DNA of 64,000 nt, taken from NCBI GenBank assembly GCA_937928555.1, contig CALFWR010000006.1, forward strand, positions 1 to 64,000, written 5' to 3'. The DNA comes from an uncultured Pirellulaceae bacterium (GTDB lineage: Bacteria; Planctomycetota; Planctomycetia; Pirellulales; Pirellulaceae). The notes beneath the pieces were generated by a model. That model worked only from the letters and a program-made list of their open reading frames with translations, was not told the DNA's origin and searched no databases. Positions within the stretch are counted from its first letter, which is position 1, and the number at the start of each line of letters is the position of its first letter. Shown one piece after another: positions 1 to 64,000 of the stretch. The position numbers and the translations under genes were made by a program.

Positions 1-139
1 GAGCAAGGGAAAAGTTGAATTTCAACAAGAAATTTGAATCATCTGGTAGATGAAAACCACAGCGATCGTTTCAACGCATCCGGATCGCGGATCAGTGCCG
101 GAACTGATTCTGACGCCCACGCCTTGTGAATAATCCGGA
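1..139 (+). repeat. 187-bp inverted-repeat element, copy 1 (cut by window edge)
   Basis: Right part of the recurrent 187-bp element. It has the shared interior and the right terminal repeat, here GTGAATAATCCGGA. The left end lies outside the window. The + orientation used for this family means that the end reading CCCGGATTATTCACGA followed by CGACGGGCG comes first. Confidence 0.85.
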
Positions 140-492
140 CCAATAAGCAAACACAATCATTGCGGTGGCAATGTCGCTGTTTGCGGGCGCTGAATTGCAT
201 CGCGACGTTTTGACACACAGTCAAGCTCCGAAGAATGTCGGGATTGGCTGCGACAAAAGTGGGTGCGACATTTAATCGGGTCGAAGACTGCCGATAAAGA
301 CAGTATTCTATCTTCGCGTGAGGGGAAGCTGCGCTTTGGCGGTGCCTTCTCCCGATCCGCACAATCAAATTGTGCTGAAATCCGCCGTTAAATGCGGCCT
401 GTCACGGGCCAAGGTTCGATTCTGGTTTATTTAGACGCCGAAGCGATCCGCAACCCGTCGATTGGTTTCAACCAACCGGTCTTTAAATAACC
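140..492. other. Intergenic region upstream of actA
   Basis: No convincing gene is seen. A TTGACA at 210-215 has no good -10 partner at 16-18 bp, so a promoter is only a guess. The region should carry the promoter and leader of the respiratory cluster, because the first cluster gene begins at 493. The only reading frame here, on the minus strand, runs back into the repeat element and looks like chance. Confidence 0.4.
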
Positions 493-1203
493 ATGCAAGA
501 ATTTCATTTTCCAACTTGGGTCAACAAGTTCACGGTCATGCTGATCGTGGGTGGCCTTGGTGTGGCTGGCTATCTGGCGACTTGCCTGTTTGCGGCAATT
601 CACCCCGAAGTCGTCAACGTGGGCTACAAGCCAAAACAACCCGTGCCCTTCAGCCACAAGCTTCACGCCGGCCAACTGAAGCTTGACTGTCGCTACTGCC
701 ACAACACCGTCGAAAAAGCCGGCCACGCGGCGATTCCGCCTTCGGCCACCTGCGGCAATTGCCACGGCGGCGAGCGAACCACCGGCAAACTGGTTAACGG
801 CGTGATTCAACCGGGTCGCGAATTGGGCATCGTGCATCCAGAAAGCACCTTGCTGGAGCCGATCCGTGTTTCGCTGGAAGATCCCGAAAAGCCCATGAAG
901 TGGCAGCGGATCCACGACGTGCCAGACTTTGTGTTCTTCAACCACGCCGCCCACATCACTCGCGGTGTCAGCTGCGTTTCCTGCCACGGCCGCATCGACC
1001 AGATGGAAGTCGTCGAACAGAAAGAGCCGCTTTCGATGAAGTGGTGCCTGGATTGTCACCGCAATCCGGCTCCGCACATTCGCGATCCGGCTTTGGTCAC
1101 CAAGCTCGATCTCAAGATCGAAGACCCCCAAGCCAACGGCGAAGAGTGGATGAAAAAGCTTGACATCAACCCAAATGTCAGCTGCTCAACTTGCCACCGT
1201 TAA
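493..1203 (+). CDS. actA: Alternative complex III subunit ActA, pentaheme cytochrome c
   Basis: ActA is the periplasmic multiheme cytochrome subunit of alternative complex III, which oxidises quinol and passes electrons to cytochrome c or directly to an oxidase. The 236-residue protein has one N-terminal membrane segment (about residues 12-36). It has five CxxCH heme motifs: CRYCH, CGNCH, CVSCH, CLDCH and, at the very C-terminus, CSTCH. Five hemes is usual for ActA. The start ATG at 493 leaves the membrane anchor intact. It is the first gene of a cluster followed by actB, actC, actDE and actF, so the assignment rests on both motifs and order. Confidence 0.93.
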   Translation: MQEFHFPTWVNKFTVMLIVGGLGVAGYLATCLFAAIHPEVVNVGYKPKQPVPFSHKLHAGQLKLDCRYCHNTVEKAGHAAIPPSATCGNCHGGERTTGKLVNGVIQPGRELGIVHPESTLLEPIRVSLEDPEKPMKWQRIHDVPDFVFFNHAAHITRGVSCVSCHGRIDQMEVVEQKEPLSMKWCLDCHRNPAPHIRDPALVTKLDLKIEDPQANGEEWMKKLDINPNVSCSTCHR

Positions 1204-1250
1204 AAAAACAACCGCACACACACACAACAGACAAGCCTGGCTCATCTCAC

Positions 1251-4658
<3,408 letters not shown>

Positions 4659-4675
4659 TTACATATACAGAAATT

Positions 4676-4731
4676 AGTAGGGCCGGTTCCACCGGCCACA
4701 CCAATGACGGCCGGTGGGAACCGGCCCTACT
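4676..4731. repeat. Long GC-rich hairpin between actB and actC
   Basis: Arms at 4676-4697 and 4709-4731 are complementary over about 22 bp with one bulged base. The arms begin AGTAGGGCCGGTTCC. It lies 17 bp after the actB stop and ends 13 bp before actC. It may be a REP-like intergenic repeat and could tune transcript stability or expression within the operon. It has no T-tract, so it is not a classic intrinsic terminator. Confidence 0.8.
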
Positions 4732-4744
4732 GACGAGAAACAAA

Positions 4745-6142
4745 ATGGCAACAACTGTTGACCCCAAACAACTTGACAACACCCTGGACGATCCGGCGGA
4801 ACGCTCTCCGCTGGTAACCGGTGGTCTTGACTACGAAGGTGTTACCGACGCGGCGGCGGGTGTCTGGGATGCGGACCGACCACCGTTACTTTGGTGGGGA
4901 CTGCTGGCGGTTGCTCTTTCGCTGCTGGGCCTGCTGGGTGCCTGCGTCAATCACCTGCTGATGTCGGGAACCGGAGTCTGGGGTAACAACAACCCGGTCT
5001 ACTGGGGCTGGCCGATTGTGAACTTCGTTTTCTGGGTCGGTATCGGTCACGCCGGAACGCTCATTAGTGCGATCCTGTTCCTGTTTCGTCAGAACTGGCG
5101 AACAAGTATCAACCGTGCCGCCGAAGCGATGACCATTTTCGCGGTTGTCTGTGCGGGTCTGTTCCCGGGCGTGCACATCGGACGCGTGTGGGTTTTCTAC
5201 TGGCTGTTCCCGATCCCCACCGAACACCTCGCCATGTGGCCCAACTTCCGCAGTCCGCTGCTGTGGGACGTTTTCGCGGTTTCGACTTACGCCACCGTTT
5301 CGTTGCTGTTCTGGTACATGGGCATGGTTCCCGATATCGCAACATTCCGCGATCGCACCCGAAGCAAAATTGGCAAATTCATCTACGGCATTCTCTCGCT
5401 GGGTTGGACCGGTTCTTCACGAGCCTGGCACCACTACGAGATTGCCTACACGATCCTGGCTGCCCTCGCGACGCCGCTGGTTCTGTCAGTACACACGATC
5501 GTAAGTTTCGACTTTGCGGTCTCCCAGTTACCCGGCTGGCACACAACGATCTTCCCGCCGTACTTCGTTGCCGGTGCGATTTTCTCCGGTTTTGCGATGG
5601 TGGTCACGCTGCTGGTTCCGGCGCGGAAAATATGCGGCGTGGAAAATCTGATCACGATTCGTCACTTGGAAAACATGAACAAGATCATCATGGCCACCGG
5701 TCTGATGGTCGGCACCGCCTACGGGATCGAGTTTTTCATGGCGTGGTATTCGGGCGTCGAATTCGAGAAGTTCGCGTTATCGAATCGAGCGTTCGGTAAC
5801 TACTGGTGGGCCTATTGGATCATGGTCAGTTGCAACGTGTTGATCCCGCAGTTGTTCTGGATCAAGTGGTGCCGGACGACGCCGTGGTTCATGGTAATCG
5901 TGTGCATCTTTGTGAACATTGGCATGTGGTTTGAGCGATTCGTGATCACCATTACGTCGCTCTCGCGTGACTTCCTTCCCTCGAGCTGGGCTTACTTCCA
6001 TCCAACCTGGGTGGATCTTTCGATGCTGGTGGGAAGCTTTGGTTTGTTCTTCACCCTGTTCCTGTTGTTCTGCCGCTTCCTGCCCATCATCGCGATGGCG
6101 GAAGTCAAAAGCATCATGCCGCACGGAGACGGACACCATTAA
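4745..6142 (+). CDS. actC: Alternative complex III subunit ActC, NrfD-like quinol-binding membrane protein
   Basis: ActC is the NrfD/PsrC-type integral membrane subunit of alternative complex III and supplies a quinol site next to the Fe-S clusters of ActB. The 465-residue protein is almost entirely hydrophobic helices, about ten by eye. Conserved ACIII features include a stretch around [11 protein letters not shown] and the W-x-G-S-S-R-x-W-H-H-Y segment near residue 220. The ATG at 4745 follows the 4676-4731 hairpin. The gene lies between actB and actDE in the usual order. Confidence 0.92.
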
Positions 6143-6146
6143 CAAT

Positions 6147-6380
6147 TCGGAATGCGGAGGTCGGAATTCGGAATGAATTCGGAATGAGTTCGGACGTCCA
6201 CTGAATAGAGCACCCTCCCTGTGTGAGCTTTGGGAGGGTCAAACGAGAAACGAGTTCGGGGAGGGTGAACAACCTTGAACTCAACAACTTAAAACGACAA
6301 GTTGAGATACGAAAACCAATGGCAATGCCGAGAGAGGGGATCCCTCCCCGGCGTCGCCGACTCTCCCGCCGGGAGGGTGA
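6147..6380. repeat. Repeat-rich spacer between actC and actDE
   Basis: The 268-bp gap holds three near-tandem copies of a TCGGAATTCGGAATG-like unit (6147-6195). These are followed by two palindromic blocks built on CACCCTCCC/GGGAGGGT arms (6211-6239, with a related GGGGAGGGTG at 6258, and 6343-6379). A similar CACCCTCCC block recurs at 41420-41478. No gene is seen. The region looks like short intergenic repeats inserted inside an operon. Confidence 0.65.
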
Positions 6381-6410
6381 CTTCAATCGAGTCAAACACT
6401 TCAAATAAAA

Positions 6411-7886
6411 ATGTCGAACGAAACTGAAAATCAAACCGCTGCCTCAACCGAGGACCAGGAACTGGTGGGCTTGCTCGCCCAGTTCGATGATCCCGATTCG
6501 CTGATTGCAGCCTGTAACAACGCCCGCGAAGCCGGCTACAAAAAGATGGACGCCTACACGCCGTTTCCCGTTCACGGGATCGATCCGGCACTGGGCATCA
6601 AGCGATCTTTTCTGCCATTTATCGTGCTGTCGGTTGCACTCGGTGCGGTCGTGATTGGCCTTGGAATGCAGTGGTACACCAACGGCGGCAGCATCGGCGG
6701 GAAGTCCACCGATTCCTTCTGGCCGTTTCCCGGTTACAAGTTTCAGATCTCCGGCAAGCCCTATTTCAGCTTGCCTGCCAATATTCCCGTCACGTTCGAA
6801 GTCATCGTTCTCTCGAGTGCCTTTGCGACGTTCTTTGGCATGTGGATCATCAATCGCCTGCCACGATTGTCCAATCCGCTGCATCGCGTTTCGCGGTTCA
6901 AGCGGGTGACCAACGACAAGTTCTTCCTGATGCTTGAAAAGAAGGATGAGCTTTTCAGCGAAACAGAATCACGCGCCCAGTTGGATTCCTGGGGTGCGGT
7001 TGCGATCGAGGAAGTCAACCAGGACCTGACCGACACCAAGCTTCCGGCATGGTTTACGCCGCTGGCGTTTGTGGGTGCTCTGCTTCTGATGTTGCCACCG
7101 GTTGCGATCTTTGGTGCTTACGGTGCCAACAGCCGCAAGCCACGTTTGCACGTCGTTCCCGACATGGACTGGCAACACAAGTTCAAAACTCAGGTGCTCA
7201 GCCCCAACGTTGGCACCAAGGACAACGTCGATTATCTGTTCATCGATGACCGTGCGATGCGACAGCCTGTCGAAGGCAGCGTTGCCTTCGGTTCGATGAT
7301 GGACGATTCCGAAATGTTCTACGGTATCAAGAAGGATGCGTTTGAGGCATCGATGCTGGCTAAAGACGCCCGCTTCCAGTTGGCATCGACCAGCAGCGAA
7401 GACAAAGACGGTGACGATGCGGCCGCTCCGGCGGAAGACGTTTCCCAGTGGATCACCGGGTTCCCCGAGGGCTTCGAAGTCAACCAGGCGGCGCTCGACC
7501 GTGGTCAGCAGCGATTCAACATCTACTGCGCCGTTTGTCATGGCTATGCCGGCAACGGAGACGGCCTGGTGAATCGGCGTGCGTTGGCACTTGCCGCCAA
7601 CGGCAAAGCCAAATGGACGGCCGCCAAATCGCTTCACGATCCGGTTGTCAAAGACGCTGCCAAAAACCCGACCGGTCGGATTTTCGACACGATCACCAAC
7701 GGACGAAACACGATGGGCCCCTACGGGGCTCAGATTCCGGTCGAAGACCGCTGGGCGATTGTCGCCTACATCAAAGCCCTTCAGGAAACAGGCATCGAGC
7801 CAGTTGCTGCCGGTGAGTCCACCGACGCCGAAGCCGACACCGATGCTCAAGCCGCGACCAAAACAGAAGACGCCAAAAAGGAATAG
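6411..7886 (+). CDS. actDE: Fused alternative complex III subunits ActD and ActE
   Basis: The N-terminal part (about residues 15-260) matches ActD (DUF3341), with membrane helices near 65-85, 125-150 and 215-240. The C-terminal part is an ActE-like monoheme cytochrome c with CAVCHG near residue 373 and a likely axial methionine in the NTMGPYG segment. In many bacteria ActD and ActE are separate; here they form one 491-residue chain with an acidic linker near 325-345. The tail is rich in Ala, Asp and Lys. The ATG at 6411 was chosen because it is the first in frame after the spacer. Position between actC and actF supports the call. Confidence 0.9.
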   Translation: MSNETENQTAASTEDQELVGLLAQFDDPDSLIAACNNAREAGYKKMDAYTPFPVHGIDPALGIKRSFLPFIVLSVALGAVVIGLGMQWYTNGGSIGGKSTDSFWPFPGYKFQISGKPYFSLPANIPVTFEVIVLSSAFATFFGMWIINRLPRLSNPLHRVSRFKRVTNDKFFLMLEKKDELFSETESRAQLDSWGAVAIEEVNQDLTDTKLPAWFTPLAFVGALLLMLPPVAIFGAYGANSRKPRLHVVPDMDWQHKFKTQVLSPNVGTKDNVDYLFIDDRAMRQPVEGSVAFGSMMDDSEMFYGIKKDAFEASMLAKDARFQLASTSSEDKDGDDAAAPAEDVSQWITGFPEGFEVNQAALDRGQQRFNIYCAVCHGYAGNGDGLVNRRALALAANGKAKWTAAKSLHDPVVKDAAKNPTGRIFDTITNGRNTMGPYGAQIPVEDRWAIVAYIKALQETGIEPVAAGESTDAEADTDAQAATKTEDAKKE

Positions 7887-7931
7887 TGTCAGGCGTAAGC
7901 CGGCACATCACCCATCAAGCTCTACGATAAA

Positions 7932-9233
7932 ATGCACAGTACACGCCCCGCAAAAATCACTTCGCCGATTGTGAACCTTGGCGAACTTCAATCGCGACTC
8001 ACGCCGCTGGCCCTGATTGTGGGCGCGGTCGGATTGGTTGCCTCATTGGTTCTCGCGTTCAACTTTCAACGCTTCTCGTTCATCTACTTGGTGAACTTTG
8101 CGTTCTGCCTGACGATGTGTATCGGCTGCCTGTTCTTTGTCACGATCTCGCATCTGACACGGGCGGGCTGGAACGTGACGTTGCGGCGGATCGCCGAACT
8201 CTACGCCATGTGCCTGGTGCCGCTGGCGATTCTGTTTCTGCCCATCCTGCTGCCACTGCTGTTTATCGGCTACGACGGACTCTACACCTGGAGCGCGGGC
8301 GGTTGGTCGGTGCACACCGGCGATGCGGAACTCAGGACACAGTTGCAAAATCTGGCTCACGACAAACTGCCGCCCCTGGAACAACTCAAAGCCGCCTACC
8401 TCAACAGCGGGTTCTTTGCGATTCGCTGGGTGGTTTACTTCTGCATCTGGGGCACGATGGGCTGGTTCTTCCTCAGTCGTTCGCTCAAGCAGGATCAGTC
8501 CGGCGACAAGCACCTGACGTCGAAGATGCAGGCCTTTTCCGCACCGGCAATGATCGTGTTTGCCGTATCGATTGTTTTTTCATCGATGGACTTGCTGATG
8601 TCGCTTGAGGCACTCTGGTTCAGCACGATGTTCCCGGTCTACTTTTTCGCCGGCAGTGTGCTGAGCGCATTGGCTTTGATCACGCTGACGTCCCTGTTGC
8701 TGCAGCGGACCGGACGCATCACCGACGAAGTCACCACCGAACACTACCACGACATGGGCAAACTGATGTTTGGCTTTGTCATCTTCTGGGGCTACATCGC
8801 GTTCAGCCAGTTTATGCTGATCTGGTACGCGAACATCCCGGAAGAGACTTTCTGGTTCCGCTATCGAATTGACTGGACCAACGGCTGGGGGTTGCTTTCC
8901 TTGGTACTGCTGGTCGGCCACCTGTTCATTCCTTTCCTTGCCATGATGGGACGCACGATGCGACGCAACCGCACGTTCCTGTTTGGTGCTTGCATCTGGC
9001 TGCTGGTGATGCACTGGATCGACCTGTACTGGCTGGTGATGCCGCAGTACTCACGAGCAACCATGGAAGGCACCAGCGCGATGGGCTTCATCTCCATCAT
9101 TTCCGACCTGGCGTGCCTGATCGGAATGCTGGGTTTGTTCTTTGGCATCTTCTGTTTGATCACCCGGGACAAACCCCTGGTCGCGATGCAGGATCCGCGA
9201 CTGGGCGAAGCACTGAACCACGAGGTTCACTAA
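7932..9233 (+). CDS. actF: Alternative complex III subunit ActF, second NrfD-like membrane subunit
   Basis: A 433-residue polytopic membrane protein with about ten hydrophobic helices, related to ActC but a separate branch. It is often annotated as quinol:cytochrome c oxidoreductase quinone-binding subunit 2. Visible landmarks are the polar HDKLPPLEQ stretch near residue 145 and the helix containing LVMHWIDLYW near 360, typical of ActF. It starts 45 bp after actDE and precedes a small membrane protein. ActC and ActF together form the membrane core of the complex. Confidence 0.9.
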   Translation: MHSTRPAKITSPIVNLGELQSRLTPLALIVGAVGLVASLVLAFNFQRFSFIYLVNFAFCLTMCIGCLFFVTISHLTRAGWNVTLRRIAELYAMCLVPLAILFLPILLPLLFIGYDGLYTWSAGGWSVHTGDAELRTQLQNLAHDKLPPLEQLKAAYLNSGFFAIRWVVYFCIWGTMGWFFLSRSLKQDQSGDKHLTSKMQAFSAPAMIVFAVSIVFSSMDLLMSLEALWFSTMFPVYFFAGSVLSALALITLTSLLLQRTGRITDEVTTEHYHDMGKLMFGFVIFWGYIAFSQFMLIWYANIPEETFWFRYRIDWTNGWGLLSLVLLVGHLFIPFLAMMGRTMRRNRTFLFGACIWLLVMHWIDLYWLVMPQYSRATMEGTSAMGFISIISDLACLIGMLGLFFGIFCLITRDKPLVAMQDPRLGEALNHEVH

Positions 9234-9282
9234 AACGAGGTTCCCAAACCCACGTTCACCATTTGAAACCTGAAAAAGATTC

Positions 9283-9624
9283 ATGAGCGATACAACTGCC
9301 AATTCACACGCCAACGACAGCCATGCCAGCGACCACGGTCATGGCCACGGCCGCAAAGCGCGTTACGACGACATCAGCGTCTCGGGTATTGTGTTCTTCG
9401 GGCTGATTTCGATCATCATCACGTTGATCAGTATCTTCTTCGTGAAGGGACTGCTGAGCTGGTGGACCCGGCACTTTGAAGCAAAACGTGCTGGCGAAAT
9501 CATCGAATCACCTGCCAGCATCCAGATCGAGAACCAGATAAAACTCCTCGATGGGGGGGAGGGAACGATCTCGATCGAAGAGGCTGGCAAGAAAGTTCTC
9601 GAAAAATACGGAGCCAAACATTAG
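9283..9624 (+). CDS. Small His-rich single-span membrane protein of the respiratory cluster
   Basis: A 113-residue protein with a histidine-rich N-terminus (residues 8-25, about seven histidines), one transmembrane helix (about 31-55) and a short polar C-terminal domain. I do not recognise a named family. Its place between ActF and SCO, in the same orientation with short gaps, suggests a role in assembly or as an accessory subunit of ACIII or the oxidase. The histidines could help handle copper for the adjacent SCO/oxidase genes, but that is inference. Confidence 0.7.
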   Translation: MSDTTANSHANDSHASDHGHGHGRKARYDDISVSGIVFFGLISIIITLISIFFVKGLLSWWTRHFEAKRAGEIIESPASIQIENQIKLLDGGEGTISIEEAGKKVLEKYGAKH

Positions 9625-9695
9625 TGCTGACAATTCCGGGACCCACAGCCAGTTTGTCACATCGTTTACCCGTCCGGCCAATCAATAATTTATCC

Positions 9696-10637
9696 ATGGC
9701 ACAACTTCATCCAAAAGCAATCATCCTCGCAAAGGCAGCCAGACTGTTGGCCCTTGGGGTGTGCGCGGTGATGGCGTTGCCAATCCTCGCGGTGGCCGAC
9801 CAGGACGGCACCGAAGATCCCTACGACGTTAACTCCGTCCCCGAAGTCGCTCGCGACATCGGCGTTGATTCAAAACTGGGCGACATTATCGATCCGGATG
9901 TGGCTTTTCACGACGAAGAAAACCGCTTCGTTCGCATCGGCAAGTACTTTGACGACAAACCGATCATGCTGTCGTTCAACTACTCCAACTGCCCCAAGCT
10001 TTGCAGCGTCCAACTGGAGAACATGATCAGCGCCCTAGCACAGGTCCAGTTCAAGGTCGGCAGGGACTTTGAGATGGTGTCCATCAGCATCGATCCACTG
10101 GAGCAGGCCGCGCGGGCTCGCGAAGCAAAACAGAAGTACGTTCGCATGTACAACGAAGGCGAAAGCGTCGATGGCTTTCACTTTCTGGTCGGCAAGCGGG
10201 ACGAAATCAAATACCTGACCGAACTGTGTGGATTCCGTTACAAGTACGTGCCGGATCAGAAACTTTACTCACACCCTCCGGTTTTCATTCTGGTTTCCCC
10301 AAAGGGCAAAATCGTCCGCTACATCCACGGGCTGGACTACGACCCGGACACGATTGAAAAAGCCCTGATCGAAACCGCCGAAGGCAAAATCGGCAGCCCC
10401 ATCAACAGGTTTGCGTTTGCACTGGGCTGTTTCACCTTCGACCCTTCAAAAGGCAAATACACTTTTCAGGCGATGGCACTGATGCGAGCAGGAGGAATCC
10501 TGACCGTGCTCGGTTTGGCCATTGGTCTGATCCCGTACTGGTTTCTGCGAAAGGGCAACAAGAACGCCACCGACAAAGAAACCAAAGAAGACGATGGATA
10601 CTTGATCGATACACAAGCTGAACTTAATCCGAGTTAG
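9696..10637 (+). CDS. SCO1/SenC-family copper chaperone
   Basis: SCO proteins deliver copper to the CuA site of cytochrome oxidase subunit II. This 313-residue protein has a signal peptide (positively charged start, hydrophobic core, AVA cleavage-like site near residue 32), a thioredoxin-like domain with the copper-binding CPKLC motif, and the distal histidine in SHPP. A C-terminal transmembrane helix ends in a charged tail, so it is membrane-tethered at that end. The ATG at 9696 is preferred over an upstream GTG at 9624 that overlaps the previous gene, because it starts at the signal peptide. It lies 2 bp before the subunit II gene. Confidence 0.9.
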   Translation: MAQLHPKAIILAKAARLLALGVCAVMALPILAVADQDGTEDPYDVNSVPEVARDIGVDSKLGDIIDPDVAFHDEENRFVRIGKYFDDKPIMLSFNYSNCPKLCSVQLENMISALAQVQFKVGRDFEMVSISIDPLEQAARAREAKQKYVRMYNEGESVDGFHFLVGKRDEIKYLTELCGFRYKYVPDQKLYSHPPVFILVSPKGKIVRYIHGLDYDPDTIEKALIETAEGKIGSPINRFAFALGCFTFDPSKGKYTFQAMALMRAGGILTVLGLAIGLIPYWFLRKGNKNATDKETKEDDGYLIDTQAELNPS

Positions 10638-10639
10638 CA

Positions 10640-11809
10640 ATGAACTGGCTACCCTCCAATTTATTCGTGCCCTTGTTCGCACAACAATCCACCGAAGACA
10701 TCGCCAAGATTGTCTCGGAGATGAACAATGACACCACCACCCCGATGAGCGCGGTCGAGCGACCGGCGGATTTGAGCAGCAACTGGCTTTCGTCCGAGTT
10801 TCATTTCCCCGAAGCGGCGTCGACGTTTGCCGTCACCGGCGACTACTACAGCATTGACTGGCTGTACATGTTTGTGTTCTGGGTTTGTGTGGTTTTCTTT
10901 GCTGGCATCGTAGCGGCGATGGTTTACTTCTGCGTCAAGTACCGACGTAAAGACGGCGTGATCGATCCACAGCCCAGCACGTCCCACAACACGGCTCTGG
11001 AGATTGGCTGGTCGGTGGGGCCAAGCTTCCTGTTGATCATCATTTTCGTTGTCGGCGCCCAGGGGTTTTTCGACATGCGAATCCCTCGTGATGATTGCGA
11101 AGAAATTCAGGTCACCGCGTCCCGTTGGAACTGGAAGTTCACGTATCCCGACGGCGATTCCTCGGCGGAACTTCATCTGGTCAACAAGCAACCGACCAAA
11201 CTGGTCATGCAATCCACCGACGTTCTGCACAGTCTGTACATTCCGGCCTTTCGCCAGAAAGTCGACGTCGTGCCAGGACGATACACCTACTTTTACGTGG
11301 TACCCAACAAGGAAGGTGAATACCGACTTTCCTGCACCGAGTACTGTGGCGACAAGCACTCACAGATGCGAACGCTGTGCAAAGTCCACGCAACTCCAGC
11401 TGCCCGCAAAGCCAGCACGCAGTGGATCGAAGCCGAGTATACGCCATGGGAAAACGGCGAGCGACTGTACAAAATCAACTGTTCGGGTTGTCACAACATC
11501 AACAAGGCCGGCACTGGCCCTGCGTTTGCCGGTCTGTGGGGTAAGACCGAGAATCTGATGAAGGGAACCGTCAAGGTCGACGAAAACTACATTCGCAACT
11601 CGATCCTTTATCCTCAACAGGATGTTGTTGCCGGCTACGGTCCCATCTCAAAAATGAATTCCTTCAAAGGAAAGTTCACGCCTGAGCAACTCAATTATCT
11701 GATTGCCTTCCTCAAGTCACCCGCAGAGAAACCTCAGGACAACGACAAACCAGCCGAAGGTACGGGCGAGGGCGAGAAAAACGCCGAAGCCAACACCGAA
11801 GTTCACTAA
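10640..11809 (+). CDS. coxB: Cytochrome c oxidase subunit II with fused cytochrome c domain (caa3 type)
   Basis: Receives electrons and passes them through CuA to subunit I. The 389-residue protein has two N-terminal transmembrane hairpin helices (about 73-95 and 115-137), then a cupredoxin domain with the complete CuA motif CTEYCGDKHSQM near residue 231. A C-terminal cytochrome c domain carries CSGCH near 281, the layout of caa3 oxidases. The tail is Glu/Asn-rich. It starts 2 bp after the SCO gene, which suits copper delivery. In a caa3 enzyme next to ACIII the attached cytochrome could accept electrons directly from ActA or ActE. Confidence 0.94.
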   Translation: MNWLPSNLFVPLFAQQSTEDIAKIVSEMNNDTTTPMSAVERPADLSSNWLSSEFHFPEAASTFAVTGDYYSIDWLYMFVFWVCVVFFAGIVAAMVYFCVKYRRKDGVIDPQPSTSHNTALEIGWSVGPSFLLIIIFVVGAQGFFDMRIPRDDCEEIQVTASRWNWKFTYPDGDSSAELHLVNKQPTKLVMQSTDVLHSLYIPAFRQKVDVVPGRYTYFYVVPNKEGEYRLSCTEYCGDKHSQMRTLCKVHATPAARKASTQWIEAEYTPWENGERLYKINCSGCHNINKAGTGPAFAGLWGKTENLMKGTVKVDENYIRNSILYPQQDVVAGYGPISKMNSFKGKFTPEQLNYLIAFLKSPAEKPQDNDKPAEGTGEGEKNAEANTEVH

Positions 11810-11863
11810 ATCACCAGCCAACCTTTAGTCACTACCAGTTCGATTTGAACCAGGGTAACCCAA

Positions 11864-13567
<1,704 letters not shown>

Positions 13568-13574
13568 AGACCGA

Positions 13575-13595
13575 TCACAGGTTGCAAGCCTGTGA
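13575..13595. repeat. Short palindrome between coxA and coxC
   Basis: TCACAGGTTGCAAGCCTGTGA forms a nearly perfect inverted repeat (TCACAGG/CCTGTGA arms). It lies 7 bp after the coxA stop and may be a short REP-like repeat. There is no T-tract. Confidence 0.6.
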
Positions 13596-13658
13596 ACGAA
13601 ATTAAAGACAACCATTTGCCGGGCGACGTCAATCGCCCTTACTGCCACGGAGCCAATC

Positions 13659-14732
13659 ATGGCTGTAGTTGATACTGACAACATCCTCGAAGAAGAACAC
13701 CACCACCACGAACCGTTTATTGCCCACCACTTCGATGATGCTGAACAGCAGTTCGATTCGGGCAAGCTCGGTATCTGGTTGTTTCTGGTTACGGAAATTC
13801 TGTTCTTCAGCGGACTGTTCGTTGCCTACACGCTGTATCGAATTCACCATCCGGAGATTTTCGAGCAAGCCCACCACTTTTTGGACAAACGTCTGGGAGC
13901 CCTGAACACGATTGTGCTTCTGTTCAGCTCGCTGACGATGGCTCTGGGTGTGCACGCAGCACAAAACGGCGACAACAAAAAGTGCGGCCTGTACGTGCTG
14001 ATCACCATGGTCTGTGCCGCGATGTTCCTAGGCGTCAAAGCCATCGAATACAGTCACAAGTGGGACCTTGGGATTTTTGTCCGCAGCGAATTCTCCTATC
14101 ACCCGCATACCGCTGAACCGTTCCACGTTTCGCCTTACCTGATCAAGCTTAGCGTGATCCCGGTGCTGCTGTTGGTCGGGTTCATAGCCGCGTCCTTTTT
14201 CGCGAGGGCTTCGTCCAAAGTGGCGTTATCGAAATTCATGGGCGGCTTGGCGATCACTGTCGGTGGGTATTTCGTCGGAGTCCTCATCGGGATGACGTTT
14301 ATGGCTTTGACCGCCGAAAACGAACATGCCCAGTTGGAAAGCCCGTCACAGGCTCCGCTTGTTCTCCGGGCATTGACGCTTGACGATGACAAACACGACG
14401 ACGGCCACGCGGATGCCGATGGCGATGCGCACGCCGACGGAGACCATTCTCACGCCGATGGCGAGGATCACGCTCACGGCGATTCACACGCCAAATCACC
14501 CGACCTTGGTCGCGATGTGGGAATCTTCTTCAGTATCTACTACTGCATGACGGGCCTGCACGCGATCCACATCATCGCGGGGATCGTTGCACTTGCCTGG
14601 ATTTACTGGCGCTGTCTGGTGGTTCACTGGCGACCGGACTACTTCGGACCGGTCGATTACGTAGGGCTTTACTGGCACCTTGTCGACCTGATCTGGATTT
14701 ACCTGTTCCCGCTTTTGTACCTGATCGACTAA
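13659..14732 (+). CDS. coxC: Cytochrome c oxidase subunit III with His/Asp-rich insertion
   Basis: Subunit III of the heme-copper oxidase, a helical membrane protein that supports proton uptake and stability of subunit I. At 357 residues it is much longer than the typical 190-270. The extra length is mainly an insertion at about residues 230-285 that is extremely rich in His and Asp (encoded around 14385-14495), between the fifth and sixth helix regions. The N-terminus is also His-rich (residues 10-22). The last helices carry the conserved GLHAIHIIAG and the YWHLVDLIWIYLF ending typical of the family. The ATG at 13659 has an ACGGAG ribosome-binding site. Confidence 0.92.
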   Translation: MAVVDTDNILEEEHHHHEPFIAHHFDDAEQQFDSGKLGIWLFLVTEILFFSGLFVAYTLYRIHHPEIFEQAHHFLDKRLGALNTIVLLFSSLTMALGVHAAQNGDNKKCGLYVLITMVCAAMFLGVKAIEYSHKWDLGIFVRSEFSYHPHTAEPFHVSPYLIKLSVIPVLLLVGFIAASFFARASSKVALSKFMGGLAITVGGYFVGVLIGMTFMALTAENEHAQLESPSQAPLVLRALTLDDDKHDDGHADADGDAHADGDHSHADGEDHAHGDSHAKSPDLGRDVGIFFSIYYCMTGLHAIHIIAGIVALAWIYWRCLVVHWRPDYFGPVDYVGLYWHLVDLIWIYLFPLLYLID

Positions 14733-14772
14733 CAAAGACGCTGGCGCTCCGGTGCCAACTGAAAGCAATATC

Positions 14773-15144
14773 ATGGCTGACCATTCACATTCACACGACG
14801 ATCATCCACCGTTCAATCACCCGGCTCCGATTCCGCTGTTGATTGGCGTTTTCCTCGCATTGGTGTTCCTGACCATCCTCACCCTGGTGACGTCGGACAT
14901 CGAACTGGCCCAGTTTGCGTTCCCGATCGCGATGGTGATCGCGACCGCCAAAGCCGCCCTGGTGTGTGCTTTTTTCATGCACATGTTTTGGGACAAAAGC
15001 TTTAATGTGCTGTTTTTTCTGTCTTCGCTGTTGTTCGTAACCCTGTTTATCGGGATGACACTATTGGACACCGGCCAGTATCAGGACGATATTGACAGTT
15101 TTCCCAGAGAGCCCGAAGCGACTCCGGTCGTCGCAGAACAATAG
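14773..15144 (+). CDS. Cytochrome c oxidase subunit IV (caa3-type, CoxD-like)
   Basis: A 123-residue protein with a His-rich start (first 12 residues) and three transmembrane helices (about 20-40, 45-68 and 80-100). This fits the prokaryotic cytochrome c oxidase subunit IV family. The characteristic helix contains KAALVCAFFMHM. The ATG at 14773 is preferred over an upstream GTG at 14752 because it sits at the conserved His-rich start. It follows subunit III by 40 bp. Confidence 0.85.
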   Translation: MADHSHSHDDHPPFNHPAPIPLLIGVFLALVFLTILTLVTSDIELAQFAFPIAMVIATAKAALVCAFFMHMFWDKSFNVLFFLSSLLFVTLFIGMTLLDTGQYQDDIDSFPREPEATPVVAEQ

Positions 15145-15290
15145 CCGCGAGGGCCATTGATGTTTTGTTACAACGACGTAGCTCGTCTCTCCAAGGCGAT
15201 CATTTACGTCCCGCAAAGACGTGCTACTTTGACAAGTAACCCTGAAATGATGCTGTAGCTACGACACCCGGTATATGACTCCTGTTCAAG

Positions 15291-15935
15291 GTGACCCTTT
15301 TGCTTAAGCAAGACCTCAATTTGCTTCCAACACGCAAGAGGGTTTACCAGGCCAAACTGGTCTTTTACCTGTTCCTGGCTTCGCTGGGCATGTTCTTTCT
15401 TGCGAGCATGCTGACCTATCTGATCGTCCGTAGCCAGGCGTTTCACGGCATCGAGAATCCGGTTCCGGACTCGATCGCGACTCTGGGGCCGAAGAACTAT
15501 CTGCCTCTTTCGCTGCCGACGTCCTTCTGGGTCAGCACGGTGGTTTTGGTCGGTGTCAGCATTTCACTGCATCTCGCCTGCCACAGCGTTCGGCGGGAAA
15601 AGCAAGCCGCATTCCGTCGCTACCTGATCATCGCAGCCATTGCCGCCACGATTTTTGTCGTCGCGCAGTGCTTTGGGCTCGGTCATCTGCTGAACACCCA
15701 TTTCAGCAAGCTCGACGGTTCGACAAAAGTCTACGGGATGTCCTTTACGCTTTCACTGATTCACGCTCTGCATGTGATCGGCGGGATGATCTTCCTGGCT
15801 TACGTCATGCATCACGGATTCCGCAACCGCTACGATCACGAGCAGCACTACGCGGTCGACAACTGCGCCAGCTACTGGCATTTTCTGGACGTTGTCTGGG
15901 CCTGCATGTTGGTGACGTTCCTGATTACTCGGTAA
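15291..15935 (+). CDS. Second heme-copper oxidase subunit III-family protein
   Basis: A 214-residue protein with about five to six helices, matching the CoxC/cyoC family at its C-terminal half (SLIHALHVIGGM and SYWHFLDVVWACMLVTFLI). It is shorter than the coxC product and lacks the His-rich insertion. Two subunit III-like proteins in one cluster are known in several planctomycete-like ACIII/caa3 loci; whether both assemble together is not known. The start is GTG at 15291; a TTG three codons later is also possible. A 146-bp gap separates it from the preceding gene, so it may have its own promoter. Confidence 0.82.
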   Translation: MTLLLKQDLNLLPTRKRVYQAKLVFYLFLASLGMFFLASMLTYLIVRSQAFHGIENPVPDSIATLGPKNYLPLSLPTSFWVSTVVLVGVSISLHLACHSVRREKQAAFRRYLIIAAIAATIFVVAQCFGLGHLLNTHFSKLDGSTKVYGMSFTLSLIHALHVIGGMIFLAYVMHHGFRNRYDHEQHYAVDNCASYWHFLDVVWACMLVTFLITR

Positions 15936-15952
15936 CGACAGGTTTGCTGATT

Positions 15953-16089
15953 GTGAGCCCAGACGCGTAAGCGGCCGGGTTCAGTCGGCGGTGTTTCTCG
16001 CGGGGTCGGCATTTCACGCGGGGTCGGCATTTCACGCGGGCCCGATGTTTCTCGCTGCGCTACCCGAGGCCTGGCGGCCAGCGGCTCAC
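15953..16089. repeat. REP-like palindromic element, family GTGAGCC (with tandem repeat)
   Basis: Outer arms GTGAGCC (15953) and GGCTCAC (to 16089) bracket inner CCGGGT/ACCCGAGGCC blocks. Two exact 18-bp direct repeats of CGCGGGGTCGGCATTTCA lie inside at 15999-16016 and 16017-16034. Related copies lie at 31524-31615, 31702-31728 and 44745-44771. It lies between convergent genes. Confidence 0.75.
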
Positions 16090-16113
16090 TTACGCACGTC
16101 GTTGTGCTGAAAA

Positions 16114-16527
16114 TCAACCAAACACCAGAAACAAAGCGCTGCTTCGGGCCAGCACGTCGCCGTCTGCGTTTTGAATTTCGGCGTCGATAAAGTGTTTGCG
16201 GCCATCGGAACTGACAAGCCGGGCTTCCAAGCGAATATCCGCGCCCAAGGGCACCGGTTTCTCAAAGGAGACTTCGATATTCCGCGTGACGCCGCGTTTG
16301 CCAAGCGTCGAAAGGACTTTGCTGGAAGCTTCGTCCAATAACAACGTGATAAATCCGCCGTGCATCATGCTGGCCCCACCGGCCAGAAAAGCTGGCGGCA
16401 CAAACCGCGTCCAAGCCGTCCCTGAATCAACATCGCCACGAAACGTCAGTTTCAAACCCAGCGGATTGTCGGCTCCACATCCAAAACACATGTTGCCGGT
16501 TTTGGGGACAAGCGTTTTTTCGTTCAT
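16114..16527 (-). CDS. PaaI-family hotdog-fold thioesterase
   Basis: A 137-residue hotdog-fold protein, likely an acyl-CoA thioesterase. Visible family features are the N-terminal CFGCG motif common in this subgroup, HGGFITLLLDEASS (the active-site helix region with conserved His-Gly-Gly and Asp-Glu), and FEKPVPLGADI in the strand pair. Substrate cannot be told from sequence. Its start codon overlaps the stop of the upstream hydrolase gene by 4 bp (ATGA), so the two are probably translationally coupled and may act on related esters. Confidence 0.88.
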   Translation of the reverse strand: MNEKTLVPKTGNMCFGCGADNPLGLKLTFRGDVDSGTAWTRFVPPAFLAGGASMMHGGFITLLLDEASSKVLSTLGKRGVTRNIEVSFEKPVPLGADIRLEARLVSSDGRKHFIDAEIQNADGDVLARSSALFLVFG

Positions 16528-17573
16528 TGCTCAAGCTTCTTGAGCCACTCGATGGCCCGTGGGATTCCGGTTTCGATCATCGGATTGTAGTGATTGCCTT
16601 CAGATACTTCAGAGAATGTAACCTGGCTGTTGCCGCTGCTTTTGACTTTGTTTGAGAACCTCGCGGAGTCGTCAAAGGCAACCACACCATCGCCTCCGGC
16701 ATGAAAAACGAACAAAGGACATTTGATCTTTGCGGCGTTCTGGATTGGCGAATTCTCGCGATCGAATTGCTTCACACCGGGAAACAGCTCAATCGCTTGC
16801 GGCTGATCATAGATCTCGCGATGAAACGCTTCGGGATCGCTGCAGGGTGCGTAGGCAATGCAGGCCGCGATGTCGTCGGGCAGTTTCCAGGCGTTGTTAA
16901 GTGCCACCGTTCCGGCAGACGAATGCCCGGCCACATAGATCCGCTGCGGATCGACTTCCGGGAGTTGTTGTTTCACGAAAGCAATCACTGCGCGAGCGTT
17001 GGCCGTTCCCGCTTTGGCGATTCGGAATTCCTCGTAGGCCTTTGTCATTTGACGCGCATTGACGTTTTGCAGGTCCGTGTAACCGTCAAGCGAATACTGT
17101 ATCGCGACAAAACCGGCTTCGGCGTAAGGCAAAGTTTCTGCGTGGTAATCGTCACCGATCTCGTTGCCCATCAGCAGGTTGGTGCCTGCCGGAGCAACCA
17201 GCACGCATCCCAAAGTAGCTTGTTCGTGGTCGCCGGTTTCGCTCTTGGGAAGATAGACGTTCATCGCTGTCCCGCCGCCAGGCCCCGAGTCACGAAAGTT
17301 GACTTTGGCTAACTGGACTCCCGACGGGAAAGCCGCCTGGAACTCCGGCCTTGAGGGCACGTCGAGCTCTGGTGGGCTGATTTTTGGTTCGGGCACTGTG
17401 GCTTTGGCCGTCGCTGCGGTTTCGACCTTAGCCGCAGCGGTCTGGTCGTCATCGGCGCCTGACCCGAGCGTCAGCCAAAGAACCGCGCCCAGCAGCAGCA
17501 AAGCTCCCAGAGAAACCAGCCCGATGATCAGACCAAAATTGCTGTTTGCTGTGGGTTTCTGAAACTGATTCAT
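16524..17573 (-). CDS. Membrane-anchored alpha/beta hydrolase
   Basis: A 349-residue protein with an N-terminal transmembrane anchor (about residues 13-36), a low-complexity Ala/Thr/Pro linker to about residue 75, then an alpha/beta-hydrolase domain. The nucleophile elbow GHSSAG, a candidate acid in GGDGVV, and a terminal histidine in EGNHY make a complete catalytic triad of the dienelactone hydrolase/prolyl oligopeptidase type. The substrate is unknown. It starts directly at the stop of the helicase gene and overlaps the thioesterase gene downstream, so these three minus-strand genes probably form one transcript. Confidence 0.8.
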   Translation of the reverse strand: MNQFQKPTANSNFGLIIGLVSLGALLLLGAVLWLTLGSGADDDQTAAAKVETAATAKATVPEPKISPPELDVPSRPEFQAAFPSGVQLAKVNFRDSGPGGGTAMNVYLPKSETGDHEQATLGCVLVAPAGTNLLMGNEIGDDYHAETLPYAEAGFVAIQYSLDGYTDLQNVNARQMTKAYEEFRIAKAGTANARAVIAFVKQQLPEVDPQRIYVAGHSSAGTVALNNAWKLPDDIAACIAYAPCSDPEAFHREIYDQPQAIELFPGVKQFDRENSPIQNAAKIKCPLFVFHAGGDGVVAFDDSARFSNKVKSSGNSQVTFSEVSEGNHYNPMIETGIPRAIEWLKKLEQ

Positions 17574-20500
17574 CTATTGGTCTTCCTGTTCGATCGTTTG
17601 GTCCGTTTGTGCTTGCCCATTGCCATTTTCATTCTCCTCTGCCGCCTCTTGCGGTTGCGCGACTTTTTCGCGCTGAGCGTCTTCGTTGCGGTCGGCTTCC
17701 AGATGGCTGATCAACGATGCATCGATTCGTTGGGTGACTTCTTCAGCATCGTACCACCAGTCCGGAGACCACACACGCAGAATGTTCCAGCCCAAACCTT
17801 CAAGCACCAACTGCCGGGTCAAATCGCGATCGCGAGCCACCGCCGAACGGTGATAGGTGGCGCCATCGCATTCGACTCCCGCCAAAAAGACACCGGGTTT
17901 GTCGGGATGCCGGACGCCGATGTCGATGCGAAAACCTGACACGCCCACCTGTGGAACAATGTCCCAACCCCGGTTCTGCAGCGCTTCGGCGACGGCTTCT
18001 TCGAACGGCGAATCAAAACCACCGACGCTGCCTGCGGTGAAAGAACCCAGCGGTTTGGTGCCGTTTGACTGCGCGAACTCAAGGAACTTTTTCAAATCGT
18101 TGAGCCCCCGGGATTTCGAGCGGGCCGCGTCGAGCTGCTCCGGCGGGAAGCTGGTGTACACGATCATCTGCTGCCGTGACCGGGTCACCGCGACGTTCAG
18201 TCGACGATGGCCGCCTTCGCGATTGAGCGCCCCAAAGTTCAAACTGATTTGCGGATTGGATTCCGTCGGACCAAAGGTGATCGAAAAGTACATCACATCG
18301 CGTTCGTCACCCTGCACGTTTTCGAGGTTCTTGACAACGGTCGGTTCGATCCGCGTATCACTGAAGTACCACTCGATCTCCGGGTTGTCGAGGCGGGCTT
18401 TGTCGAACAGATCCTGAATCAGTTCCTGTTGCTGCATGTTGAACGTGACCACGCCAAAGGTCCGACGATCGTCCGGTTCCGTTTCAAGGTTGGCTTTCAT
18501 TCGCTGAACCGCGTCGGCGACAATGGCATCGGCTTCTTTGCGATTGGTGCGGCTTTTGCCCAGGTCGTATCGGGCATCGGGAACTTGCACCAGCGACACG
18601 CCCAGATCGCGATCATCGGCGGCTGGAAAAGTTATCAAACGGTTGCCGTAGTAGCTGTAGTTGGAAAACGCGATCAGCGACTCGTGTCGACTGCGGTAGT
18701 GCCAATCCAGCCGCAACGTCGGCAAGCCCGATGCTTTGGCTTCATCCAAAATGCTCTCCAGATCCTTTTCCTGATCTTCCAGTTCTTCATCGAATTCTTC
18801 TTCATCGCTTTTGTCGAAAAAGCTCGTCGGCGGAAGCTGATTGGGGTCACCGACGATGATCGTTTGCTTTCCACGAGCAATCGCACCGATCGCATCCCAA
18901 GTCGGAATCTGTGAAGCCTCGTCAAAGATCACCACATCGAATGGTTTCATTTCGGCGGGCAGATACTGGGCGATTGACAGCGGCGACATCAACAGGCAGG
19001 GAGCCAGTTTGCGGAACGAGTCGGGCATTGCGGTGACAACGTCGCGGATCGATTTGCTGGGTCGCTTGAGGTTCATCTGGTGCCGCAGCAAACCGAGTTC
19101 CGATTTTTTGGCAACGGCTTCGGGTTGCGGCAAACCGTGTGCAATCCGATGCCGCGCCTGATCTGCTGCCAGGTCACGTTTCTTTTGATCAAGCTCGCGA
19201 AACGATTGAATCGCTTTTTCGTGATCGACCGTAGAGAACTTGCGAAGAATCGGCGATCCGTCGACAAGGCCGGGAATCAGCCATTTGGCGTAGCCGGCGC
19301 GAAACAGCCGCGGCAGTTGCTGGCTCGTTGCACCGTCGCCAAGCATGCCGGCCAGGGGTTGGAGTCCCTGATCTTTTGCCGCCGCTTTGGCGGCGCACCA
19401 CGCCGTCCATGGTTTGAGCAGTTTTTTGTTTTCCAGAATCAAACTTAGCGACTGATCCGCCGACTGGCAAAGCGGAGCGTCGCCCGCAGCGATCGAAGTG
19501 CCAGAGAGTTTCGTAAACTCGTCGCGGGTTCTTTCAAACGCAGACCAAGCCGTTTGGAAATCGGCTGCCCGGGAAGCCAGCGTTTTGCGATCGTCCGGGC
19601 TCGCGTTGACCAGGGCAGGGCGGATCGAATCGTTGGCTCCGTGCGACTGATCGCATTGTTGGACTGCGGCGTGCAAACGTTTGGCTTGTTGCAGTTCGGC
19701 TTCCACCGCAGAGACCTCAGACTGGTCGCCTTTCCAACAGAGAAGTTTGTCGGCGGCTGAATTTGCATCGAGGACTTTTCTGGATTTGAAAATACCACGC
19801 AGTGCGGGCAAGTCCGTTTCCGGGTTCGCGTTTCCAGAACCGGCATCGACATAAGTCTGCAACAACTTGCGGACTTTGCGTTTGGCGAACCACGACATCG
19901 GCCACCACTTCGAAACCGCCTCGCGCCACTGAAGGTCCAACTGATCCAGCGGCAAATCGCCCAGGCTGTTCTGGTAGCTTGCCGCGAGTGACTGTTTCGC
20001 AGCGGCAAGTTCCCGCAGCGCGACCATCTGATTTCCAAGCTGTTCACTGATCCGCTGAAAATTCGCATCCACCGCCAGTTCAACATTGTCGCAATCAACA
20101 ATCGCCCGTGAAAGCGACACCAGTTCGTCAACTTTTGCGGCACTGGCGTCGGTGACCTTGCCAAGCCCAACCTGCCGATTGAACGCCACCAATGATTGCT
20201 GCAGTTTGCTGGCGACGGGTCGGAGTTCGCTGGCTTTCTCCAACAGATCCTTCTCCCAGCGGATCGACCACTGTGAGTGATCCACCGGCAGCGATGGTTT
20301 GCCTTCGACGGACTGATACGCAGTTGCCAGCTCTTCGACCGTGGTTTCAAGTTTCCGATACGCGGCATCGGAATGCGTCGTGGAATCGTCCCAGTCGAAC
20401 TTTATTTCCGCAACGTCGCTGGCTTTGGCGGCAACCCCGAAGGCTTTGTAAGGAGTCCATCCGCTGGGATGCCGACGGTGGATCGTGGCCACGTACTCGT

Positions 20501-22880
20501 TCAACTGGTCGCGTTTGAGTTTCAATTCGTCGGTGACTTTGATCCATTGGTTATCATCGACGTCTCGATTATTGAGCCAGTTGTCTTCGAGCTGCTGCAG
20601 GAATTCGCGCCGCTGTGCCTTGCTGCTGTGAAGCTCAACGCAGCAGTCGCCGAGCCCAACCTTTTTCAGCCGCCGGTAGACGACTTCTAGGGCAGCCGTT
20701 TTTTCTGCCACAAACAGCACGGACTTCTGCGTCGCCAGGCACTGCGAAATCACGTTGGCGATGGTTTGACTTTTTCCCGTACCTGGCGGGCCGATCAGAA
20801 CAAAGTCCCTGCCGTCGGAAGCCGCCATGATCGCCGCCAGTTGCGACGAATCAGCATGCAGCGGATGGAAAATTTCGCCAGGATGGAACTGTCGATCGAT
20901 GTCGCCGGGATCGGGAATCTCGCCGCTGCCGGGATCGAAAACTTCGCTTGGTTTGTCCAGCAGGTGGCGAACGACGCGATTCTCTTTGAGCTGTTCGGTG
21001 CGATCGACGAGGTCTTTCCACAGCAGATATTTGGAAAACGAAAACCGGCCGATCGCGCACTGATCGATGACTTCAAAGCCCGCGATGTCGCGAACGTAAT
21101 GGCGGACTTGCCGGAGAACCCTGGAGACGTCGACGCCGCTACCGTCGGTGGGCAGCGCTGATTCAAAGCCCGATATGTTTTTGCCGAAGTCCTGTTTGAG
21201 CAGCTGGATCAGCGTCGAATTGAATCGCGTTTCGTCTTCGAAGGAACGCAGATAAAACGGCGACTGGCTGCTTTTCCGCTTCAGCCGAATGGGCACCAGC
21301 AGGATCGGTGCCTTATACGTTTTCTTTTCGCTTTCGCTGCGCCGCCAACGCAGAAAGCCAACCGCCAGGAACAACGTGTTGGTGCCGCCTTCGGACATGT
21401 CGTTGCGGACGGCGCGGTAAATCTTGACCAGTCGCTTTTCAAGTTCCTCCTGGGCCAAATCGCAGCTGACTTCCTTGCGACCGAGGGCCTTGGTGGCGAA
21501 TTCGCGATTGAGGTCCAGGTTCGTTTTCTGTTCGTGCAGTTTCTGGTCGCGATCGCCAAGCGGATTCTGATCGGACAGCGAAATCAGCAGCAGCTTTTTA
21601 TCCTGAGCAAGAAGGTCTTCCAGTTTGGCGATGTCGGGACAGAGCACCGGAACCGTTTGCTTGGTCGACCGAAAGTTCAACAATCGGTTACGCAGCGTCA
21701 GATCAAGCAGCTTTCGCTGCCACCGATCGATACGTCCGCTGGACGTCGATGGCAACTGCTCCACCGTCTCGCCCGGCAGCCCCGAAAAGTCCGGCGGTTC
21801 GGAAAGCGGAACCGCAGGAGGTGACGGTTTGACGACCGGAGTTTCTTCTGGTTTGGTCGTTGGCGTGTGCGATGCGAGTGGGCGAATCTGTGCCATCCGA
21901 GCCCGCGACACGTCGATCACCGCGACGAATTCGCTTTCTTGCGGCAGGCTGGTTTTCTCCCGCGCCGTTTTGACGGCTTCTTCGAATCGGGCAGGTGCCG
22001 CCTGGGTGGCGAGCGTCGTCTCAAAGGTCACCAACTCGCCAGCGTCGATGGCCTTGCGGATTTCGCTGGAGTCTTTTTCGACCAGTTTGCCGTGGAGTTT
22101 GTCGCCCAACCAGGCTCCCACAAAACAGTGTCCTTTTGTCAACACGATCACCGGATGCAAGCCCGCGGCTTCGATCGCCGCCGCAAACAGCAGCGAAGTA
22201 TCCAGGCACGTTGACAATCCCTGCTCAAGGATCACGCTCGGCAATCGTGTCTTTTGCCCGGACTTTTCGAAGCTTGCCGGCGGGTTGGCGTAGGTGATCT
22301 CAAGGCTCGCGATCGACGACCAGATCGCCGCAAGCAAAGTCCAGACTCGCCGCGGGTCTTCGCTTTGATATCCATCGATAGAAGAGTTTTTGCCGTAGCG
22401 TTCCAGAACTGAAGCCGCGTTTTTGAGAATCGTAGCCACCGCCGGATCGTTGGGCATCACAAACGCGGCCAACAGTTCCGGAGAAGACCCGCATCCACCC
22501 CACTGGTCGCGAGCGAGCAAACGAACATCGATTACCGATTCGGTGATTTGCCGGTCGCCTGCGGTGACCGTAAAACGAAGCTGCCCCCGTTCGGCTTCGT
22601 TGAGTCCACCCAAGTAGCGGACGTCCAGGTCGATGTCGCGATCGTCGATGGTGACTTTGTCCCGAGCCAACACGCGGGACAGCTTCCATGTCCTGGTTCG
22701 CAGAAACGGTGGCTCGGACGTCAGGTCAATTTTGACGTCATCAAAAATCTCCGATGACGTGTTGCTGATCGTCAATGCACCAAGCAGGGGGATCGAGTTT
22801 TGCCAGGCGGCATAGCTATAGTCGCCAGGCAGTTTGGCGAAGATCGAGATCGCAGGCTGGGCTTCGCTGGAATCGTTCAA
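17574..22880 (-). CDS. Hhe-like DUF4011-helicase-Vsr-type endonuclease protein
   Basis: A giant protein (1768 residues from TTG 22880; the frame is open to ATG 23042, but its first 54 residues look non-coding and overlap the next gene). An N-terminal region contains a transglutaminase-like segment (CLDTSLLFAAA near 225, GHCFVGAWL near 249). DUF4011 follows (RWQRKLLDLTLRNRLLNF near 383), then a superfamily 1 helicase core with Walker A GPPGTGKS near 695 and DEAS near 1317. A C-terminal endonuclease-like domain (FRIDIG near 1650, ECDG near 1668) is of the MTES_1575/Vsr type. DUF4011-helicase-Vsr proteins are, as I recall, reported single-gene phage-defence factors (Hhe). Antiviral function here is inferred from architecture. 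The start is uncertain. Confidence 0.88.
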   Translation of the reverse strand: MNDSSEAQPAISIFAKLPGDYSYAAWQNSIPLLGALTISNTSSEIFDDVKIDLTSEPPFLRTRTWKLSRVLARDKVTIDDRDIDLDVRYLGGLNEAERGQLRFTVTAGDRQITESVIDVRLLARDQWGGCGSSPELLAAFVMPNDPAVATILKNAASVLERYGKNSSIDGYQSEDPRRVWTLLAAIWSSIASLEITYANPPASFEKSGQKTRLPSVILEQGLSTCLDTSLLFAAAIEAAGLHPVIVLTKGHCFVGAWLGDKLHGKLVEKDSSEIRKAIDAGELVTFETTLATQAAPARFEEAVKTAREKTSLPQESEFVAVIDVSRARMAQIRPLASHTPTTKPEETPVVKPSPPAVPLSEPPDFSGLPGETVEQLPSTSSGRIDRWQRKLLDLTLRNRLLNFRSTKQTVPVLCPDIAKLEDLLAQDKKLLLISLSDQNPLGDRDQKLHEQKTNLDLNREFATKALGRKEVSCDLAQEELEKRLVKIYRAVRNDMSEGGTNTLFLAVGFLRWRRSESEKKTYKAPILLVPIRLKRKSSQSPFYLRSFEDETRFNSTLIQLLKQDFGKNISGFESALPTDGSGVDVSRVLRQVRHYVRDIAGFEVIDQCAIGRFSFSKYLLWKDLVDRTEQLKENRVVRHLLDKPSEVFDPGSGEIPDPGDIDRQFHPGEIFHPLHADSSQLAAIMAASDGRDFVLIGPPGTGKSQTIANVISQCLATQKSVLFVAEKTAALEVVYRRLKKVGLGDCCVELHSSKAQRREFLQQLEDNWLNNRDVDDNQWIKVTDELKLKRDQLNEYVATIHRRHPSGWTPYKAFGVAAKASDVAEIKFDWDDSTTHSDAAYRKLETTVEELATAYQSVEGKPSLPVDHSQWSIRWEKDLLEKASELRPVASKLQQSLVAFNRQVGLGKVTDASAAKVDELVSLSRAIVDCDNVELAVDANFQRISEQLGNQMVALRELAAAKQSLAASYQNSLGDLPLDQLDLQWREAVSKWWPMSWFAKRKVRKLLQTYVDAGSGNANPETDLPALRGIFKSRKVLDANSAADKLLCWKGDQSEVSAVEAELQQAKRLHAAVQQCDQSHGANDSIRPALVNASPDDRKTLASRAADFQTAWSAFERTRDEFTKLSGTSIAAGDAPLCQSADQSLSLILENKKLLKPWTAWCAAKAAAKDQGLQPLAGMLGDGATSQQLPRLFRAGYAKWLIPGLVDGSPILRKFSTVDHEKAIQSFRELDQKKRDLAADQARHRIAHGLPQPEAVAKKSELGLLRHQMNLKRPSKSIRDVVTAMPDSFRKLAPCLLMSPLSIAQYLPAEMKPFDVVIFDEASQIPTWDAIGAIARGKQTIIVGDPNQLPPTSFFDKSDEEEFDEELEDQEKDLESILDEAKASGLPTLRLDWHYRSRHESLIAFSNYSYYGNRLITFPAADDRDLGVSLVQVPDARYDLGKSRTNRKEADAIVADAVQRMKANLETEPDDRRTFGVVTFNMQQQELIQDLFDKARLDNPEIEWYFSDTRIEPTVVKNLENVQGDERDVMYFSITFGPTESNPQISLNFGALNREGGHRRLNVAVTRSRQQMIVYTSFPPEQLDAARSKSRGLNDLKKFLEFAQSNGTKPLGSFTAGSVGGFDSPFEEAVAEALQNRGWDIVPQVGVSGFRIDIGVRHPDKPGVFLAGVECDGATYHRSAVARDRDLTRQLVLEGLGWNILRVWSPDWWYDAEEVTQRIDASLISHLEADRNEDAQREKVAQPQEAAEENENGNGQAQTDQTIEQEDQ

Positions 22881-23020
22881 GGGTTGGCTTGCCGTGAGGA
22901 CCGTGAGAAAGATGCAAGATATCCGATCCGCTCTGGTGTCACAATTCTCGGAATCCACGTGGTTGTGGCTTCCCGTGGCAACCACGCAACCACCACACTC
23001 CACAACCGCATCCCGCGCAC

Positions 23021-23560
23021 CTACCCTGGCCCGCTGACGCAAGCCAGAATCTCATCCACACTTGGACGATCGTGGGGCGTGACGCTCTGGTGGTGCATCC
23101 GGACAATCCCGTCTGGATCGATCAAAACGTTGCCACCCATCTGGCGAACGTCCTTTCCCGGTCGCCTAGGAGGATGGCCCGTCAGCATCAGCCACAGATA
23201 CTTGAGAGTCGTGATCGGACCCAAAAGTTTGGCAAGCGTTGCTCTTTCGAAACCGTAGGCCTTGTACAGATCCAGTTCTTCATCCAGAAGCAAGGGCCAC
23301 CGCAAACCCATCTCTTCGACGTAGGTTTTTCCCATTGTCGGCGAATCAAAAGAAACGACTTTGACCTGGACGCCACGTTCTTCAAACTGATTTTCTCCCT
23401 GCCGCAACTGCGACAGATGTGCCCGGCAGGGTGGTCAGCCCAGATGACGGTGAAAGACAAGCAACAACCAGCGACCCGCCGAATCACTCAGCGTGTGCTC
23501 GACACCGGTCGTGTCATCGATGTTGAAGGCCATGGCCTTCCGGTCAACTTTGCTTTTCAT
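23021..23560 (-). CDS. Peroxiredoxin-like (AhpC/TSA-2) redoxin, probable selenoprotein with in-frame TGA
   Basis: Read through one TGA at complement 23435-23437, the frame from ATG 23560 gives a 179-residue redoxin. The TGA is codon 42 and falls exactly on the first catalytic cysteine of the CxxC motif (context RHLG-TGA-PPC), giving U42-P-P-C45. Strong family sequence lies on both sides: RWLLLVFHRHLG before, and CRAHLSQLR, VSFDSP and WPLLLDEELDLYKAYG after. A stem-loop immediately downstream (23397-23431) fits a bacterial SECIS. Thiol/selenol redox chemistry is expected; the substrate is unknown. A start after the TGA would lose the active site. A simple nonsense mutation is the alternative. 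No sel genes are in this window. The next gene is the Hhe-like helicase. Confidence 0.75.
23397..23431 (-). promoter_or_regulatory. Candidate SECIS hairpin after in-frame TGA
   Basis: Three nucleotides after the TGA, the message forms a perfect 8-bp stem (CCCUGCCG with CGGCAGGG). It encloses a 19-nt loop in which CUG/CAG can pair to present an apical UCG, with a GU about 21 nt after the UGA. Position, size and apical GU match the bacterial SECIS pattern that recruits SelB. Confidence 0.65.
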
Positions 23561-23646
23561 GGAATTCCGGATTCACGTTGCGATCCAACTGTTCTATCGC
23601 ACCATGACCGCAGTTCAACAACGCAGGCAACTGAATGCCCCGAAAG

Positions 23647-24728
23647 TTACTTTTTTGCTGACTTTCGCTTTGCCTGGGCAAGTTTCTGCTGGGCCGCTTT
23701 GACTTCCGATACGTCCGCAATAACGGCTTCGACGAGCTGCTCGGTGGAGTAACCCATTGATTCGACTTTGCTCATTTCTGTGGGCCAGACGATTCGATTC
23801 ATCTGTCCGGGTCGCCACTCTCTGGCAATCGGCTGGGCGACGGCAAAGTCCCCCGGTAGACCCTGAGCCTGGATGTTCCTGACGAATGGATGAAAGTCCA
23901 CGCCGCCACCTCCACCAGGCAGCACGACCAGCAATCCGGCTCCTGATTCGGGAACGTCACCGAGTGCCGGAAGGTTCAGATATTGCCCGACATGCTCACC
24001 TATTTCGACGTCCACCTGGTTTTTGAGCGGGGCCTTTTGTTCTGCTGCGGCGCCGGCTGCTTCACCGGTGAATGAAACTTTGAGATCGTCAAACCAGACC
24101 TTGCCCGGTCCCCACATTTGCAATGCGACTCGCATCCGTTCTGGATCGCCGAAACCTGAACTTCGTAATCGTGATTTGGCGAATACACATCGCGGATTTC
24201 GAAAGTTCCATCCTTGCCCGTCGTCGTCATGTACGACTGTTGGCGATACCCGTTGGGCGGCCAGGACTTCACCACTGCCAACACGTGCGCGGAACTTACC
24301 GGACGTCCGTCTTCTCCGATCACGTCGCCCCGCAGGTCGCCATCGGTGGAACGTATCGAATAACCCGTTGCCGCAACCAGGTTTGTATCGGCGAACTTTT
24401 CCTGCAATCCCATCACGTACCAACCAAGCCATCCAACCGCAGCGACCAGGGCAACGGTAATGCACTGATGCAGGCGGTGCCAGAACATCAACCCTGACCC
24501 AAAGACCTGATCGCACTCACGAACCACCGCGCTGACGTCGCCGAAGCGCTCTTTGGCAACCTGAACGGACTCATCGACTGACAAACCGGATCGGAGTTGG
24601 TCCTTGGCACTGGATTCCAGATGAAACTCGATTTCATCTTTGAGTTCGTTGCGTGCCTGTTCTGCGTTGACCAACAAAGGCGTATTAACGTAGTCCGATA
24701 ACTCTTTTAACTTTGCCAACAGGTTCAT
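23647..24728 (-). pseudogene. Decayed PadR-linked membrane protein gene (frameshift and deletion)
   Basis: From ATG 24728 the frame encodes a permease-prefix-like cytoplasmic helix region (residues 1-80), a transmembrane helix (about 90-110) and a carboxypeptidase-like regulatory domain (GKDGTFEIRDVYSP). It then loses sense around 24150. The adjacent frame picks up a WGPGKVWFDD module and the first third of an alpha/beta hydrolase (LLVVLPGGGGG), which stops at 23647 before any nucleophile elbow. So there is at least one frameshift, and the hydrolase part lacks its catalytic core. The ATGA overlap with the padR gene shows the original two-gene operon. I read this as a gene in decay, though a sequencing error could account for the frameshift alone. 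Confidence 0.65.
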
Positions 24729-25090
24729 TGTTTTGCCTCCGCGATGTTGGAGTTCAACACCATTCCGATTGCACTGACAAGTTGTTCCCAGGCATGCACT
24801 TCTTTTTTCAACTGGGCGCGTCCGGATCGCGTCAACCGATAGAACCTGGCTTTTCGATTCGAATCCGAGACGCCCCACTCGGACGTCAGCCAACCATGTT
24901 TTTGCATTCGATGAAGAGCCGGATACAGGGACCCTTCTTCGATCGTGAGCGAGTCAGACGTGGTCTCCTGAATCCACTTTGCGACCCCATACCCGTGCTG
25001 GGCCCCGGCTACCAGGCTTTTCAGGATCAGCATGTCGAGCGTCCCCTGTAGCAAGTCTGCTTTTCGTTTTGTTTTCGCTTTCTTTGCCAT
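24725..25090 (-). CDS. PadR-family transcriptional regulator
   Basis: A 121-residue winged-helix regulator. The family signature is clear: LLQGTLDMLILKSL near the start, HGYGVAKWIQ, then the wing region EGSLYPALHRMQKHGWL and the strand FYRLTRSG. PadR proteins usually repress neighbouring genes and respond to small molecules or membrane stress. The ATG at 25090 (Met-Ala-Lys-Lys) is preferred over an upstream start at 25162 because the family begins here. It overlaps the downstream decayed gene by 4 bp, the common arrangement of PadR with a permease-prefix membrane protein. Confidence 0.9.
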   Translation of the reverse strand: MAKKAKTKRKADLLQGTLDMLILKSLVAGAQHGYGVAKWIQETTSDSLTIEEGSLYPALHRMQKHGWLTSEWGVSDSNRKARFYRLTRSGRAQLKKEVHAWEQLVSAIGMVLNSNIAEAKQ

Positions 25091-25591
25091 CAATTTCCCT
25101 GCCTCTGAGACACGCGGACCTCGCCCCTTAAGAGGCTCCCCAAGAATGTCTATGCAAGCCATCGTAAGGGCACTTCCCTAGAGTGTCAGGGGAAGAGAAT
25201 TTTGGCTCCTGAGACAGGAGAGCCGCTTCTGTCAACCTGCCAGGCAAGAGGCCTCCAAAAGCAGCTGTGCTGTTAGTAGTACCGTCTTTAGTCGGAATTT
25301 CACACTTCGACAGGATCCAACTCCACCTGTTTTCACCTGGCGGATTTGCATTCTGATTGCGAACGGCGCCGTTGGATCCAGTCGAGGTGAGTTTTGAAGT
25401 TGCCCATCGCCAGCCGGGAAGCGGAGACAGGTTGTGCCCAATGCGTCAGCGCGGGGATATCGATCCGCAAAACCCCGCAAGCCGCGAGCGGCGACAGGAT
25501 TTGGAAATCATGTCACCGCTTCGTAATTAAACGTGTCAACTTGAAAACCCGTCAGCGAGCCCGAAGCCCGTCGAGATTATTCTATTCTGCT
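25091..25591. other. Intergenic region with short inverted repeats
   Basis: No gene is seen in these 501 bp. There is a partly palindromic REP-like motif at 25275-25295 (AGTAGTACCGTCTTTAGTCGG) and a spaced inverted repeat GGATCCAAC/GTTGGATCC (about 25313 and 25373). The padR promoter should lie near 25091-25200. Near 25190 a GTGTCAGGGG stretch has no clear -10/-35 pair. Confidence 0.4.
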
Positions 25592-27652
25592 TCAACTGGC
25601 AGCTTCGATCTCGACGCGGATGTCTTTGAACATCGGACCGTCTGCCATGTCGGCCGAATCCTCTGCGACCACCGCGTTGGCGGAGGCCCCGCCATTGAAC
25701 CGTGGCCAGTATCCTTTGGGTGTGTGCGCTACGCCGGGTTGGACTTTGTCGTCGCAAATGAGAACCGCGCGGTACTCGCCGCGCTGGTTGAAAACGCGGA
25801 CTTTGGAACCGTCGGACAGAGAAAGCCGATCCGCATCGCCGGGGTGAATCGAAATCGTGATTGAACCCGCCGCTGCGTTGCGGTTGCGGTTTCCATAGAT
25901 CGAATTGAGCATCCGCTTGCTCGCCGATGTGACAAGCGCGAACGAGTTCTTGGGCCCGGACTTGAGGGCTTCACGGGGCGGAACAAAGTGGGGAAACCGG
26001 CCGTGGCCATCGGCTTCCGCTGCGGCGGACTCAAACTCGAACTTGCCCGAAGCGGTCGGAAACGACCGCACAAAAGGAAGAAAGGGCCGCTCATAGTTCA
26101 GCCTCGCCCAGCCACGCTCTTTGAGGCTTTCGAGTGAAATTGGCGACATGGCCGGATGACCCGAATCCAACAACTCGCGAGCGATGGTTTCATCGTCAGC
26201 AAACAATGCGGGCTCGCTCAAATTCATCGCCGCTGCCACGCGGCGAAAGATCTCCGTGTGCGGCAAACACTCGCCGCGCGGTTCCGCAACGGGCTCGTTC
26301 CACTGGATGTACATGTGGCTGAACGAATCGTGCAAGTCCGCGTGTTCGGTCTGCATCGTCCCGGGCAAGATGATGTCCGCGTAGTCGGCGGTGTCGGTGC
26401 GAAAGTTCTCGATGACGACCGTGAACAGGTCTTCCCTGGCCAGGCCTTTGCGGACGCGGCCCTGACCGGGGTTGGAAGCCACCGGGTTGGCACCCCACAG
26501 AAACAGGAACTTGACCGGCGGATCATCGGTCTCCAACAAGCTTCGGCCCAGGCGGGTCATGGCAAGTTCACGCCTCGGGCCGCCAGGTTGCAAGTCCGGT
26601 CGGCACAGTGCGTCGTAGTTGAACTTGTAGGTGGGTCCGGTCGAGTAGACCATTCCGCCGCCAGGTCGTTCGAAAGAACCCATCACCGCCGGCAGGCAGG
26701 ACAGCACCCGCGCCGCCTGACCGCCGCCCCGATGCTGCTGCAAACCCATCGCGGTCTTGATTCCCATGGGTGGACTTTCGGCGATCCACGCTGCAAGTTT
26801 GCGAATGTCGTCTGCGGGTAAACGACAGACCTCGGCGGCTTTCTCGACTGAGAACTCTTTCACGACCGTATCGCGAAAGCCTTCCCAGCCCACAGTCATG
26901 CGGCCGAGGTAGTCCGCGTTGACAGCATCGGTTCGAACCAGTTGGTGGATCAAACCAAGCACCAAGGCACCGTCGGTCCCCGGGTGCAGCGGCAAGTGAA
27001 AGTCGGCTCGCTTTGCCGTTTCGGTTCGAATCGGATCGATGCTGACGACTTTGGCGTTGTTTTCTTTTTGGGCTTTCCTGATGAAAGGCCACAGGTGCTG
27101 ATTGGTTTCAACAGTGTTGGTTGCCCACAGCAAAATCAGTTTCGATTCGGTCAGGTCTTCGGGATCCATTCCCGCCGCCGACCCCATCGTGTACTTCATC
27201 CCCGCATGTCCGGCCATGGAGCAGATGTTGGGATTGTGCCGCGACGCGCCCAGGGCATGAAACAGCCGCTTTCCGCCTCCCAGCATTCCCTGAATGAGCC
27301 CCACCGTGCCGGTGCCGGCATAGGGCAGGATGGCTTCGCTGCCAAAGTCATCAATCGCCGATTGCAGCTTGCCCGCAATTTCGTCGATCGCCTCATCCCA
27401 CGAGATACGCTCAAACGCGCCACTGCCTTTGGCTCCCACGCGTCGCATTGGATACAGCAATCGCTCCGGGTGGTTGACTTCATCGAGGTACTTGAGCGTT
27501 TTGGCGCACAGCGTCTTTCCGGTGAATGGGTGGTCGGGATTGCCGCGCAGCTTCTTCGGCTGTCCGTCTTCCAGTTCCACAATCCACGAACATCCGTCGG
27601 GGCAGTCCAGCGGACAAGCACCGATGGCAGCGCTCATTGCTTTATCAGTCAT
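25592..27652 (-). CDS. Molybdopterin-dependent oxidoreductase (DMSO reductase superfamily)
   Basis: A 686-residue catalytic subunit with an N-terminal [4Fe-4S] site (CPLDCPDGC at residues 13-21 plus a cysteine near 49). The molybdopterin-binding core includes NICSMAGHAG (near 142, region of the molybdenum ligand) and LWATNTVETNQHLWP, and a C-terminal dinucleotide-binding domain carries SASKRMLNSIYGN. There is no twin-arginine signal, so it is probably cytoplasmic. The family includes assimilatory nitrate reductases, formate dehydrogenases and polysulfide/thiosulfate reductases; I cannot choose among these. No partner subunits or molybdenum cofactor genes lie nearby. The ATG at 27652 begins just before the Fe-S motif. 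Confidence 0.88.
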   Translation of the reverse strand: MTDKAMSAAIGACPLDCPDGCSWIVELEDGQPKKLRGNPDHPFTGKTLCAKTLKYLDEVNHPERLLYPMRRVGAKGSGAFERISWDEAIDEIAGKLQSAIDDFGSEAILPYAGTGTVGLIQGMLGGGKRLFHALGASRHNPNICSMAGHAGMKYTMGSAAGMDPEDLTESKLILLWATNTVETNQHLWPFIRKAQKENNAKVVSIDPIRTETAKRADFHLPLHPGTDGALVLGLIHQLVRTDAVNADYLGRMTVGWEGFRDTVVKEFSVEKAAEVCRLPADDIRKLAAWIAESPPMGIKTAMGLQQHRGGGQAARVLSCLPAVMGSFERPGGGMVYSTGPTYKFNYDALCRPDLQPGGPRRELAMTRLGRSLLETDDPPVKFLFLWGANPVASNPGQGRVRKGLAREDLFTVVIENFRTDTADYADIILPGTMQTEHADLHDSFSHMYIQWNEPVAEPRGECLPHTEIFRRVAAAMNLSEPALFADDETIARELLDSGHPAMSPISLESLKERGWARLNYERPFLPFVRSFPTASGKFEFESAAAEADGHGRFPHFVPPREALKSGPKNSFALVTSASKRMLNSIYGNRNRNAAAGSITISIHPGDADRLSLSDGSKVRVFNQRGEYRAVLICDDKVQPGVAHTPKGYWPRFNGGASANAVVAEDSADMADGPMFKDIRVEIEAAS

Positions 27653-27773
27653 CAGAGTCCTCTTTTTTTGGCCAACTGAACTCTAACCGACATCCCGTCG
27701 CTGGTCCTATTTTGGGAAACAATCGTTCTTGAGCGGGCGGGCTCAGCCGCAGAAGTGTTCGGCTTAAACAGCT

Positions 27774-27802
27774 ATCAACGCCCGTCGTCGCGAGTAATTC
27801 CG
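27774..27802 (-). repeat. Fragment of the 187-bp element, one degenerate end
   Basis: About 29 bp matching the end CGACGGGCGTTGAT of the element with a mutated terminus (CGGAATTACTCGCGA on the minus strand). It begins directly after the stop codon of the 27803-28195 gene, as several full copies do with their neighbours. Confidence 0.6.
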
Positions 27803-28195
27803 TCAAGTACGCCGCCGTGTTTTTCGGTACACCAAATACCTTTCTCGGACTTCATCGTAACGCCTGCGCTGTGGCGCAGAAAGCGGACAGTTTCGTAAAA
27901 CCCGCATAAAGTCTTTGTACATGTAGCCGGATCGAAAAAAATAAGGCCTGACTTCAAGAAACGCTATCGCGTATTCGATTGCAGCATCATCACCTGCCCG
28001 CATCCGTTCACGTGCCCCGTGGATCCCACCGGGAAACGCCAACTCATCGTACTTCGAATGAAAGTCACTGCATGCCTCCCGCCATTGAGCATTTTGCTCT
28101 GGCCCCTCATCGCGGAAACAAAGTGTCTCCCGAATGCAGCGGTGCAACGTTGCGATTTCACGCGCATTGTGAATTACCTGCTTTCTGGAATCCAT
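27803..28195 (-). CDS. Conserved-looking protein of unknown function
   Basis: A 130-residue soluble, Arg-rich protein without signal peptide. No named domain is recognised. The segment ending in FFRSGYMYKDFMRVLRN followed by a C-terminal basic helix resembles small bacterial proteins I have seen without assigned function. It is Cys-poor and probably helical. A fragment of the 187-bp repeat touches its stop codon. The start ATG at 28195 has no strong ribosome-binding site, so the exact N-terminus is uncertain. Confidence 0.6.
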   Translation of the reverse strand: MDSRKQVIHNAREIATLHRCIRETLCFRDEGPEQNAQWREACSDFHSKYDELAFPGGIHGARERMRAGDDAAIEYAIAFLEVRPYFFRSGYMYKDFMRVLRNCPLSAPQRRRYDEVRERYLVYRKTRRRT

Positions 28196-28326
28196 GGGTT
28201 CAAAGTCTCATCGGATTTGTCACGAAATAAGTTCCCTTTTGTCGAGCTCAAACGGAGTTAGCCTCAGGTTACCCGACGCGTTAGCGAGAATTTAAACCAG
28301 TACAATCGTCCCAGCTGCTTTCGCTT

Positions 28327-29643
28327 TCAGATGGATGACTGAATCACGGCTAACATTTCAGCACTGGATGGCCGATCGGATGGTTCGTTGGCGCAAGCGT
28401 CGCGGATCAAGTGATTCAATGCGTCGTTGGTAGATGCGTCCAAGGGCTGAATTTGGCGGTGAACGTACTGGATGATTTTGCCAAACGAGTAAACGTCGGC
28501 CGCTGTGCTGCTTTGTTTTTCGGGTGCACCGTACTGGCGAGTCCCGCCGTACCACTGCGGATTGCGGTCGCCGGTTTGCCTTGAAAAGCCAAAGTCAATC
28601 AACTGCGCCCCGCCGTTGGTCACAAGAATATTGGTGGGTTTCAAGTCGCCATGAACCACGCCCTGGCCATGAAGGTACGTTAGCGCTGAAGCAATCTGCC
28701 GGATCCAGTCTGCCGCATCACGGGAACGAACTCGGGAGAAATCGATCGCATCAAGACTGCTTCCGGCCGCAAAGTCGAGCACCATGAACCAGCTACCGTT
28801 TGGCAGCGGACCTGCTTTGTGGAATCGAACAATGTTCGGATGCTTTAGCGCCGCGATCGTGGTGACTTCGTTAAGGAAGAGGCTTTCGGCGGCGGCGTTG
28901 CCGATCCAAACACGTTTGAGGGCTTTGATGGCCAGGAAGCAATCGTTGATGCGGTCCCGTGCAAGGTAGACTTTGCCAAAACCTCCGGCGCCGATCAACT
29001 TCAACAGGTCATAGTCCTCATATCTTGCAGAGAGAGCTTCGTCGGCGGCGACGGGGATTTCGAGGCCGGTTTGAATTTCGGAATCGGCAATCAACGCCAT
29101 TTTGGCTTTTTGCAGAACGCGCCTGAGCGTTCGCTGGGACTTGCCAGTTTGGTCGGCGATTTCGGCAAGCGTCTTTCCGGCAAGCCGACCAAGGAGGACC
29201 GTCGACAGAATCGAATCGTTGCTCAGGAGCGGTTCCAGAATCGCGTCCATTCGCCGGGCAATTTGCTGGTCGTTTTGCACAAGCGAAAGTTCCGCAGCGG
29301 GTTGTTCGCGGGAGACGTTTCGTTTGGCAGCGGCGAAACGTTCGGCCTGTCTGAGAACATGGTGAATCGCAATCGAGGCCAGCAACCTCCAAAGGTCACC
29401 GCGTTGCTGCCAGTGGACTTCGTCTTTTTTTGCTTTTTCGAAAAACTCCATGAACGTCGTTTGTAAAACGTCTTCGGGGTCTGTCTTTGCCGCAAGCGAC
29501 GGACTGATCCGCCGCTGCGCCAGACTTTTGAGCCGCATCGCGTATCGCGTCCAGATCTCACTGGCTGCCAACGAGTCGCCGGATTGATACCGATCAAGCA
29601 ATATTTTCGAAATTTGGCTTGGTTCCATTTTTCGTGGCCGCAT
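28327..29643 (-). CDS. ECF sigma factor fused to Ser/Thr protein kinase
   Basis: A 438-residue single chain with two regulators. Residues 1-190 are an ECF sigma factor: region 2 with AAKTDPEDVLQTTFMEFFEK (51-70) and region 4 with GKTLAEIADQTGKSQRTLRRV (156-176). Residues 207-435 are a protein kinase: glycine loop GAGGFGKVY, Lys240, catalytic loop HGDLKPTN (His-Gly-Asp in place of His-Arg-Asp), Asp-Phe-Gly at 350-352 and YGAPE. It has no transmembrane segment, so it is cytosolic. A GGGA ribosome-binding site precedes ATG 29643. A kinase covalently attached to a sigma factor suggests self-phosphorylation control of promoter use, which is inference. Sigma and kinase are normally separate genes. 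Confidence 0.9.
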   Translation of the reverse strand: MRPRKMEPSQISKILLDRYQSGDSLAASEIWTRYAMRLKSLAQRRISPSLAAKTDPEDVLQTTFMEFFEKAKKDEVHWQQRGDLWRLLASIAIHHVLRQAERFAAAKRNVSREQPAAELSLVQNDQQIARRMDAILEPLLSNDSILSTVLLGRLAGKTLAEIADQTGKSQRTLRRVLQKAKMALIADSEIQTGLEIPVAADEALSARYEDYDLLKLIGAGGFGKVYLARDRINDCFLAIKALKRVWIGNAAAESLFLNEVTTIAALKHPNIVRFHKAGPLPNGSWFMVLDFAAGSSLDAIDFSRVRSRDAADWIRQIASALTYLHGQGVVHGDLKPTNILVTNGGAQLIDFGFSRQTGDRNPQWYGGTRQYGAPEKQSSTAADVYSFGKIIQYVHRQIQPLDASTNDALNHLIRDACANEPSDRPSSAEMLAVIQSSI

Positions 29644-29710
29644 TGAGTTCCCGTTGCGGAACTACCTGTAACAACCGGAACTGTCCGGATCAGACCTTTT
29701 GGAGAAAATC

Positions 29711-29959
29711 ATGACACATGTTGTAACGCAGGCGTGCATCGGCTGCCGGGATATGGGATGCAGCCACGTTTGCCCAATGGAGTGCTTTCACATTGGGCCG
29801 GAGATGCTTTACATCGATCCCGATTCCTGCATTGATTGCGAGATGTGCGTCGCCGAATGTCCGGTCGACGCGATCTATCATGAGGACGATCTGCCCGAGG
29901 AGTCCGCCGCAGATCGGGAGCTCAACGCCAAAATGGCAAAAGTCTGGCCGGTTCAGTGA
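29711..29959 (+). CDS. FdxA-like seven-iron ferredoxin
   Basis: An 82-residue ferredoxin. Cysteine patterns ACIGCRDMGCSHVCPMEC and CIDCEMCVAECP, with the intervening PDSCIDC, match 7Fe/8Fe FdxA-type ferredoxins carrying a [3Fe-4S] or [4Fe-4S] plus a [4Fe-4S] cluster. It is a soluble electron carrier; partner enzymes are unknown. The ATG at 29711 lies 7 bp after a GGAG ribosome-binding site and is preferred over a TTG at 29699 that overlaps that site. It is transcribed divergently from the sigma-kinase gene, and a 187-bp element begins 13 bp after its stop. Confidence 0.9.
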   Translation: MTHVVTQACIGCRDMGCSHVCPMECFHIGPEMLYIDPDSCIDCEMCVAECPVDAIYHEDDLPEESAADRELNAKMAKVWPVQ

Positions 29960-29972
29960 CTTCCAACTTTAC

Positions 29973-30159
29973 CCCGGATTATTCACGAGGCGTGGGCGTC
30001 AGAATCAGTTGAGACAGTGATCCGCGAATCTGATGCGATCAAACGATCGCTGTGGTTTTCATCTACCAGACGATTTACATTTCTTGTTGAAATTCAGCTT
30101 TTGCCTTACTCCTGCTGGCCAGAGGTAGAATCAACGCCCGTTGTCGTGACCAATCCGGG
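29973..30159 (-). repeat. 187-bp inverted-repeat element, copy 2
   Basis: Full-length copy in reverse orientation. A perfect 5-bp direct repeat TTTAC flanks it (29968-29972 and 30160-30164), which is the signature of transposition. The right TTTAC contains the stop codon of the minus-strand gene at 30161-30637, so insertion occurred exactly at the end of that gene without damaging it. Confidence 0.92.
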
Positions 30160-30160
30160 T

Positions 30161-30637
30161 TTACTCGAACGAAACCTGTTTCAGCTTCAATACTGCTTTG
30201 GCCTTTTTGGTATTGCGAAACGTCTTGAGCTTTTTCAGAACCCATTCGCGGTCAACCGTTTCATGGGTGCGTGCCAGATAGGCGCACAGGAACGCATCGG
30301 TATCGCCAAGGATATCTGCGGAAAAACTCACGCCGCCTGCGTTGGGGCAGCCGGGCCATTTTGCGTACCAGCGGCAGTAGTGGCTGCCTTTGGATTTGTC
30401 CACAAAGGCTCGAACTCCGACGACGCCGGACTCGTTCCGTTTCGACATACGTCCTTTGGCGGGCTTTTGAGGGGGAAGCTCCTGCTTCATTTTCCGGACC
30501 CATTTGTCAGCCGCAGCTTCGGCTGCCTTCCAGGTTCGGTATTCTCTGAGCGTAAAATTTTCCTGATACTTTTCACCGTTGCGGGAAATTCGGGCCATCA
30601 CACAGCGAGAAGGTCGATTGCGAGTCGTATTTGGCAT
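30161..30637 (-). CDS. AP2/ERF-like DNA-binding protein
   Basis: A 158-residue basic protein. The central part (SGVVGVRAFVD, then YCRWYAKWPG) followed by FSADILGDTDAFLCA resembles bacterial AP2/ERF-like domains, which bind DNA through a three-stranded sheet and are often found with homing endonucleases or integrases. No nuclease domain is attached here. The flanks are Lys/Arg-rich. The stop codon TAA lies inside the target duplication of the adjacent 187-bp element. The family call is tentative, based on the spacing of Gly, Trp and Phe residues. Confidence 0.65.
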   Translation of the reverse strand: MPNTTRNRPSRCVMARISRNGEKYQENFTLREYRTWKAAEAAADKWVRKMKQELPPQKPAKGRMSKRNESGVVGVRAFVDKSKGSHYCRWYAKWPGCPNAGGVSFSADILGDTDAFLCAYLARTHETVDREWVLKKLKTFRNTKKAKAVLKLKQVSFE

Positions 30638-30784
30638 AATAAAATAGTGCTTCGTTTCAAAGACATGTTAGCGTCACCAGTTTAACTACCAGCCGCCTCG
30701 CACAAAGCCCTATCATTTCCGTATGGTAAAAAAGCTGACTTTTGCCACACTGAGCCGAGCCACACTGAGCCGAACGAGTCGAAT

Positions 30785-31489
30785 ATGCCGAAAAAGCTGA
30801 ACATTTTGCCACGATTCTGCAGATGGACGCTCCGCGGCCTGGCGACCCTGCTGGTGCTGCTGGCGGTGTACGCCGTCGCGGTGGCCGTTGGACACTTTCC
30901 GGTCAACTCGGATTTTGAGCCACCCGCTGAGGGCGGTGTCGAGATTTTTGTTTTCTCGGGAGCGTTTCACTCCGATCTGATCCTGCCGGTCGAGGCAGCG
31001 GGATTTTCGTGGTGGGATTTTCTGGACAAAGAAAGCTTTCCCAAATTGCCGACCAGCCAGACGCACGTGATGGTTGGCTGGGGCGACCGCAAGTTCTACA
31101 CCGAAACACCAACGTGGAAGGATGCGAAGGTTTCGACGATCGGCAAGGCGATGTTCTGGCCAACCGAAACGGTGATGCATGTAGGGTTGGGCTACGAACC
31201 GGAAACGGGCGAGGAGGTCAGGTCGATACGGGTCTCTGAAGACCAGTACCGCAACCTGCTGACTTTTGTGAAAGCTCATTTTGCTCGCGACTCAAACGAC
31301 GATCTGCAAAAGCTGAGCGCTTCCTTTGGTGACTACGATATCTTTTACCAGGCCCACGGCAGCTACCACTTGTTTCGGACCTGCAACTGCTGGGCCGGAG
31401 AGGCGTTAAAATCGGCGGGCGTCAAAGTCGGCTGCTGGACACCGCTACCGAAGACGGTTTTCTGGCACTTGCCTGAACAGGATGAATGA
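30785..31489 (+). CDS. DUF2459 (TIGR02117) family protein
   Basis: A 234-residue protein with an N-terminal transmembrane helix (about residues 13-36). The DUF2459/TIGR02117 features are visible: FSGAFHSDLILPV, VMVGWGDRKFYTETPTW, and the Cys-Asn-Cys-Trp near residue 200 (TCNCWAGEALK). Members are membrane-attached with a cysteine-containing core reminiscent of papain-like folds, but function is unknown. Upstream there is a duplicated CACTGAGCCGA at about 30753-30775. The ATG at 30785 directly precedes the charged start of the signal anchor. Confidence 0.82.
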   Translation: MPKKLNILPRFCRWTLRGLATLLVLLAVYAVAVAVGHFPVNSDFEPPAEGGVEIFVFSGAFHSDLILPVEAAGFSWWDFLDKESFPKLPTSQTHVMVGWGDRKFYTETPTWKDAKVSTIGKAMFWPTETVMHVGLGYEPETGEEVRSIRVSEDQYRNLLTFVKAHFARDSNDDLQKLSASFGDYDIFYQAHGSYHLFRTCNCWAGEALKSAGVKVGCWTPLPKTVFWHLPEQDE

Positions 31490-31523
31490 TGGGTGAAGGC
31501 CATGGGCGGCGCCGGATGCTGTT

Positions 31524-31615
31524 GTGAGCCGAGTCGCGTAAGCGGCCGGGTCGAAGCGGTTTTCAGTTTTGAGTTTGCGCATCCGGCACCCGAGGCCTGA
31601 CGGCCAACGGCTCAC
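31524..31615. repeat. REP-like palindromic element, family GTGAGCC
   Basis: Arms GTGAGCCGAGTCGCGTAAGC (31524) and GGCCAACGGCTCAC (to 31615) with inner CGGCCGGGT and CACCCGAGGCC blocks. Same family as 15953-16089, 31702-31728 and 44745-44771. Confidence 0.75.
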
Positions 31616-31701
31616 TTGTTAGCGTCCAATTTCTGGCGAATTCGGGTCATAGGCTCTGGTTCAGCATTCATACCAATGGCCAAATCTTTTTGTTGTTCCG
31701 G

Positions 31702-31728
31702 CCCGAGGCCTGACAGCCAACGGCTCAC
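31702..31728. repeat. Half of a REP-like element, family GTGAGCC
   Basis: CCCGAGGCC followed by GACAGCCAACGGCTCAC matches the right half of the 31524-31615 element. It lies 14 bp before the rarA start, so it is in the leader of that gene. Confidence 0.7.
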
Positions 31729-31742
31729 TTTTTTCGCCTATC

Positions 31743-33083
31743 ATGGTGGGCATGTCCCTTTTCGAAAAATCTGAGCAAGCCAACATGGACGCCGCCAAAC
31801 CGCTGGCGGCACGGATGCGACCGCGGAGCCTTGACGAGTTCGCAGGCCAACAGCACTTTCTCGGACCCGGCAAACTTCTCCGCAAACTCGTCGATGCAGA
31901 CAGGCTCGGTTCGGTAATTTTCTTTGGACCGCCGGGAACCGGAAAGACAACCCTTGCCCGGATCCTTGCTCGGGCCACCAAGCGCCGATTTGCCCAGCTC
32001 AATGCCGTCCTGCACGGCGTCAAGGATCTTCGCGAAGTCCTCGCTCAGGCACGCGACGAGCTGGCGACAGGGCAGGGCGGGACACTGCTGTTCATCGACG
32101 AGATCCATCGCTTCAACAAAGCCCAACAGGATGCGATGCTGGCCGATGTCGAAGACGGCGTGGTGACTTTGATTGGCGCAACGACCGCCAATCCGTTCTT
32201 TTCAGTTAACGGCGCCCTGGTGAGCCGAAGCCAAGTGTTTCAGTTTGAACCGTTGACCGCCGAAGACATCGAAGGACTCGTTCGCCGCACGCTGGCCGAT
32301 CGCGAGCGTGGCTACGGCCGCAGCAAGCTGGAGCTTGACGACCAGGCGATGGAGTACCTGTGCAACATCTGCGATGGCGACGCGAGGAAAGCGCTGTCGA
32401 TCCTCGAAACGGCGGCCATTGCAGCGGGCCCTGCCGTGGTGCCCACGGTGGTCGACAAAGAAGCGATGGTCGAAGCGGTCGGGACCCGGGCAGTGCAATA
32501 CGATCCCACCGGCGATGAACACTACGACTGTGCCAGCGCGTTGATCAAGAGCATCCGTGGCAGCGACCCCGACGCGGGGCTGTACTGGCTGGCGAGGATG
32601 CTCGAAGGCGGCGAAGACATTCGCTTCATCTGTCGCCGCCTGGTGATTCTGGCCAGCGAAGACATCGGCAACGCGGACCCCCAGGCCCTTTCCCTAGCGG
32701 TGGCGTGCTCTCAGGCTTGCGAGCAAATTGGGCTTCCCGAAGGCCAACTGACGCTGTCCCAGACAGTGATCTATCTGGCCTGCGCTCCAAAGTCGAATTC
32801 GGCTACAGTCGCGATCGGTTTGGCTCGCAAGGACATCCGCGAAAACAGAACTCTGCCGGTCCCCAGGCACCTGCGCGACGCGCACTATGGTGCCGCCGAA
32901 CAGTTGGGCCACGGCGTGAACTATCAGTACTCGCACAACGAAGCCGACGGTGTTTCGGCGCAGGATTATTTGGGTGTCGATCGGGAATACTACACGCCGG
33001 TGCCCCGTGGTTTCGAAGCCGAAATGGCGAAACGATTGGCGACGATTCGCGAGAAACTTCGCGGGGCGAAAAGCGAATCGTAA
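31743..33083 (+). CDS. rarA: Replication-associated recombination protein A (AAA+ ATPase)
   Basis: RarA (MgsA) acts at stalled replication forks as a clamp-loader-like AAA+ ATPase. The 446-residue protein carries the hallmark N-terminus [16 protein letters not shown], Walker [10 protein letters not shown], Walker [12 protein letters not shown] and sensor 1 GATTANP. The C-terminal tetramerisation region includes [18 protein letters not shown] and CAPKSNS. Length is normal. The start could be ATG 31743 or the ATG three codons later at 31752. A variant 187-bp element begins one base after its stop codon. Confidence 0.95.
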
Positions 33084-33084
33084 G

Positions 33085-33271
33085 CCCGGATTATTCACGA
33101 CGACGGGCGTCGATCGGGTTGAAGCACACAAAAGCTAACGTGACACCGGGTGCGCCTCGGAAATTTCGGTTCATCCCGCCGATGACGTGCAGGCAAGCGA
33201 TTTTACCCGGACTGACGCGGCGTCCATTGGCTGAACTGAAAGTCACGCCCACGCCTCGTGAATAATCCGGG
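33085..33271 (+). repeat. 187-bp inverted-repeat element, copy 3 (variant B interior)
   Basis: Same terminal inverted repeats and exactly the same length as the other copies, but a different interior that aligns only with copies at 62503-62689 and 63643-63687 (shared ACTGAAAGTC next to the right end). It starts one base after the TAA of rarA. No target duplication is evident. Confidence 0.85.
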
Positions 33272-33445
33272 TTGAGGTTGCGCTGTTGCGATGTCGCGGT
33301 TGTGGCTTCCTGCGATGGAAGTCACAACCACCGCAGCGCTTGCCAGATCTGCTTCGACCGGTTCTGCGGGTTGACCGGCGGAACATCCGTCACATCCACC
33401 TGAGTCCGCGAGTCGTCCCGCCGCATAGCCGATAAAAAATCGGTC

Positions 33446-34465
33446 ATGAGAAAGCTCCTTACAACTTTGTTCCTAACTGCGGTGGCTGTTGGCGGAATCT
33501 GGATTCTGATGAATCAGGATCGAATCCGTGAAGCCGGCGGGTTTTCCAACTTCCTCGCAACTCACTTTCCCAACGCCAACGGCGGCCAATACCAAAACGG
33601 GGCCTTTATTCAGACAAGCAATCCGCAAACGTCGCTGGCCGGCAACCAACAAGGTAACGTCCCCGGCCCGGCAGCAGCCGTCGGCTCGCTCGCGAATCGG
33701 ATCCGGATCGCTTCACTGAAGCTTTCGGGAGCCCACGACTACCCCAACCCGAAACTGGCCCTGGGCGTGCTGGCGGACATCTGTTTGCATTTTGACCTGA
33801 TCGCATTTCAGGAAGTCAACGGGCATCGACCCGGCTGGCTGGACGAAGTCGTCGCCGAAATCGGTCGGCAAAGCAACGGCACGGCGACGTATCAGTATGC
33901 CACCGATCACGCCCGAGTCTCCCGCGACCAGGTGCAGTACGCGTTTTTGTTCAACGCCGCCAAAGTCAACCTTGACCATCACTACACCGTGGCCGATCCG
34001 GACAATGTGCTGCTTCGTGAGCCGATGGTTGGCTGGTTTCGCACTGCGGGCGTGCCGCCGGAACAGGCCTTCACTTTTAACCTGGTCAATATCCAGTTGG
34101 CACAGCGTCAGCCCGGCAACGAGTTGGCTTACTTTGGACAGTTGCACCACGCGATCCGCAAAGACGGTCGCGGCGAGGACGACGTTATCTTTGTGGGTGA
34201 TTTTAAGTCGGGTGATCGTGCCCTGTCCGCCCTGCGCAAGCGGTCGGGCATGACGTGGGTCGTCTCCGATCAGGCCACCAACACCATGAACGACGCCCAG
34301 TACGACAACGTCGTGTTCGAGCAAACTGCCACCCTGGAATTCACCGGTAATGGTGGCGTGGTGGACTTTCTGAAAGAGTACAACCTTGGATTCCGCGACG
34401 CGATGTCCATTTCCGACCACATGCCCGTCTGGGCCGAGTTTTCCGCAATCGAGCGGACAAGGTAG
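33446..34465 (+). CDS. Secreted endonuclease/exonuclease/phosphatase-fold protein, possibly divergent at the active site
   Basis: A 339-residue protein with an N-terminal signal anchor (residues 3-21), a low-complexity Asn/Gln/Gly linker, then a DNase I-like (EEP) domain. Visible core motifs are DLIAFQEVNG (catalytic Glu), FVGDF and ISDHMPVWAEF (Asp-His pair). The usual GDFN is GDFK, replacing a substrate-contacting Asn by Lys, and the first strand motif normally ending in N-x-N reads ASLKLSG. Activity may therefore be altered. Located outside the cytoplasm by the signal anchor. Neighbours give no pathway hint. Confidence 0.75.
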   Translation: MRKLLTTLFLTAVAVGGIWILMNQDRIREAGGFSNFLATHFPNANGGQYQNGAFIQTSNPQTSLAGNQQGNVPGPAAAVGSLANRIRIASLKLSGAHDYPNPKLALGVLADICLHFDLIAFQEVNGHRPGWLDEVVAEIGRQSNGTATYQYATDHARVSRDQVQYAFLFNAAKVNLDHHYTVADPDNVLLREPMVGWFRTAGVPPEQAFTFNLVNIQLAQRQPGNELAYFGQLHHAIRKDGRGEDDVIFVGDFKSGDRALSALRKRSGMTWVVSDQATNTMNDAQYDNVVFEQTATLEFTGNGGVVDFLKEYNLGFRDAMSISDHMPVWAEFSAIERTR

Positions 34466-34525
34466 CCCCTTGTTTGGCTTTGCGGCGTAGAATGGAGTCG
34501 GAAACTCATGCTCCGGTAATCTCTC

Positions 34526-35692
34526 GTGAACATTTACTGCATCCATTGCGGCGACTCCTTTTCGATCACAGCGGATCAACTGGGAAAGCGTGCCAAGTGC
34601 CCGCACTGCAAGGGGCAGGTGATGCTTCCCAAATCGCGTCTCCAGTACGGGGCCAAAGAAAGGCAACTGGAAGCACCCAGCCGGTTGATGGAATCTTCTC
34701 TGTCGGCGCTGAGCGCGATCCTGATTCACTTGTTGGCTCTGGTTCCGATGGCTTTGATTCCCTGGGGAGACTTTTCTACCGGCGAGCTTGGTGAAGGCGA
34801 CGAGATTCTGATCGGTCAGCTTTCACGTGAGCAACTGGTCGAAACACCGGACGAACAACTGGACAACGTGCAAGTCGAAAACCCGGTCAACGACGACGCC
34901 ATCGACAGTTTCGAAAACGGGCTGTTCACTCCGCTGGCCGAAAGTCCCCTCGCCGCGGACGAGTTCGACATCACGATCGGATCGCCTGCCAAAGGCGGCA
35001 GTCTTTCGTTTGACATCGAATCGCTGAACCAGGAAACGGCTCTTGCCGGCGGCAGAGAAGACTTCGGCAAACTCGTTTCGCGGCTGAAGAAGGAAGGCCT
35101 AGACATCGCCATCGTGTTCGATTCAACAGGCAGCATGGGCGAAGAGATCGGCGAGCTGAAGAAAAGAATCGAACGAATCGGCAACACATTGTTTGCCCTG
35201 ATTCCGCGGACCCGAATCAGTGTTTGTACTTACCGCGACAAAGGCGATGCGTTCATCGTCAAAGGCGAGCCTCTGACGGACAAACTTGCCAAGATCATTC
35301 AGTTTCTCAATGGCGTCTCGGCGGCCGGTGGCGGCAACGTGCCCGAATCGGTGGACGCGGGGCTGGAGTGGGCCATCAATCAGAATTCCTGGCGACGGTC
35401 AGCCCGAAAGGTCATCCTGATTTTCGGCGATGCGCCACCGCACATCGCCACCACGGGCAACTGCCAGCAGATGGCGTCTGACTTTCGACATCAACAACGC
35501 GGCGTCGTCAGTACGATTACTTGCCGCAAGCCTCGACCGCTGGACGAGTTCACAAAGATCGCTGCGATCGGTGGCGGAGAAGCATTTCTTTCCCGCGACG
35601 AGCGCGAGCTGATGACGCAACTGATGGTGCTGGTGTTCGGTTCCAAGCACCGCCGCAAGGTCGTCGAAGCGTTTGATTTGATGGAAAATTAG
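34526..35692 (+). CDS. Zinc-ribbon, membrane-anchored von Willebrand factor A protein
   Basis: A 388-residue protein. It begins with a short zinc ribbon (CIHC and CPHC, residues 5-30), then a transmembrane helix (about 60-80), an acidic linker and a VWA domain with the MIDAS motif DSTGSMG (near 196) and ILIFGDAPPH. The VWA domain suggests metal-dependent protein binding, in this topology outside the membrane. The zinc ribbon resembles those in planctomycete and myxobacterial regulatory proteins. The start is GTG 34526, directly before the first ribbon cysteines. Function is unknown; convergent with the L,D-transpeptidase gene. Confidence 0.8.
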   Translation: MNIYCIHCGDSFSITADQLGKRAKCPHCKGQVMLPKSRLQYGAKERQLEAPSRLMESSLSALSAILIHLLALVPMALIPWGDFSTGELGEGDEILIGQLSREQLVETPDEQLDNVQVENPVNDDAIDSFENGLFTPLAESPLAADEFDITIGSPAKGGSLSFDIESLNQETALAGGREDFGKLVSRLKKEGLDIAIVFDSTGSMGEEIGELKKRIERIGNTLFALIPRTRISVCTYRDKGDAFIVKGEPLTDKLAKIIQFLNGVSAAGGGNVPESVDAGLEWAINQNSWRRSARKVILIFGDAPPHIATTGNCQQMASDFRHQQRGVVSTITCRKPRPLDEFTKIAAIGGGEAFLSRDERELMTQLMVLVFGSKHRRKVVEAFDLMEN

Positions 35693-35737
35693 GGATTTGC
35701 TGTGGCCAAGACCGCTATTGCGCTATTGGTAACCCGC

Positions 35738-37309
35738 CTACTTCACGATCGTGACCTGCGAGTCCTTGGACAACATCCCGTAGATGTCTTTTGCGTCGGT
35801 TTGACCGAGCCCGATGCAGCCCTGATGGCCGTGCGGAGTCCCGTCAGGAACCGAGTGAATGCACAGGCTTCCTGAAAGCCCGACCCAAAATTCGCCGTAC
35901 TGGTTCTGCGGATGACCGGGCGGATACTCATTGCCGCTGGCGTCTCGCCAGGTGTAGCCCTGGGGTGACTTGACCATCACCTGGTAGGTGCCCTCGCGGG
36001 GCTGACCGGAACTGCCGACCGCAACCGGAAAACGTCCCGCGTAAAGATTCTTCACGTACAGCGTCATCACTTTTTCGTCCAAGCTGACTTCTGCATTGAA
36101 CGGACCGTTGACAACTTTCAGCTCCATTCCCGCACGGACTTCGGATGATCCTGCAAACGCCGTCTGGTTGATGTTGTAAATGACTTCCGCCGGTATCCGC
36201 CACTGACTGGCCAGCAACGCCAACGTATCACCCTCTTTGACCACGTAGGGTTTGGCGACGAATCGGTGCTCCGGTGAGTAGACGACTTTGGCAGCCAAAG
36301 CATCCAACCAACCAAGCAACTTCTGTCGCTGTGGACCGCGCATCTCGTTGCCCCGATAGAAACGTGACAGCAAACCCAGCGCCGTACGCAGTTCGTTTTT
36401 CTCTACCAGTTGCTCAGCCTGCTCCCAGATCGCCTGGGATTTGGTGGCCGGTTTCGCATTGGTGGCCGGTTTCGCATTGGCGGTCGGTGCGGGAGGTTGT
36501 GGTTTGAAACTTGAAGCATTGCTCACGTCACCGCCCACGTTGTCAACGCTGACCGCCGAAGCGAGTGAGTTGTACGTCGCTACCGGTGCTTTGCTCTCGA
36601 TCGGTTTGGTCGCAAAATCCTGCTTGAGCGCGTCGATCAATCCCAAATCGCGATCGGTCGCCGATGGCGACACCGCCTGGCGAACTGCGGCTTCGGGTGA
36701 GTTGTTGGCACTGGTGAATTCTTTCGAGCCCGACCCGGAGGGTTCTGAAACTGGCGGCGCGAGTTCCGGAAGTTCATCCGGAGGAGAAAGTAGCGGAAGG
36801 TCGTTCGACGGCGTTGCCGGCGGCTGCGCGTCGATAGCGGGAAGCGTTAGTTGATTCTGATTCTGAGCCAAAGACGAAGAGGCCGTCGGCGGATTGCCGG
36901 GTTTGAATGCCGGAACACTGATCTGGTCCATCGCAGGACGTCGATTCTCAATCGCCGGTGGCTTCAAATCGATCGCCGGAAGCTTGGGCGAAGAAGCCAA
37001 CTGGAAGGAGCCCGCCTGAGCAGCGGGCGGCTGGACTCTTTGTCGCGGTGCAATCAACGGCATCGAATTTTGTTGCTGTGGCCGCTGCGCAAGGCCGCCA
37101 AGCGGACCCGGGTTCGTAGGCGGTACCTGAAGGTCCAACGGTGGAACCTGAGTGCCTGGTATGTGGACCGCACCTTCACTGATTTCCAAGCCTGGACTCA
37201 GAATATCCTGCTCCATATCGGGCTTTTTCTCTGAATCAGAAAAGCAGTAAAGAGCGAACGAAACGGCGAGAAGGGTAACTGCGAAAGCGGTACTCTTGAA
37301 CGATTGCAC
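35738..37309 (-). CDS. L,D-transpeptidase (YkuD) with LysM domain
   Basis: A 523-residue cell-wall enzyme that cross-links or anchors to peptidoglycan. It has an N-terminal membrane segment (about 8-25), a long Pro/Gln/Ala-rich region to about residue 280, a LysM motif (YVVKEGDTLALLASQW near 350) and a C-terminal YkuD domain. The YkuD motif is HSVPDGTPHGHQGCIGL, with the catalytic cysteine in GCIGL in place of the common GCIRL. Such an enzyme supports the presence of peptidoglycan in this organism. The start is ATG 37309. Confidence 0.9.
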   Translation of the reverse strand: MQSFKSTAFAVTLLAVSFALYCFSDSEKKPDMEQDILSPGLEISEGAVHIPGTQVPPLDLQVPPTNPGPLGGLAQRPQQQNSMPLIAPRQRVQPPAAQAGSFQLASSPKLPAIDLKPPAIENRRPAMDQISVPAFKPGNPPTASSSLAQNQNQLTLPAIDAQPPATPSNDLPLLSPPDELPELAPPVSEPSGSGSKEFTSANNSPEAAVRQAVSPSATDRDLGLIDALKQDFATKPIESKAPVATYNSLASAVSVDNVGGDVSNASSFKPQPPAPTANAKPATNAKPATKSQAIWEQAEQLVEKNELRTALGLLSRFYRGNEMRGPQRQKLLGWLDALAAKVVYSPEHRFVAKPYVVKEGDTLALLASQWRIPAEVIYNINQTAFAGSSEVRAGMELKVVNGPFNAEVSLDEKVMTLYVKNLYAGRFPVAVGSSGQPREGTYQVMVKSPQGYTWRDASGNEYPPGHPQNQYGEFWVGLSGSLCIHSVPDGTPHGHQGCIGLGQTDAKDIYGMLSKDSQVTIVK

Positions 37310-37394
37310 GACGATTCTCCGGGAATAAAATTCGGCGGGAGCGTAACAGGATGCCGTTCACTGGCCCAGATCAGTTTTTGCTTTTTCGAAACCA

Positions 37395-37459
37395 CGCATC
37401 TGAGTCGCGGATCACTGTCGGAGCTGATTCCGACGCCCACGCCTCGTGAATAATCCGCG
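37395..37459 (+). repeat. Fragment of the 187-bp element, right third
   Basis: Matches the last 65 bp of the + oriented element, from GCATC through GTGAATAATCCGCG. The left part is missing, so it is a truncated remnant. Confidence 0.75.
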
Positions 37460-37539
37460 TTGCTATCAGAAATTGCGTATCCTTGTCTCGGATTTGGTTG
37501 AAACTGGGAGAAATGGCTATGGATAGCGAACTAAAAAGT

Positions 37540-37932
37540 AGGAAAGCAGGATTGGCGAGGTTGTTCAACAGCTCGCCAGGCAGGAACAACAGCGGCTCAA
37601 GGCAGCCGTGGCGTTTATCGAACTTGAAGAACTGGTCTGCGAAATAGGTGATGAAGTCACCCGCCAGTTCCTCGGTGGTGAGCTGGTTGATCGCTCCGAC
37701 CGGGCAGCGGGTCAGACTCACGCCTGCTCGACCTGCGACTGTCCTTGCGGCGAAGCGAGGAGTACTGCGGCAATCGAAGACGGCTAGCCGACTTGTCAGA
37801 AGTGGGCTCAGTTGATCTGGCAGGGTGATGTTTCAGCACGTCCACGGTCCGCCCGACAAGGACGACACCAAGAGCGAGCGTTACCACGTCGCTCACGCGT
37901 TGACTTACTTTCGCAACAACACCAGCCATGCG
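37540..37932 (+). pseudogene. Transposase gene remnant A
   Basis: An open stretch without a proper start encodes a Gln/Glu-rich helix (LARQEQQRLKAAVAFIELEE) and a cysteine cluster (THACSTCDCPCGEA) before a TAG. The frame then shifts to KWAQLIWQGDVSA. The last 219 bp (37713-37931) are about 95% identical to 40872-41090. It ends exactly at a 187-bp element. The family is uncertain; the C-terminal relative in remnant B has planctomycete transposase motifs. Confidence 0.6.
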
Positions 37933-38119
37933 TCCGGATTATTCACGACGACGGGCGTTGATTCTACGTCTGGCCAACAGCAGCGAGGGAAAAGCTGAAA
38001 TTCAACAAGAAATGTAAATCATTCAGTAGATGAAAACCACAGCGATCGTTTCATCGCATCAGAGTCGCGGATCACGGTCGGAACTGATTCTGACGCCCAC
38101 GCCTCGTGAATAATCCGGG
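37933..38119 (+). repeat. 187-bp inverted-repeat element, copy 5
   Basis: Full-length copy, type A interior. It sits at the broken end of transposase remnant A: the homology with remnant B stops where this element begins. The flanks ATGCG and CTGAT do not match, so one flank was probably lost or the copy arose by recombination. Confidence 0.88.
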
Positions 38120-38168
38120 CTGATGCCAAATGCTGCCCGCTCCGCCGAGCGTCGCGTTTCGGCTGCAA

Positions 38169-39095
38169 TTACTTAACGCTTCTAGCACTGAATAATCTCC
38201 AACGGCTTTTCTCACTCTCGCAACCTGAGAGTGAACGAGCTTTTTTGATGTCTGCCTCGGCAAGACGAACCTTGCCTAACCCTTCATAGGCCTGCGCGCG
38301 AAAAATATACGCCTCACGAACGAAAGGTCGAAAGAACGTGCATCTCGCGTCGCTTGATTCTAGAATTTCCGATAAGAGATCGACCGCTTCTCCGAAGCTG
38401 TTCGTTGCGATGCAAAACGTTGAGTAGAGAATGATATTCGAAGTACGATACGCTTCCAGCATGGGATGCCCAATTCGCCTTTTGTAGATTTCGGAAACCA
38501 AATCGACTTTTTCTGAGTTCCGTAGCGATGCCGTTGCTTTGCTGGCAGAGTTCGCTTCAGTTGCACTCATGATCATGCACGTCATAGCTCTGTCTATAGT
38601 CGCAGGAGAAGTTGCTTGGTCAGCAACCAAATCTGCTATTTTGAAAGAGCTGTCATAATTTCGACGACTTAATTCTTCATCGGCCATCGTTATTGCGACA
38701 ATCTCATGATGTTTTCGATTGAAACAACAGGCCTCAGGGAGGGCTGAATAAGCAAGTTTAAGCGACTGGTAACTCCTTTCGGTTTCGCCCGCTATTTGCA
38801 AAACATAGTAGTCAAGATAACGCACAGTTTCGTTGCCAAGTGAATCTACTCTTTCACACGCTTTTCTTAACTTTATTAAGTCACCGCTAAATTCGTACAA
38901 TTCCGCTAAAATAAGCCAAGCCAGTGATTTCTTGACCGAAGGAATCCCGACTATGTGCTCCTCCAATTGAGTAGTGGCTTTTTCGAATTCACCAAGCCTT
39001 CGAAGCTGGGTAACACTTGAATAAAGGTCGATGTTCGCCGAATAACTTTCGACGACGCTAGATACGAACTCATTAAGCATCGCACGTCTCTGCAT
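38169..39095 (-). CDS. TPR-like helical repeat protein of unknown function
   Basis: A 308-residue soluble protein made of paired helices. The spacing of Ala, Leu and Tyr in segments such as EFEKATTQLEEHI, AWLILAELYEFSGD and REAYIFRAQAYEGLGKVRLAE fits tetratricopeptide-like repeats, usually protein-binding scaffolds. It has no catalytic motif. Base composition is more AT-rich than the neighbourhood and codon choice differs, which hints at horizontal gain. It lies between 187-bp elements and transposase remnants. The start is ATG 39095 or the Met five codons on, at 39080. Confidence 0.7.
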   Translation of the reverse strand: MQRRAMLNEFVSSVVESYSANIDLYSSVTQLRRLGEFEKATTQLEEHIVGIPSVKKSLAWLILAELYEFSGDLIKLRKACERVDSLGNETVRYLDYYVLQIAGETERSYQSLKLAYSALPEACCFNRKHHEIVAITMADEELSRRNYDSSFKIADLVADQATSPATIDRAMTCMIMSATEANSASKATASLRNSEKVDLVSEIYKRRIGHPMLEAYRTSNIILYSTFCIATNSFGEAVDLLSEILESSDARCTFFRPFVREAYIFRAQAYEGLGKVRLAEADIKKARSLSGCESEKSRWRLFSARSVK

Positions 39096-39142
39096 TTAGG
39101 GCTAACACAACGTAGTAAGAGTGCCGTGTGTTGACGATAAGA

Positions 39143-39171
39143 GAATCGCCCACGAAAAACGTGGGCGATTC
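39143..39171. terminator. Perfect 12-bp stem-loop between TPR-like gene and split gene
   Basis: GAATCGCCCACG, loop AAAAA, CGTGGGCGATTC. It lies downstream of the minus-strand split gene ending at 39291 and upstream of the TPR-like gene starting at 39095, so it could end the former transcript. No long T-tract follows, so it may be factor-assisted. Confidence 0.55.
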
Positions 39172-39290
39172 GGCATTCTGTTGCGCGGTTTCAGTAGTTG
39201 AAAAATAGTGTGAAGCAGGACAGTTTCGGCGCGCGAGAAATCGCAGTAGTTACTCTCGGTTGCCGCTCGCCTGCCGTTCCTTTCAGCATC

Positions 39291-40334
39291 CTATCCAAGA
39301 CGACGGTTAGGATCCAGTTCTCTCATTCGCTCCAAATACTCGAGCCACTCATTTCGTCTCTCTTCGATTTCGGGTTGTTCATTTTCTCGGTGTTCTTCTT
39401 CGGCTTCTCGCAAGTGGTCGCAGCTATCCAAGTAATTGCGAACATCTTGGACAAGTCCCCGGCATTCGTCGAGAAAAGTGGGGACTTCTCGCAAATCACC
39501 GTATACGGGAATGCTATCCTTGATGATTTCACCCGCCGCTGCTCCAACAATGACACCCGGTGCGACATCACTGTCAATCGCGTCCTGTCCATTTCTTCTG
39601 CGGCGATCTTGTTCTCGATGAAACCACTCGTCTACTCTGTTGTGGTCCGTGCGTCTTGCTTTTGGCTTATTCTTGGTAAGTTTCTTGATGAGCCACTTCA
39701 AAAAACCTTTGACAGGCCCTAATGAGTATCCTGTGGAATTCACAGCGTTGCCGTGACTATCGACCCAATAAGTGGCAGTTGGTTCGAAAACAACAGAGCT
39801 CGCAACTGGATTGAAAGTGCCCGACCACACGCGGAAGCTATTGTCACCTTCGGATACAATCGCGAAAAATTCGTCATCGAAACTCTCGTTTAGTTCCCAC
39901 GGTCTATACACTAATTCCCCAGAATCAATTATGTCGGCTTCGCCAAATTCTGGGTGAATTAAGAAAAGCAACTCTCCATCATTTTCCGGCTCTGCAGGAT
40001 CGAAAAACGTTGAGTCTTCGAAGATGAAAATCCCTGTATGAATAGAATCAGATTCTTGTGCGGCGCTGGTTGGCAGCGTTAGCCCGGATTATTCACGACG
40101 ACGGGCGTTGATTCTACGTCTGGCCAGCAGGAGCAGGGAAAAAGCTGAATTTCAACAAGAGATGTGAATCATTCGGTAGCTGAAAGCCACAGCGATCGTT
40201 TCATCGCATCAGAGTCGCGGATTACTGTCTCAACTGATTCTGACGCCCACGCCTCGTGAATAATCCGGGGTTAGGAATCCATAGATTAGAAAAATAGTTA
40301 CATGAATAGCCAAAATTTTGATTCGTCTTGACAT
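39291..40334 (-). pseudogene. Secreted-protein gene split by a 187-bp element
   Basis: ATG 40334 starts a typical signal peptide (SRRIKILAIHVTIFLIYGF). It is interrupted in codons 20-22 by the element at 40083-40269. Removing the element and one copy of the 5-bp duplication (CTAAC on this strand) gives one uninterrupted frame of 283 residues, with the signal peptidase-like site LPTSAA. The insertion places a TGA in frame soon after the junction, so the present gene is probably inactive. A TTG at 39971 could give a truncated, non-exported 226-residue product. The mature part is acidic, has a basic central helix, and ends in a Glu/Arg-rich coil (about residues 225-283). I recognise no family. 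Confidence 0.8.
40083..40269 (+). repeat. 187-bp inverted-repeat element, copy 6, inserted in a gene
   Basis: Full-length, type A. It is flanked by the perfect direct repeat GTTAG (40078-40082 and 40270-40274). It splits the signal-peptide codons of the minus-strand gene 39291-40334. This is the clearest evidence in the window that the element moves. Confidence 0.95.
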
Positions 40335-40407
40335 CGTTTAGTTCCTGTCTTCTTGTTTGGTGGTAATGTACCGTTTCAGCGTGAACTGGAAAATTTTGTT
40401 GTTTGAG

Positions 40408-40866
40408 TTAGTTGAATTTGAGTTCTGCCCCAGTCGAGTTGTCGATGCTAGCGAGCTTTGTCACGGCTTGCAACCAAGGAATTGATACGGGTTCCTCTTT
40501 TCTCTGTTCTTTGCAGTGCTCATTGACCGGCAGTTCGATGCCCATACGCCTCGCAATGTCGATTGCCGCATCGTAGATGCTCTGATTCGTTGCGCGAGTC
40601 CACAAGTCCAGAGCGTTGCCGTGATTGCCGCACTTGAAACACTGGAACACGTTCTTTTTTGTGTTCACCGAAAAGCATCTCGATGTGCCACGACGACTGC
40701 CATGCAAAGAACAGACGCCTCGCAGCTGAGAGCCATGAACTGTGACTGGCTCGAATCCCAGCTCGTCGAGCACCGCTCCGATGCTCAGCTGACCACGAAG
40801 GGCACCGAAATCAATTGAAACAGATAAATTCTTCTCCGGAGATTTCTTCGTCGGAAGTGGATCAGG
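40408..40866 (-). CDS. CHC2 zinc-finger protein (DNA-primase-type), start unclear
   Basis: The C-terminal 150 residues of a longer minus-strand frame hold a CHC2-type zinc-binding module (CSLHGSRR, then CFKCGNHGNALDLW). It is followed by a helix in which AAIDIARRMGIELP resembles proteins common near planctomycete mobile elements. The canonical CHC2 set is Cys-His-Cys-Cys, as seen here. The upstream half of the frame, 40872-41196, is antisense to a transposase remnant and is probably not its true start. No ATG is found between 40815 and 40866, so the gene may be truncated or use a rare start. It may bind DNA for a mobile element. Confidence 0.55.
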   Translation of the reverse strand, partial: PDPLPTKKSPEKNLSVSIDFGALRGQLSIGAVLDELGFEPVTVHGSQLRGVCSLHGSRRGTSRCFSVNTKKNVFQCFKCGNHGNALDLWTRATNQSIYDAAIDIARRMGIELPVNEHCKEQRKEEPVSIPWLQAVTKLASIDNSTGAELKFN

Positions 40867-40871
40867 CTTGG

Positions 40872-41263
40872 CAGACTCACGCCTGCCCGACCTGCGACTG
40901 TCCTTGCGTCGAAGCGAGGAGTACTGCGGCAATCGAAGACGGCTAGCCGACTTATCAGAAGTGGGCTCAGTTGATCTGGCAGGGTGACGTTTCAGCACGT
41001 CCACGGTCCGCCCGACAAGGACGACACCAAGAGCGAGCGTTACCACGTCGCCCACGCGTTGAATTACTTTCGCAACAACACCAGCCATATGGACTACCCG
41101 AGTTACCGACGAGGCGGCTTGCCGATAACCAGCGATCACATCGAGTCTACGGTCAAGCAGATCAACCGCCGCATCAAGGTTCTGGAAACGCTCCACCAGC
41201 GAGCCGGTGATGCAACTGCGATCCGACTATCTCAGCCAGAGTGAACCAATGAGCCCATTCTGA
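40872..41263 (+). pseudogene. Transposase gene remnant B
   Basis: C-terminal part of a transposase broken by at least two frameshifts. Successive frames give KWAQLIWQGDVSA, then YHVAHALNYFRNN with MDYPSYRRGGLPIT and IESTVKQINRRIK, and finally QLRSDYLSQSEPMSPF before TGA at 41261-41263. The motif series with Asn-Asn, Met-Asp-Tyr and a basic Lys-Gln-x-Asn-x-Arg-x-Lys helix is common in planctomycete transposases, perhaps ISKra4-like. The first 219 bp duplicate 37713-37931. Confidence 0.7.
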
Positions 41264-41619
41264 ACCGATACTTCGCCAACCAAAACGGAACAAACCCCTA
41301 CAATACTGATAGCAAACAATCCCAATCCGCGTGAGGCACCCCGAAACCACAAAAACCTGCGGCAACCCCTGCCAGCGATCTGCCAGCACAAAATTGCTGG
41401 CACAAGCTCTTTTCGATCACCCTCCCTTTGGGCCCTTTGGGCCCACCGGGAGGGTCGGCGGTTCACCGTCGGGGAGGGCTGCGCGCTGCTGACATTGCCA
41501 AAGGAAAAGCATTGGCATTGCGGTGAATAGAATCGCAGCCTCTTCGAGTTGACTTTGACGCCTCGGAGATGCGTGCTACTTGGTGCGCTACCCAGAAAAT
41601 CCAAGACGCAACAGGGGCA
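41264..41619. repeat. Intergenic region with CACCCTCCC palindrome
   Basis: No gene is seen. A palindromic block at 41420-41478 (CACCCTCCC, GGGCCCTTTGGGCCC, CCGGGAGGGT, then CGGGGAGGG) resembles the blocks between actC and actDE. The rest shows no clear features. Confidence 0.5.
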
Positions 41620-43131
41620 CTACGTGGTCGCCGTGTTGCCACGAAATTCGCTGACTTCTGTGGACGCCACTCTTCCGACGACGTTGGGCCGGAAAACAAC
41701 CAGCAACACCAGCGGCAAGTACCAGGCAACAAACAGCCCACCGCCGAAACCGTGCCAAAACTGAACCCCCACCATCACCGCAGCGGAATAAGCCACCAGC
41801 GTGCCGAGGTTCTTTTCGCTGGGCCAGGCCGCGAATGATATGCAAAACAGCACATAGCCGCACAAAATGGGGACGCGATAAATCGGGTTGGGGCCAAGGT
41901 CCCAGATGCCGCCCAATCCTGACATGTAGGGCACCCAAAACGCAAACATCGCCTGCAACTGACGGAAAAAGTCCATCGCATCGGCCGAAGTAAAAATCAG
42001 CCCCAGCACGCAAAACCCGATCCCCAAAAAGAAGCCAATCAGAAACCGTCGCCACCCGCGTTCCCAGTAAAAACTAATCCACAGCGCCAACAGGAACAGC
42101 GGATAGTAGCTCACCCCGGTAGCCAGCCCGATAAACGCCCCCGAAGCAAGCGGGACGCGGTAACACACCATCGCCCACACCAGCAGTGCTGCGGGTACCG
42201 AATGCAACACGTTGCCTGTAAAAATCGCCGTGTAGGGCAACAACATATAGATCGTCGCAATGCCCACGCCCATATGAAAGTTGCTGTAGTGGTAATAGCA
42301 GAACAGAATCAGCCCCAGCACGATCAGGATCTGGCTGGTGATTGCCACGGACTTGGAGGCCACAATCTGCCGGTACTGGTCGACGGCGGAATCCACGTCG
42401 TTGTTCAATAACTCGTCGCTGTCCCGAAACGTGGAAAGCACCGGCAGCAGGTACATCAACCGGTAACCTGGCCCACGCTGGACCAACTGTTTGTCTTCGC
42501 TGTCACTGGCGACTTCGCGTTTGAGTAGCTTGACGGCGTTGCGGGCTTCTTGGAGGTCTTCTTTGGCCGGACTGTAGGTCGCCACATTGGCAAGGACAAA
42601 GAACAGCAAACTGAAACCCAGAAACACCATCCCTCCGATCGAAAGATTGGGCTCCAGCAGCGGTCGTCTTTCGAACAGAGGGTCCACCAGCATCCGAATC
42701 AGCAGCAGGCCACCGACTACGAACATCCACAGATAACCCAACCGTTGCCGATCGAGCCCCGGCTGAACCAGCCACCTCGAAGCGGGTGCCTTTTCCTCCA
42801 AAGTGGGCTCGGGATCGGCGTCGGCAAGGGGCTGTCGCGCGACCGGCACATCGTTCTGGGCGAAGGAAGCTCGTTTGACGGGAGTTTCTTCGTAGCGATC
42901 CTGATCGCCTTGCCGTAGTTGCTCGGCCGCCTGAGACTGGACGAACTTCTGGTGGATCTGCACCCCGGACTGGATCAATAGCAGCCCGGGAGCCAGCAGG
43001 ATGATCAAAAACAGGTCCAGATTCCGGATGCTCCACATCCGATTAAACTTGAAAAAGAACGAAAGAATCAAAAACGAAGACACATACATCCACGTCGATT
43101 CGTCGATTCTTTCGTAGGCAAACGGCTGCAT
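41620..43131 (-). CDS. Polytopic membrane protein, possibly GT-C-like
   Basis: A 503-residue membrane protein with about eleven helices and a polar, acidic loop between helices 2 and 3 (about residues 65-130). The N-terminal part MWSIRNLDLFLIILLAPGL and the later repeated helices with Trp/Tyr-rich loops are reminiscent of GT-C glycosyltransferases of the DUF2029 type, but the acidic catalytic motif in the first loop is not evident. It lies back to back with glgA (131 bp apart), so polysaccharide metabolism is possible, without direct evidence. Start ATG 43131. Confidence 0.7.
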   Translation of the reverse strand: MQPFAYERIDESTWMYVSSFLILSFFFKFNRMWSIRNLDLFLIILLAPGLLLIQSGVQIHQKFVQSQAAEQLRQGDQDRYEETPVKRASFAQNDVPVARQPLADADPEPTLEEKAPASRWLVQPGLDRQRLGYLWMFVVGGLLLIRMLVDPLFERRPLLEPNLSIGGMVFLGFSLLFFVLANVATYSPAKEDLQEARNAVKLLKREVASDSEDKQLVQRGPGYRLMYLLPVLSTFRDSDELLNNDVDSAVDQYRQIVASKSVAITSQILIVLGLILFCYYHYSNFHMGVGIATIYMLLPYTAIFTGNVLHSVPAALLVWAMVCYRVPLASGAFIGLATGVSYYPLFLLALWISFYWERGWRRFLIGFFLGIGFCVLGLIFTSADAMDFFRQLQAMFAFWVPYMSGLGGIWDLGPNPIYRVPILCGYVLFCISFAAWPSEKNLGTLVAYSAAVMVGVQFWHGFGGGLFVAWYLPLVLLVVFRPNVVGRVASTEVSEFRGNTATT

Positions 43132-43262
43132 GTTGTCGCTATGGGTGGAGAGGAAGCCAAATTTTAGCCCTAATCAGTCCATTGCCGATACCCGGATTGG
43201 GCTGACGGCCTGATTCTGTAAAGCGGATTTTCAGGTTTGCCGTCCGATGCTACCCTGAGGCG

Positions 43263-44735
43263 ATGAGAATCGTGCTTGCCAGTAGTGAAGTTGTTCCGTT
43301 CGCAAAAACCGGGGGCCTGGCGGATGTCTGTGGTGCCTTGCCAGGCGAAATGGAAAAGCTCGGACACCAAATTGACGTGTTCATGCCGCACTACCGCTGC
43401 GCGAATGCCGACCAGTTTGACATCGAAACCACCGACTACAAACTCGAAATTCCCATCGGCAACCATGTCGAAGAAGGCACCCTTGCTGCGGTCCGGTTGC
43501 CCGGATGCAATGTCAAACTCTGGTTGATCGGTCACAACGATTACTTTGACCGCGATGGACTCTATGGCGAAAACGGTCAGGACTACCAGGACAACTGCGA
43601 GCGGTTTACTTTCTTTTGCCGCGGCGTCCTGGAAGCGATCCGCTTGCTGGACCTCCGTCCCGACCTGATCCACACCAACGACTGGCAAACCAGTTTGATT
43701 CCGGCACTGCTCAAGCTCGAATACCACCACAATCCGCTCTACGAAAACATCAAATCACTGATCACCGTCCACAACCTTGCCTACCAGGGTTCGTTTGACT
43801 CCGGACAGATGACCGTCACCGGCCTTGATTGGCGACACTTCAACTGGGAGCAGATGGAGTTCTTTGGCAGACTCAACCTGTTGAAGACGGGCCTGGTGTT
43901 TGCCGATGCGATCAACACCGTCAGCCCCACCTACGCTCAGGAAATTCAAACACCCGAACAGGGTTGTGGACTCGAATCGATTCTGCAACACCGCGCCCAA
44001 GACCTGTGCGGAATCCTGAACGGCATCGACGACCGGCAATGGAATCCGGCGATCGATGAACTGATCGCCCAGCAGTTTGATCTCAATTCGTGGCCGGCCG
44101 GAAAAGCCGCCTGCAAGACGGCGCTGCAGCAGCAGTTCCGCCTGCACCAGGACGCCGGTGCTCCGCTGATTGGAATCGTTGGCCGACTGGCAACGCAAAA
44201 AGGCTGGTCGCTGATCCTGCCGGTGATGCGCCGGTGGCTCGAAGACGAAAACAATCGTGCCCAGTGGGCCATCCTCGGCACCGGTGACCCTGACTACCAT
44301 GCGGTGCTTTCGTCGCTTCAACAGCGTTTTCCGAAACGGCTCGCGTTGACGCTGGGTTTCTCGAACGAGTTGGCGCACCAGATCGAAGCTTCCAGCGACA
44401 TGTTCGTGATGCCCAGCGAGTACGAACCCTGTGGGCTCAATCAGATGTACTCGATGGCTTACGGGACCGTTCCGGTGGTTCGAAAGACCGGTGGTCTTGC
44501 CGACACGGTGATCGATGCCAGCCTGGAAACCTTGGGCAACGAAACCGCCAACGGATTCACATTCGAAGACTTTTCGGTTGAAGCCCTCGACCAGACGCTC
44601 CAGCGAGCGGCGCGGATGTACTACCAAGACAAAGAGAACTGGCGCGGGCTGGTCAACCGGGGGATGAGCCGCGACTGGTCATGGAGCGCGAGTGCGAAAA
44701 CCTATGAGTCCCTTTACGCGAAACTGATCGGCTGA
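43263..44735 (+). CDS. glgA: Glycogen synthase (ADP-glucose type)
   Basis: GlgA adds glucose from ADP-glucose to growing alpha-1,4-glucan chains. The 490-residue protein is the normal length for GT5 enzymes. It has the N-terminal KTGGLADV substrate-binding motif (residues 15-22), HTNDWQTSLIP in the acceptor region, and a C-terminal GT-B half with IVGRLATQKGW and the nucleotide-binding MPSEYEPCGLNQMYSMAYGT segment containing the conserved Glu. The ATG at 43263 is the family start. No other glg genes are in the window; a REP-like palindrome follows directly. Confidence 0.95.
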   Translation: MRIVLASSEVVPFAKTGGLADVCGALPGEMEKLGHQIDVFMPHYRCANADQFDIETTDYKLEIPIGNHVEEGTLAAVRLPGCNVKLWLIGHNDYFDRDGLYGENGQDYQDNCERFTFFCRGVLEAIRLLDLRPDLIHTNDWQTSLIPALLKLEYHHNPLYENIKSLITVHNLAYQGSFDSGQMTVTGLDWRHFNWEQMEFFGRLNLLKTGLVFADAINTVSPTYAQEIQTPEQGCGLESILQHRAQDLCGILNGIDDRQWNPAIDELIAQQFDLNSWPAGKAACKTALQQQFRLHQDAGAPLIGIVGRLATQKGWSLILPVMRRWLEDENNRAQWAILGTGDPDYHAVLSSLQQRFPKRLALTLGFSNELAHQIEASSDMFVMPSEYEPCGLNQMYSMAYGTVPVVRKTGGLADTVIDASLETLGNETANGFTFEDFSVEALDQTLQRAARMYYQDKENWRGLVNRGMSRDWSWSASAKTYESLYAKLIG

Positions 44736-44744
44736 GCAAGAAAA

Positions 44745-44771
44745 GTGAGCCGTTGGCCGTGAGGCCTCGGG
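44745..44771. repeat. Half of a REP-like element, family GTGAGCC
   Basis: GTGAGCCGTTGGCC followed by GTGAGGCCTCGGG, the reverse complement of the 31702-31728 copy. It lies 9 bp after the glgA stop. A CTCTGGTTCAACATTCA stretch at 44813 also resembles sequence near 31654, so the repeat may extend further. Confidence 0.7.
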
Positions 44772-44850
44772 TTAGTAGCGCGACGCCATTGGGAAAGAAG
44801 TTTTCGCGCTGTCTCTGGTTCAACATTCAGTAATTACTCAGTAAATCGGC

Positions 44851-45663
44851 CTACGCCTTTTCCACTTTCACTTCGAAAACTTCGCTTGTCTGGTACCTGG
44901 GCGCAACGTGAATTGGAAGCAAATCACCCAACAGTTTTCGATGCGTTTCCCGCGCGACTTCCGGAGTGTTATTGTCCTCTGAAAGGTGACACAGACAGGC
45001 CCACTGCAAACGACCTTTCTTTCCCGCACCGTGAACGCTATGCAACAGCCTGGCGGAGTCCTCATTCGAAAGATGACCGCCGGCGCCGCGAATTCGCTGC
45101 TTGAGCCGATACGGATAGCGGCCGTGCTCGAGCATCTGGTCGTCGTAGTTACTCTCAAGAATCACCGCATCAAGCGATTCAAGGACTTCGCGAAGCCCTT
45201 CAAAGGCGTGCCCGAGATCGGTCAAAATCCCGACCCGCTGCCCACCGTGTTCGACCACAAACGCCACCCCATCGGCACTATCGTGCGGCGTCGGAATGGT
45301 GTGCACCGCCACATCTCCAAACGCCAACGTTGCACCGGCAGTGAACAGGCGGACTTTATCCATCGATCCGTTTTTCACAAAACGCTGCGACGCCGCCAAA
45401 GTCCGCCGCGTGAGATACACCGGCATGCCAAACTTTCGCTGGTAGATCGCCATGTTTTTCGCATGGTCGCTGTGATCGTGCGAAATCAACAGCGCGTCGA
45501 CATCGCAAATATCCATTCCGTGGTCGGCCAATCGCAATTGTGCCTGCCGTGCCGAAATCCCGGCATCAAACAGCAAACGCACCGCTGGCGAATTTTCGTA
45601 CCGCGGCGTTTCCACATAAAAACAATTGCCGTTACTTCCTGATTGCAGCGAGATCACTTTCAT
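44851..45663 (-). CDS. Metallo-beta-lactamase-fold hydrolase (YycJ/WalJ-like)
   Basis: A 270-residue cytosolic metallohydrolase. It begins SLQSGSNGNCFYVE, typical of the YycJ-like group, and carries the metal motif HDHSDH near residue 70, followed by HDSADG, LTDLGH and the late metal/active-site CHLSEDNNTPE. The metal ligands for two zinc or iron ions are present. Members are nucleases or phosphodiesterases, some linked to cell-wall signalling; the substrate is not predicted. The ATG at 45663 is chosen because the family begins there; an upstream start at 45723 would add a non-conserved tail. Confidence 0.9.
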   Translation of the reverse strand: MKVISLQSGSNGNCFYVETPRYENSPAVRLLFDAGISARQAQLRLADHGMDICDVDALLISHDHSDHAKNMAIYQRKFGMPVYLTRRTLAASQRFVKNGSMDKVRLFTAGATLAFGDVAVHTIPTPHDSADGVAFVVEHGGQRVGILTDLGHAFEGLREVLESLDAVILESNYDDQMLEHGRYPYRLKQRIRGAGGHLSNEDSARLLHSVHGAGKKGRLQWACLCHLSEDNNTPEVARETHRKLLGDLLPIHVAPRYQTSEVFEVKVEKA

Positions 45664-45879
45664 GCTACGGATTGTATCGGCACTCCAAAACACCGCCCAG
45701 CCTGGTAGCAGCGACAGCACCAATCACCAATTAGAATGGCAAGGAGCTTCAGAGGTCTTCGATGCAAGACTGATACGGAGCCCACTGGCTCACTGCCGAA
45801 CAGTATCAACAACTGAACCCGAATTTGACAACGATCAACAAACAAAACGTGCCTGAACACCTGAATTGATTTTGTCCAC

Positions 45880-47130
45880 CTACACCAGCATTGCTGCCGC
45901 AGGAACAGGAAACTGATCGCACATTTCTTTGACGCCCGAACGGATGCCTTCGAGGGCACTCTCATCGTCGGCGCTCTTGAGAGCTGTCACGATCCACTGG
46001 CCAATTTGCTTCATCTGATCGACGCCCATCCCGCGGCTAGTTAGGGCAGGGGTGCCGATGCGGATTCCGCTGGGGTCCATCGGTTTGCGCGGGTCAAACG
46101 GAATCATGTTCTTGTTGACGGTGATGTGGCATTTGTCCATCGCCGCTTCGGCGTCTTTGCCGCCGATGCCAAACGATGTTGTCACGTCGACCAGACACAG
46201 ATGGTTTTCCGTTCCGCCACTGACAAGCGTCATGCCGCCGGAAAGAAGCGATTCAGCGAGCGCCTTTGAGTTGTCGACGATCTGCTGCGCGTACGTTTTG
46301 AATTCGGGCTTGAGACATTCGCCGTAACAAACGGCTTTGGCGGCAACGACGTGCATCAAGGGACCACCCTGCATTCCGGGAAAGACCGCCGAGTTGATTT
46401 TCTTGATCCATTTCTTTTTGCACAGAATCATTCCGCTGCGCGGTCCACGCAACGTCTTATGCGTCGTCGAAGTCACAAAATCCGCATGCGGTACAGGGCT
46501 GTTGTGCACGCCACCGGCCACCAGGCCCGAATAGTGAGCCATGTCGACGAACAGCAGCGCCCCGACTTCGTCAGCGATTTCCTTGAATTTCTCGTGTGGG
46601 ATCTCGCGCGGGTAAGCGCTCGCTCCGGCCACGATCATTTTTGGCTTGTGCTCTTTGGCCAGGGCAGCGACCTGATCAAAGTCGATCCGGTGGGAGTCTT
46701 TGGTGACGCCGTAGTTGATAAAGTTGTAGAGCTTACCCGACAGGTTCAGGTGCATGCCGTGGGTCAGGTGCCCGCCATGAGCCAGGTCCAAACCCAGAAC
46801 CGTGTCGCCCACATCGAGCGCCGAAAGGTAAACCGCCTGGTTGGCCTGCGAGCCCGAGTTGGGCTGGACGTTGGAAGCTTCCGCGCCGAACAGTTCTTTC
46901 GCACGATCTCTGGCCACATTCTCCAGCACATCGACGTGCTCGCAGCCGCCGTAGTAGCGACGGCCGGGATAGCCTTCGGCGTACTTGTTGGTCAGCACGC
47001 TGCCGGTGGCTTCCATGATCGCGGGCGAAGTGTAATTTTCGCTGGCGATCATTTCCAAGCCATCCTGCTGGCGAACCGCTTCGGCACGGATCAGGTCAAA
47101 AATCTCTTGGTCTTGCGTCTGAAGATTCAT
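45880..47130 (-). CDS. glyA: Serine hydroxymethyltransferase
   Basis: GlyA converts serine and tetrahydrofolate to glycine and 5,10-methylene-tetrahydrofolate. The 416-residue protein has standard PLP-enzyme features: [17 protein letters not shown] near the start, [23 protein letters not shown] and the PLP-lysine motif [13 protein letters not shown] near residue 225. Length and motif order are canonical. Start ATG 47130, preceded by GGAAG. A leader hairpin at 47147-47181 lies just upstream of this site. Confidence 0.96.
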
Positions 47131-47146
47131 GGCGTCACTTCCATCA

Positions 47147-47181
47147 CCCTTCTTCTGGCAGCGGTAGCCGCTTGAGAAGGG
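47147..47181 (-). promoter_or_regulatory. Hairpin in the glyA leader
   Basis: On the minus strand CCCTTCT pairs with AGAAGGG, enclosing an inner GCGG/CCGC stem. It sits about 17 nt before the start codon, partly next to the ribosome-binding site, so it could affect translation. It does not resemble a glycine riboswitch. Function is not shown. Confidence 0.4.
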
Positions 47182-47276
47182 ACTCTAATTTTTCAAAACA
47201 GTGGATACAAAACGGGCAACAGCCCAAACACCGAAACCGGCGCGTCTCCCAATCGGGTGTCAAAGATTATCGGCAT

Positions 47277-48629
47277 TCAACGAACTTTTTCGATGGCCAA
47301 TTCCAAAAAGCCCTCGTTATCGGCCATCTCGGCGGGGGACTCATTGATTCGGAAACACAAAAGCCCATCTGTGTCGGCAGTCACGACCTTGGCCGGGCCG
47401 ACGGGGATCGGATCGCTTTGGCAGAGCTTGGCCATGACGACATCGGGACCGCCATCTGGCACCACAAAAGCCTGAAGCTCACCCAGCTTTCGGCCTCGAA
47501 AATACTCGATCGAAACACCCCGGGCCTCGCACCGCCACGCTTTGGCCGCCGCGTCACCGCCCCGTAGCGTAAAACGACCCGATGCCTTGACCGCGAACTG
47601 CTCGCCTTTTTTGACCGGCGTGGGCAGAAACTGCCAAGACCGGTTCGCTGACAGACGAAACTTTCCATCGGCACTTGCCTCCAGCTCGCTCAGTGCCGAC
47701 CGGGCCGCATCGGCCCCGTAATCCATGTCGCGAATAAACAACGTCCAGTCCCGCTCAAGGACCTCCGCGGTTGTGTCAAATATCCGCTTGAACATCGCGT
47801 TGAACTTTCGTGGCTGAAGTTTTGCCTGCTCCGGAAGCCGGCTAAACTTTTCCCGAGCCAGCGGGTGGCGACCGAGAAACTCACACGCCGCCCAACCCCA
47901 TGCGTAGTTCTCCACATCGCGAAACGCCCGATCGGGCATATTCAAAACATCGCCCAAGGTCTTCCGCTGCTTCCCATTTTTATTCTCCGCGATCCAATCC
48001 CGGATCAGCTTGGGCCGTCCCCACCCGGAAGTCTGCAGCTTGCTCGTTGGCCGAAACGGCAACGTCAGCTGACCGTCTTTCCATTGATGCAGCCCCAACA
48101 GTTCTGCCATCCCTTCGGCATACCAGGGCGCACCGAGCCCACCACAAAACCACCCCATGAACGCGTGCGTCCCTTCATGGATCATCAAGTGCCGTGTGTA
48201 GTATTCGTCTGGCTGCACGAACACCCAGAACTCATGACCGCGATTGAGGCCAGCGGGAAACTGTGGCAGCTCGTCCGGTATCAAGCCCGCCTTTTCAAAG
48301 CGTTCCTTGTCCCGCATCACGAATCCGCTCAACCGCCAGGGTTCAGCCGTTTTCACTTCGACACCAAAGTACGCACACCATTTGGGAACCGCTGCGTCAA
48401 AGACCACGGGCAACCCATCGATCATTTCCGAGGCCGGCAAATCGGTATACAGCGTGACGTGCTTTCCCTGAACAACACGGATTCCTGCGGCAGCGACACG
48501 CTTTTCATCTATCCGCATCGGTGGCTGAACGTCGGGGTTAATGTCGCGCATCGTCTGCAAACCCAACGCCGCATCAGTTGACAACGCAGCGGCGAACCAA
48601 AAGAAGATGAAACCGGCAATTCGAATCAT
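47277..48629 (-). CDS. Secreted HExxH metallopeptidase-like protein
   Basis: A 450-residue protein with a signal peptide (about residues 1-22, IRIAGFIFFWFAAALSTDA) and an N-terminal domain. An HEGTH motif near residue 165 forms the HExxH zinc site with EGMAELLG 20 residues later as a candidate third ligand, the layout of gluzincin or DUF1570-like peptidases. The C-terminal quarter looks like a beta-rich module. A substrate is not predictable. The ATG at 48629 places the signal peptide at the start; the frame is open further upstream without sense. It is divergent from the lipoprotein gene at 48772. Confidence 0.78.
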   Translation of the reverse strand: MIRIAGFIFFWFAAALSTDAALGLQTMRDINPDVQPPMRIDEKRVAAAGIRVVQGKHVTLYTDLPASEMIDGLPVVFDAAVPKWCAYFGVEVKTAEPWRLSGFVMRDKERFEKAGLIPDELPQFPAGLNRGHEFWVFVQPDEYYTRHLMIHEGTHAFMGWFCGGLGAPWYAEGMAELLGLHQWKDGQLTLPFRPTSKLQTSGWGRPKLIRDWIAENKNGKQRKTLGDVLNMPDRAFRDVENYAWGWAACEFLGRHPLAREKFSRLPEQAKLQPRKFNAMFKRIFDTTAEVLERDWTLFIRDMDYGADAARSALSELEASADGKFRLSANRSWQFLPTPVKKGEQFAVKASGRFTLRGGDAAAKAWRCEARGVSIEYFRGRKLGELQAFVVPDGGPDVVMAKLCQSDPIPVGPAKVVTADTDGLLCFRINESPAEMADNEGFLELAIEKVR

Positions 48630-48771
48630 GGGTAAGCGGACTGTCGTGGTGGTGTTTGTTCGTTGCTGGCCGGGGGTAGACTGGGCACCTTTTCGCCGCA
48701 GCACAATAATGCCAACCTGCAATCGGTTCACCAGTTATCATAGAAGCAAACCACTCTCGCGGGAAACAAGC

Positions 48772-49791
48772 GTGCGACTGATTGCAATCTTACTTTCATT
48801 ATCCGCGATTCTGTTGGTTGGCTGCATCGAAAGCCATCCCAACGAAGTCATCGTCTATGCAGCCCTCGACCGTGAGTTCTCCGCACCGATTCTCGACGAC
48901 ATCGGCAAAGAACTGGACGTTCGCGTCCTGACCCGCTTCGACGTCGAATCCAACAAAACCGTGGGCCTGGCCAACGCAATTGTTGCCGAAAAAGATCGCC
49001 CTCGCTGCGATGTCTTTTGGAACAACGAGATTCTCCACACCCTCCGACTTCAAAAAGCGGGTCTCCTCAAAGCCTTCCCGTCTCCCGCTGCTGATCGCTA
49101 TCCGGCTGATTTTGTGTCCGCGAAAAAGGACTGGTACGGTTTTGCGGCCCGGGCCCGAGTCCTGCTCGTGAACACGGACAAGCTTCCTGTTGCCGATGCC
49201 TGGCCGGATTCGGTGCTGGACCTTGCTGACGAAAAGTGGAAAGGCAAATGCGTCGTCGCACGACCGCTCTTTGGCACCAGCGCGACCCACGCCGCCGTCA
49301 TGTTCGATCGCTTGGGCTTTCAGGCCGCTGAAAATCTTTACCGCAATATCGCCGCCAACAGCACCGTCGTTGGTGGCAACAAGCAAGTCGCCGAAAAAGT
49401 CGCCAGCGGCGAATTTCTTTTCGGCCTGACCGACACCGACGATGCCATTATCGAAATCGAGAACGCGAAACCGGTCGCCATCGTGTTTCCCGACCAGGCT
49501 GATCCCCAGTTCGGCACGCTGCTAATCCCCAACACGCTCTGCGTGATCCGTGGCGGTCCCAACACCGACCGGGCGATCAAGCTGGTGAACCGATTGTTGT
49601 CCGCCGGGGTTGAACAGCGCCTCGCCGCCGGAGAGAGCGCTCAAATTCCCTTGGCCAACGATGTGGAAACGCGCAGCCGTGTTGAACCCAAAAAGAAACT
49701 GAAGATCATGCAGGTGGACTTCGAGGCTGCTGCCGGCCACTGGGACAAAGTCTCAACGCGGCTTGTGGAGATCTTTCCAACTGGTGGTTAG
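48772..49791 (+). CDS. Iron(III)-type ABC transporter substrate-binding lipoprotein
   Basis: A 339-residue periplasmic-binding protein with a lipoprotein signal (hydrophobic core then LLVGC). The fold is that of the AfuA/FutA iron group: VIVYAALDREFSAPILDD at the start, then RCDVFWNNEILHT, DWYGFAARARVLLVNTD, and TDTDDAIIEIENAKPVAIVFPDQ in the hinge and second lobe. No permease or ATPase gene adjoins, so it may work with a distant transporter. The GTG at 48772 follows a GGGA site and starts at the signal; the frame is open further upstream without conserved sequence. The typical iron-binding tyrosine pair cannot be confirmed from the sequence alone. Confidence 0.8.
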   Translation: MRLIAILLSLSAILLVGCIESHPNEVIVYAALDREFSAPILDDIGKELDVRVLTRFDVESNKTVGLANAIVAEKDRPRCDVFWNNEILHTLRLQKAGLLKAFPSPAADRYPADFVSAKKDWYGFAARARVLLVNTDKLPVADAWPDSVLDLADEKWKGKCVVARPLFGTSATHAAVMFDRLGFQAAENLYRNIAANSTVVGGNKQVAEKVASGEFLFGLTDTDDAIIEIENAKPVAIVFPDQADPQFGTLLIPNTLCVIRGGPNTDRAIKLVNRLLSAGVEQRLAAGESAQIPLANDVETRSRVEPKKKLKIMQVDFEAAAGHWDKVSTRLVEIFPTGG

Positions 49792-49840
49792 GCTCGGACA
49801 CAGGCAACGGTTTTTGGCAGTTCTCATCCGGAGTTATTCA

Positions 49841-50027
49841 CCGGGATTATTCACGAGGCGTGGGCGTTAGAATCAGTTGCGACAGTGATCCGCGACTCTG
49901 ATGCGATGAAACGATCGCTGTGGTTTTCATCTACCGGATGATTCACATTTCTTGTTGAATTTCAGCTTTTCCCTTGCTCCGGTTGGCCAAACGTAGAATC
50001 AACGCCCGTCGTCGTGAATAATCCGGG
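49841..50027 (-). repeat. 187-bp inverted-repeat element, copy 7, with a nested end
   Basis: Full-length type A copy. It is flanked by TTCA on both sides (49837-49840 and 50028-50031), a near-perfect target duplication. Directly to the left, TCCGGAGTTATTCA (49827-49840) looks like the end of another copy, as if this element landed in or next to an older end. Confidence 0.88.
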
Positions 50028-50046
50028 TTCAAATCACCCGAATCCA

Positions 50047-50081
50047 CAAAAAAAGAGACTTGCAACAAATGCAAGTCTCTT
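50047..50081 (-). terminator. Intrinsic terminator of the DUF1559 gene
   Basis: On the minus strand a perfect 12-bp stem (AAGAGACTTGCA with TGCAAGTCTCTT, loop of 5) is followed by a run of T (AAAAAAA on the plus strand at 50048-50054). It lies 60 bp after the stop at 50143. This is a textbook Rho-independent terminator. Confidence 0.85.
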
Positions 50082-50142
50082 GTGATGCGGCCATGGTTCT
50101 GAAAACCAGAATAAACCACTGTGAAATTCTTCCTAGGAAGGA

Positions 50143-51213
50143 CTACAGCGAGTCGAAGTCCAGAATGAAACCGTCGTCTCTGACAAGGACGTCAAACAGA
50201 ACCGGGAGTGTTACATCATTTCCGACTGAATGAGTTGAACCGTCAGCGAAAACCGTCGAAGTCGTGCCCGGGTGAGCCGAACCAAAATCACGCTCCAACA
50301 GGACGTTGCTACTTGGGTCGTTAATGACACGTATGTCGTTGTCAGGCCTGAGGCCCCGACGCAATTCACGACTGTTGGTTGGATAATCTGGCGTAAACGC
50401 ACCACCGTACTCACCGAAAACCGAGAACTGTTGATTTCTTGGCGAGACAGCACTGTAATTGCGGGCGTCAGCAGATTTCTCCAAGAACATAGCTGTGTTT
50501 GAAGAGCCGTCCGAAACATTGGCAAATGTTACTTCAGAGAAATCAATGTACTCTGCGATGTCAGAGTCAGTTCGAAGCCGATTGTTATCGAAAAAGTTAC
50601 CGCTCCTCGCGATTACCCCTCTATGAAATGCCAAAGGGACGTCCACGCTTGATGCATTGATTCCTTGGCGGCGTTGCGCAGGCGATGTGGGTCGCCCGGG
50701 CAAGTTCACGACCGAGCCACGAAAGTTCGCGTAGTCTGACGGCGCGAAAGCAGCACCGTTGGGAAGCTGTACCAGTCGAGGACCACGTGAGGGACAAACG
50801 TAGGCGGGAACTGAAATTTCAGCCATGGTCAAACCCGTCACGGGATCTGTGCCATTAAACCCATTGACCCGAAGTGGAAGGAGATTCCCTTGCTCAATCT
50901 GGGCCAAGATCTGCACACCCCAACCCGCCCCTTCCTCAGGAGCACCGTCAAAGTTCGCTGGACCACCGCCAACGTCAGGGTGCCAGTATCTTCTCGAGTT
51001 CTTGTAGCCACTCGTTGGAAAGTGCATATGGGCAGACTCAAAATTCAGCGCTGCCAAACCGATTTGCCGCATGTTGTTCAAACACTGGGTGCGACGTGCC
51101 GCTTCCCGAACCTGCTGAACAGCAGGAAGCAACATTCCAATCAGAATGCCGATGATGGCGATAACGACCAAGAGTTCCACTAGCGTGAATCCTGATCTCC
51201 TTGAACACTTCAT
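50143..51213 (-). CDS. DUF1559 prepilin-like protein
   Basis: A 356-residue planctomycete-type DUF1559 protein. The N-terminus carries a prepilin cleavage/methylation motif ([20 protein letters not shown]), then a helix with [17 protein letters not shown]. The C-terminus has the family signature around [17 protein letters not shown] (H-x9-DG). Such proteins are abundant in this phylum and probably assemble as pseudopili or are exported. A good GGAG site precedes ATG 51213, the upstream DNA is AT-rich, and an intrinsic terminator lies at 50047-50081, so this is a single-gene transcript. Confidence 0.93.
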
Positions 51214-51463
51214 TGCTAACTCCGCTTAAAAAGATAAAAATCAGTAAAAACTTATTCGAATTGGTAAAGGACTGTTCTTTATAATAAAGATCAGTTTAAG
51301 CAATAATGACATGAAATACAAGAGTACTGGCCATTAAGGGAGCCTCGTCTCGCTTAGTCGCAAAATCTTGCGAAATCTCGTGTATTGAACAAGCTATTTG
51401 TTGATATTGAGAGGGTTAGCTGGAGTTTGCTTTACGCAGACTGTGCCTGGAATCAAAAGCATC

Positions 51464-53986
51464 TCAGAATTCCAGCCGCATCTGTTTCGATACTGGTACC
51501 GGTTTCAAGCTGCCAAGAATCCTTCCGGCTGCTGCCATGCCGCTTAGAAAGGCACCTTCGACGCGGGGTCCGCCGGCCCAATCGCCGCACGCCACGATGC
51601 CAGAATCCGCGTCGAAGTAACATCGCTGCTGAGGCACGTCGATCGGGATCGCGTACTTCCAACGATGAGCCTGCAAGTGGATCGGCGTTTGATGTTGGAT
51701 CGCGGAGCTCTCCCAAAACGCGGCCAATACCTCCTGTGCGACTTCGCCCGGATCTCGCTCCCAGTTTTCCGCGGTCCACTCGTGTCCGGCATGAAGCAAC
51801 AAGTGCTCGGCGTCGCCAGGACGACCGGGCTTGGTGCTATTCCTTGCCGCCCAGGTCAAAATCGAATCGTGAACAAAAGCGCCAACCCAATCGTCGGCGA
51901 TCGCTTCTTTGAAAGTAGCCATCACGGCCCAGCAAGGCTGCATCTGAATCTTCGAAATCGGATCGGCAAGTTTCGGAAAGTCCACCAACAGCTCCGCCGA
52001 TTGAGCCGCCGGCGCGGAGACCACGACGCAATCGTATAACCCCAAATCGTTGCCTTGATCATCGGTGAGTCGAATCTGACGATCCGTCGGGCCGCCAACC
52101 GATTCGATCTTTTCGATCCGCTTCGATGTTTGCACATCGATACCGCAGGCCAGATGCTTACAGAGGCTGTTCATCGCCGGAAGTCCAACATAGCGTTTGT
52201 TGGCGTCGGCTTTTTGAGTTCGCTGGCCACCTTTAAAAACCACGATATTCTCTGACGGAACAGAATCCGCGTCCGGCCAGGCCGCAACGACGCCTTGCTG
52301 AATCCATGATTCGACGTATCGCTGAAAACGCCGATCACGCGCCGTGAAATACTGGGCTCCATGGTCAAAGCACGATTTCCCATCGACCCGCCGAGTCGAC
52401 ATGCGGCCTCCGATGCCGCGGCCTTTGTCAAAAGCTTTCACCTCAAGGCCGTGGTCGGCCAAAGTTCTCGCCGCAAACAAACCCGAGATACCCGCACCGA
52501 TCACCGCGACCTTTGGAACCGGATCAAAACGCGGAGCAGAAACTTTTCGGTGCCAGGCAGCGGTATCAAGCCGGCTGGCATGGTCCTTCGTCGAACGCGG
52601 ACGCACCGTGCCAAAAACGTTTTGCTCGGGTTCAAACGGACGATCGAACTGACCAAGACACCAAAGCAATCCGCCATACGAAGCCGGGTCTCTGCCGTCG
52701 AGTGTGTAGCGATGGTTGAGGTCGATCATCCACTGCAACGCTTCCTGCGGCGACTGCGCCCAATTCAAAATGGCTTTGCCCCACGTCATGCGAACGTTGT
52801 TGTGCAGCTCACCCTGTCGCAGCAAAGACGTTTGAGCCGCATTCCAGAACGCGTCGTTCGTTTTCGCGCGGGCCAGTTCCTCCCAGCGATAAACGGCATC
52901 GCGAACGTCGTCGGCATGAGCCAACAGCGTTTGCCGAGCCCAATCGGGTATCGCCGACCATGGCTCGAAGCTTCCGTGATGAAAACAGAACGCGTACGCC
53001 AGCTCTCGCCAAATCAAAAGTTCGTCCAGATATTTTTCGCTTCCGGCGTTGTCGATTTCGGCGGCTTCGCGAGCCAACCGCAGCGGTGACACCATGCCGT
53101 AGTGCAAGTAAGCAGACATGCGGCTGACGCCATCAAGCAACGCGTTATTTCGTTGCTTTGCGTAGCGAGCGAGTCCCTTCTCTTTAAATCGATTCCACCG
53201 CCGGTATCCCGCTGCTGACCCGCCAACGGTATCGACTACCGGGCCGACGGCGTGATCGATTTCGCACTTCGCCACCAAGTCAGACAAATCAGCCGCTTGC
53301 AAATCCAGAGCAGCAAAAGGAAGCTTCGCCGGGTCGAAGTTTTTCACTTCGGCAGATACCTTCGGCCAAAGCCGCGTCAATCGCTCATCGTACAACCGTT
53401 TCGTTGCACTGCGAAATTTGAAGGCCCGCGTGTAAGGTTTCTGAACCAACTGCATTGGAACGACACAAGCCGTATCGACGCAGAGCACCGCTGTCGCACT
53501 ACGGTTCTTCAATGCATTCAGGAATCGCTGCGGCGGATCAACCGGCATCTCCTCGGTCACAACCACCGCCGCCCGGTCGGCAAGCGTCACCAGGTGCGGG
53601 CTTGAATCTTCACCGGTTGCCAGATGAAACGCGTAGCTGATGCCAGCGTCGGCGAACTGCGCCTGCACATCGCGGGCTCCCTGGAGCATAAACATATGGT
53701 GGCGATCCGAAGCATACTCGTAGTGCTGCGAAATCGCTTGGTAAACCAACAGCGGCAGTTGTCGCTTTTCCGCTGTCAGGATCGCCACATCGAGGGCGGG
53801 GTTTTCACTACTTCGCACCGCCGTCCGCATCCAGTAAAGCACAAATTCGCCAGAATTCGAATCGCTGTCACGGTCAACTCGCGTCCGTTCGCGAAGATGA
53901 TCCGGGAGGTCTGTGAAGGCATCGACGGGCATGCGGTTATCTTTCAAGGCTTTCAGGGCAGGGGGCTTGGGCGGCAAACGTTGCAT
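51464..53986 (-). CDS. Class II-like photolyase fused to renalase-like FAD oxidoreductase
   Basis: An 840-residue protein made of two flavoenzymes. Residues about 40-480 match a class II CPD photolyase: YWMRTAVRSSENPAL near the start, LIWRELAYAF in the FAD-binding helix area, and DLNHRYTLDGRDPASYGG. Residues about 495-835 are an NAD(P)/FAD-dependent oxidoreductase of the renalase type, with the dinucleotide motif VAVIGAGISGLFAARTL, GGRMSTR and the final GDWAGGPRVEGAFLSG. Each half alone is common; the fusion is unusual. It may regenerate the flavin or act on a photoproduct, which is inference. The start is ATG 53986 or 53932. It is divergent from a second photolyase-family gene 117 bp away. 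Confidence 0.88.
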   Translation of the reverse strand: MQRLPPKPPALKALKDNRMPVDAFTDLPDHLRERTRVDRDSDSNSGEFVLYWMRTAVRSSENPALDVAILTAEKRQLPLLVYQAISQHYEYASDRHHMFMLQGARDVQAQFADAGISYAFHLATGEDSSPHLVTLADRAAVVVTEEMPVDPPQRFLNALKNRSATAVLCVDTACVVPMQLVQKPYTRAFKFRSATKRLYDERLTRLWPKVSAEVKNFDPAKLPFAALDLQAADLSDLVAKCEIDHAVGPVVDTVGGSAAGYRRWNRFKEKGLARYAKQRNNALLDGVSRMSAYLHYGMVSPLRLAREAAEIDNAGSEKYLDELLIWRELAYAFCFHHGSFEPWSAIPDWARQTLLAHADDVRDAVYRWEELARAKTNDAFWNAAQTSLLRQGELHNNVRMTWGKAILNWAQSPQEALQWMIDLNHRYTLDGRDPASYGGLLWCLGQFDRPFEPEQNVFGTVRPRSTKDHASRLDTAAWHRKVSAPRFDPVPKVAVIGAGISGLFAARTLADHGLEVKAFDKGRGIGGRMSTRRVDGKSCFDHGAQYFTARDRRFQRYVESWIQQGVVAAWPDADSVPSENIVVFKGGQRTQKADANKRYVGLPAMNSLCKHLACGIDVQTSKRIEKIESVGGPTDRQIRLTDDQGNDLGLYDCVVVSAPAAQSAELLVDFPKLADPISKIQMQPCWAVMATFKEAIADDWVGAFVHDSILTWAARNSTKPGRPGDAEHLLLHAGHEWTAENWERDPGEVAQEVLAAFWESSAIQHQTPIHLQAHRWKYAIPIDVPQQRCYFDADSGIVACGDWAGGPRVEGAFLSGMAAAGRILGSLKPVPVSKQMRLEF

Positions 53987-54103
53987 CTACAGGCTGCAAG
54001 GTGACCGCGAAAGCCACCGAAATGCAACATCATTGCCCGCGCGGGCCATTGGAGCCGTTGGGGTTCTGGCAGGCAACTATTTTCGATGCACGGCAAACAG
54101 GCA

Positions 54104-55615
54104 ATGGCAATCCAACTGGTATGGTTCAAACGTGATCTGCGGATCAGCGATCACGCGCCACTGCACTTCGCGGCTCTGTCGGGTCCATGCGTGGGCCTGT
54201 ACGTCTACGAACCGGACTTGATCGAAGCCGAAGATTCCGACGCGGCCCATCTGAATTTCGTCAATCAATCCCTGGTGGAACTGCGAAACAATCTCAGACG
54301 ACTCGGTGGCGAGCTACTTTTGAGAACCGGGCAAGTGCCTGACGTTTTCGAGCAACTCGACCAGCAGTTTGGATTGGCCAGAATCTGGGCTCATGAAGAA
54401 ACGTTCAACGACCTCAGCTACCAGCGAGATCGCCGCGTGCGAGCCTGGGCGAAATCCCGCGGCATCCCCTTCAAAGAAATCCCGCAGTACGGAGTCGTTC
54501 GCCGCCTGAAGGACCGCGATGGATGGTCGAAGCAATGTGCAGCTCGGATGCAACAACCGATCCACGCGACTCCGCAGCGGCTTCACGTTCCCCAGAGCCT
54601 GACGCAGATTCCCGCTGGCGAGATTCAAACGGCGGACCGATTCAACGTTCGATCTTTTGAACGCACCGAAGTACAACCCGGCGGCGAACAGAACGCCTTC
54701 GATTGCCTTGAATCGTTTCTGGGTTCACGCGGGGTCAACTATCGAGCCGACATGTCGAGCCCGCTGACCGGTGAAGCTGGCTGTAGCCGATTGAGCCCCT
54801 TCATTGCTTACGGCAACATCTCGATGCGAACGATTCACCAACGTACCCGGCACCGCGTCGCCGAACTGAAAGAGCAGAAGAAGTCCGGCGAAGCGATCGA
54901 ACCGACGTGGCTGAGGTCGCTTTCGTCGTTCAGGTCCCGGCTCAGCTGGCACTGTCATTTTATGCAAAAGATGGAAGACGAACCTTCGATCGAATTTCAG
55001 AACTTCAACCGAGCCTACGATGGATTGCGGGAAAGCGAATTTAACCGGGACTACTTTGACGCCTGGTGTGCGGGGCGAACCGGGTATCCGATGGTTGACG
55101 CGTGCATGCGAGCCCTGCATCAAACGGGTTGGATCAATTTTCGCATGAGAGCCATGCTGGTTTCGTTTGCTTCCTATCACCTGTGGCTTCACTGGCGCGA
55201 ACCGGCGATCTATTTGGCAAGGCTGTTTCTGGATTACGAACCTGGCATCCATTACAGCCAGATTCAGATGCAAGCCGGCGTGACAGGCATCAACACGGTG
55301 CGAATTTACTCGCCGATCAAGCAGGTCGTCGATCAGGATCCGCAAGGCGTTTTCATTCGTCGCTACCTGCGGGAACTAACCGATGTTCCCGACAAACACC
55401 TGGCCGAGCCACACAAAATGAACTCGATGGAGCAAACGTTGTTTCGCTGTCAAATTGGAACCGACTATCCGCCTCCGATCGTCGATCACAAAACGCGCTA
55501 CAAAGCCGCTCGCGATCGGATGCACCAACTGAAGAAACTTCCCGACACCCGCAAAGCGTCCGAGCAGGTTTACCAGAAACATGGTAGCCGCAAGTCACCG
55601 ATGAGCCGCCGTTAA
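54104..55615 (+). CDS. Cryptochrome/photolyase-family flavoprotein
   Basis: A 503-residue member of the photolyase/cryptochrome superfamily. N-terminal Rossmann antenna domain begins QLVWFKRDLRISDHAPL. The C-terminal FAD domain shows SRLSPFIAYGNIS, SFRSRLSWHCHF, NRDYFDAWCAGRTGYPMVDACMRALHQTGWINFRMR, and a late ARLFLDYEPGIHYSQIQMQAG. The FAD pocket and the central Trp region look intact, so it could be a CPD/6-4 photolyase or a photoreceptor; the subclass is not certain. The ATG at 54104 is chosen for the antenna start. The DUF2256 gene follows 3 bp later, so they are co-transcribed. Confidence 0.9.
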   Translation: MAIQLVWFKRDLRISDHAPLHFAALSGPCVGLYVYEPDLIEAEDSDAAHLNFVNQSLVELRNNLRRLGGELLLRTGQVPDVFEQLDQQFGLARIWAHEETFNDLSYQRDRRVRAWAKSRGIPFKEIPQYGVVRRLKDRDGWSKQCAARMQQPIHATPQRLHVPQSLTQIPAGEIQTADRFNVRSFERTEVQPGGEQNAFDCLESFLGSRGVNYRADMSSPLTGEAGCSRLSPFIAYGNISMRTIHQRTRHRVAELKEQKKSGEAIEPTWLRSLSSFRSRLSWHCHFMQKMEDEPSIEFQNFNRAYDGLRESEFNRDYFDAWCAGRTGYPMVDACMRALHQTGWINFRMRAMLVSFASYHLWLHWREPAIYLARLFLDYEPGIHYSQIQMQAGVTGINTVRIYSPIKQVVDQDPQGVFIRRYLRELTDVPDKHLAEPHKMNSMEQTLFRCQIGTDYPPPIVDHKTRYKAARDRMHQLKKLPDTRKASEQVYQKHGSRKSPMSRR

Positions 55616-55618
55616 ACG

Positions 55619-55798
55619 ATGTCACACCAGAAAAACAATCTGCCCGAAAAGATCTGCCCGACCTGCGATCGCCCGTTCAAGTGGCGAAAGAAATGGGCCA
55701 CGGTCTGGGACGAAGTTCGCTTTTGCAGCGCCCGTTGCCGCCAAGGGAAATCGTTTGCGGCAAAATCCAAAACAGCCGCCAACAGGAAACAAAACTGA
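55619..55798 (+). CDS. DUF2256 zinc-binding small protein
   Basis: A 59-residue protein with the DUF2256 pattern: [16 protein letters not shown], then VRFCSARCR, giving a Cys4 zinc site. It is common beside photolyase/cryptochrome genes in cyanobacteria and relatives, although its role is unknown. It starts 3 bp after the flavoprotein gene and its TGA overlaps the next ATG (TGATG), so the three genes form one operon. It is shorter than usual gene-finding limits. Confidence 0.9.
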
Positions 55799-56055
55799 TG
55801 CCCAGGAAAGCAAAATTCCCACCGGATCAACTCGATCGCATCATCCAGATGGCGTGGGAGGACCGTACGACCTTCGATGCGATTCGCGAACAGTTTGGAC
55901 TTCAGCCAGGAGAAGTCATCAAGCTGATGCGAGCCAACCTGAAGCCCCGTTCGTTCAGGCTTTGGCGTCAGCGAACTGTCGGGCGAACGACCAAACACCT
56001 CCAGAAACGCGGGTTTGTGGTGGGTCGTTTTCGCTGCCCAAGCCAACGCGGATGA
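55798..56055 (+). CDS. TIGR03643 family protein
   Basis: An 85-residue basic protein matching TIGR03643. The core IIQMAWEDRTTFDAIREQFG with EVIKLMR and SFRLWRQR is nearly diagnostic. A helix-turn-helix-like fold suggests nucleic-acid binding. The family is usually found with DUF2256 and cryptochrome genes. The ATG at 55798 overlaps the DUF2256 stop. Function is unknown, probably linked to light-dependent repair or signalling. Confidence 0.88.
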   Translation: MPRKAKFPPDQLDRIIQMAWEDRTTFDAIREQFGLQPGEVIKLMRANLKPRSFRLWRQRTVGRTTKHLQKRGFVVGRFRCPSQRG

Positions 56056-56361
56056 TGGGCTCAAATTGAGACGACGCCCTCAGATTGCGCAAGCGTTGAC
56101 GCTGTCGGATCCTCTTATCTGCCGCATTGAGCACCCCGAACACGGAAAATACCGGTCCGCATTGGTGGGGCATCAAGGGGCATCAAGGATGCAGGTACCG
56201 GGTTTTACGCAGTGCTCTTGACGGCCTGTACGAATTAAGCGATTTGAACCGCATCCGCACACAGCCGAAAACGGGTCTTCAGTGAGCCGCACGGCCATAG
56301 GCACAGGATTTGCACCGTTAGATGCGTCTAATGTCGTCTTGATTCTATTCATGATATTGCA
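56056..56361. other. Intergenic region, no clear features
   Basis: No gene is seen. A direct repeat of GGGGCATCAA (56169-56190) is the only local pattern noticed. The promoter for the 56362 gene would lie at its right edge but is not clear. Confidence 0.4.
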
Positions 56362-56748
56362 ATGAACCCAACCTCAGACCAATCCAGCCACATCGACTGG
56401 GTGATTAACTACATCGAGATCAACTCGCGTCCGGTTTCTACGGACGAGTTCTGCAGGCTACGAATTACCGATGGCGAAATGAGAATCGATCCCGCTGGCA
56501 TCGTTCTTTCGATCGGCGAAGAAAGCGAACAGGGACTTGTTCTGCAATCCGAAACCGCCAGCTACCTTGGCTGCGTGACTCAGCGTGGCAACGAACTGGT
56601 TGTGGAGCTGCGTCGGGTGAACGAACCTGGTAGCGTGACGATCGTTGCCAAAAAAAGCGTCTGCATTTTTGAAACTCCGGTTGCGTGCTCGCCTTCGGGA
56701 ACGTTCAAGGCGCATATCGACGCGATGAACATGCAGGGCTCTTCGTGA
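56362..56748 (+). CDS. Small protein of unknown function
   Basis: A 128-residue soluble acidic protein with a predicted beta-rich core and no signal peptide. I recognise no family. It could be a regulator or adaptor; the sequence has no catalytic motif. Start ATG 56362. The next gene pair on the opposite strand is a toxin-antitoxin module, convergent with it. Confidence 0.55.
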   Translation: MNPTSDQSSHIDWVINYIEINSRPVSTDEFCRLRITDGEMRIDPAGIVLSIGEESEQGLVLQSETASYLGCVTQRGNELVVELRRVNEPGSVTIVAKKSVCIFETPVACSPSGTFKAHIDAMNMQGSS

Positions 56749-56866
56749 AACTGCGGAGTTCTTCCTCAACGGCAGGGCAGGGCGGTGCGAATCGTGAAGA
56801 TCTGGTGTTAAAGTTTTGCCACCATTCAAGATGCCGGTCAGCGATTGAGTCGTTGCGTGGACGCGA

Positions 56867-57211
56867 TCACTCGAATCGCCCCATCAGTTTCGCCAATTCG
56901 GCGAATATTTCTTTTCGTTCGAGTTCACTGATCTGACCAATCTGATCGACGACCCGCTCTCGATCGATCGCTCGACACTGAAACACGAGCGCAATTGAAT
57001 CGTGGCGCAATCCGCTTTCTTCGGTTGCTGCGATCAATGTTGTTCCGGCGAACCGTAATGCCTTTCTGGTGCTGCTAAGCGGAATCACGATCGTCGTTGG
57101 CAACGCTTTCGCGTATCCATCGTCCTGCACGACGATTGCTGGCCTTCGCCCTTGTTGTTCACGCCCGTTTGCCTGTGGGAAATTGACGCAATGGATGTCT
57201 CCTACATTCAC
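56867..57211 (-). CDS. MazF/PemK-type toxin
   Basis: A 114-residue PemK/MazF-fold protein, typically an mRNA interferase. Features are VGDIHCVNFPQ at the start, RRPAIVVQDD, the strand TTIVIPLSSTRKALRF and a C-terminal helix. The GTG at 57211 overlaps the antitoxin stop by 4 bp (GTGA), so translation is coupled; an ATG at 57229 would overlap more. MazF-type toxicity is inferred from the fold. Confidence 0.85.
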   Translation of the reverse strand: MNVGDIHCVNFPQANGREQQGRRPAIVVQDDGYAKALPTTIVIPLSSTRKALRFAGTTLIAATEESGLRHDSIALVFQCRAIDRERVVDQIGQISELERKEIFAELAKLMGRFE

Positions 57212-57423
57212 TGATCTTCCGACTCCCACTTGTCAATCATCGCCCACGCATCGTCGCTGGCTCGATCCCACGCTTTCAATTCTTCTCTTAGCTCATCGGG
57301 AATTTCCGCCGGTTCAATCATGATCTCGACGTGAGTTCCTTCTGCTAACGCCTTGTCTGTCTGCGGAACGACTACCCCGTTCTTCACTATCCCGGGAATA
57401 CTTGCACGATTATCGGTCGACAT
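57208..57423 (-). CDS. Antitoxin partner of the MazF-type toxin
   Basis: A 71-residue acidic protein. The N-terminal half (GIVKNGVVVPQTDKALAEGTHVEIMIEP) resembles the small antitoxin family with DUF104-like or AbrB-like strands. The C-terminal half is a Trp/Asp-rich helix that would wrap the toxin. It precedes and overlaps the toxin gene, the usual order. The pair probably forms a stability or stress module. Sequence beyond the pair gives no sign of phage or plasmid origin. Confidence 0.8.
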   Translation of the reverse strand: MSTDNRASIPGIVKNGVVVPQTDKALAEGTHVEIMIEPAEIPDELREELKAWDRASDDAWAMIDKWESEDQ

Positions 57424-57802
57424 ATTGGGTGAACTCCTGACGGCAACCGCTTCCCTGGTCGCACAACATGGTTTTTAGGCAACTGCGAGTTGAGAATTTC
57501 CCGTAGAAAGATTCGCCAGAATTCCTTCGCCTTGAGGATTCTGACGAGCCCCAAAAAGGCAGGTACGTTCCCAACTGCGGCTCGTATTATACAACGGATC
57601 GTGGACAGCATCACAAACCGGCTTTAGCCGTTTTGGTCCGCGTTAACTCGAAACTGCACTTCCAGATGACTCGATTCCCGTTCGCAGCGGTACGGCGAAC
57701 AACCAGCGGACCGAGTTTTTCCGATTGCCAATAGGAAAACAAATCGCTTCGAGTAACAATGACCTGCGAGAACTTCTTTTACTCTTTGGTTCGCAGGAAA
57801 TC
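57424..57802. other. Intergenic region between antitoxin and M28 peptidase genes
   Basis: No gene is seen. On the minus strand a TATAAT at complement 57586-57591 with a weak TTGTGA upstream could be the toxin-antitoxin promoter, about 160 bp before ATG 57423. The peptidase gene has AGGAAAT before ATG 57803. No palindromic repeat is noticed. Confidence 0.35.
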
Positions 57803-59308
57803 ATGCATCTCAAGTCTCTATTTCAGTCTCGAATTTTTGGTGCCCTTTTTGTGTTGGGTACGCTCTGCTTTTTGTCGAGCCATGTCAGTGCTCAATACGC
57901 ACCTCCCAAAACGCCGCCCGAAGATTTGAAGACCGGCTTCGATTCCATCACCGAAGAACAAGCCAAGTCCTTTCTTTCCGTTTTGGCAGGGCCGCAATTC
58001 GAAGGCCGCGGCACCGGGCAGGTCGGATACATCAAAGCCGCCCACTGGGTTGCCGGGAAACTGGCCGAGTACGGACTGGAACCGGCGGGCAACGGCGAAA
58101 CGTATTTCCAAACCATGCCGCTGACTCGACGGATCGCGCTGATGGACAAATGCAAAGTCCTTGGTCCGGATGGTTTTGAACTTCCAGGGAAAAACAACAT
58201 TGGCTTTGACCGAATGACCGAAACAGGAGAAGTCACCGGCGAAGTCGTCTTTCTCACGCTGCAGGGCAAGAACTCAAGGCTGCCCGAAGATTTGAACCTG
58301 CGAGAGAAAATCGTCATCTATTCAGCGGACAAGGAATCCGCAGGACGGGCTCCGTTTCTGATCGCCCGCAAACGACCCGCTGCATCGATGCGAATCATCG
58401 ACGGGACTCCCGTTTCGATTTCTCAAAACCTGTTCCCCGGCCGTCGCCGACGCGCCACCAGCGTCTCGGGCACGATCTCCAAAGACGCTGCGTCGAAAAT
58501 CACCGCCGCAGTGGGCGCCGAAGCAGACTGGTCGGAAAACGCTGGCGTGGTTGAAACCGGCAAAGAGCTTACCCTGACCATCGCGATGCGAGAAGAAAAA
58601 GCGGGTGCTCCCAACGTGATCGCGTGGCTCGAAGGTTCCGACCCGGAACTCAAAGACGAATACGTTGTCATCGGAGCCCACCTGGATCATCTCGGAATTC
58701 GCAACGGCAAAGTCTACCCCGGTGCCGACGACAATGGCTCCGGCTCGACAGCGGTGTTGAGCATCGCCCGCGCGATGGCGATGAATCCGGTGAAGCCCAA
58801 ACGCAGCGTGTTGTTCATGTGGTTCACTGCCGAAGAAGTTGGCTTGCTGGGTTCCAGGTACTATACCGACAACCCGATTCATCCTCTGGACAAGATGACT
58901 TGCATGTTGAACATCGACATGGTCGGTCGCAACGAGGACACCGGTCAGGAAGGTGACCTGGACGCCGACAACGAAGGCCACATTCATCTTGTCGGCAGCC
59001 AGCGTGGAGACGAAAAGTTGCACGAGCTGATTCTGGCGGCCAATGAGCACGTCGGGTTCGAGTTTGAGTTGGACATGGAAAGCGTCTGGAATCGCAGCGA
59101 CCAGATTAACTTTTACAACCAGGGCGTTCCTGTGGCTTTCATGTTTGGCGGGATGCACCCGGACTACCACCAACCGTCGGATCAGGCAGCGAACATTAAC
59201 TTCAAGAAAATTGCTTCCGCTGCAAAGCTTTATTACCTTGCCCTGCACGGCGTCGCGAATCACGGACGTTTCGCACCGAATTCGGAAAAGGAAAAGAAGT
59301 CGAAGTAG
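57803..59308 (+). CDS. Secreted M28-family metallopeptidase
   Basis: A 501-residue exported zinc peptidase. Signal peptide with core FGALFVLGTLCFLSSHVSA. An M28 domain carries the zinc ligands His in GAHLDHLG (near 292), Asp in GADDNGSGS (near 310), Glu-Glu in FTAEEVGLLG (near 343), Asp in NIDMVGR (near 370) and His in YHQPSD (near 456). A protease-associated insertion lies between residues 100 and 270. It probably is an aminopeptidase. The ATG at 57803 follows AGGAAAT; a longer frame from 57725 lacks the signal at its start. A perfect hairpin at 59357-59383 follows. Confidence 0.92.
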   Translation: MHLKSLFQSRIFGALFVLGTLCFLSSHVSAQYAPPKTPPEDLKTGFDSITEEQAKSFLSVLAGPQFEGRGTGQVGYIKAAHWVAGKLAEYGLEPAGNGETYFQTMPLTRRIALMDKCKVLGPDGFELPGKNNIGFDRMTETGEVTGEVVFLTLQGKNSRLPEDLNLREKIVIYSADKESAGRAPFLIARKRPAASMRIIDGTPVSISQNLFPGRRRRATSVSGTISKDAASKITAAVGAEADWSENAGVVETGKELTLTIAMREEKAGAPNVIAWLEGSDPELKDEYVVIGAHLDHLGIRNGKVYPGADDNGSGSTAVLSIARAMAMNPVKPKRSVLFMWFTAEEVGLLGSRYYTDNPIHPLDKMTCMLNIDMVGRNEDTGQEGDLDADNEGHIHLVGSQRGDEKLHELILAANEHVGFEFELDMESVWNRSDQINFYNQGVPVAFMFGGMHPDYHQPSDQAANINFKKIASAAKLYYLALHGVANHGRFAPNSEKEKKSK

Positions 59309-59356
59309 TGGTTGCGAGTGTTTGTAGAGCTGGCGTTAGCCGGCATCGCACGCCCT

Positions 59357-59383
59357 TTCCGGCTTGAGTCGCTCAAGCCGGAA
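59357..59383 (+). terminator. Perfect stem-loop downstream of the M28 peptidase
   Basis: TTCCGGCTTGAG, loop TCG, CTCAAGCCGGAA: a 12-bp perfect stem 48 bp after the stop. It has only a short T-stretch after it (ATTTC). It may end the M28 transcript. It lies 11 bp before the next gene at 59395. Confidence 0.6.
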
Positions 59384-59394
59384 TTTCGAACCTG

Positions 59395-60174
59395 ATGCGA
59401 GACACGCAAAGGCCAGCTTTGAATTTCCCCGCCAACAGTCGATTCAAGTTTTTACCGCAATTGAACGACATTGTTTGTAAGCAGTGGTTGGGTTCAAGGC
59501 AGAAGTTCCACGGGGCGCTTGCGGCGGAACACTTTGCGTCTGACAAACTGCAAGACAAGTTCCTTCGCGCGGTCGCGGCGAAGCGGGTGTTACCGATCAA
59601 GGAAGTCCTTGAGTCGTTTGAGTTCTTTGCCCGGGTTCGAAAGCCAATCAGGTCGCAAACGATGGCGGATCTCTGCTGCGGCCATGGCTTGCTGGGCATT
59701 CTGTTTGCGATGTTTGAACGAGATGTCGACCGTGTGCTCTTGATCGACCAAGACGAACCAGAAAGTCGTCAGAAGCTGATCGCCATCGCGAGCGAAGTCG
59801 CTCCGTGGGTTGCAGACAAAGTTGACAGCCGTCAGGAAAAAATCAGCATCGAGGATGATTGGATCGAACCGAGCATGGCGATCATGAGCGCGCACGCCTG
59901 CGGCGCTCTTTCGGATTTGTGCATCGACATCGCGATCAAGTCCGGCGGACCGATTGCGATTCTTCCCTGCTGCTACCCCAAGTCCGCCTGTTCGGCTCCG
60001 CTGTCGGTGCAGACCGCGTTTGGTTTGGAGCAAGCTTTCGACATCGACCGAACCTACCGTCTGGAATCCGCCGGTTATCGAATCCGCTGGGGCTCAATTC
60101 CCGCAGAGATCACACCGATGAACCGCATCATCTACGGAACAAAAAAACACCAGCCCGCGGAAACGAGTGAGTAA
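59395..60174 (+). CDS. SAM-dependent methyltransferase-like protein
   Basis: A 259-residue Rossmann-fold protein. It has a motif I-like segment MADLCCGHGLLGILFA near residue 83, then LLIDQDEP, MSAHACGALSDLCID and the conserved ILPCCYP. These match a bacterial class of putative methyltransferases. Substrate unknown. The final third lacks clear target motifs. Start ATG 59395. It is flanked by a stem-loop upstream and by a kinase gene, without obvious functional linkage. Confidence 0.75.
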   Translation: MRDTQRPALNFPANSRFKFLPQLNDIVCKQWLGSRQKFHGALAAEHFASDKLQDKFLRAVAAKRVLPIKEVLESFEFFARVRKPIRSQTMADLCCGHGLLGILFAMFERDVDRVLLIDQDEPESRQKLIAIASEVAPWVADKVDSRQEKISIEDDWIEPSMAIMSAHACGALSDLCIDIAIKSGGPIAILPCCYPKSACSAPLSVQTAFGLEQAFDIDRTYRLESAGYRIRWGSIPAEITPMNRIIYGTKKHQPAETSE

Positions 60175-60345
60175 GCCGGGTTCACAACTGCCAGCGATCT
60201 GCGTGCTTCCTACGAAACGGTCAAGAATTCATGAGGGACAATCGCAGGGAATTTCGCATAATAATTTCTCTGGTGGCGAACAGGACGAACCGGTTCGTAA
60301 ACTAAGATGGGCTTCAGGTAGACAATTCTTGACAAGGCTTTGAAC

Positions 60346-62490
60346 ATGACCCCCGGCACCGATATCGACCATCAAGCCGCCGAATTGTTTGAGTTGGCCT
60401 TGAATCAAGCGATGGATCGACGGCAAAGCTTTGTTATTGAACAATCGCAAGGTCAACCCGAGTTGGCCGACATGGTGCTCGAGTTACTCAAGTGTCACGG
60501 TCAGACGATGGGCCAAGATTTCCTACTGGATCGGCCTTTGCAACCGTTGCAGGCTTCCGAGCCGAACGCCGACTGCGTCGCGATCGCGGAATCAGAAGGC
60601 GATACAATCGGCCGCTACAAGCTATTGGAGAAAATCGGCGAGGGCGGTATGGGCGTTGTCTACATGGCTCAGCAAACGTCCGACGTCCAGCGACGCGTTG
60701 CGATCAAAATCATCAAGCTGGGAATGGACACCCGGCAAGTCGTTTCGCGCTTCGAATCCGAGCGACGAGCAATGGCAATTTTTGAACACCCCGGAATCAC
60801 CCGATTGCTCGACGCAGGCACGACCGAATCGGGCAGGCCATACTACGTCATGGAACTCGTCAAAGGCCGCAATGTTGTCGAATTCGCAACCACGCATCGC
60901 CTGTCGATTGAGCAGCGGTTGAAACTGATGGTCGAAATCTGTCATGCGTTTCAACACGCTCACTTGAAAGGAATCATCCACCGTGACATCAAGCCGTCGA
61001 ACATTCTGGTTGGCATGATCGATGGAAAGCCGGCTCCGAAAGTCATCGACTTCGGCATCGCCAAAGCGCTCCAGCCGGGAATGATGGGCGGCACTTATGT
61101 GACGCGTCATTCATCCTTCGTCGGAACGCCGCAGTACATGAGCCCCGAGCAGGCCGAATCCAGCGGTGTTGATGTCGATACCCGTTCGGATATCTACGGG
61201 CTTGGCGTGCTGCTTTACGAGCTCGTCACCGGCACCACACCGCTTTGCCGAAAAGAGATCAGCGAACTTAATCCGCTGGCGTTACTGGAAACGATTCGCA
61301 ACCAGAACATTGAAACGCCTTCGACACGCATCTCCAAACTTAACGCCGACGACACCAGCCGCAGCGACGAAATTGCACCGCGAAGACCAGCCGAAGGCGA
61401 CTTGCCCAGGGAACTGGACTGGATCGTGATGAAATCGCTGGCCAGGGAACGCGACCGGCGCTACCAGTCAGCCAGCGAAATGGCTGAAGATATCGAACGT
61501 TTTCTGTCAGGGGAACTGGTCGAAGCGGCCCCGCCGGGTCGTTCCTATCGGATGAAAACGCATGTCCGCAAGCACCTCAAAACGTACACGCTGGCCGCGA
61601 TCGGCGGCAGCGTGATTTTGGCATCTGCCGTTAGCAGTCTGATCTTTGGCTATCAGGCGCACGTGGCTCGCGCGGAGCAGGAACTGGCGTTGGCGGAGGT
61701 ACAAACCAAGAACCAACAACTTGAAGACAAAAATCAGGAATTGATCGAATCGAAACGGGTCATCGAAAAACACAACCTTGACACTCGTTATCGAAAAGTC
61801 CTGGATATCACTGCCGCAAAATCGCAGTACCAACAAATGGCAGATTGGTCAGGTCGATTGTTGCGTCAGTTCGATCCAACCCGTGTCAACGAGGATGCGG
61901 CGCTGGCCGGATCGCCCAAGGTGACCACGGTGACCACGGAATTGAGTCCAGTTTATGATTTCTCTGACCTCTACAAGTCACTGTCGGCACCGCTTCGCGA
62001 GGTCCTCAAGGAGCAGGTTGAGCCAATTCTGAAAATCGATCGAGAAGCAATTCAATTTCGGCGAGAGCTTGATGCAAAATTTGCTGATTCGAGCGGTGCA
62101 AAGCTCGGTTCTGAAACGATGGAGATCAAGTTCTTTTCCGGTTCCACCACCCTGGATGTGAATACTCTTGACGATTCGTTGCTGAAAAACGGCAGCCTCG
62201 TGCTGAAATCGAACATCGGAAGCCAGATAGTACTTGGCGGTGGAAAAGCCTTCGACACCATTGCCCCGGACATGGCGACGAAGTATTTTCGACTGTTGGT
62301 TCAGGAGTTTCGCCTGGAGTTTGGAGAGCTGAACCCTCGTGTTTCGATGGGGCTTAATCTGCTGGCGGCGGCGTTGATCCAGGAACAGAAATTTGATGAA
62401 GCCAGCGCGACGTTGCGTGAATCGATAAGTCTTGCCCGCGATGATCAATCTCGAAAGTCCGCCCGTCTACTGCTGGAGCAATGCAGATAG
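60346..62490 (+). CDS. Membrane Ser/Thr protein kinase (PknB-like)
   Basis: A 714-residue kinase. The N-terminal 80 residues are helical (family extension). The kinase domain (about 90-395) has glycine loop GEGGMGVVY, Lys in AIKIIK, HRDIKPSN and DFG, so it is predicted active. A transmembrane helix (about 416-436) leads to a coiled coil (about 440-480) and a C-terminal extracytoplasmic domain with late TPR-like helices. The start is ATG 60346; a TTG at 60340 is possible. A sigma factor gene (62778) lies downstream in the same direction, separated by a 187-bp element. Kinases of this kind usually sit next to TIGR02999 sigma factors. Confidence 0.92.
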   Translation: MTPGTDIDHQAAELFELALNQAMDRRQSFVIEQSQGQPELADMVLELLKCHGQTMGQDFLLDRPLQPLQASEPNADCVAIAESEGDTIGRYKLLEKIGEGGMGVVYMAQQTSDVQRRVAIKIIKLGMDTRQVVSRFESERRAMAIFEHPGITRLLDAGTTESGRPYYVMELVKGRNVVEFATTHRLSIEQRLKLMVEICHAFQHAHLKGIIHRDIKPSNILVGMIDGKPAPKVIDFGIAKALQPGMMGGTYVTRHSSFVGTPQYMSPEQAESSGVDVDTRSDIYGLGVLLYELVTGTTPLCRKEISELNPLALLETIRNQNIETPSTRISKLNADDTSRSDEIAPRRPAEGDLPRELDWIVMKSLARERDRRYQSASEMAEDIERFLSGELVEAAPPGRSYRMKTHVRKHLKTYTLAAIGGSVILASAVSSLIFGYQAHVARAEQELALAEVQTKNQQLEDKNQELIESKRVIEKHNLDTRYRKVLDITAAKSQYQQMADWSGRLLRQFDPTRVNEDAALAGSPKVTTVTTELSPVYDFSDLYKSLSAPLREVLKEQVEPILKIDREAIQFRRELDAKFADSSGAKLGSETMEIKFFSGSTTLDVNTLDDSLLKNGSLVLKSNIGSQIVLGGGKAFDTIAPDMATKYFRLLVQEFRLEFGELNPRVSMGLNLLAAALIQEQKFDEASATLRESISLARDDQSRKSARLLLEQCR

Positions 62491-62502
62491 TGTCGTCTTT
62501 CA

Positions 62503-62689
62503 ACCGGAATGATTCGCGACGACGGGCGTTGATTGCCGTTTCATCACACCAAACGTACCCCCAAAGCAGGAATTCACGCCGGGACTTCGGTTCACCTCGT
62601 TGGTAATGTCCAAAACAGGATTTTTTCATGTGAAGCCGGAACCTTTGGGTTTACTGAAAGTCGCCCCCACGCCTCGTGAATAATCCGGG
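62503..62689 (+). repeat. 187-bp inverted-repeat element, copy 8 (variant B interior)
   Basis: Same ends and exactly 187 bp, with the B interior that aligns to 33085-33271 (common CTTCGGTTCA and ACTGAAAGTC segments). It begins 12 bp after the kinase stop. The left end is mutated (ACCGGAATGATTCGCGA). No clear target duplication. Confidence 0.85.
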
Positions 62690-62777
62690 TAAAGTCAAAT
62701 CGCAATTTGTTTAAGTTATCAATCGATATGGTCAACCATGAAATTGAAAAATTGACTCTCTCGCTGTGGGGTAGAGT

Positions 62778-63359
62778 TTGAATTCCACCAACTCATCGAA
62801 TCCAGTCGATATCACACAGTTGATTGATGAGGCTCGATCTGGAAACCACGAAGCCGCCGATCGCCTGTTTACGATGGTGCTGGATGAACTCAAACGAATG
62901 GCAAGGTCACAAATGCGCAGTGAAAAAGCTGGCATCACGATCCAGGCCACGGCGTTAGTGAACGAAGTCTGGTTGAAGCTTATCGGGGCGAGAGAAGATT
63001 TTGATTTCCAGTCACGACAACACTTTTTTGTTTCGGTCGCTCAAGCAATGCGGCAGATTTTGATTGACGCAGCCCGTGCCAGAAACTCGATCAAACGCGG
63101 CGGCAATATGTCGCGCAACAGCATTCAAAACATGCAGCTGGCCAACCTTCCGCCGGATGATCAGTTGCTGGATCTTCATGAATGTCTATGTCGGTTCGAG
63201 GAAAAGTTTCCCATCAAAGCCAAAGTCGTCACGTTGCGTTATTTTGGCGGGATGACGATCGCCGACGCTGCCGAGACACTGTCGATCTCAACTGCGACCG
63301 CAGAACGCTACTGGGCATTCGCCCGCGCTTGGCTAAAACGCGAACTGTCGCAGCCCTGA
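62778..63359 (+). CDS. ECF sigma factor, TIGR02999 type
   Basis: A 193-residue ECF sigma factor. Region 2 carries the helix LFTMVLDELKRMARSQMR and the conserved ATALVNEVWLKL. Region 4 carries VVTLRYFGGMTIADAAETLSIS with SRTT-like TATAERYWAFARAWL. This is the planctomycete- and acidobacteria-rich ECF group usually coupled with Ser/Thr kinases, which fits the kinase gene upstream. The start is TTG 62778, as no closer ATG keeps region 2 whole. No anti-sigma gene is seen; control through the kinase is likely but inferred. Confidence 0.9.
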   Translation: MNSTNSSNPVDITQLIDEARSGNHEAADRLFTMVLDELKRMARSQMRSEKAGITIQATALVNEVWLKLIGAREDFDFQSRQHFFVSVAQAMRQILIDAARARNSIKRGGNMSRNSIQNMQLANLPPDDQLLDLHECLCRFEEKFPIKAKVVTLRYFGGMTIADAAETLSISTATAERYWAFARAWLKRELSQP

Positions 63360-63423
63360 AATCAACGGCTCAACTTCGCAAAGCCAATTGAAAAAGGAGC
63401 TCTTGAGTTGCGGGCTCCCTTAT

Positions 63424-63610
63424 CCGGAATTATTCACCACGACGGGCGTTAGTTTTACGTCTGGCCAACAAGAGCAAGGGAAAAGCTGAATTTCAACAAG
63501 AAATGTGAATCATTCGGTAGATGAAAACCACGGCAATCCTTTCATCGCATCAGAGTCGCGGATCACTGTCTCAACTGATTCTGACGCCCACGCCTCGTGA
63601 ATAATCCGGG
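63424..63610 (+). repeat. 187-bp inverted-repeat element, copy 9
   Basis: Full-length type A copy, flanked by the perfect direct repeat CTTAT (63419-63423 and 63611-63615). It lies in the spacer after the ECF sigma gene. Confidence 0.92.
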
Positions 63611-63642
63611 CTTATCTCTGCTGCAGATTTTTTTTGAGCGTA

Positions 63643-63687
63643 GCCCGCGTTATTCACGAGGCTTGGGCGTGACTTTCAGCTAACCCC
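63643..63687 (-). repeat. Fragment of the 187-bp element, variant B end
   Basis: CCCGCGTTATTCACGAGGC then GACTTTCAG, the right end of the B variant in reverse. The rest of the element is missing. It is 33 bp from copy 9. Confidence 0.7.
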
Positions 63688-63709
63688 AAGGCTCTTTCAG
63701 GTCGCTGGA

Positions 63710-64000
63710 TCACGCGTTTTGGTCTTCAGTCGAAGCCGTCACCACACCGCGGCAGGCACCGAACCCGATCCGGCGATGCGAGTCACTTTCGCAATGTCCG
63801 GTAAAGATCACTTCGTCACCGTCAGCAAGAAACGTCCGCTGCTCACCGGTTGGCAACTGTATCGCCGTCCGGTCACTGCCGGGTCGCGGATCGTCAATCC
63901 CGCCGTTCCACGTTAGCTCAAGCAAACAGCCGCGTTCGTTTTTCTTTGGCCCGCTGACCGTGCCACTGGCAAGCAAATCACCTGGCTGCATGTTGCATCC
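63710..64000 (-). CDS. fahA: Fumarylacetoacetase, C-terminal part (cut by window edge)
   Basis: The last 97 codons of a fumarylacetoacetase, which splits fumarylacetoacetate to fumarate and acetoacetate in tyrosine breakdown. The visible region has [39 protein letters not shown] and [11 protein letters not shown], strongly conserved at this end of FAH. The gene runs beyond 64000, so its start and active-site half are not seen. Confidence 0.9.

What the first reader, a model, noticed from the sequence alone, without database searches (positions are those of the whole stretch)
23021..23560. Selenoprotein: TGA at the catalytic cysteine of a peroxiredoxin-like protein
The redoxin frame is continuous from ATG 23560 to TAG 23021 except for one TGA at complement 23435-23437. 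That codon lies exactly where the family has the first cysteine of CxxC, leaving U-P-P-C. Three nucleotides downstream is an 8-bp hairpin with an apical GU about 21 nt after the UGA, as in bacterial SECIS elements. A standard annotation would call only the 128-residue part after the TGA and miss the active site. Selenocysteine-containing redoxins of this fold are known in bacteria (established); that this one is decoded is inferred.
Basis: partly seen in the sequence, partly recalled or inferred. Interest (0 to 1): 0.85.

Follow-up and report, generated by a model that had tools for sequence, protein, structure and literature searches.

The report
Planctomycete selenocysteine-containing redoxin (SelL-related)
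A small bacterial redox enzyme almost certainly reads an apparent stop codon as the rare amino acid selenocysteine in its active site; this belongs to an already described selenoprotein family, and ordinary gene calling would cut the protein short and lose the active site.

Summary
One in-frame TGA (complement 23437-23435) interrupts an otherwise open 179-codon redoxin frame at the first position of a U-P-P-C motif. The genome holds SelA, SelB, SelD and tRNA-Sec. All 28 close homologues compared (27 related genomes plus this one) have TGA at that codon. More distant homologues have Cys there, mostly in genomes without SelA (37 of 39 TGA genomes have SelA, against 7 of 35 Cys-only genomes). Downstream lies a conserved 7-bp hairpin with an invariant AGUU loop and strong compensatory change (31 double-changed cells; 0 of 500 shuffles reach this). 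It fits the published bacterial SECIS model and is lacking in Cys homologues. The protein scores above cut-off for NCBIfam NF040769, SelL-related redox protein (169 bits against 120), and the model is a thioredoxin fold with Sec at the start of a helix. It is a new member of a known selenoprotein kind. Decoding and substrate are not shown experimentally.

The parts
23021..23560 (-). Selenoprotein gene, SelL-related redox protein (AhpC/TSA-like thioredoxin fold), 179 residues with Sec42
   Evidence: Translation with TGA read as U; Pfam AhpC-TSA 3.3e-21; NCBIfam NF040769 169.2 bits, cut-off 120; AlphaFold pLDDT 91.1
23435..23437 (-). TGA codon 42, first position of the U-P-P-C motif
   Evidence: TGA in 28/28 close homologues; TGC/TGT in homologues without TGA
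23426..23428 (-). TGC codon for Cys45, the second redox residue of UxxC (invariant)
   Evidence: Alignment A3, invariant C45
23399..23416 (-). Putative bacterial SECIS hairpin, 7 bp, CUGUCGC-AGUU-GCGGCAG
   Evidence: Covariation: 95.9% of cells paired, 31 double-changed cells, 0/500 shuffles; RNAalifold finds the same hairpin unprompted; -9.9 kcal/mol alone
23406..23409 (-). Invariant apical loop AGUU with GU at 23408-23407; loop starts 25 nt after the UGA
   Evidence: AGTT in 28/28; codons CAG and TTG fixed in 28/28 while other invariant residues vary synonymously
23397..23431 (-).
   Evidence: 58% paired, no covariation; favoured in free RNA (-17.5 kcal/mol) but lost when the first 6 nt after the UGA are masked

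Best explanation
A selenoprotein gene. SelB brings Sec-tRNA(UCA) to the UGA at codon 42 because it recognises the AGUU-capped hairpin that lies 19-36 nt downstream in the coding sequence, so the ribosome reads through and makes a 179-residue redoxin. The product has a thioredoxin fold; Sec42 at the start of the first long helix is the attacking residue and Cys45 the partner, giving a selenenylsulfide that is reduced by a cellular thiol system. It most likely acts as a cytosolic peroxidase or thiol/disulfide oxidoreductase of the SelL-related type. Shown here: frame, machinery genes, conservation, covariation, family, predicted fold. Inferred: decoding, chemistry, substrate and reductant.
For: Machinery: tRNA-Sec 70 bits (cut-off 47), SelB 360 bits, SelA 565 bits, SelD 249 bits, all over cut-off. 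TGA at the same codon in 28/28 close homologues, the 27 others 38-59% identical to the window protein. Homologues without TGA have Cys there, and TGA forms occur in genomes with SelA: 37/39 against 7/35 for Cys-only, Fisher p about 1e-11, phylogeny not corrected. Hairpin: 4 of 7 pairs with compensatory changes, 31 cells, 0/500 shuffles; all slid versions far lower. Matches the published bSECIS model: loop 3-9 nt, stem 4-16 bp, G in first two loop positions, 16-37 nt from UGA, MFE at or below -7.5 (PMC13188914; values). Codons CAG-TTG under the loop are fixed in 28/28. Cys homologues: 77 of 80 lack the AGTT loop and none has all 7 pairs. Fold: pLDDT 91.1, helix 43-54 right after residue 42.
Against: No expression or mass-spectrometry data. 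In free RNA the 8-bp alternative is more stable (-17.5 against -11.4 kcal/mol), so the SECIS hairpin needs the ribosome to mask the 5' arm (inference). Two TGA genomes of the phylum sample (G310, G360) and five close relatives lack a SelA hit over the cut-off; all are incomplete drafts, and three of those five have SelB. A few close relatives have a weaker hairpin by strict pairing (L026, L032, L042). The window assembly is itself a draft, 91% complete.
Confidence: 0.96

Rival explanations
1. Pseudogene or sequencing error: the TGA is a nonsense mutation or a misread TGC/TGT in an ordinary Cys redoxin.
For: The window assembly is a 168-contig draft; Cys homologues exist.
Against: The same TGA in 28/28 independent genomes with an otherwise intact frame and conserved protein on both sides; covarying hairpin and frozen loop codons.
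Confidence: 0.01
2. UGA is reassigned (for example to Trp or Cys) or read through without selenium, so that the residue is Cys or something else.
For: The homologous residue is Cys in many genomes, and the tools cannot see the inserted residue.
Against: TGA is used as the terminal stop of this very gene in about half of the relatives, so it is not reassigned genome-wide there. A full Sec pathway is present, with the SECIS-like hairpin next to the site.
Confidence: 0.02
3. Termination and restart: two short peptides are made, the 128-residue ORF from TTG 23407 being the functional product.
For: A start codon (TTG) exists 10 codons after the TGA.
Against: The TTG is the loop codon of the hairpin and encodes the nearly invariant Leu52 of the family. 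The 128-aa product lacks strand 31-36 and the whole UxxC site. The 41 codons before the TGA are conserved as protein.
Confidence: 0.01

Closest known systems
NCBIfam NF040769, SelL-related redox protein
   Same: Full-length match over the curated cut-off (169.2 against 120 bits); all 38 aligned Sec and Cys members match it.
   Different: No difference found in the protein. The window and its close relatives form an F-H-R-H-L-[GAS]-U-x-x-C subgroup with a shared AGUU hairpin.
Prx-like UxxC selenoproteins of bacteria (Sargasso Sea 'Prx-like', GOS 'Prx-like 1', PF00578; PMC1088965, PMC2398784, PMC13188914)
   Same: PF00578 family, Sec as first residue of UxxC, in-frame bSECIS.
   Different: No sequence-level comparison with the published members was made here, so identity with that subfamily is likely but untested.
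Selenoprotein L (UxxU)
   Same: NCBI names the family as SelL-related; Prx-like fold, Sec in the same type of motif (that SelL has UxxU is from my own knowledge).
   Different: UxxC here, not UxxU; second position is an invariant Cys.
Classical Sec peroxiredoxin PrxU (TxxU)
   Same: AhpC/TSA superfamily, Sec at the active site.
   Different: Motif UxxC, not PxxxTxxU; NF040737 (PrxU) scores only 29 bits against a cut-off of 270.
Prostamide/prostaglandin F synthase (PDB 9usa, 9us9)
   Same: Highest TM-score normalised to the query (0.76) among the 50 matches shown, and a sequence-profile match along most of its length.
   Different: 21% identity in the structural alignment, Cys not Sec; no evidence for the same substrate.

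Membership tests
Bacterial selenoprotein (SelB-dependent) | In-frame UGA at a redox position where homologues have Cys | tested here: met
   28/28 TGA in close homologues; TGC/TGT in the others
Bacterial selenoprotein (SelB-dependent) | SelA, SelB, SelC (tRNA-Sec) and SelD in the genome | tested here: met
   All over curated cut-offs
[quoted passage not shown]
   7 bp, AGUU, 25 nt, -9.9 kcal/mol, covarying
Bacterial selenoprotein (SelB-dependent) | Selenium present in the protein | not testable with these tools
   Needs 75Se labelling or mass spectrometry
NF040769 SelL-related redox protein | Score over curated cut-off 120 bits | tested here: met
   169.2 bits over residues 9-175
Selenoprotein L | UxxU motif with two Sec | tested here: not met
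   UxxC; Cys45 invariant
Classical peroxiredoxin (PxxxTxxC/U) | PxxxT motif before the peroxidatic residue | tested here: not met
   FHRHLGU in place of PxxxTxxU
Prx-like UxxC selenoproteins of the marine surveys | Sequence membership in the published subfamily | not tested

The most novel reading that the evidence does not exclude
The gene uses a compact 7-bp, AGUU-loop SECIS shared by a planctomycete subgroup, which in this genome competes with a private 8-bp stem, so that ribosome masking of the 5' arm could tune read-through of the UGA.
Probability: 0.1. Interest if true: 0.4.

Novelty: new member of a known kind. Interest (0 to 1): 0.22.

Why it matters
Automatic annotation truncates the gene and loses its active site, so the enzyme would be missed in these genomes. 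The searches also show that selenocysteine use is common in Planctomycetota (SelA over cut-off in 239 of 392 sampled genomes), although the one dedicated report found describes just a few planctomycetes (PMC4807772). The covarying hairpin and the Sec/Cys split give a clean natural data set on Sec-to-Cys exchange.

Tried and rejected
A first scan of genome contigs with the single protein found no relatives; the plasmid search gave only distant redoxins below 37% identity. Search for a conserved gene neighbourhood: shared neighbours only among eight close loci that do not include the window's own, plus a few pairs, so context gives no function. Scan of the window for other TGA-interrupted coding frames: the four other candidates have no redox motif at the TGA; the top one lies antisense to the helicase gene, and the other three were not pursued. 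Promoter scan: nothing. Literature search for a description of NF040769 or bacterial SelL: nothing beyond the GOS and review papers.

Full report
What is there. On the minus strand, ATG 23560 to TAG 23021 encodes 179 residues with a single TGA at codon 42 (complement 23437-23435), in the motif HLG-U-PPC. A table-11 ORF list gives only a 128-aa TTG ORF from 23407. With Cys in place of U the protein matches Pfam AhpC-TSA (3.3e-21), Redoxin and AhpC-TSA_2 and NCBIfam NF040769, SelL-related redox protein, at 169.2 bits against a curated cut-off of 120. It has no close paralogue in its genome.

Organism. The sampled phylum includes contigs identical in length and place to named planctomycete records (G421:C32 and JAJTHN010000022, Phycisphaeraceae; G370:C136 and RECD01000238, Planctomycetaceae), so the window lies in Planctomycetota. 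G370 is placed in the window's own family.

Machinery. The genome has tRNA-Sec (70 bits, cut-off 47; the UCA anticodon is seen in the sequence), SelB (360 bits), SelA (565 bits) and SelD (249 bits), on four different contigs. SelD is fused behind an NADH-dehydrogenase-like domain and has Cys, not Sec, in its C-L-G-C motif; Ndh-SelD fusions with CxxC are described in PMC2398784.

Conservation of the TGA. Among 99 genomes searched (G000 and its relatives), 28 hold a close homologue (E at or below 7e-34) and all 28, the window included, have exactly one stop inside the match, a TGA; extraction shows it at the same codon in every one. G006 holds the gene split over two contigs, again with TGA in the front part. 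Both sides of the TGA are conserved as protein; F36, R38, H39, U/C42, C45 and P166 are invariant in 38 Sec and Cys members. In about half of the relatives the gene itself ends with TGA, so TGA is also a real stop in these organisms.

Sec and Cys. In a 392-genome sample of the phylum, the NF040769 family occurs with and without TGA. Members without TGA whose motif was inspected have TGC or TGT at the codon, as do all 80 motif-matched loci of genome contigs (that search pattern required Cys, so it shows that Cys homologues are widespread, not how common Sec is). Of 39 genomes with the TGA form, 37 have full SelA; of 35 with only the non-TGA form, 7 do (from; Fisher p about 1e-11, not corrected for shared ancestry). 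The two exceptions and the five close relatives without SelA over the cut-off are drafts; three of those five have SelB.

The recoding signal. The 28 sequences align without gaps after the TGA. RNAalifold finds one hairpin, alignment columns 22-28 with 33-39, loop AGUU. Counted directly: 95.9% of cells paired, 4 of 7 pairs with changes on both sides, 31 double-changed cells, none of 500 shuffles reaching that; every slid version is far lower. Gln-Leu at the loop is coded CAG-TTG in 28 of 28, while the other residues that are invariant among these 28 near the site (F, H, R, H, L before it and C after it) vary at synonymous sites. Serine in the codon before is always TCG where it occurs (14 of 14), and it too lies in the stem. 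The loop starts 25 nt after the UGA, has G in second place followed by U, and the 7-bp hairpin has -9.9 kcal/mol in the window. These values meet the bSECIS model printed in PMC13188914. Among 80 Cys loci, 77 lack the AGTT loop and none keeps all seven pairs, against 20 of 28 with seven and 8 with six pairs among the Sec genes.

The 8-bp stem CCCTGCCG/CGGCAGGG exists in the window and belongs to the minimum-energy fold of free RNA (-17.5 kcal/mol), but across relatives it is 58% paired with no covariation. Its 5' arm begins 3 nt after the UGA. When the first 6 or more nt after the UGA are masked, as a ribosome at the UGA would do (inference from general knowledge of ribosome footprints), the conserved hairpin has pair probabilities of 0.99 or more.

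Fold and likely function. AlphaFold with the 38-member alignment gives pLDDT 91.1, a thioredoxin-type fold with strand 31-36, then Sec42 directly before helix 43-54. Foldseek matches peroxiredoxins, ResA and human prostamide/prostaglandin F synthase (TM to the query 0.76, the highest among the 50 shown), and the sequence profile also reaches these. The classical Prx motif PxxxTxxC is absent, so it is peroxiredoxin-like and not a classical peroxiredoxin. The best-supported mechanism is Sec42 attack on a peroxide or disulfide and resolution by Cys45; substrate and reductant are unknown.

Novelty. The kind is known: UxxC Prx-like selenoproteins are listed in PMC1088965, PMC2398784 and PMC13188914, and NCBI has a model for this exact subfamily. 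A sequence-level match with the published members was not made. I file it as a new member of a known kind, with low interest and high confidence.

Noticed in passing
L049:1390-3582 (G000:C110): SelD of this genome is a 730-aa fusion with an NADH-dehydrogenase-like N-terminal domain and a C-L-G-C active-site motif, not Sec.
   Followed up: partly
L086:1501-1929: A Cys homologue (Chthonomonadaceae MAG) keeps the AGTT loop and 5 of 7 hairpin pairs: possibly a SECIS relic after a Sec-to-Cys change (L089 and L093 also keep AGTT, with 4 and 2 pairs).
   Followed up: no
L053:1501-1998; G403:C1:690833-691294 and 3397094-3397570: One single-contig planctomycete genome (G403) carries a TGA form and two non-TGA forms of the family.
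   Followed up: no
G089:C178:7289-7597; G063:C19:41449-41754; G069:C48:10528-10833; G031:C16:150276-150569; G041:C235:6659-6952: Weaker redoxin matches (about 30-36% identity, 200-240 aa frames) in related genomes also contain a single TGA each: probably further Sec redoxin families.
   Followed up: no
G045:C10:3657240-3658562; also G435, G301, G423, G475: Divergent SelA-like proteins (E from about 1e-44 to 1e-82, near or under the SelA cut-off) in genomes that have a non-TGA form of the family; may be SelA-like enzymes with another role.
   Followed up: no
phylum sample: SelA over the curated cut-off in 239 of 392 planctomycete genomes: selenocysteine use seems common in this phylum.
   Followed up: no
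window 17574-23042 (-): A large helicase/DUF4011/MTES_1575-endonuclease protein follows directly; the listed ORF start overlaps the end of the redoxin gene, so its true start is probably further downstream.
   Followed up: no
window 25592-27652 (-): Molybdopterin oxidoreductase (FdhA/DmsA superfamily, below every specific cut-off shown) in an open frame without in-frame TGA, close to the selenoprotein gene.
   Followed up: partly
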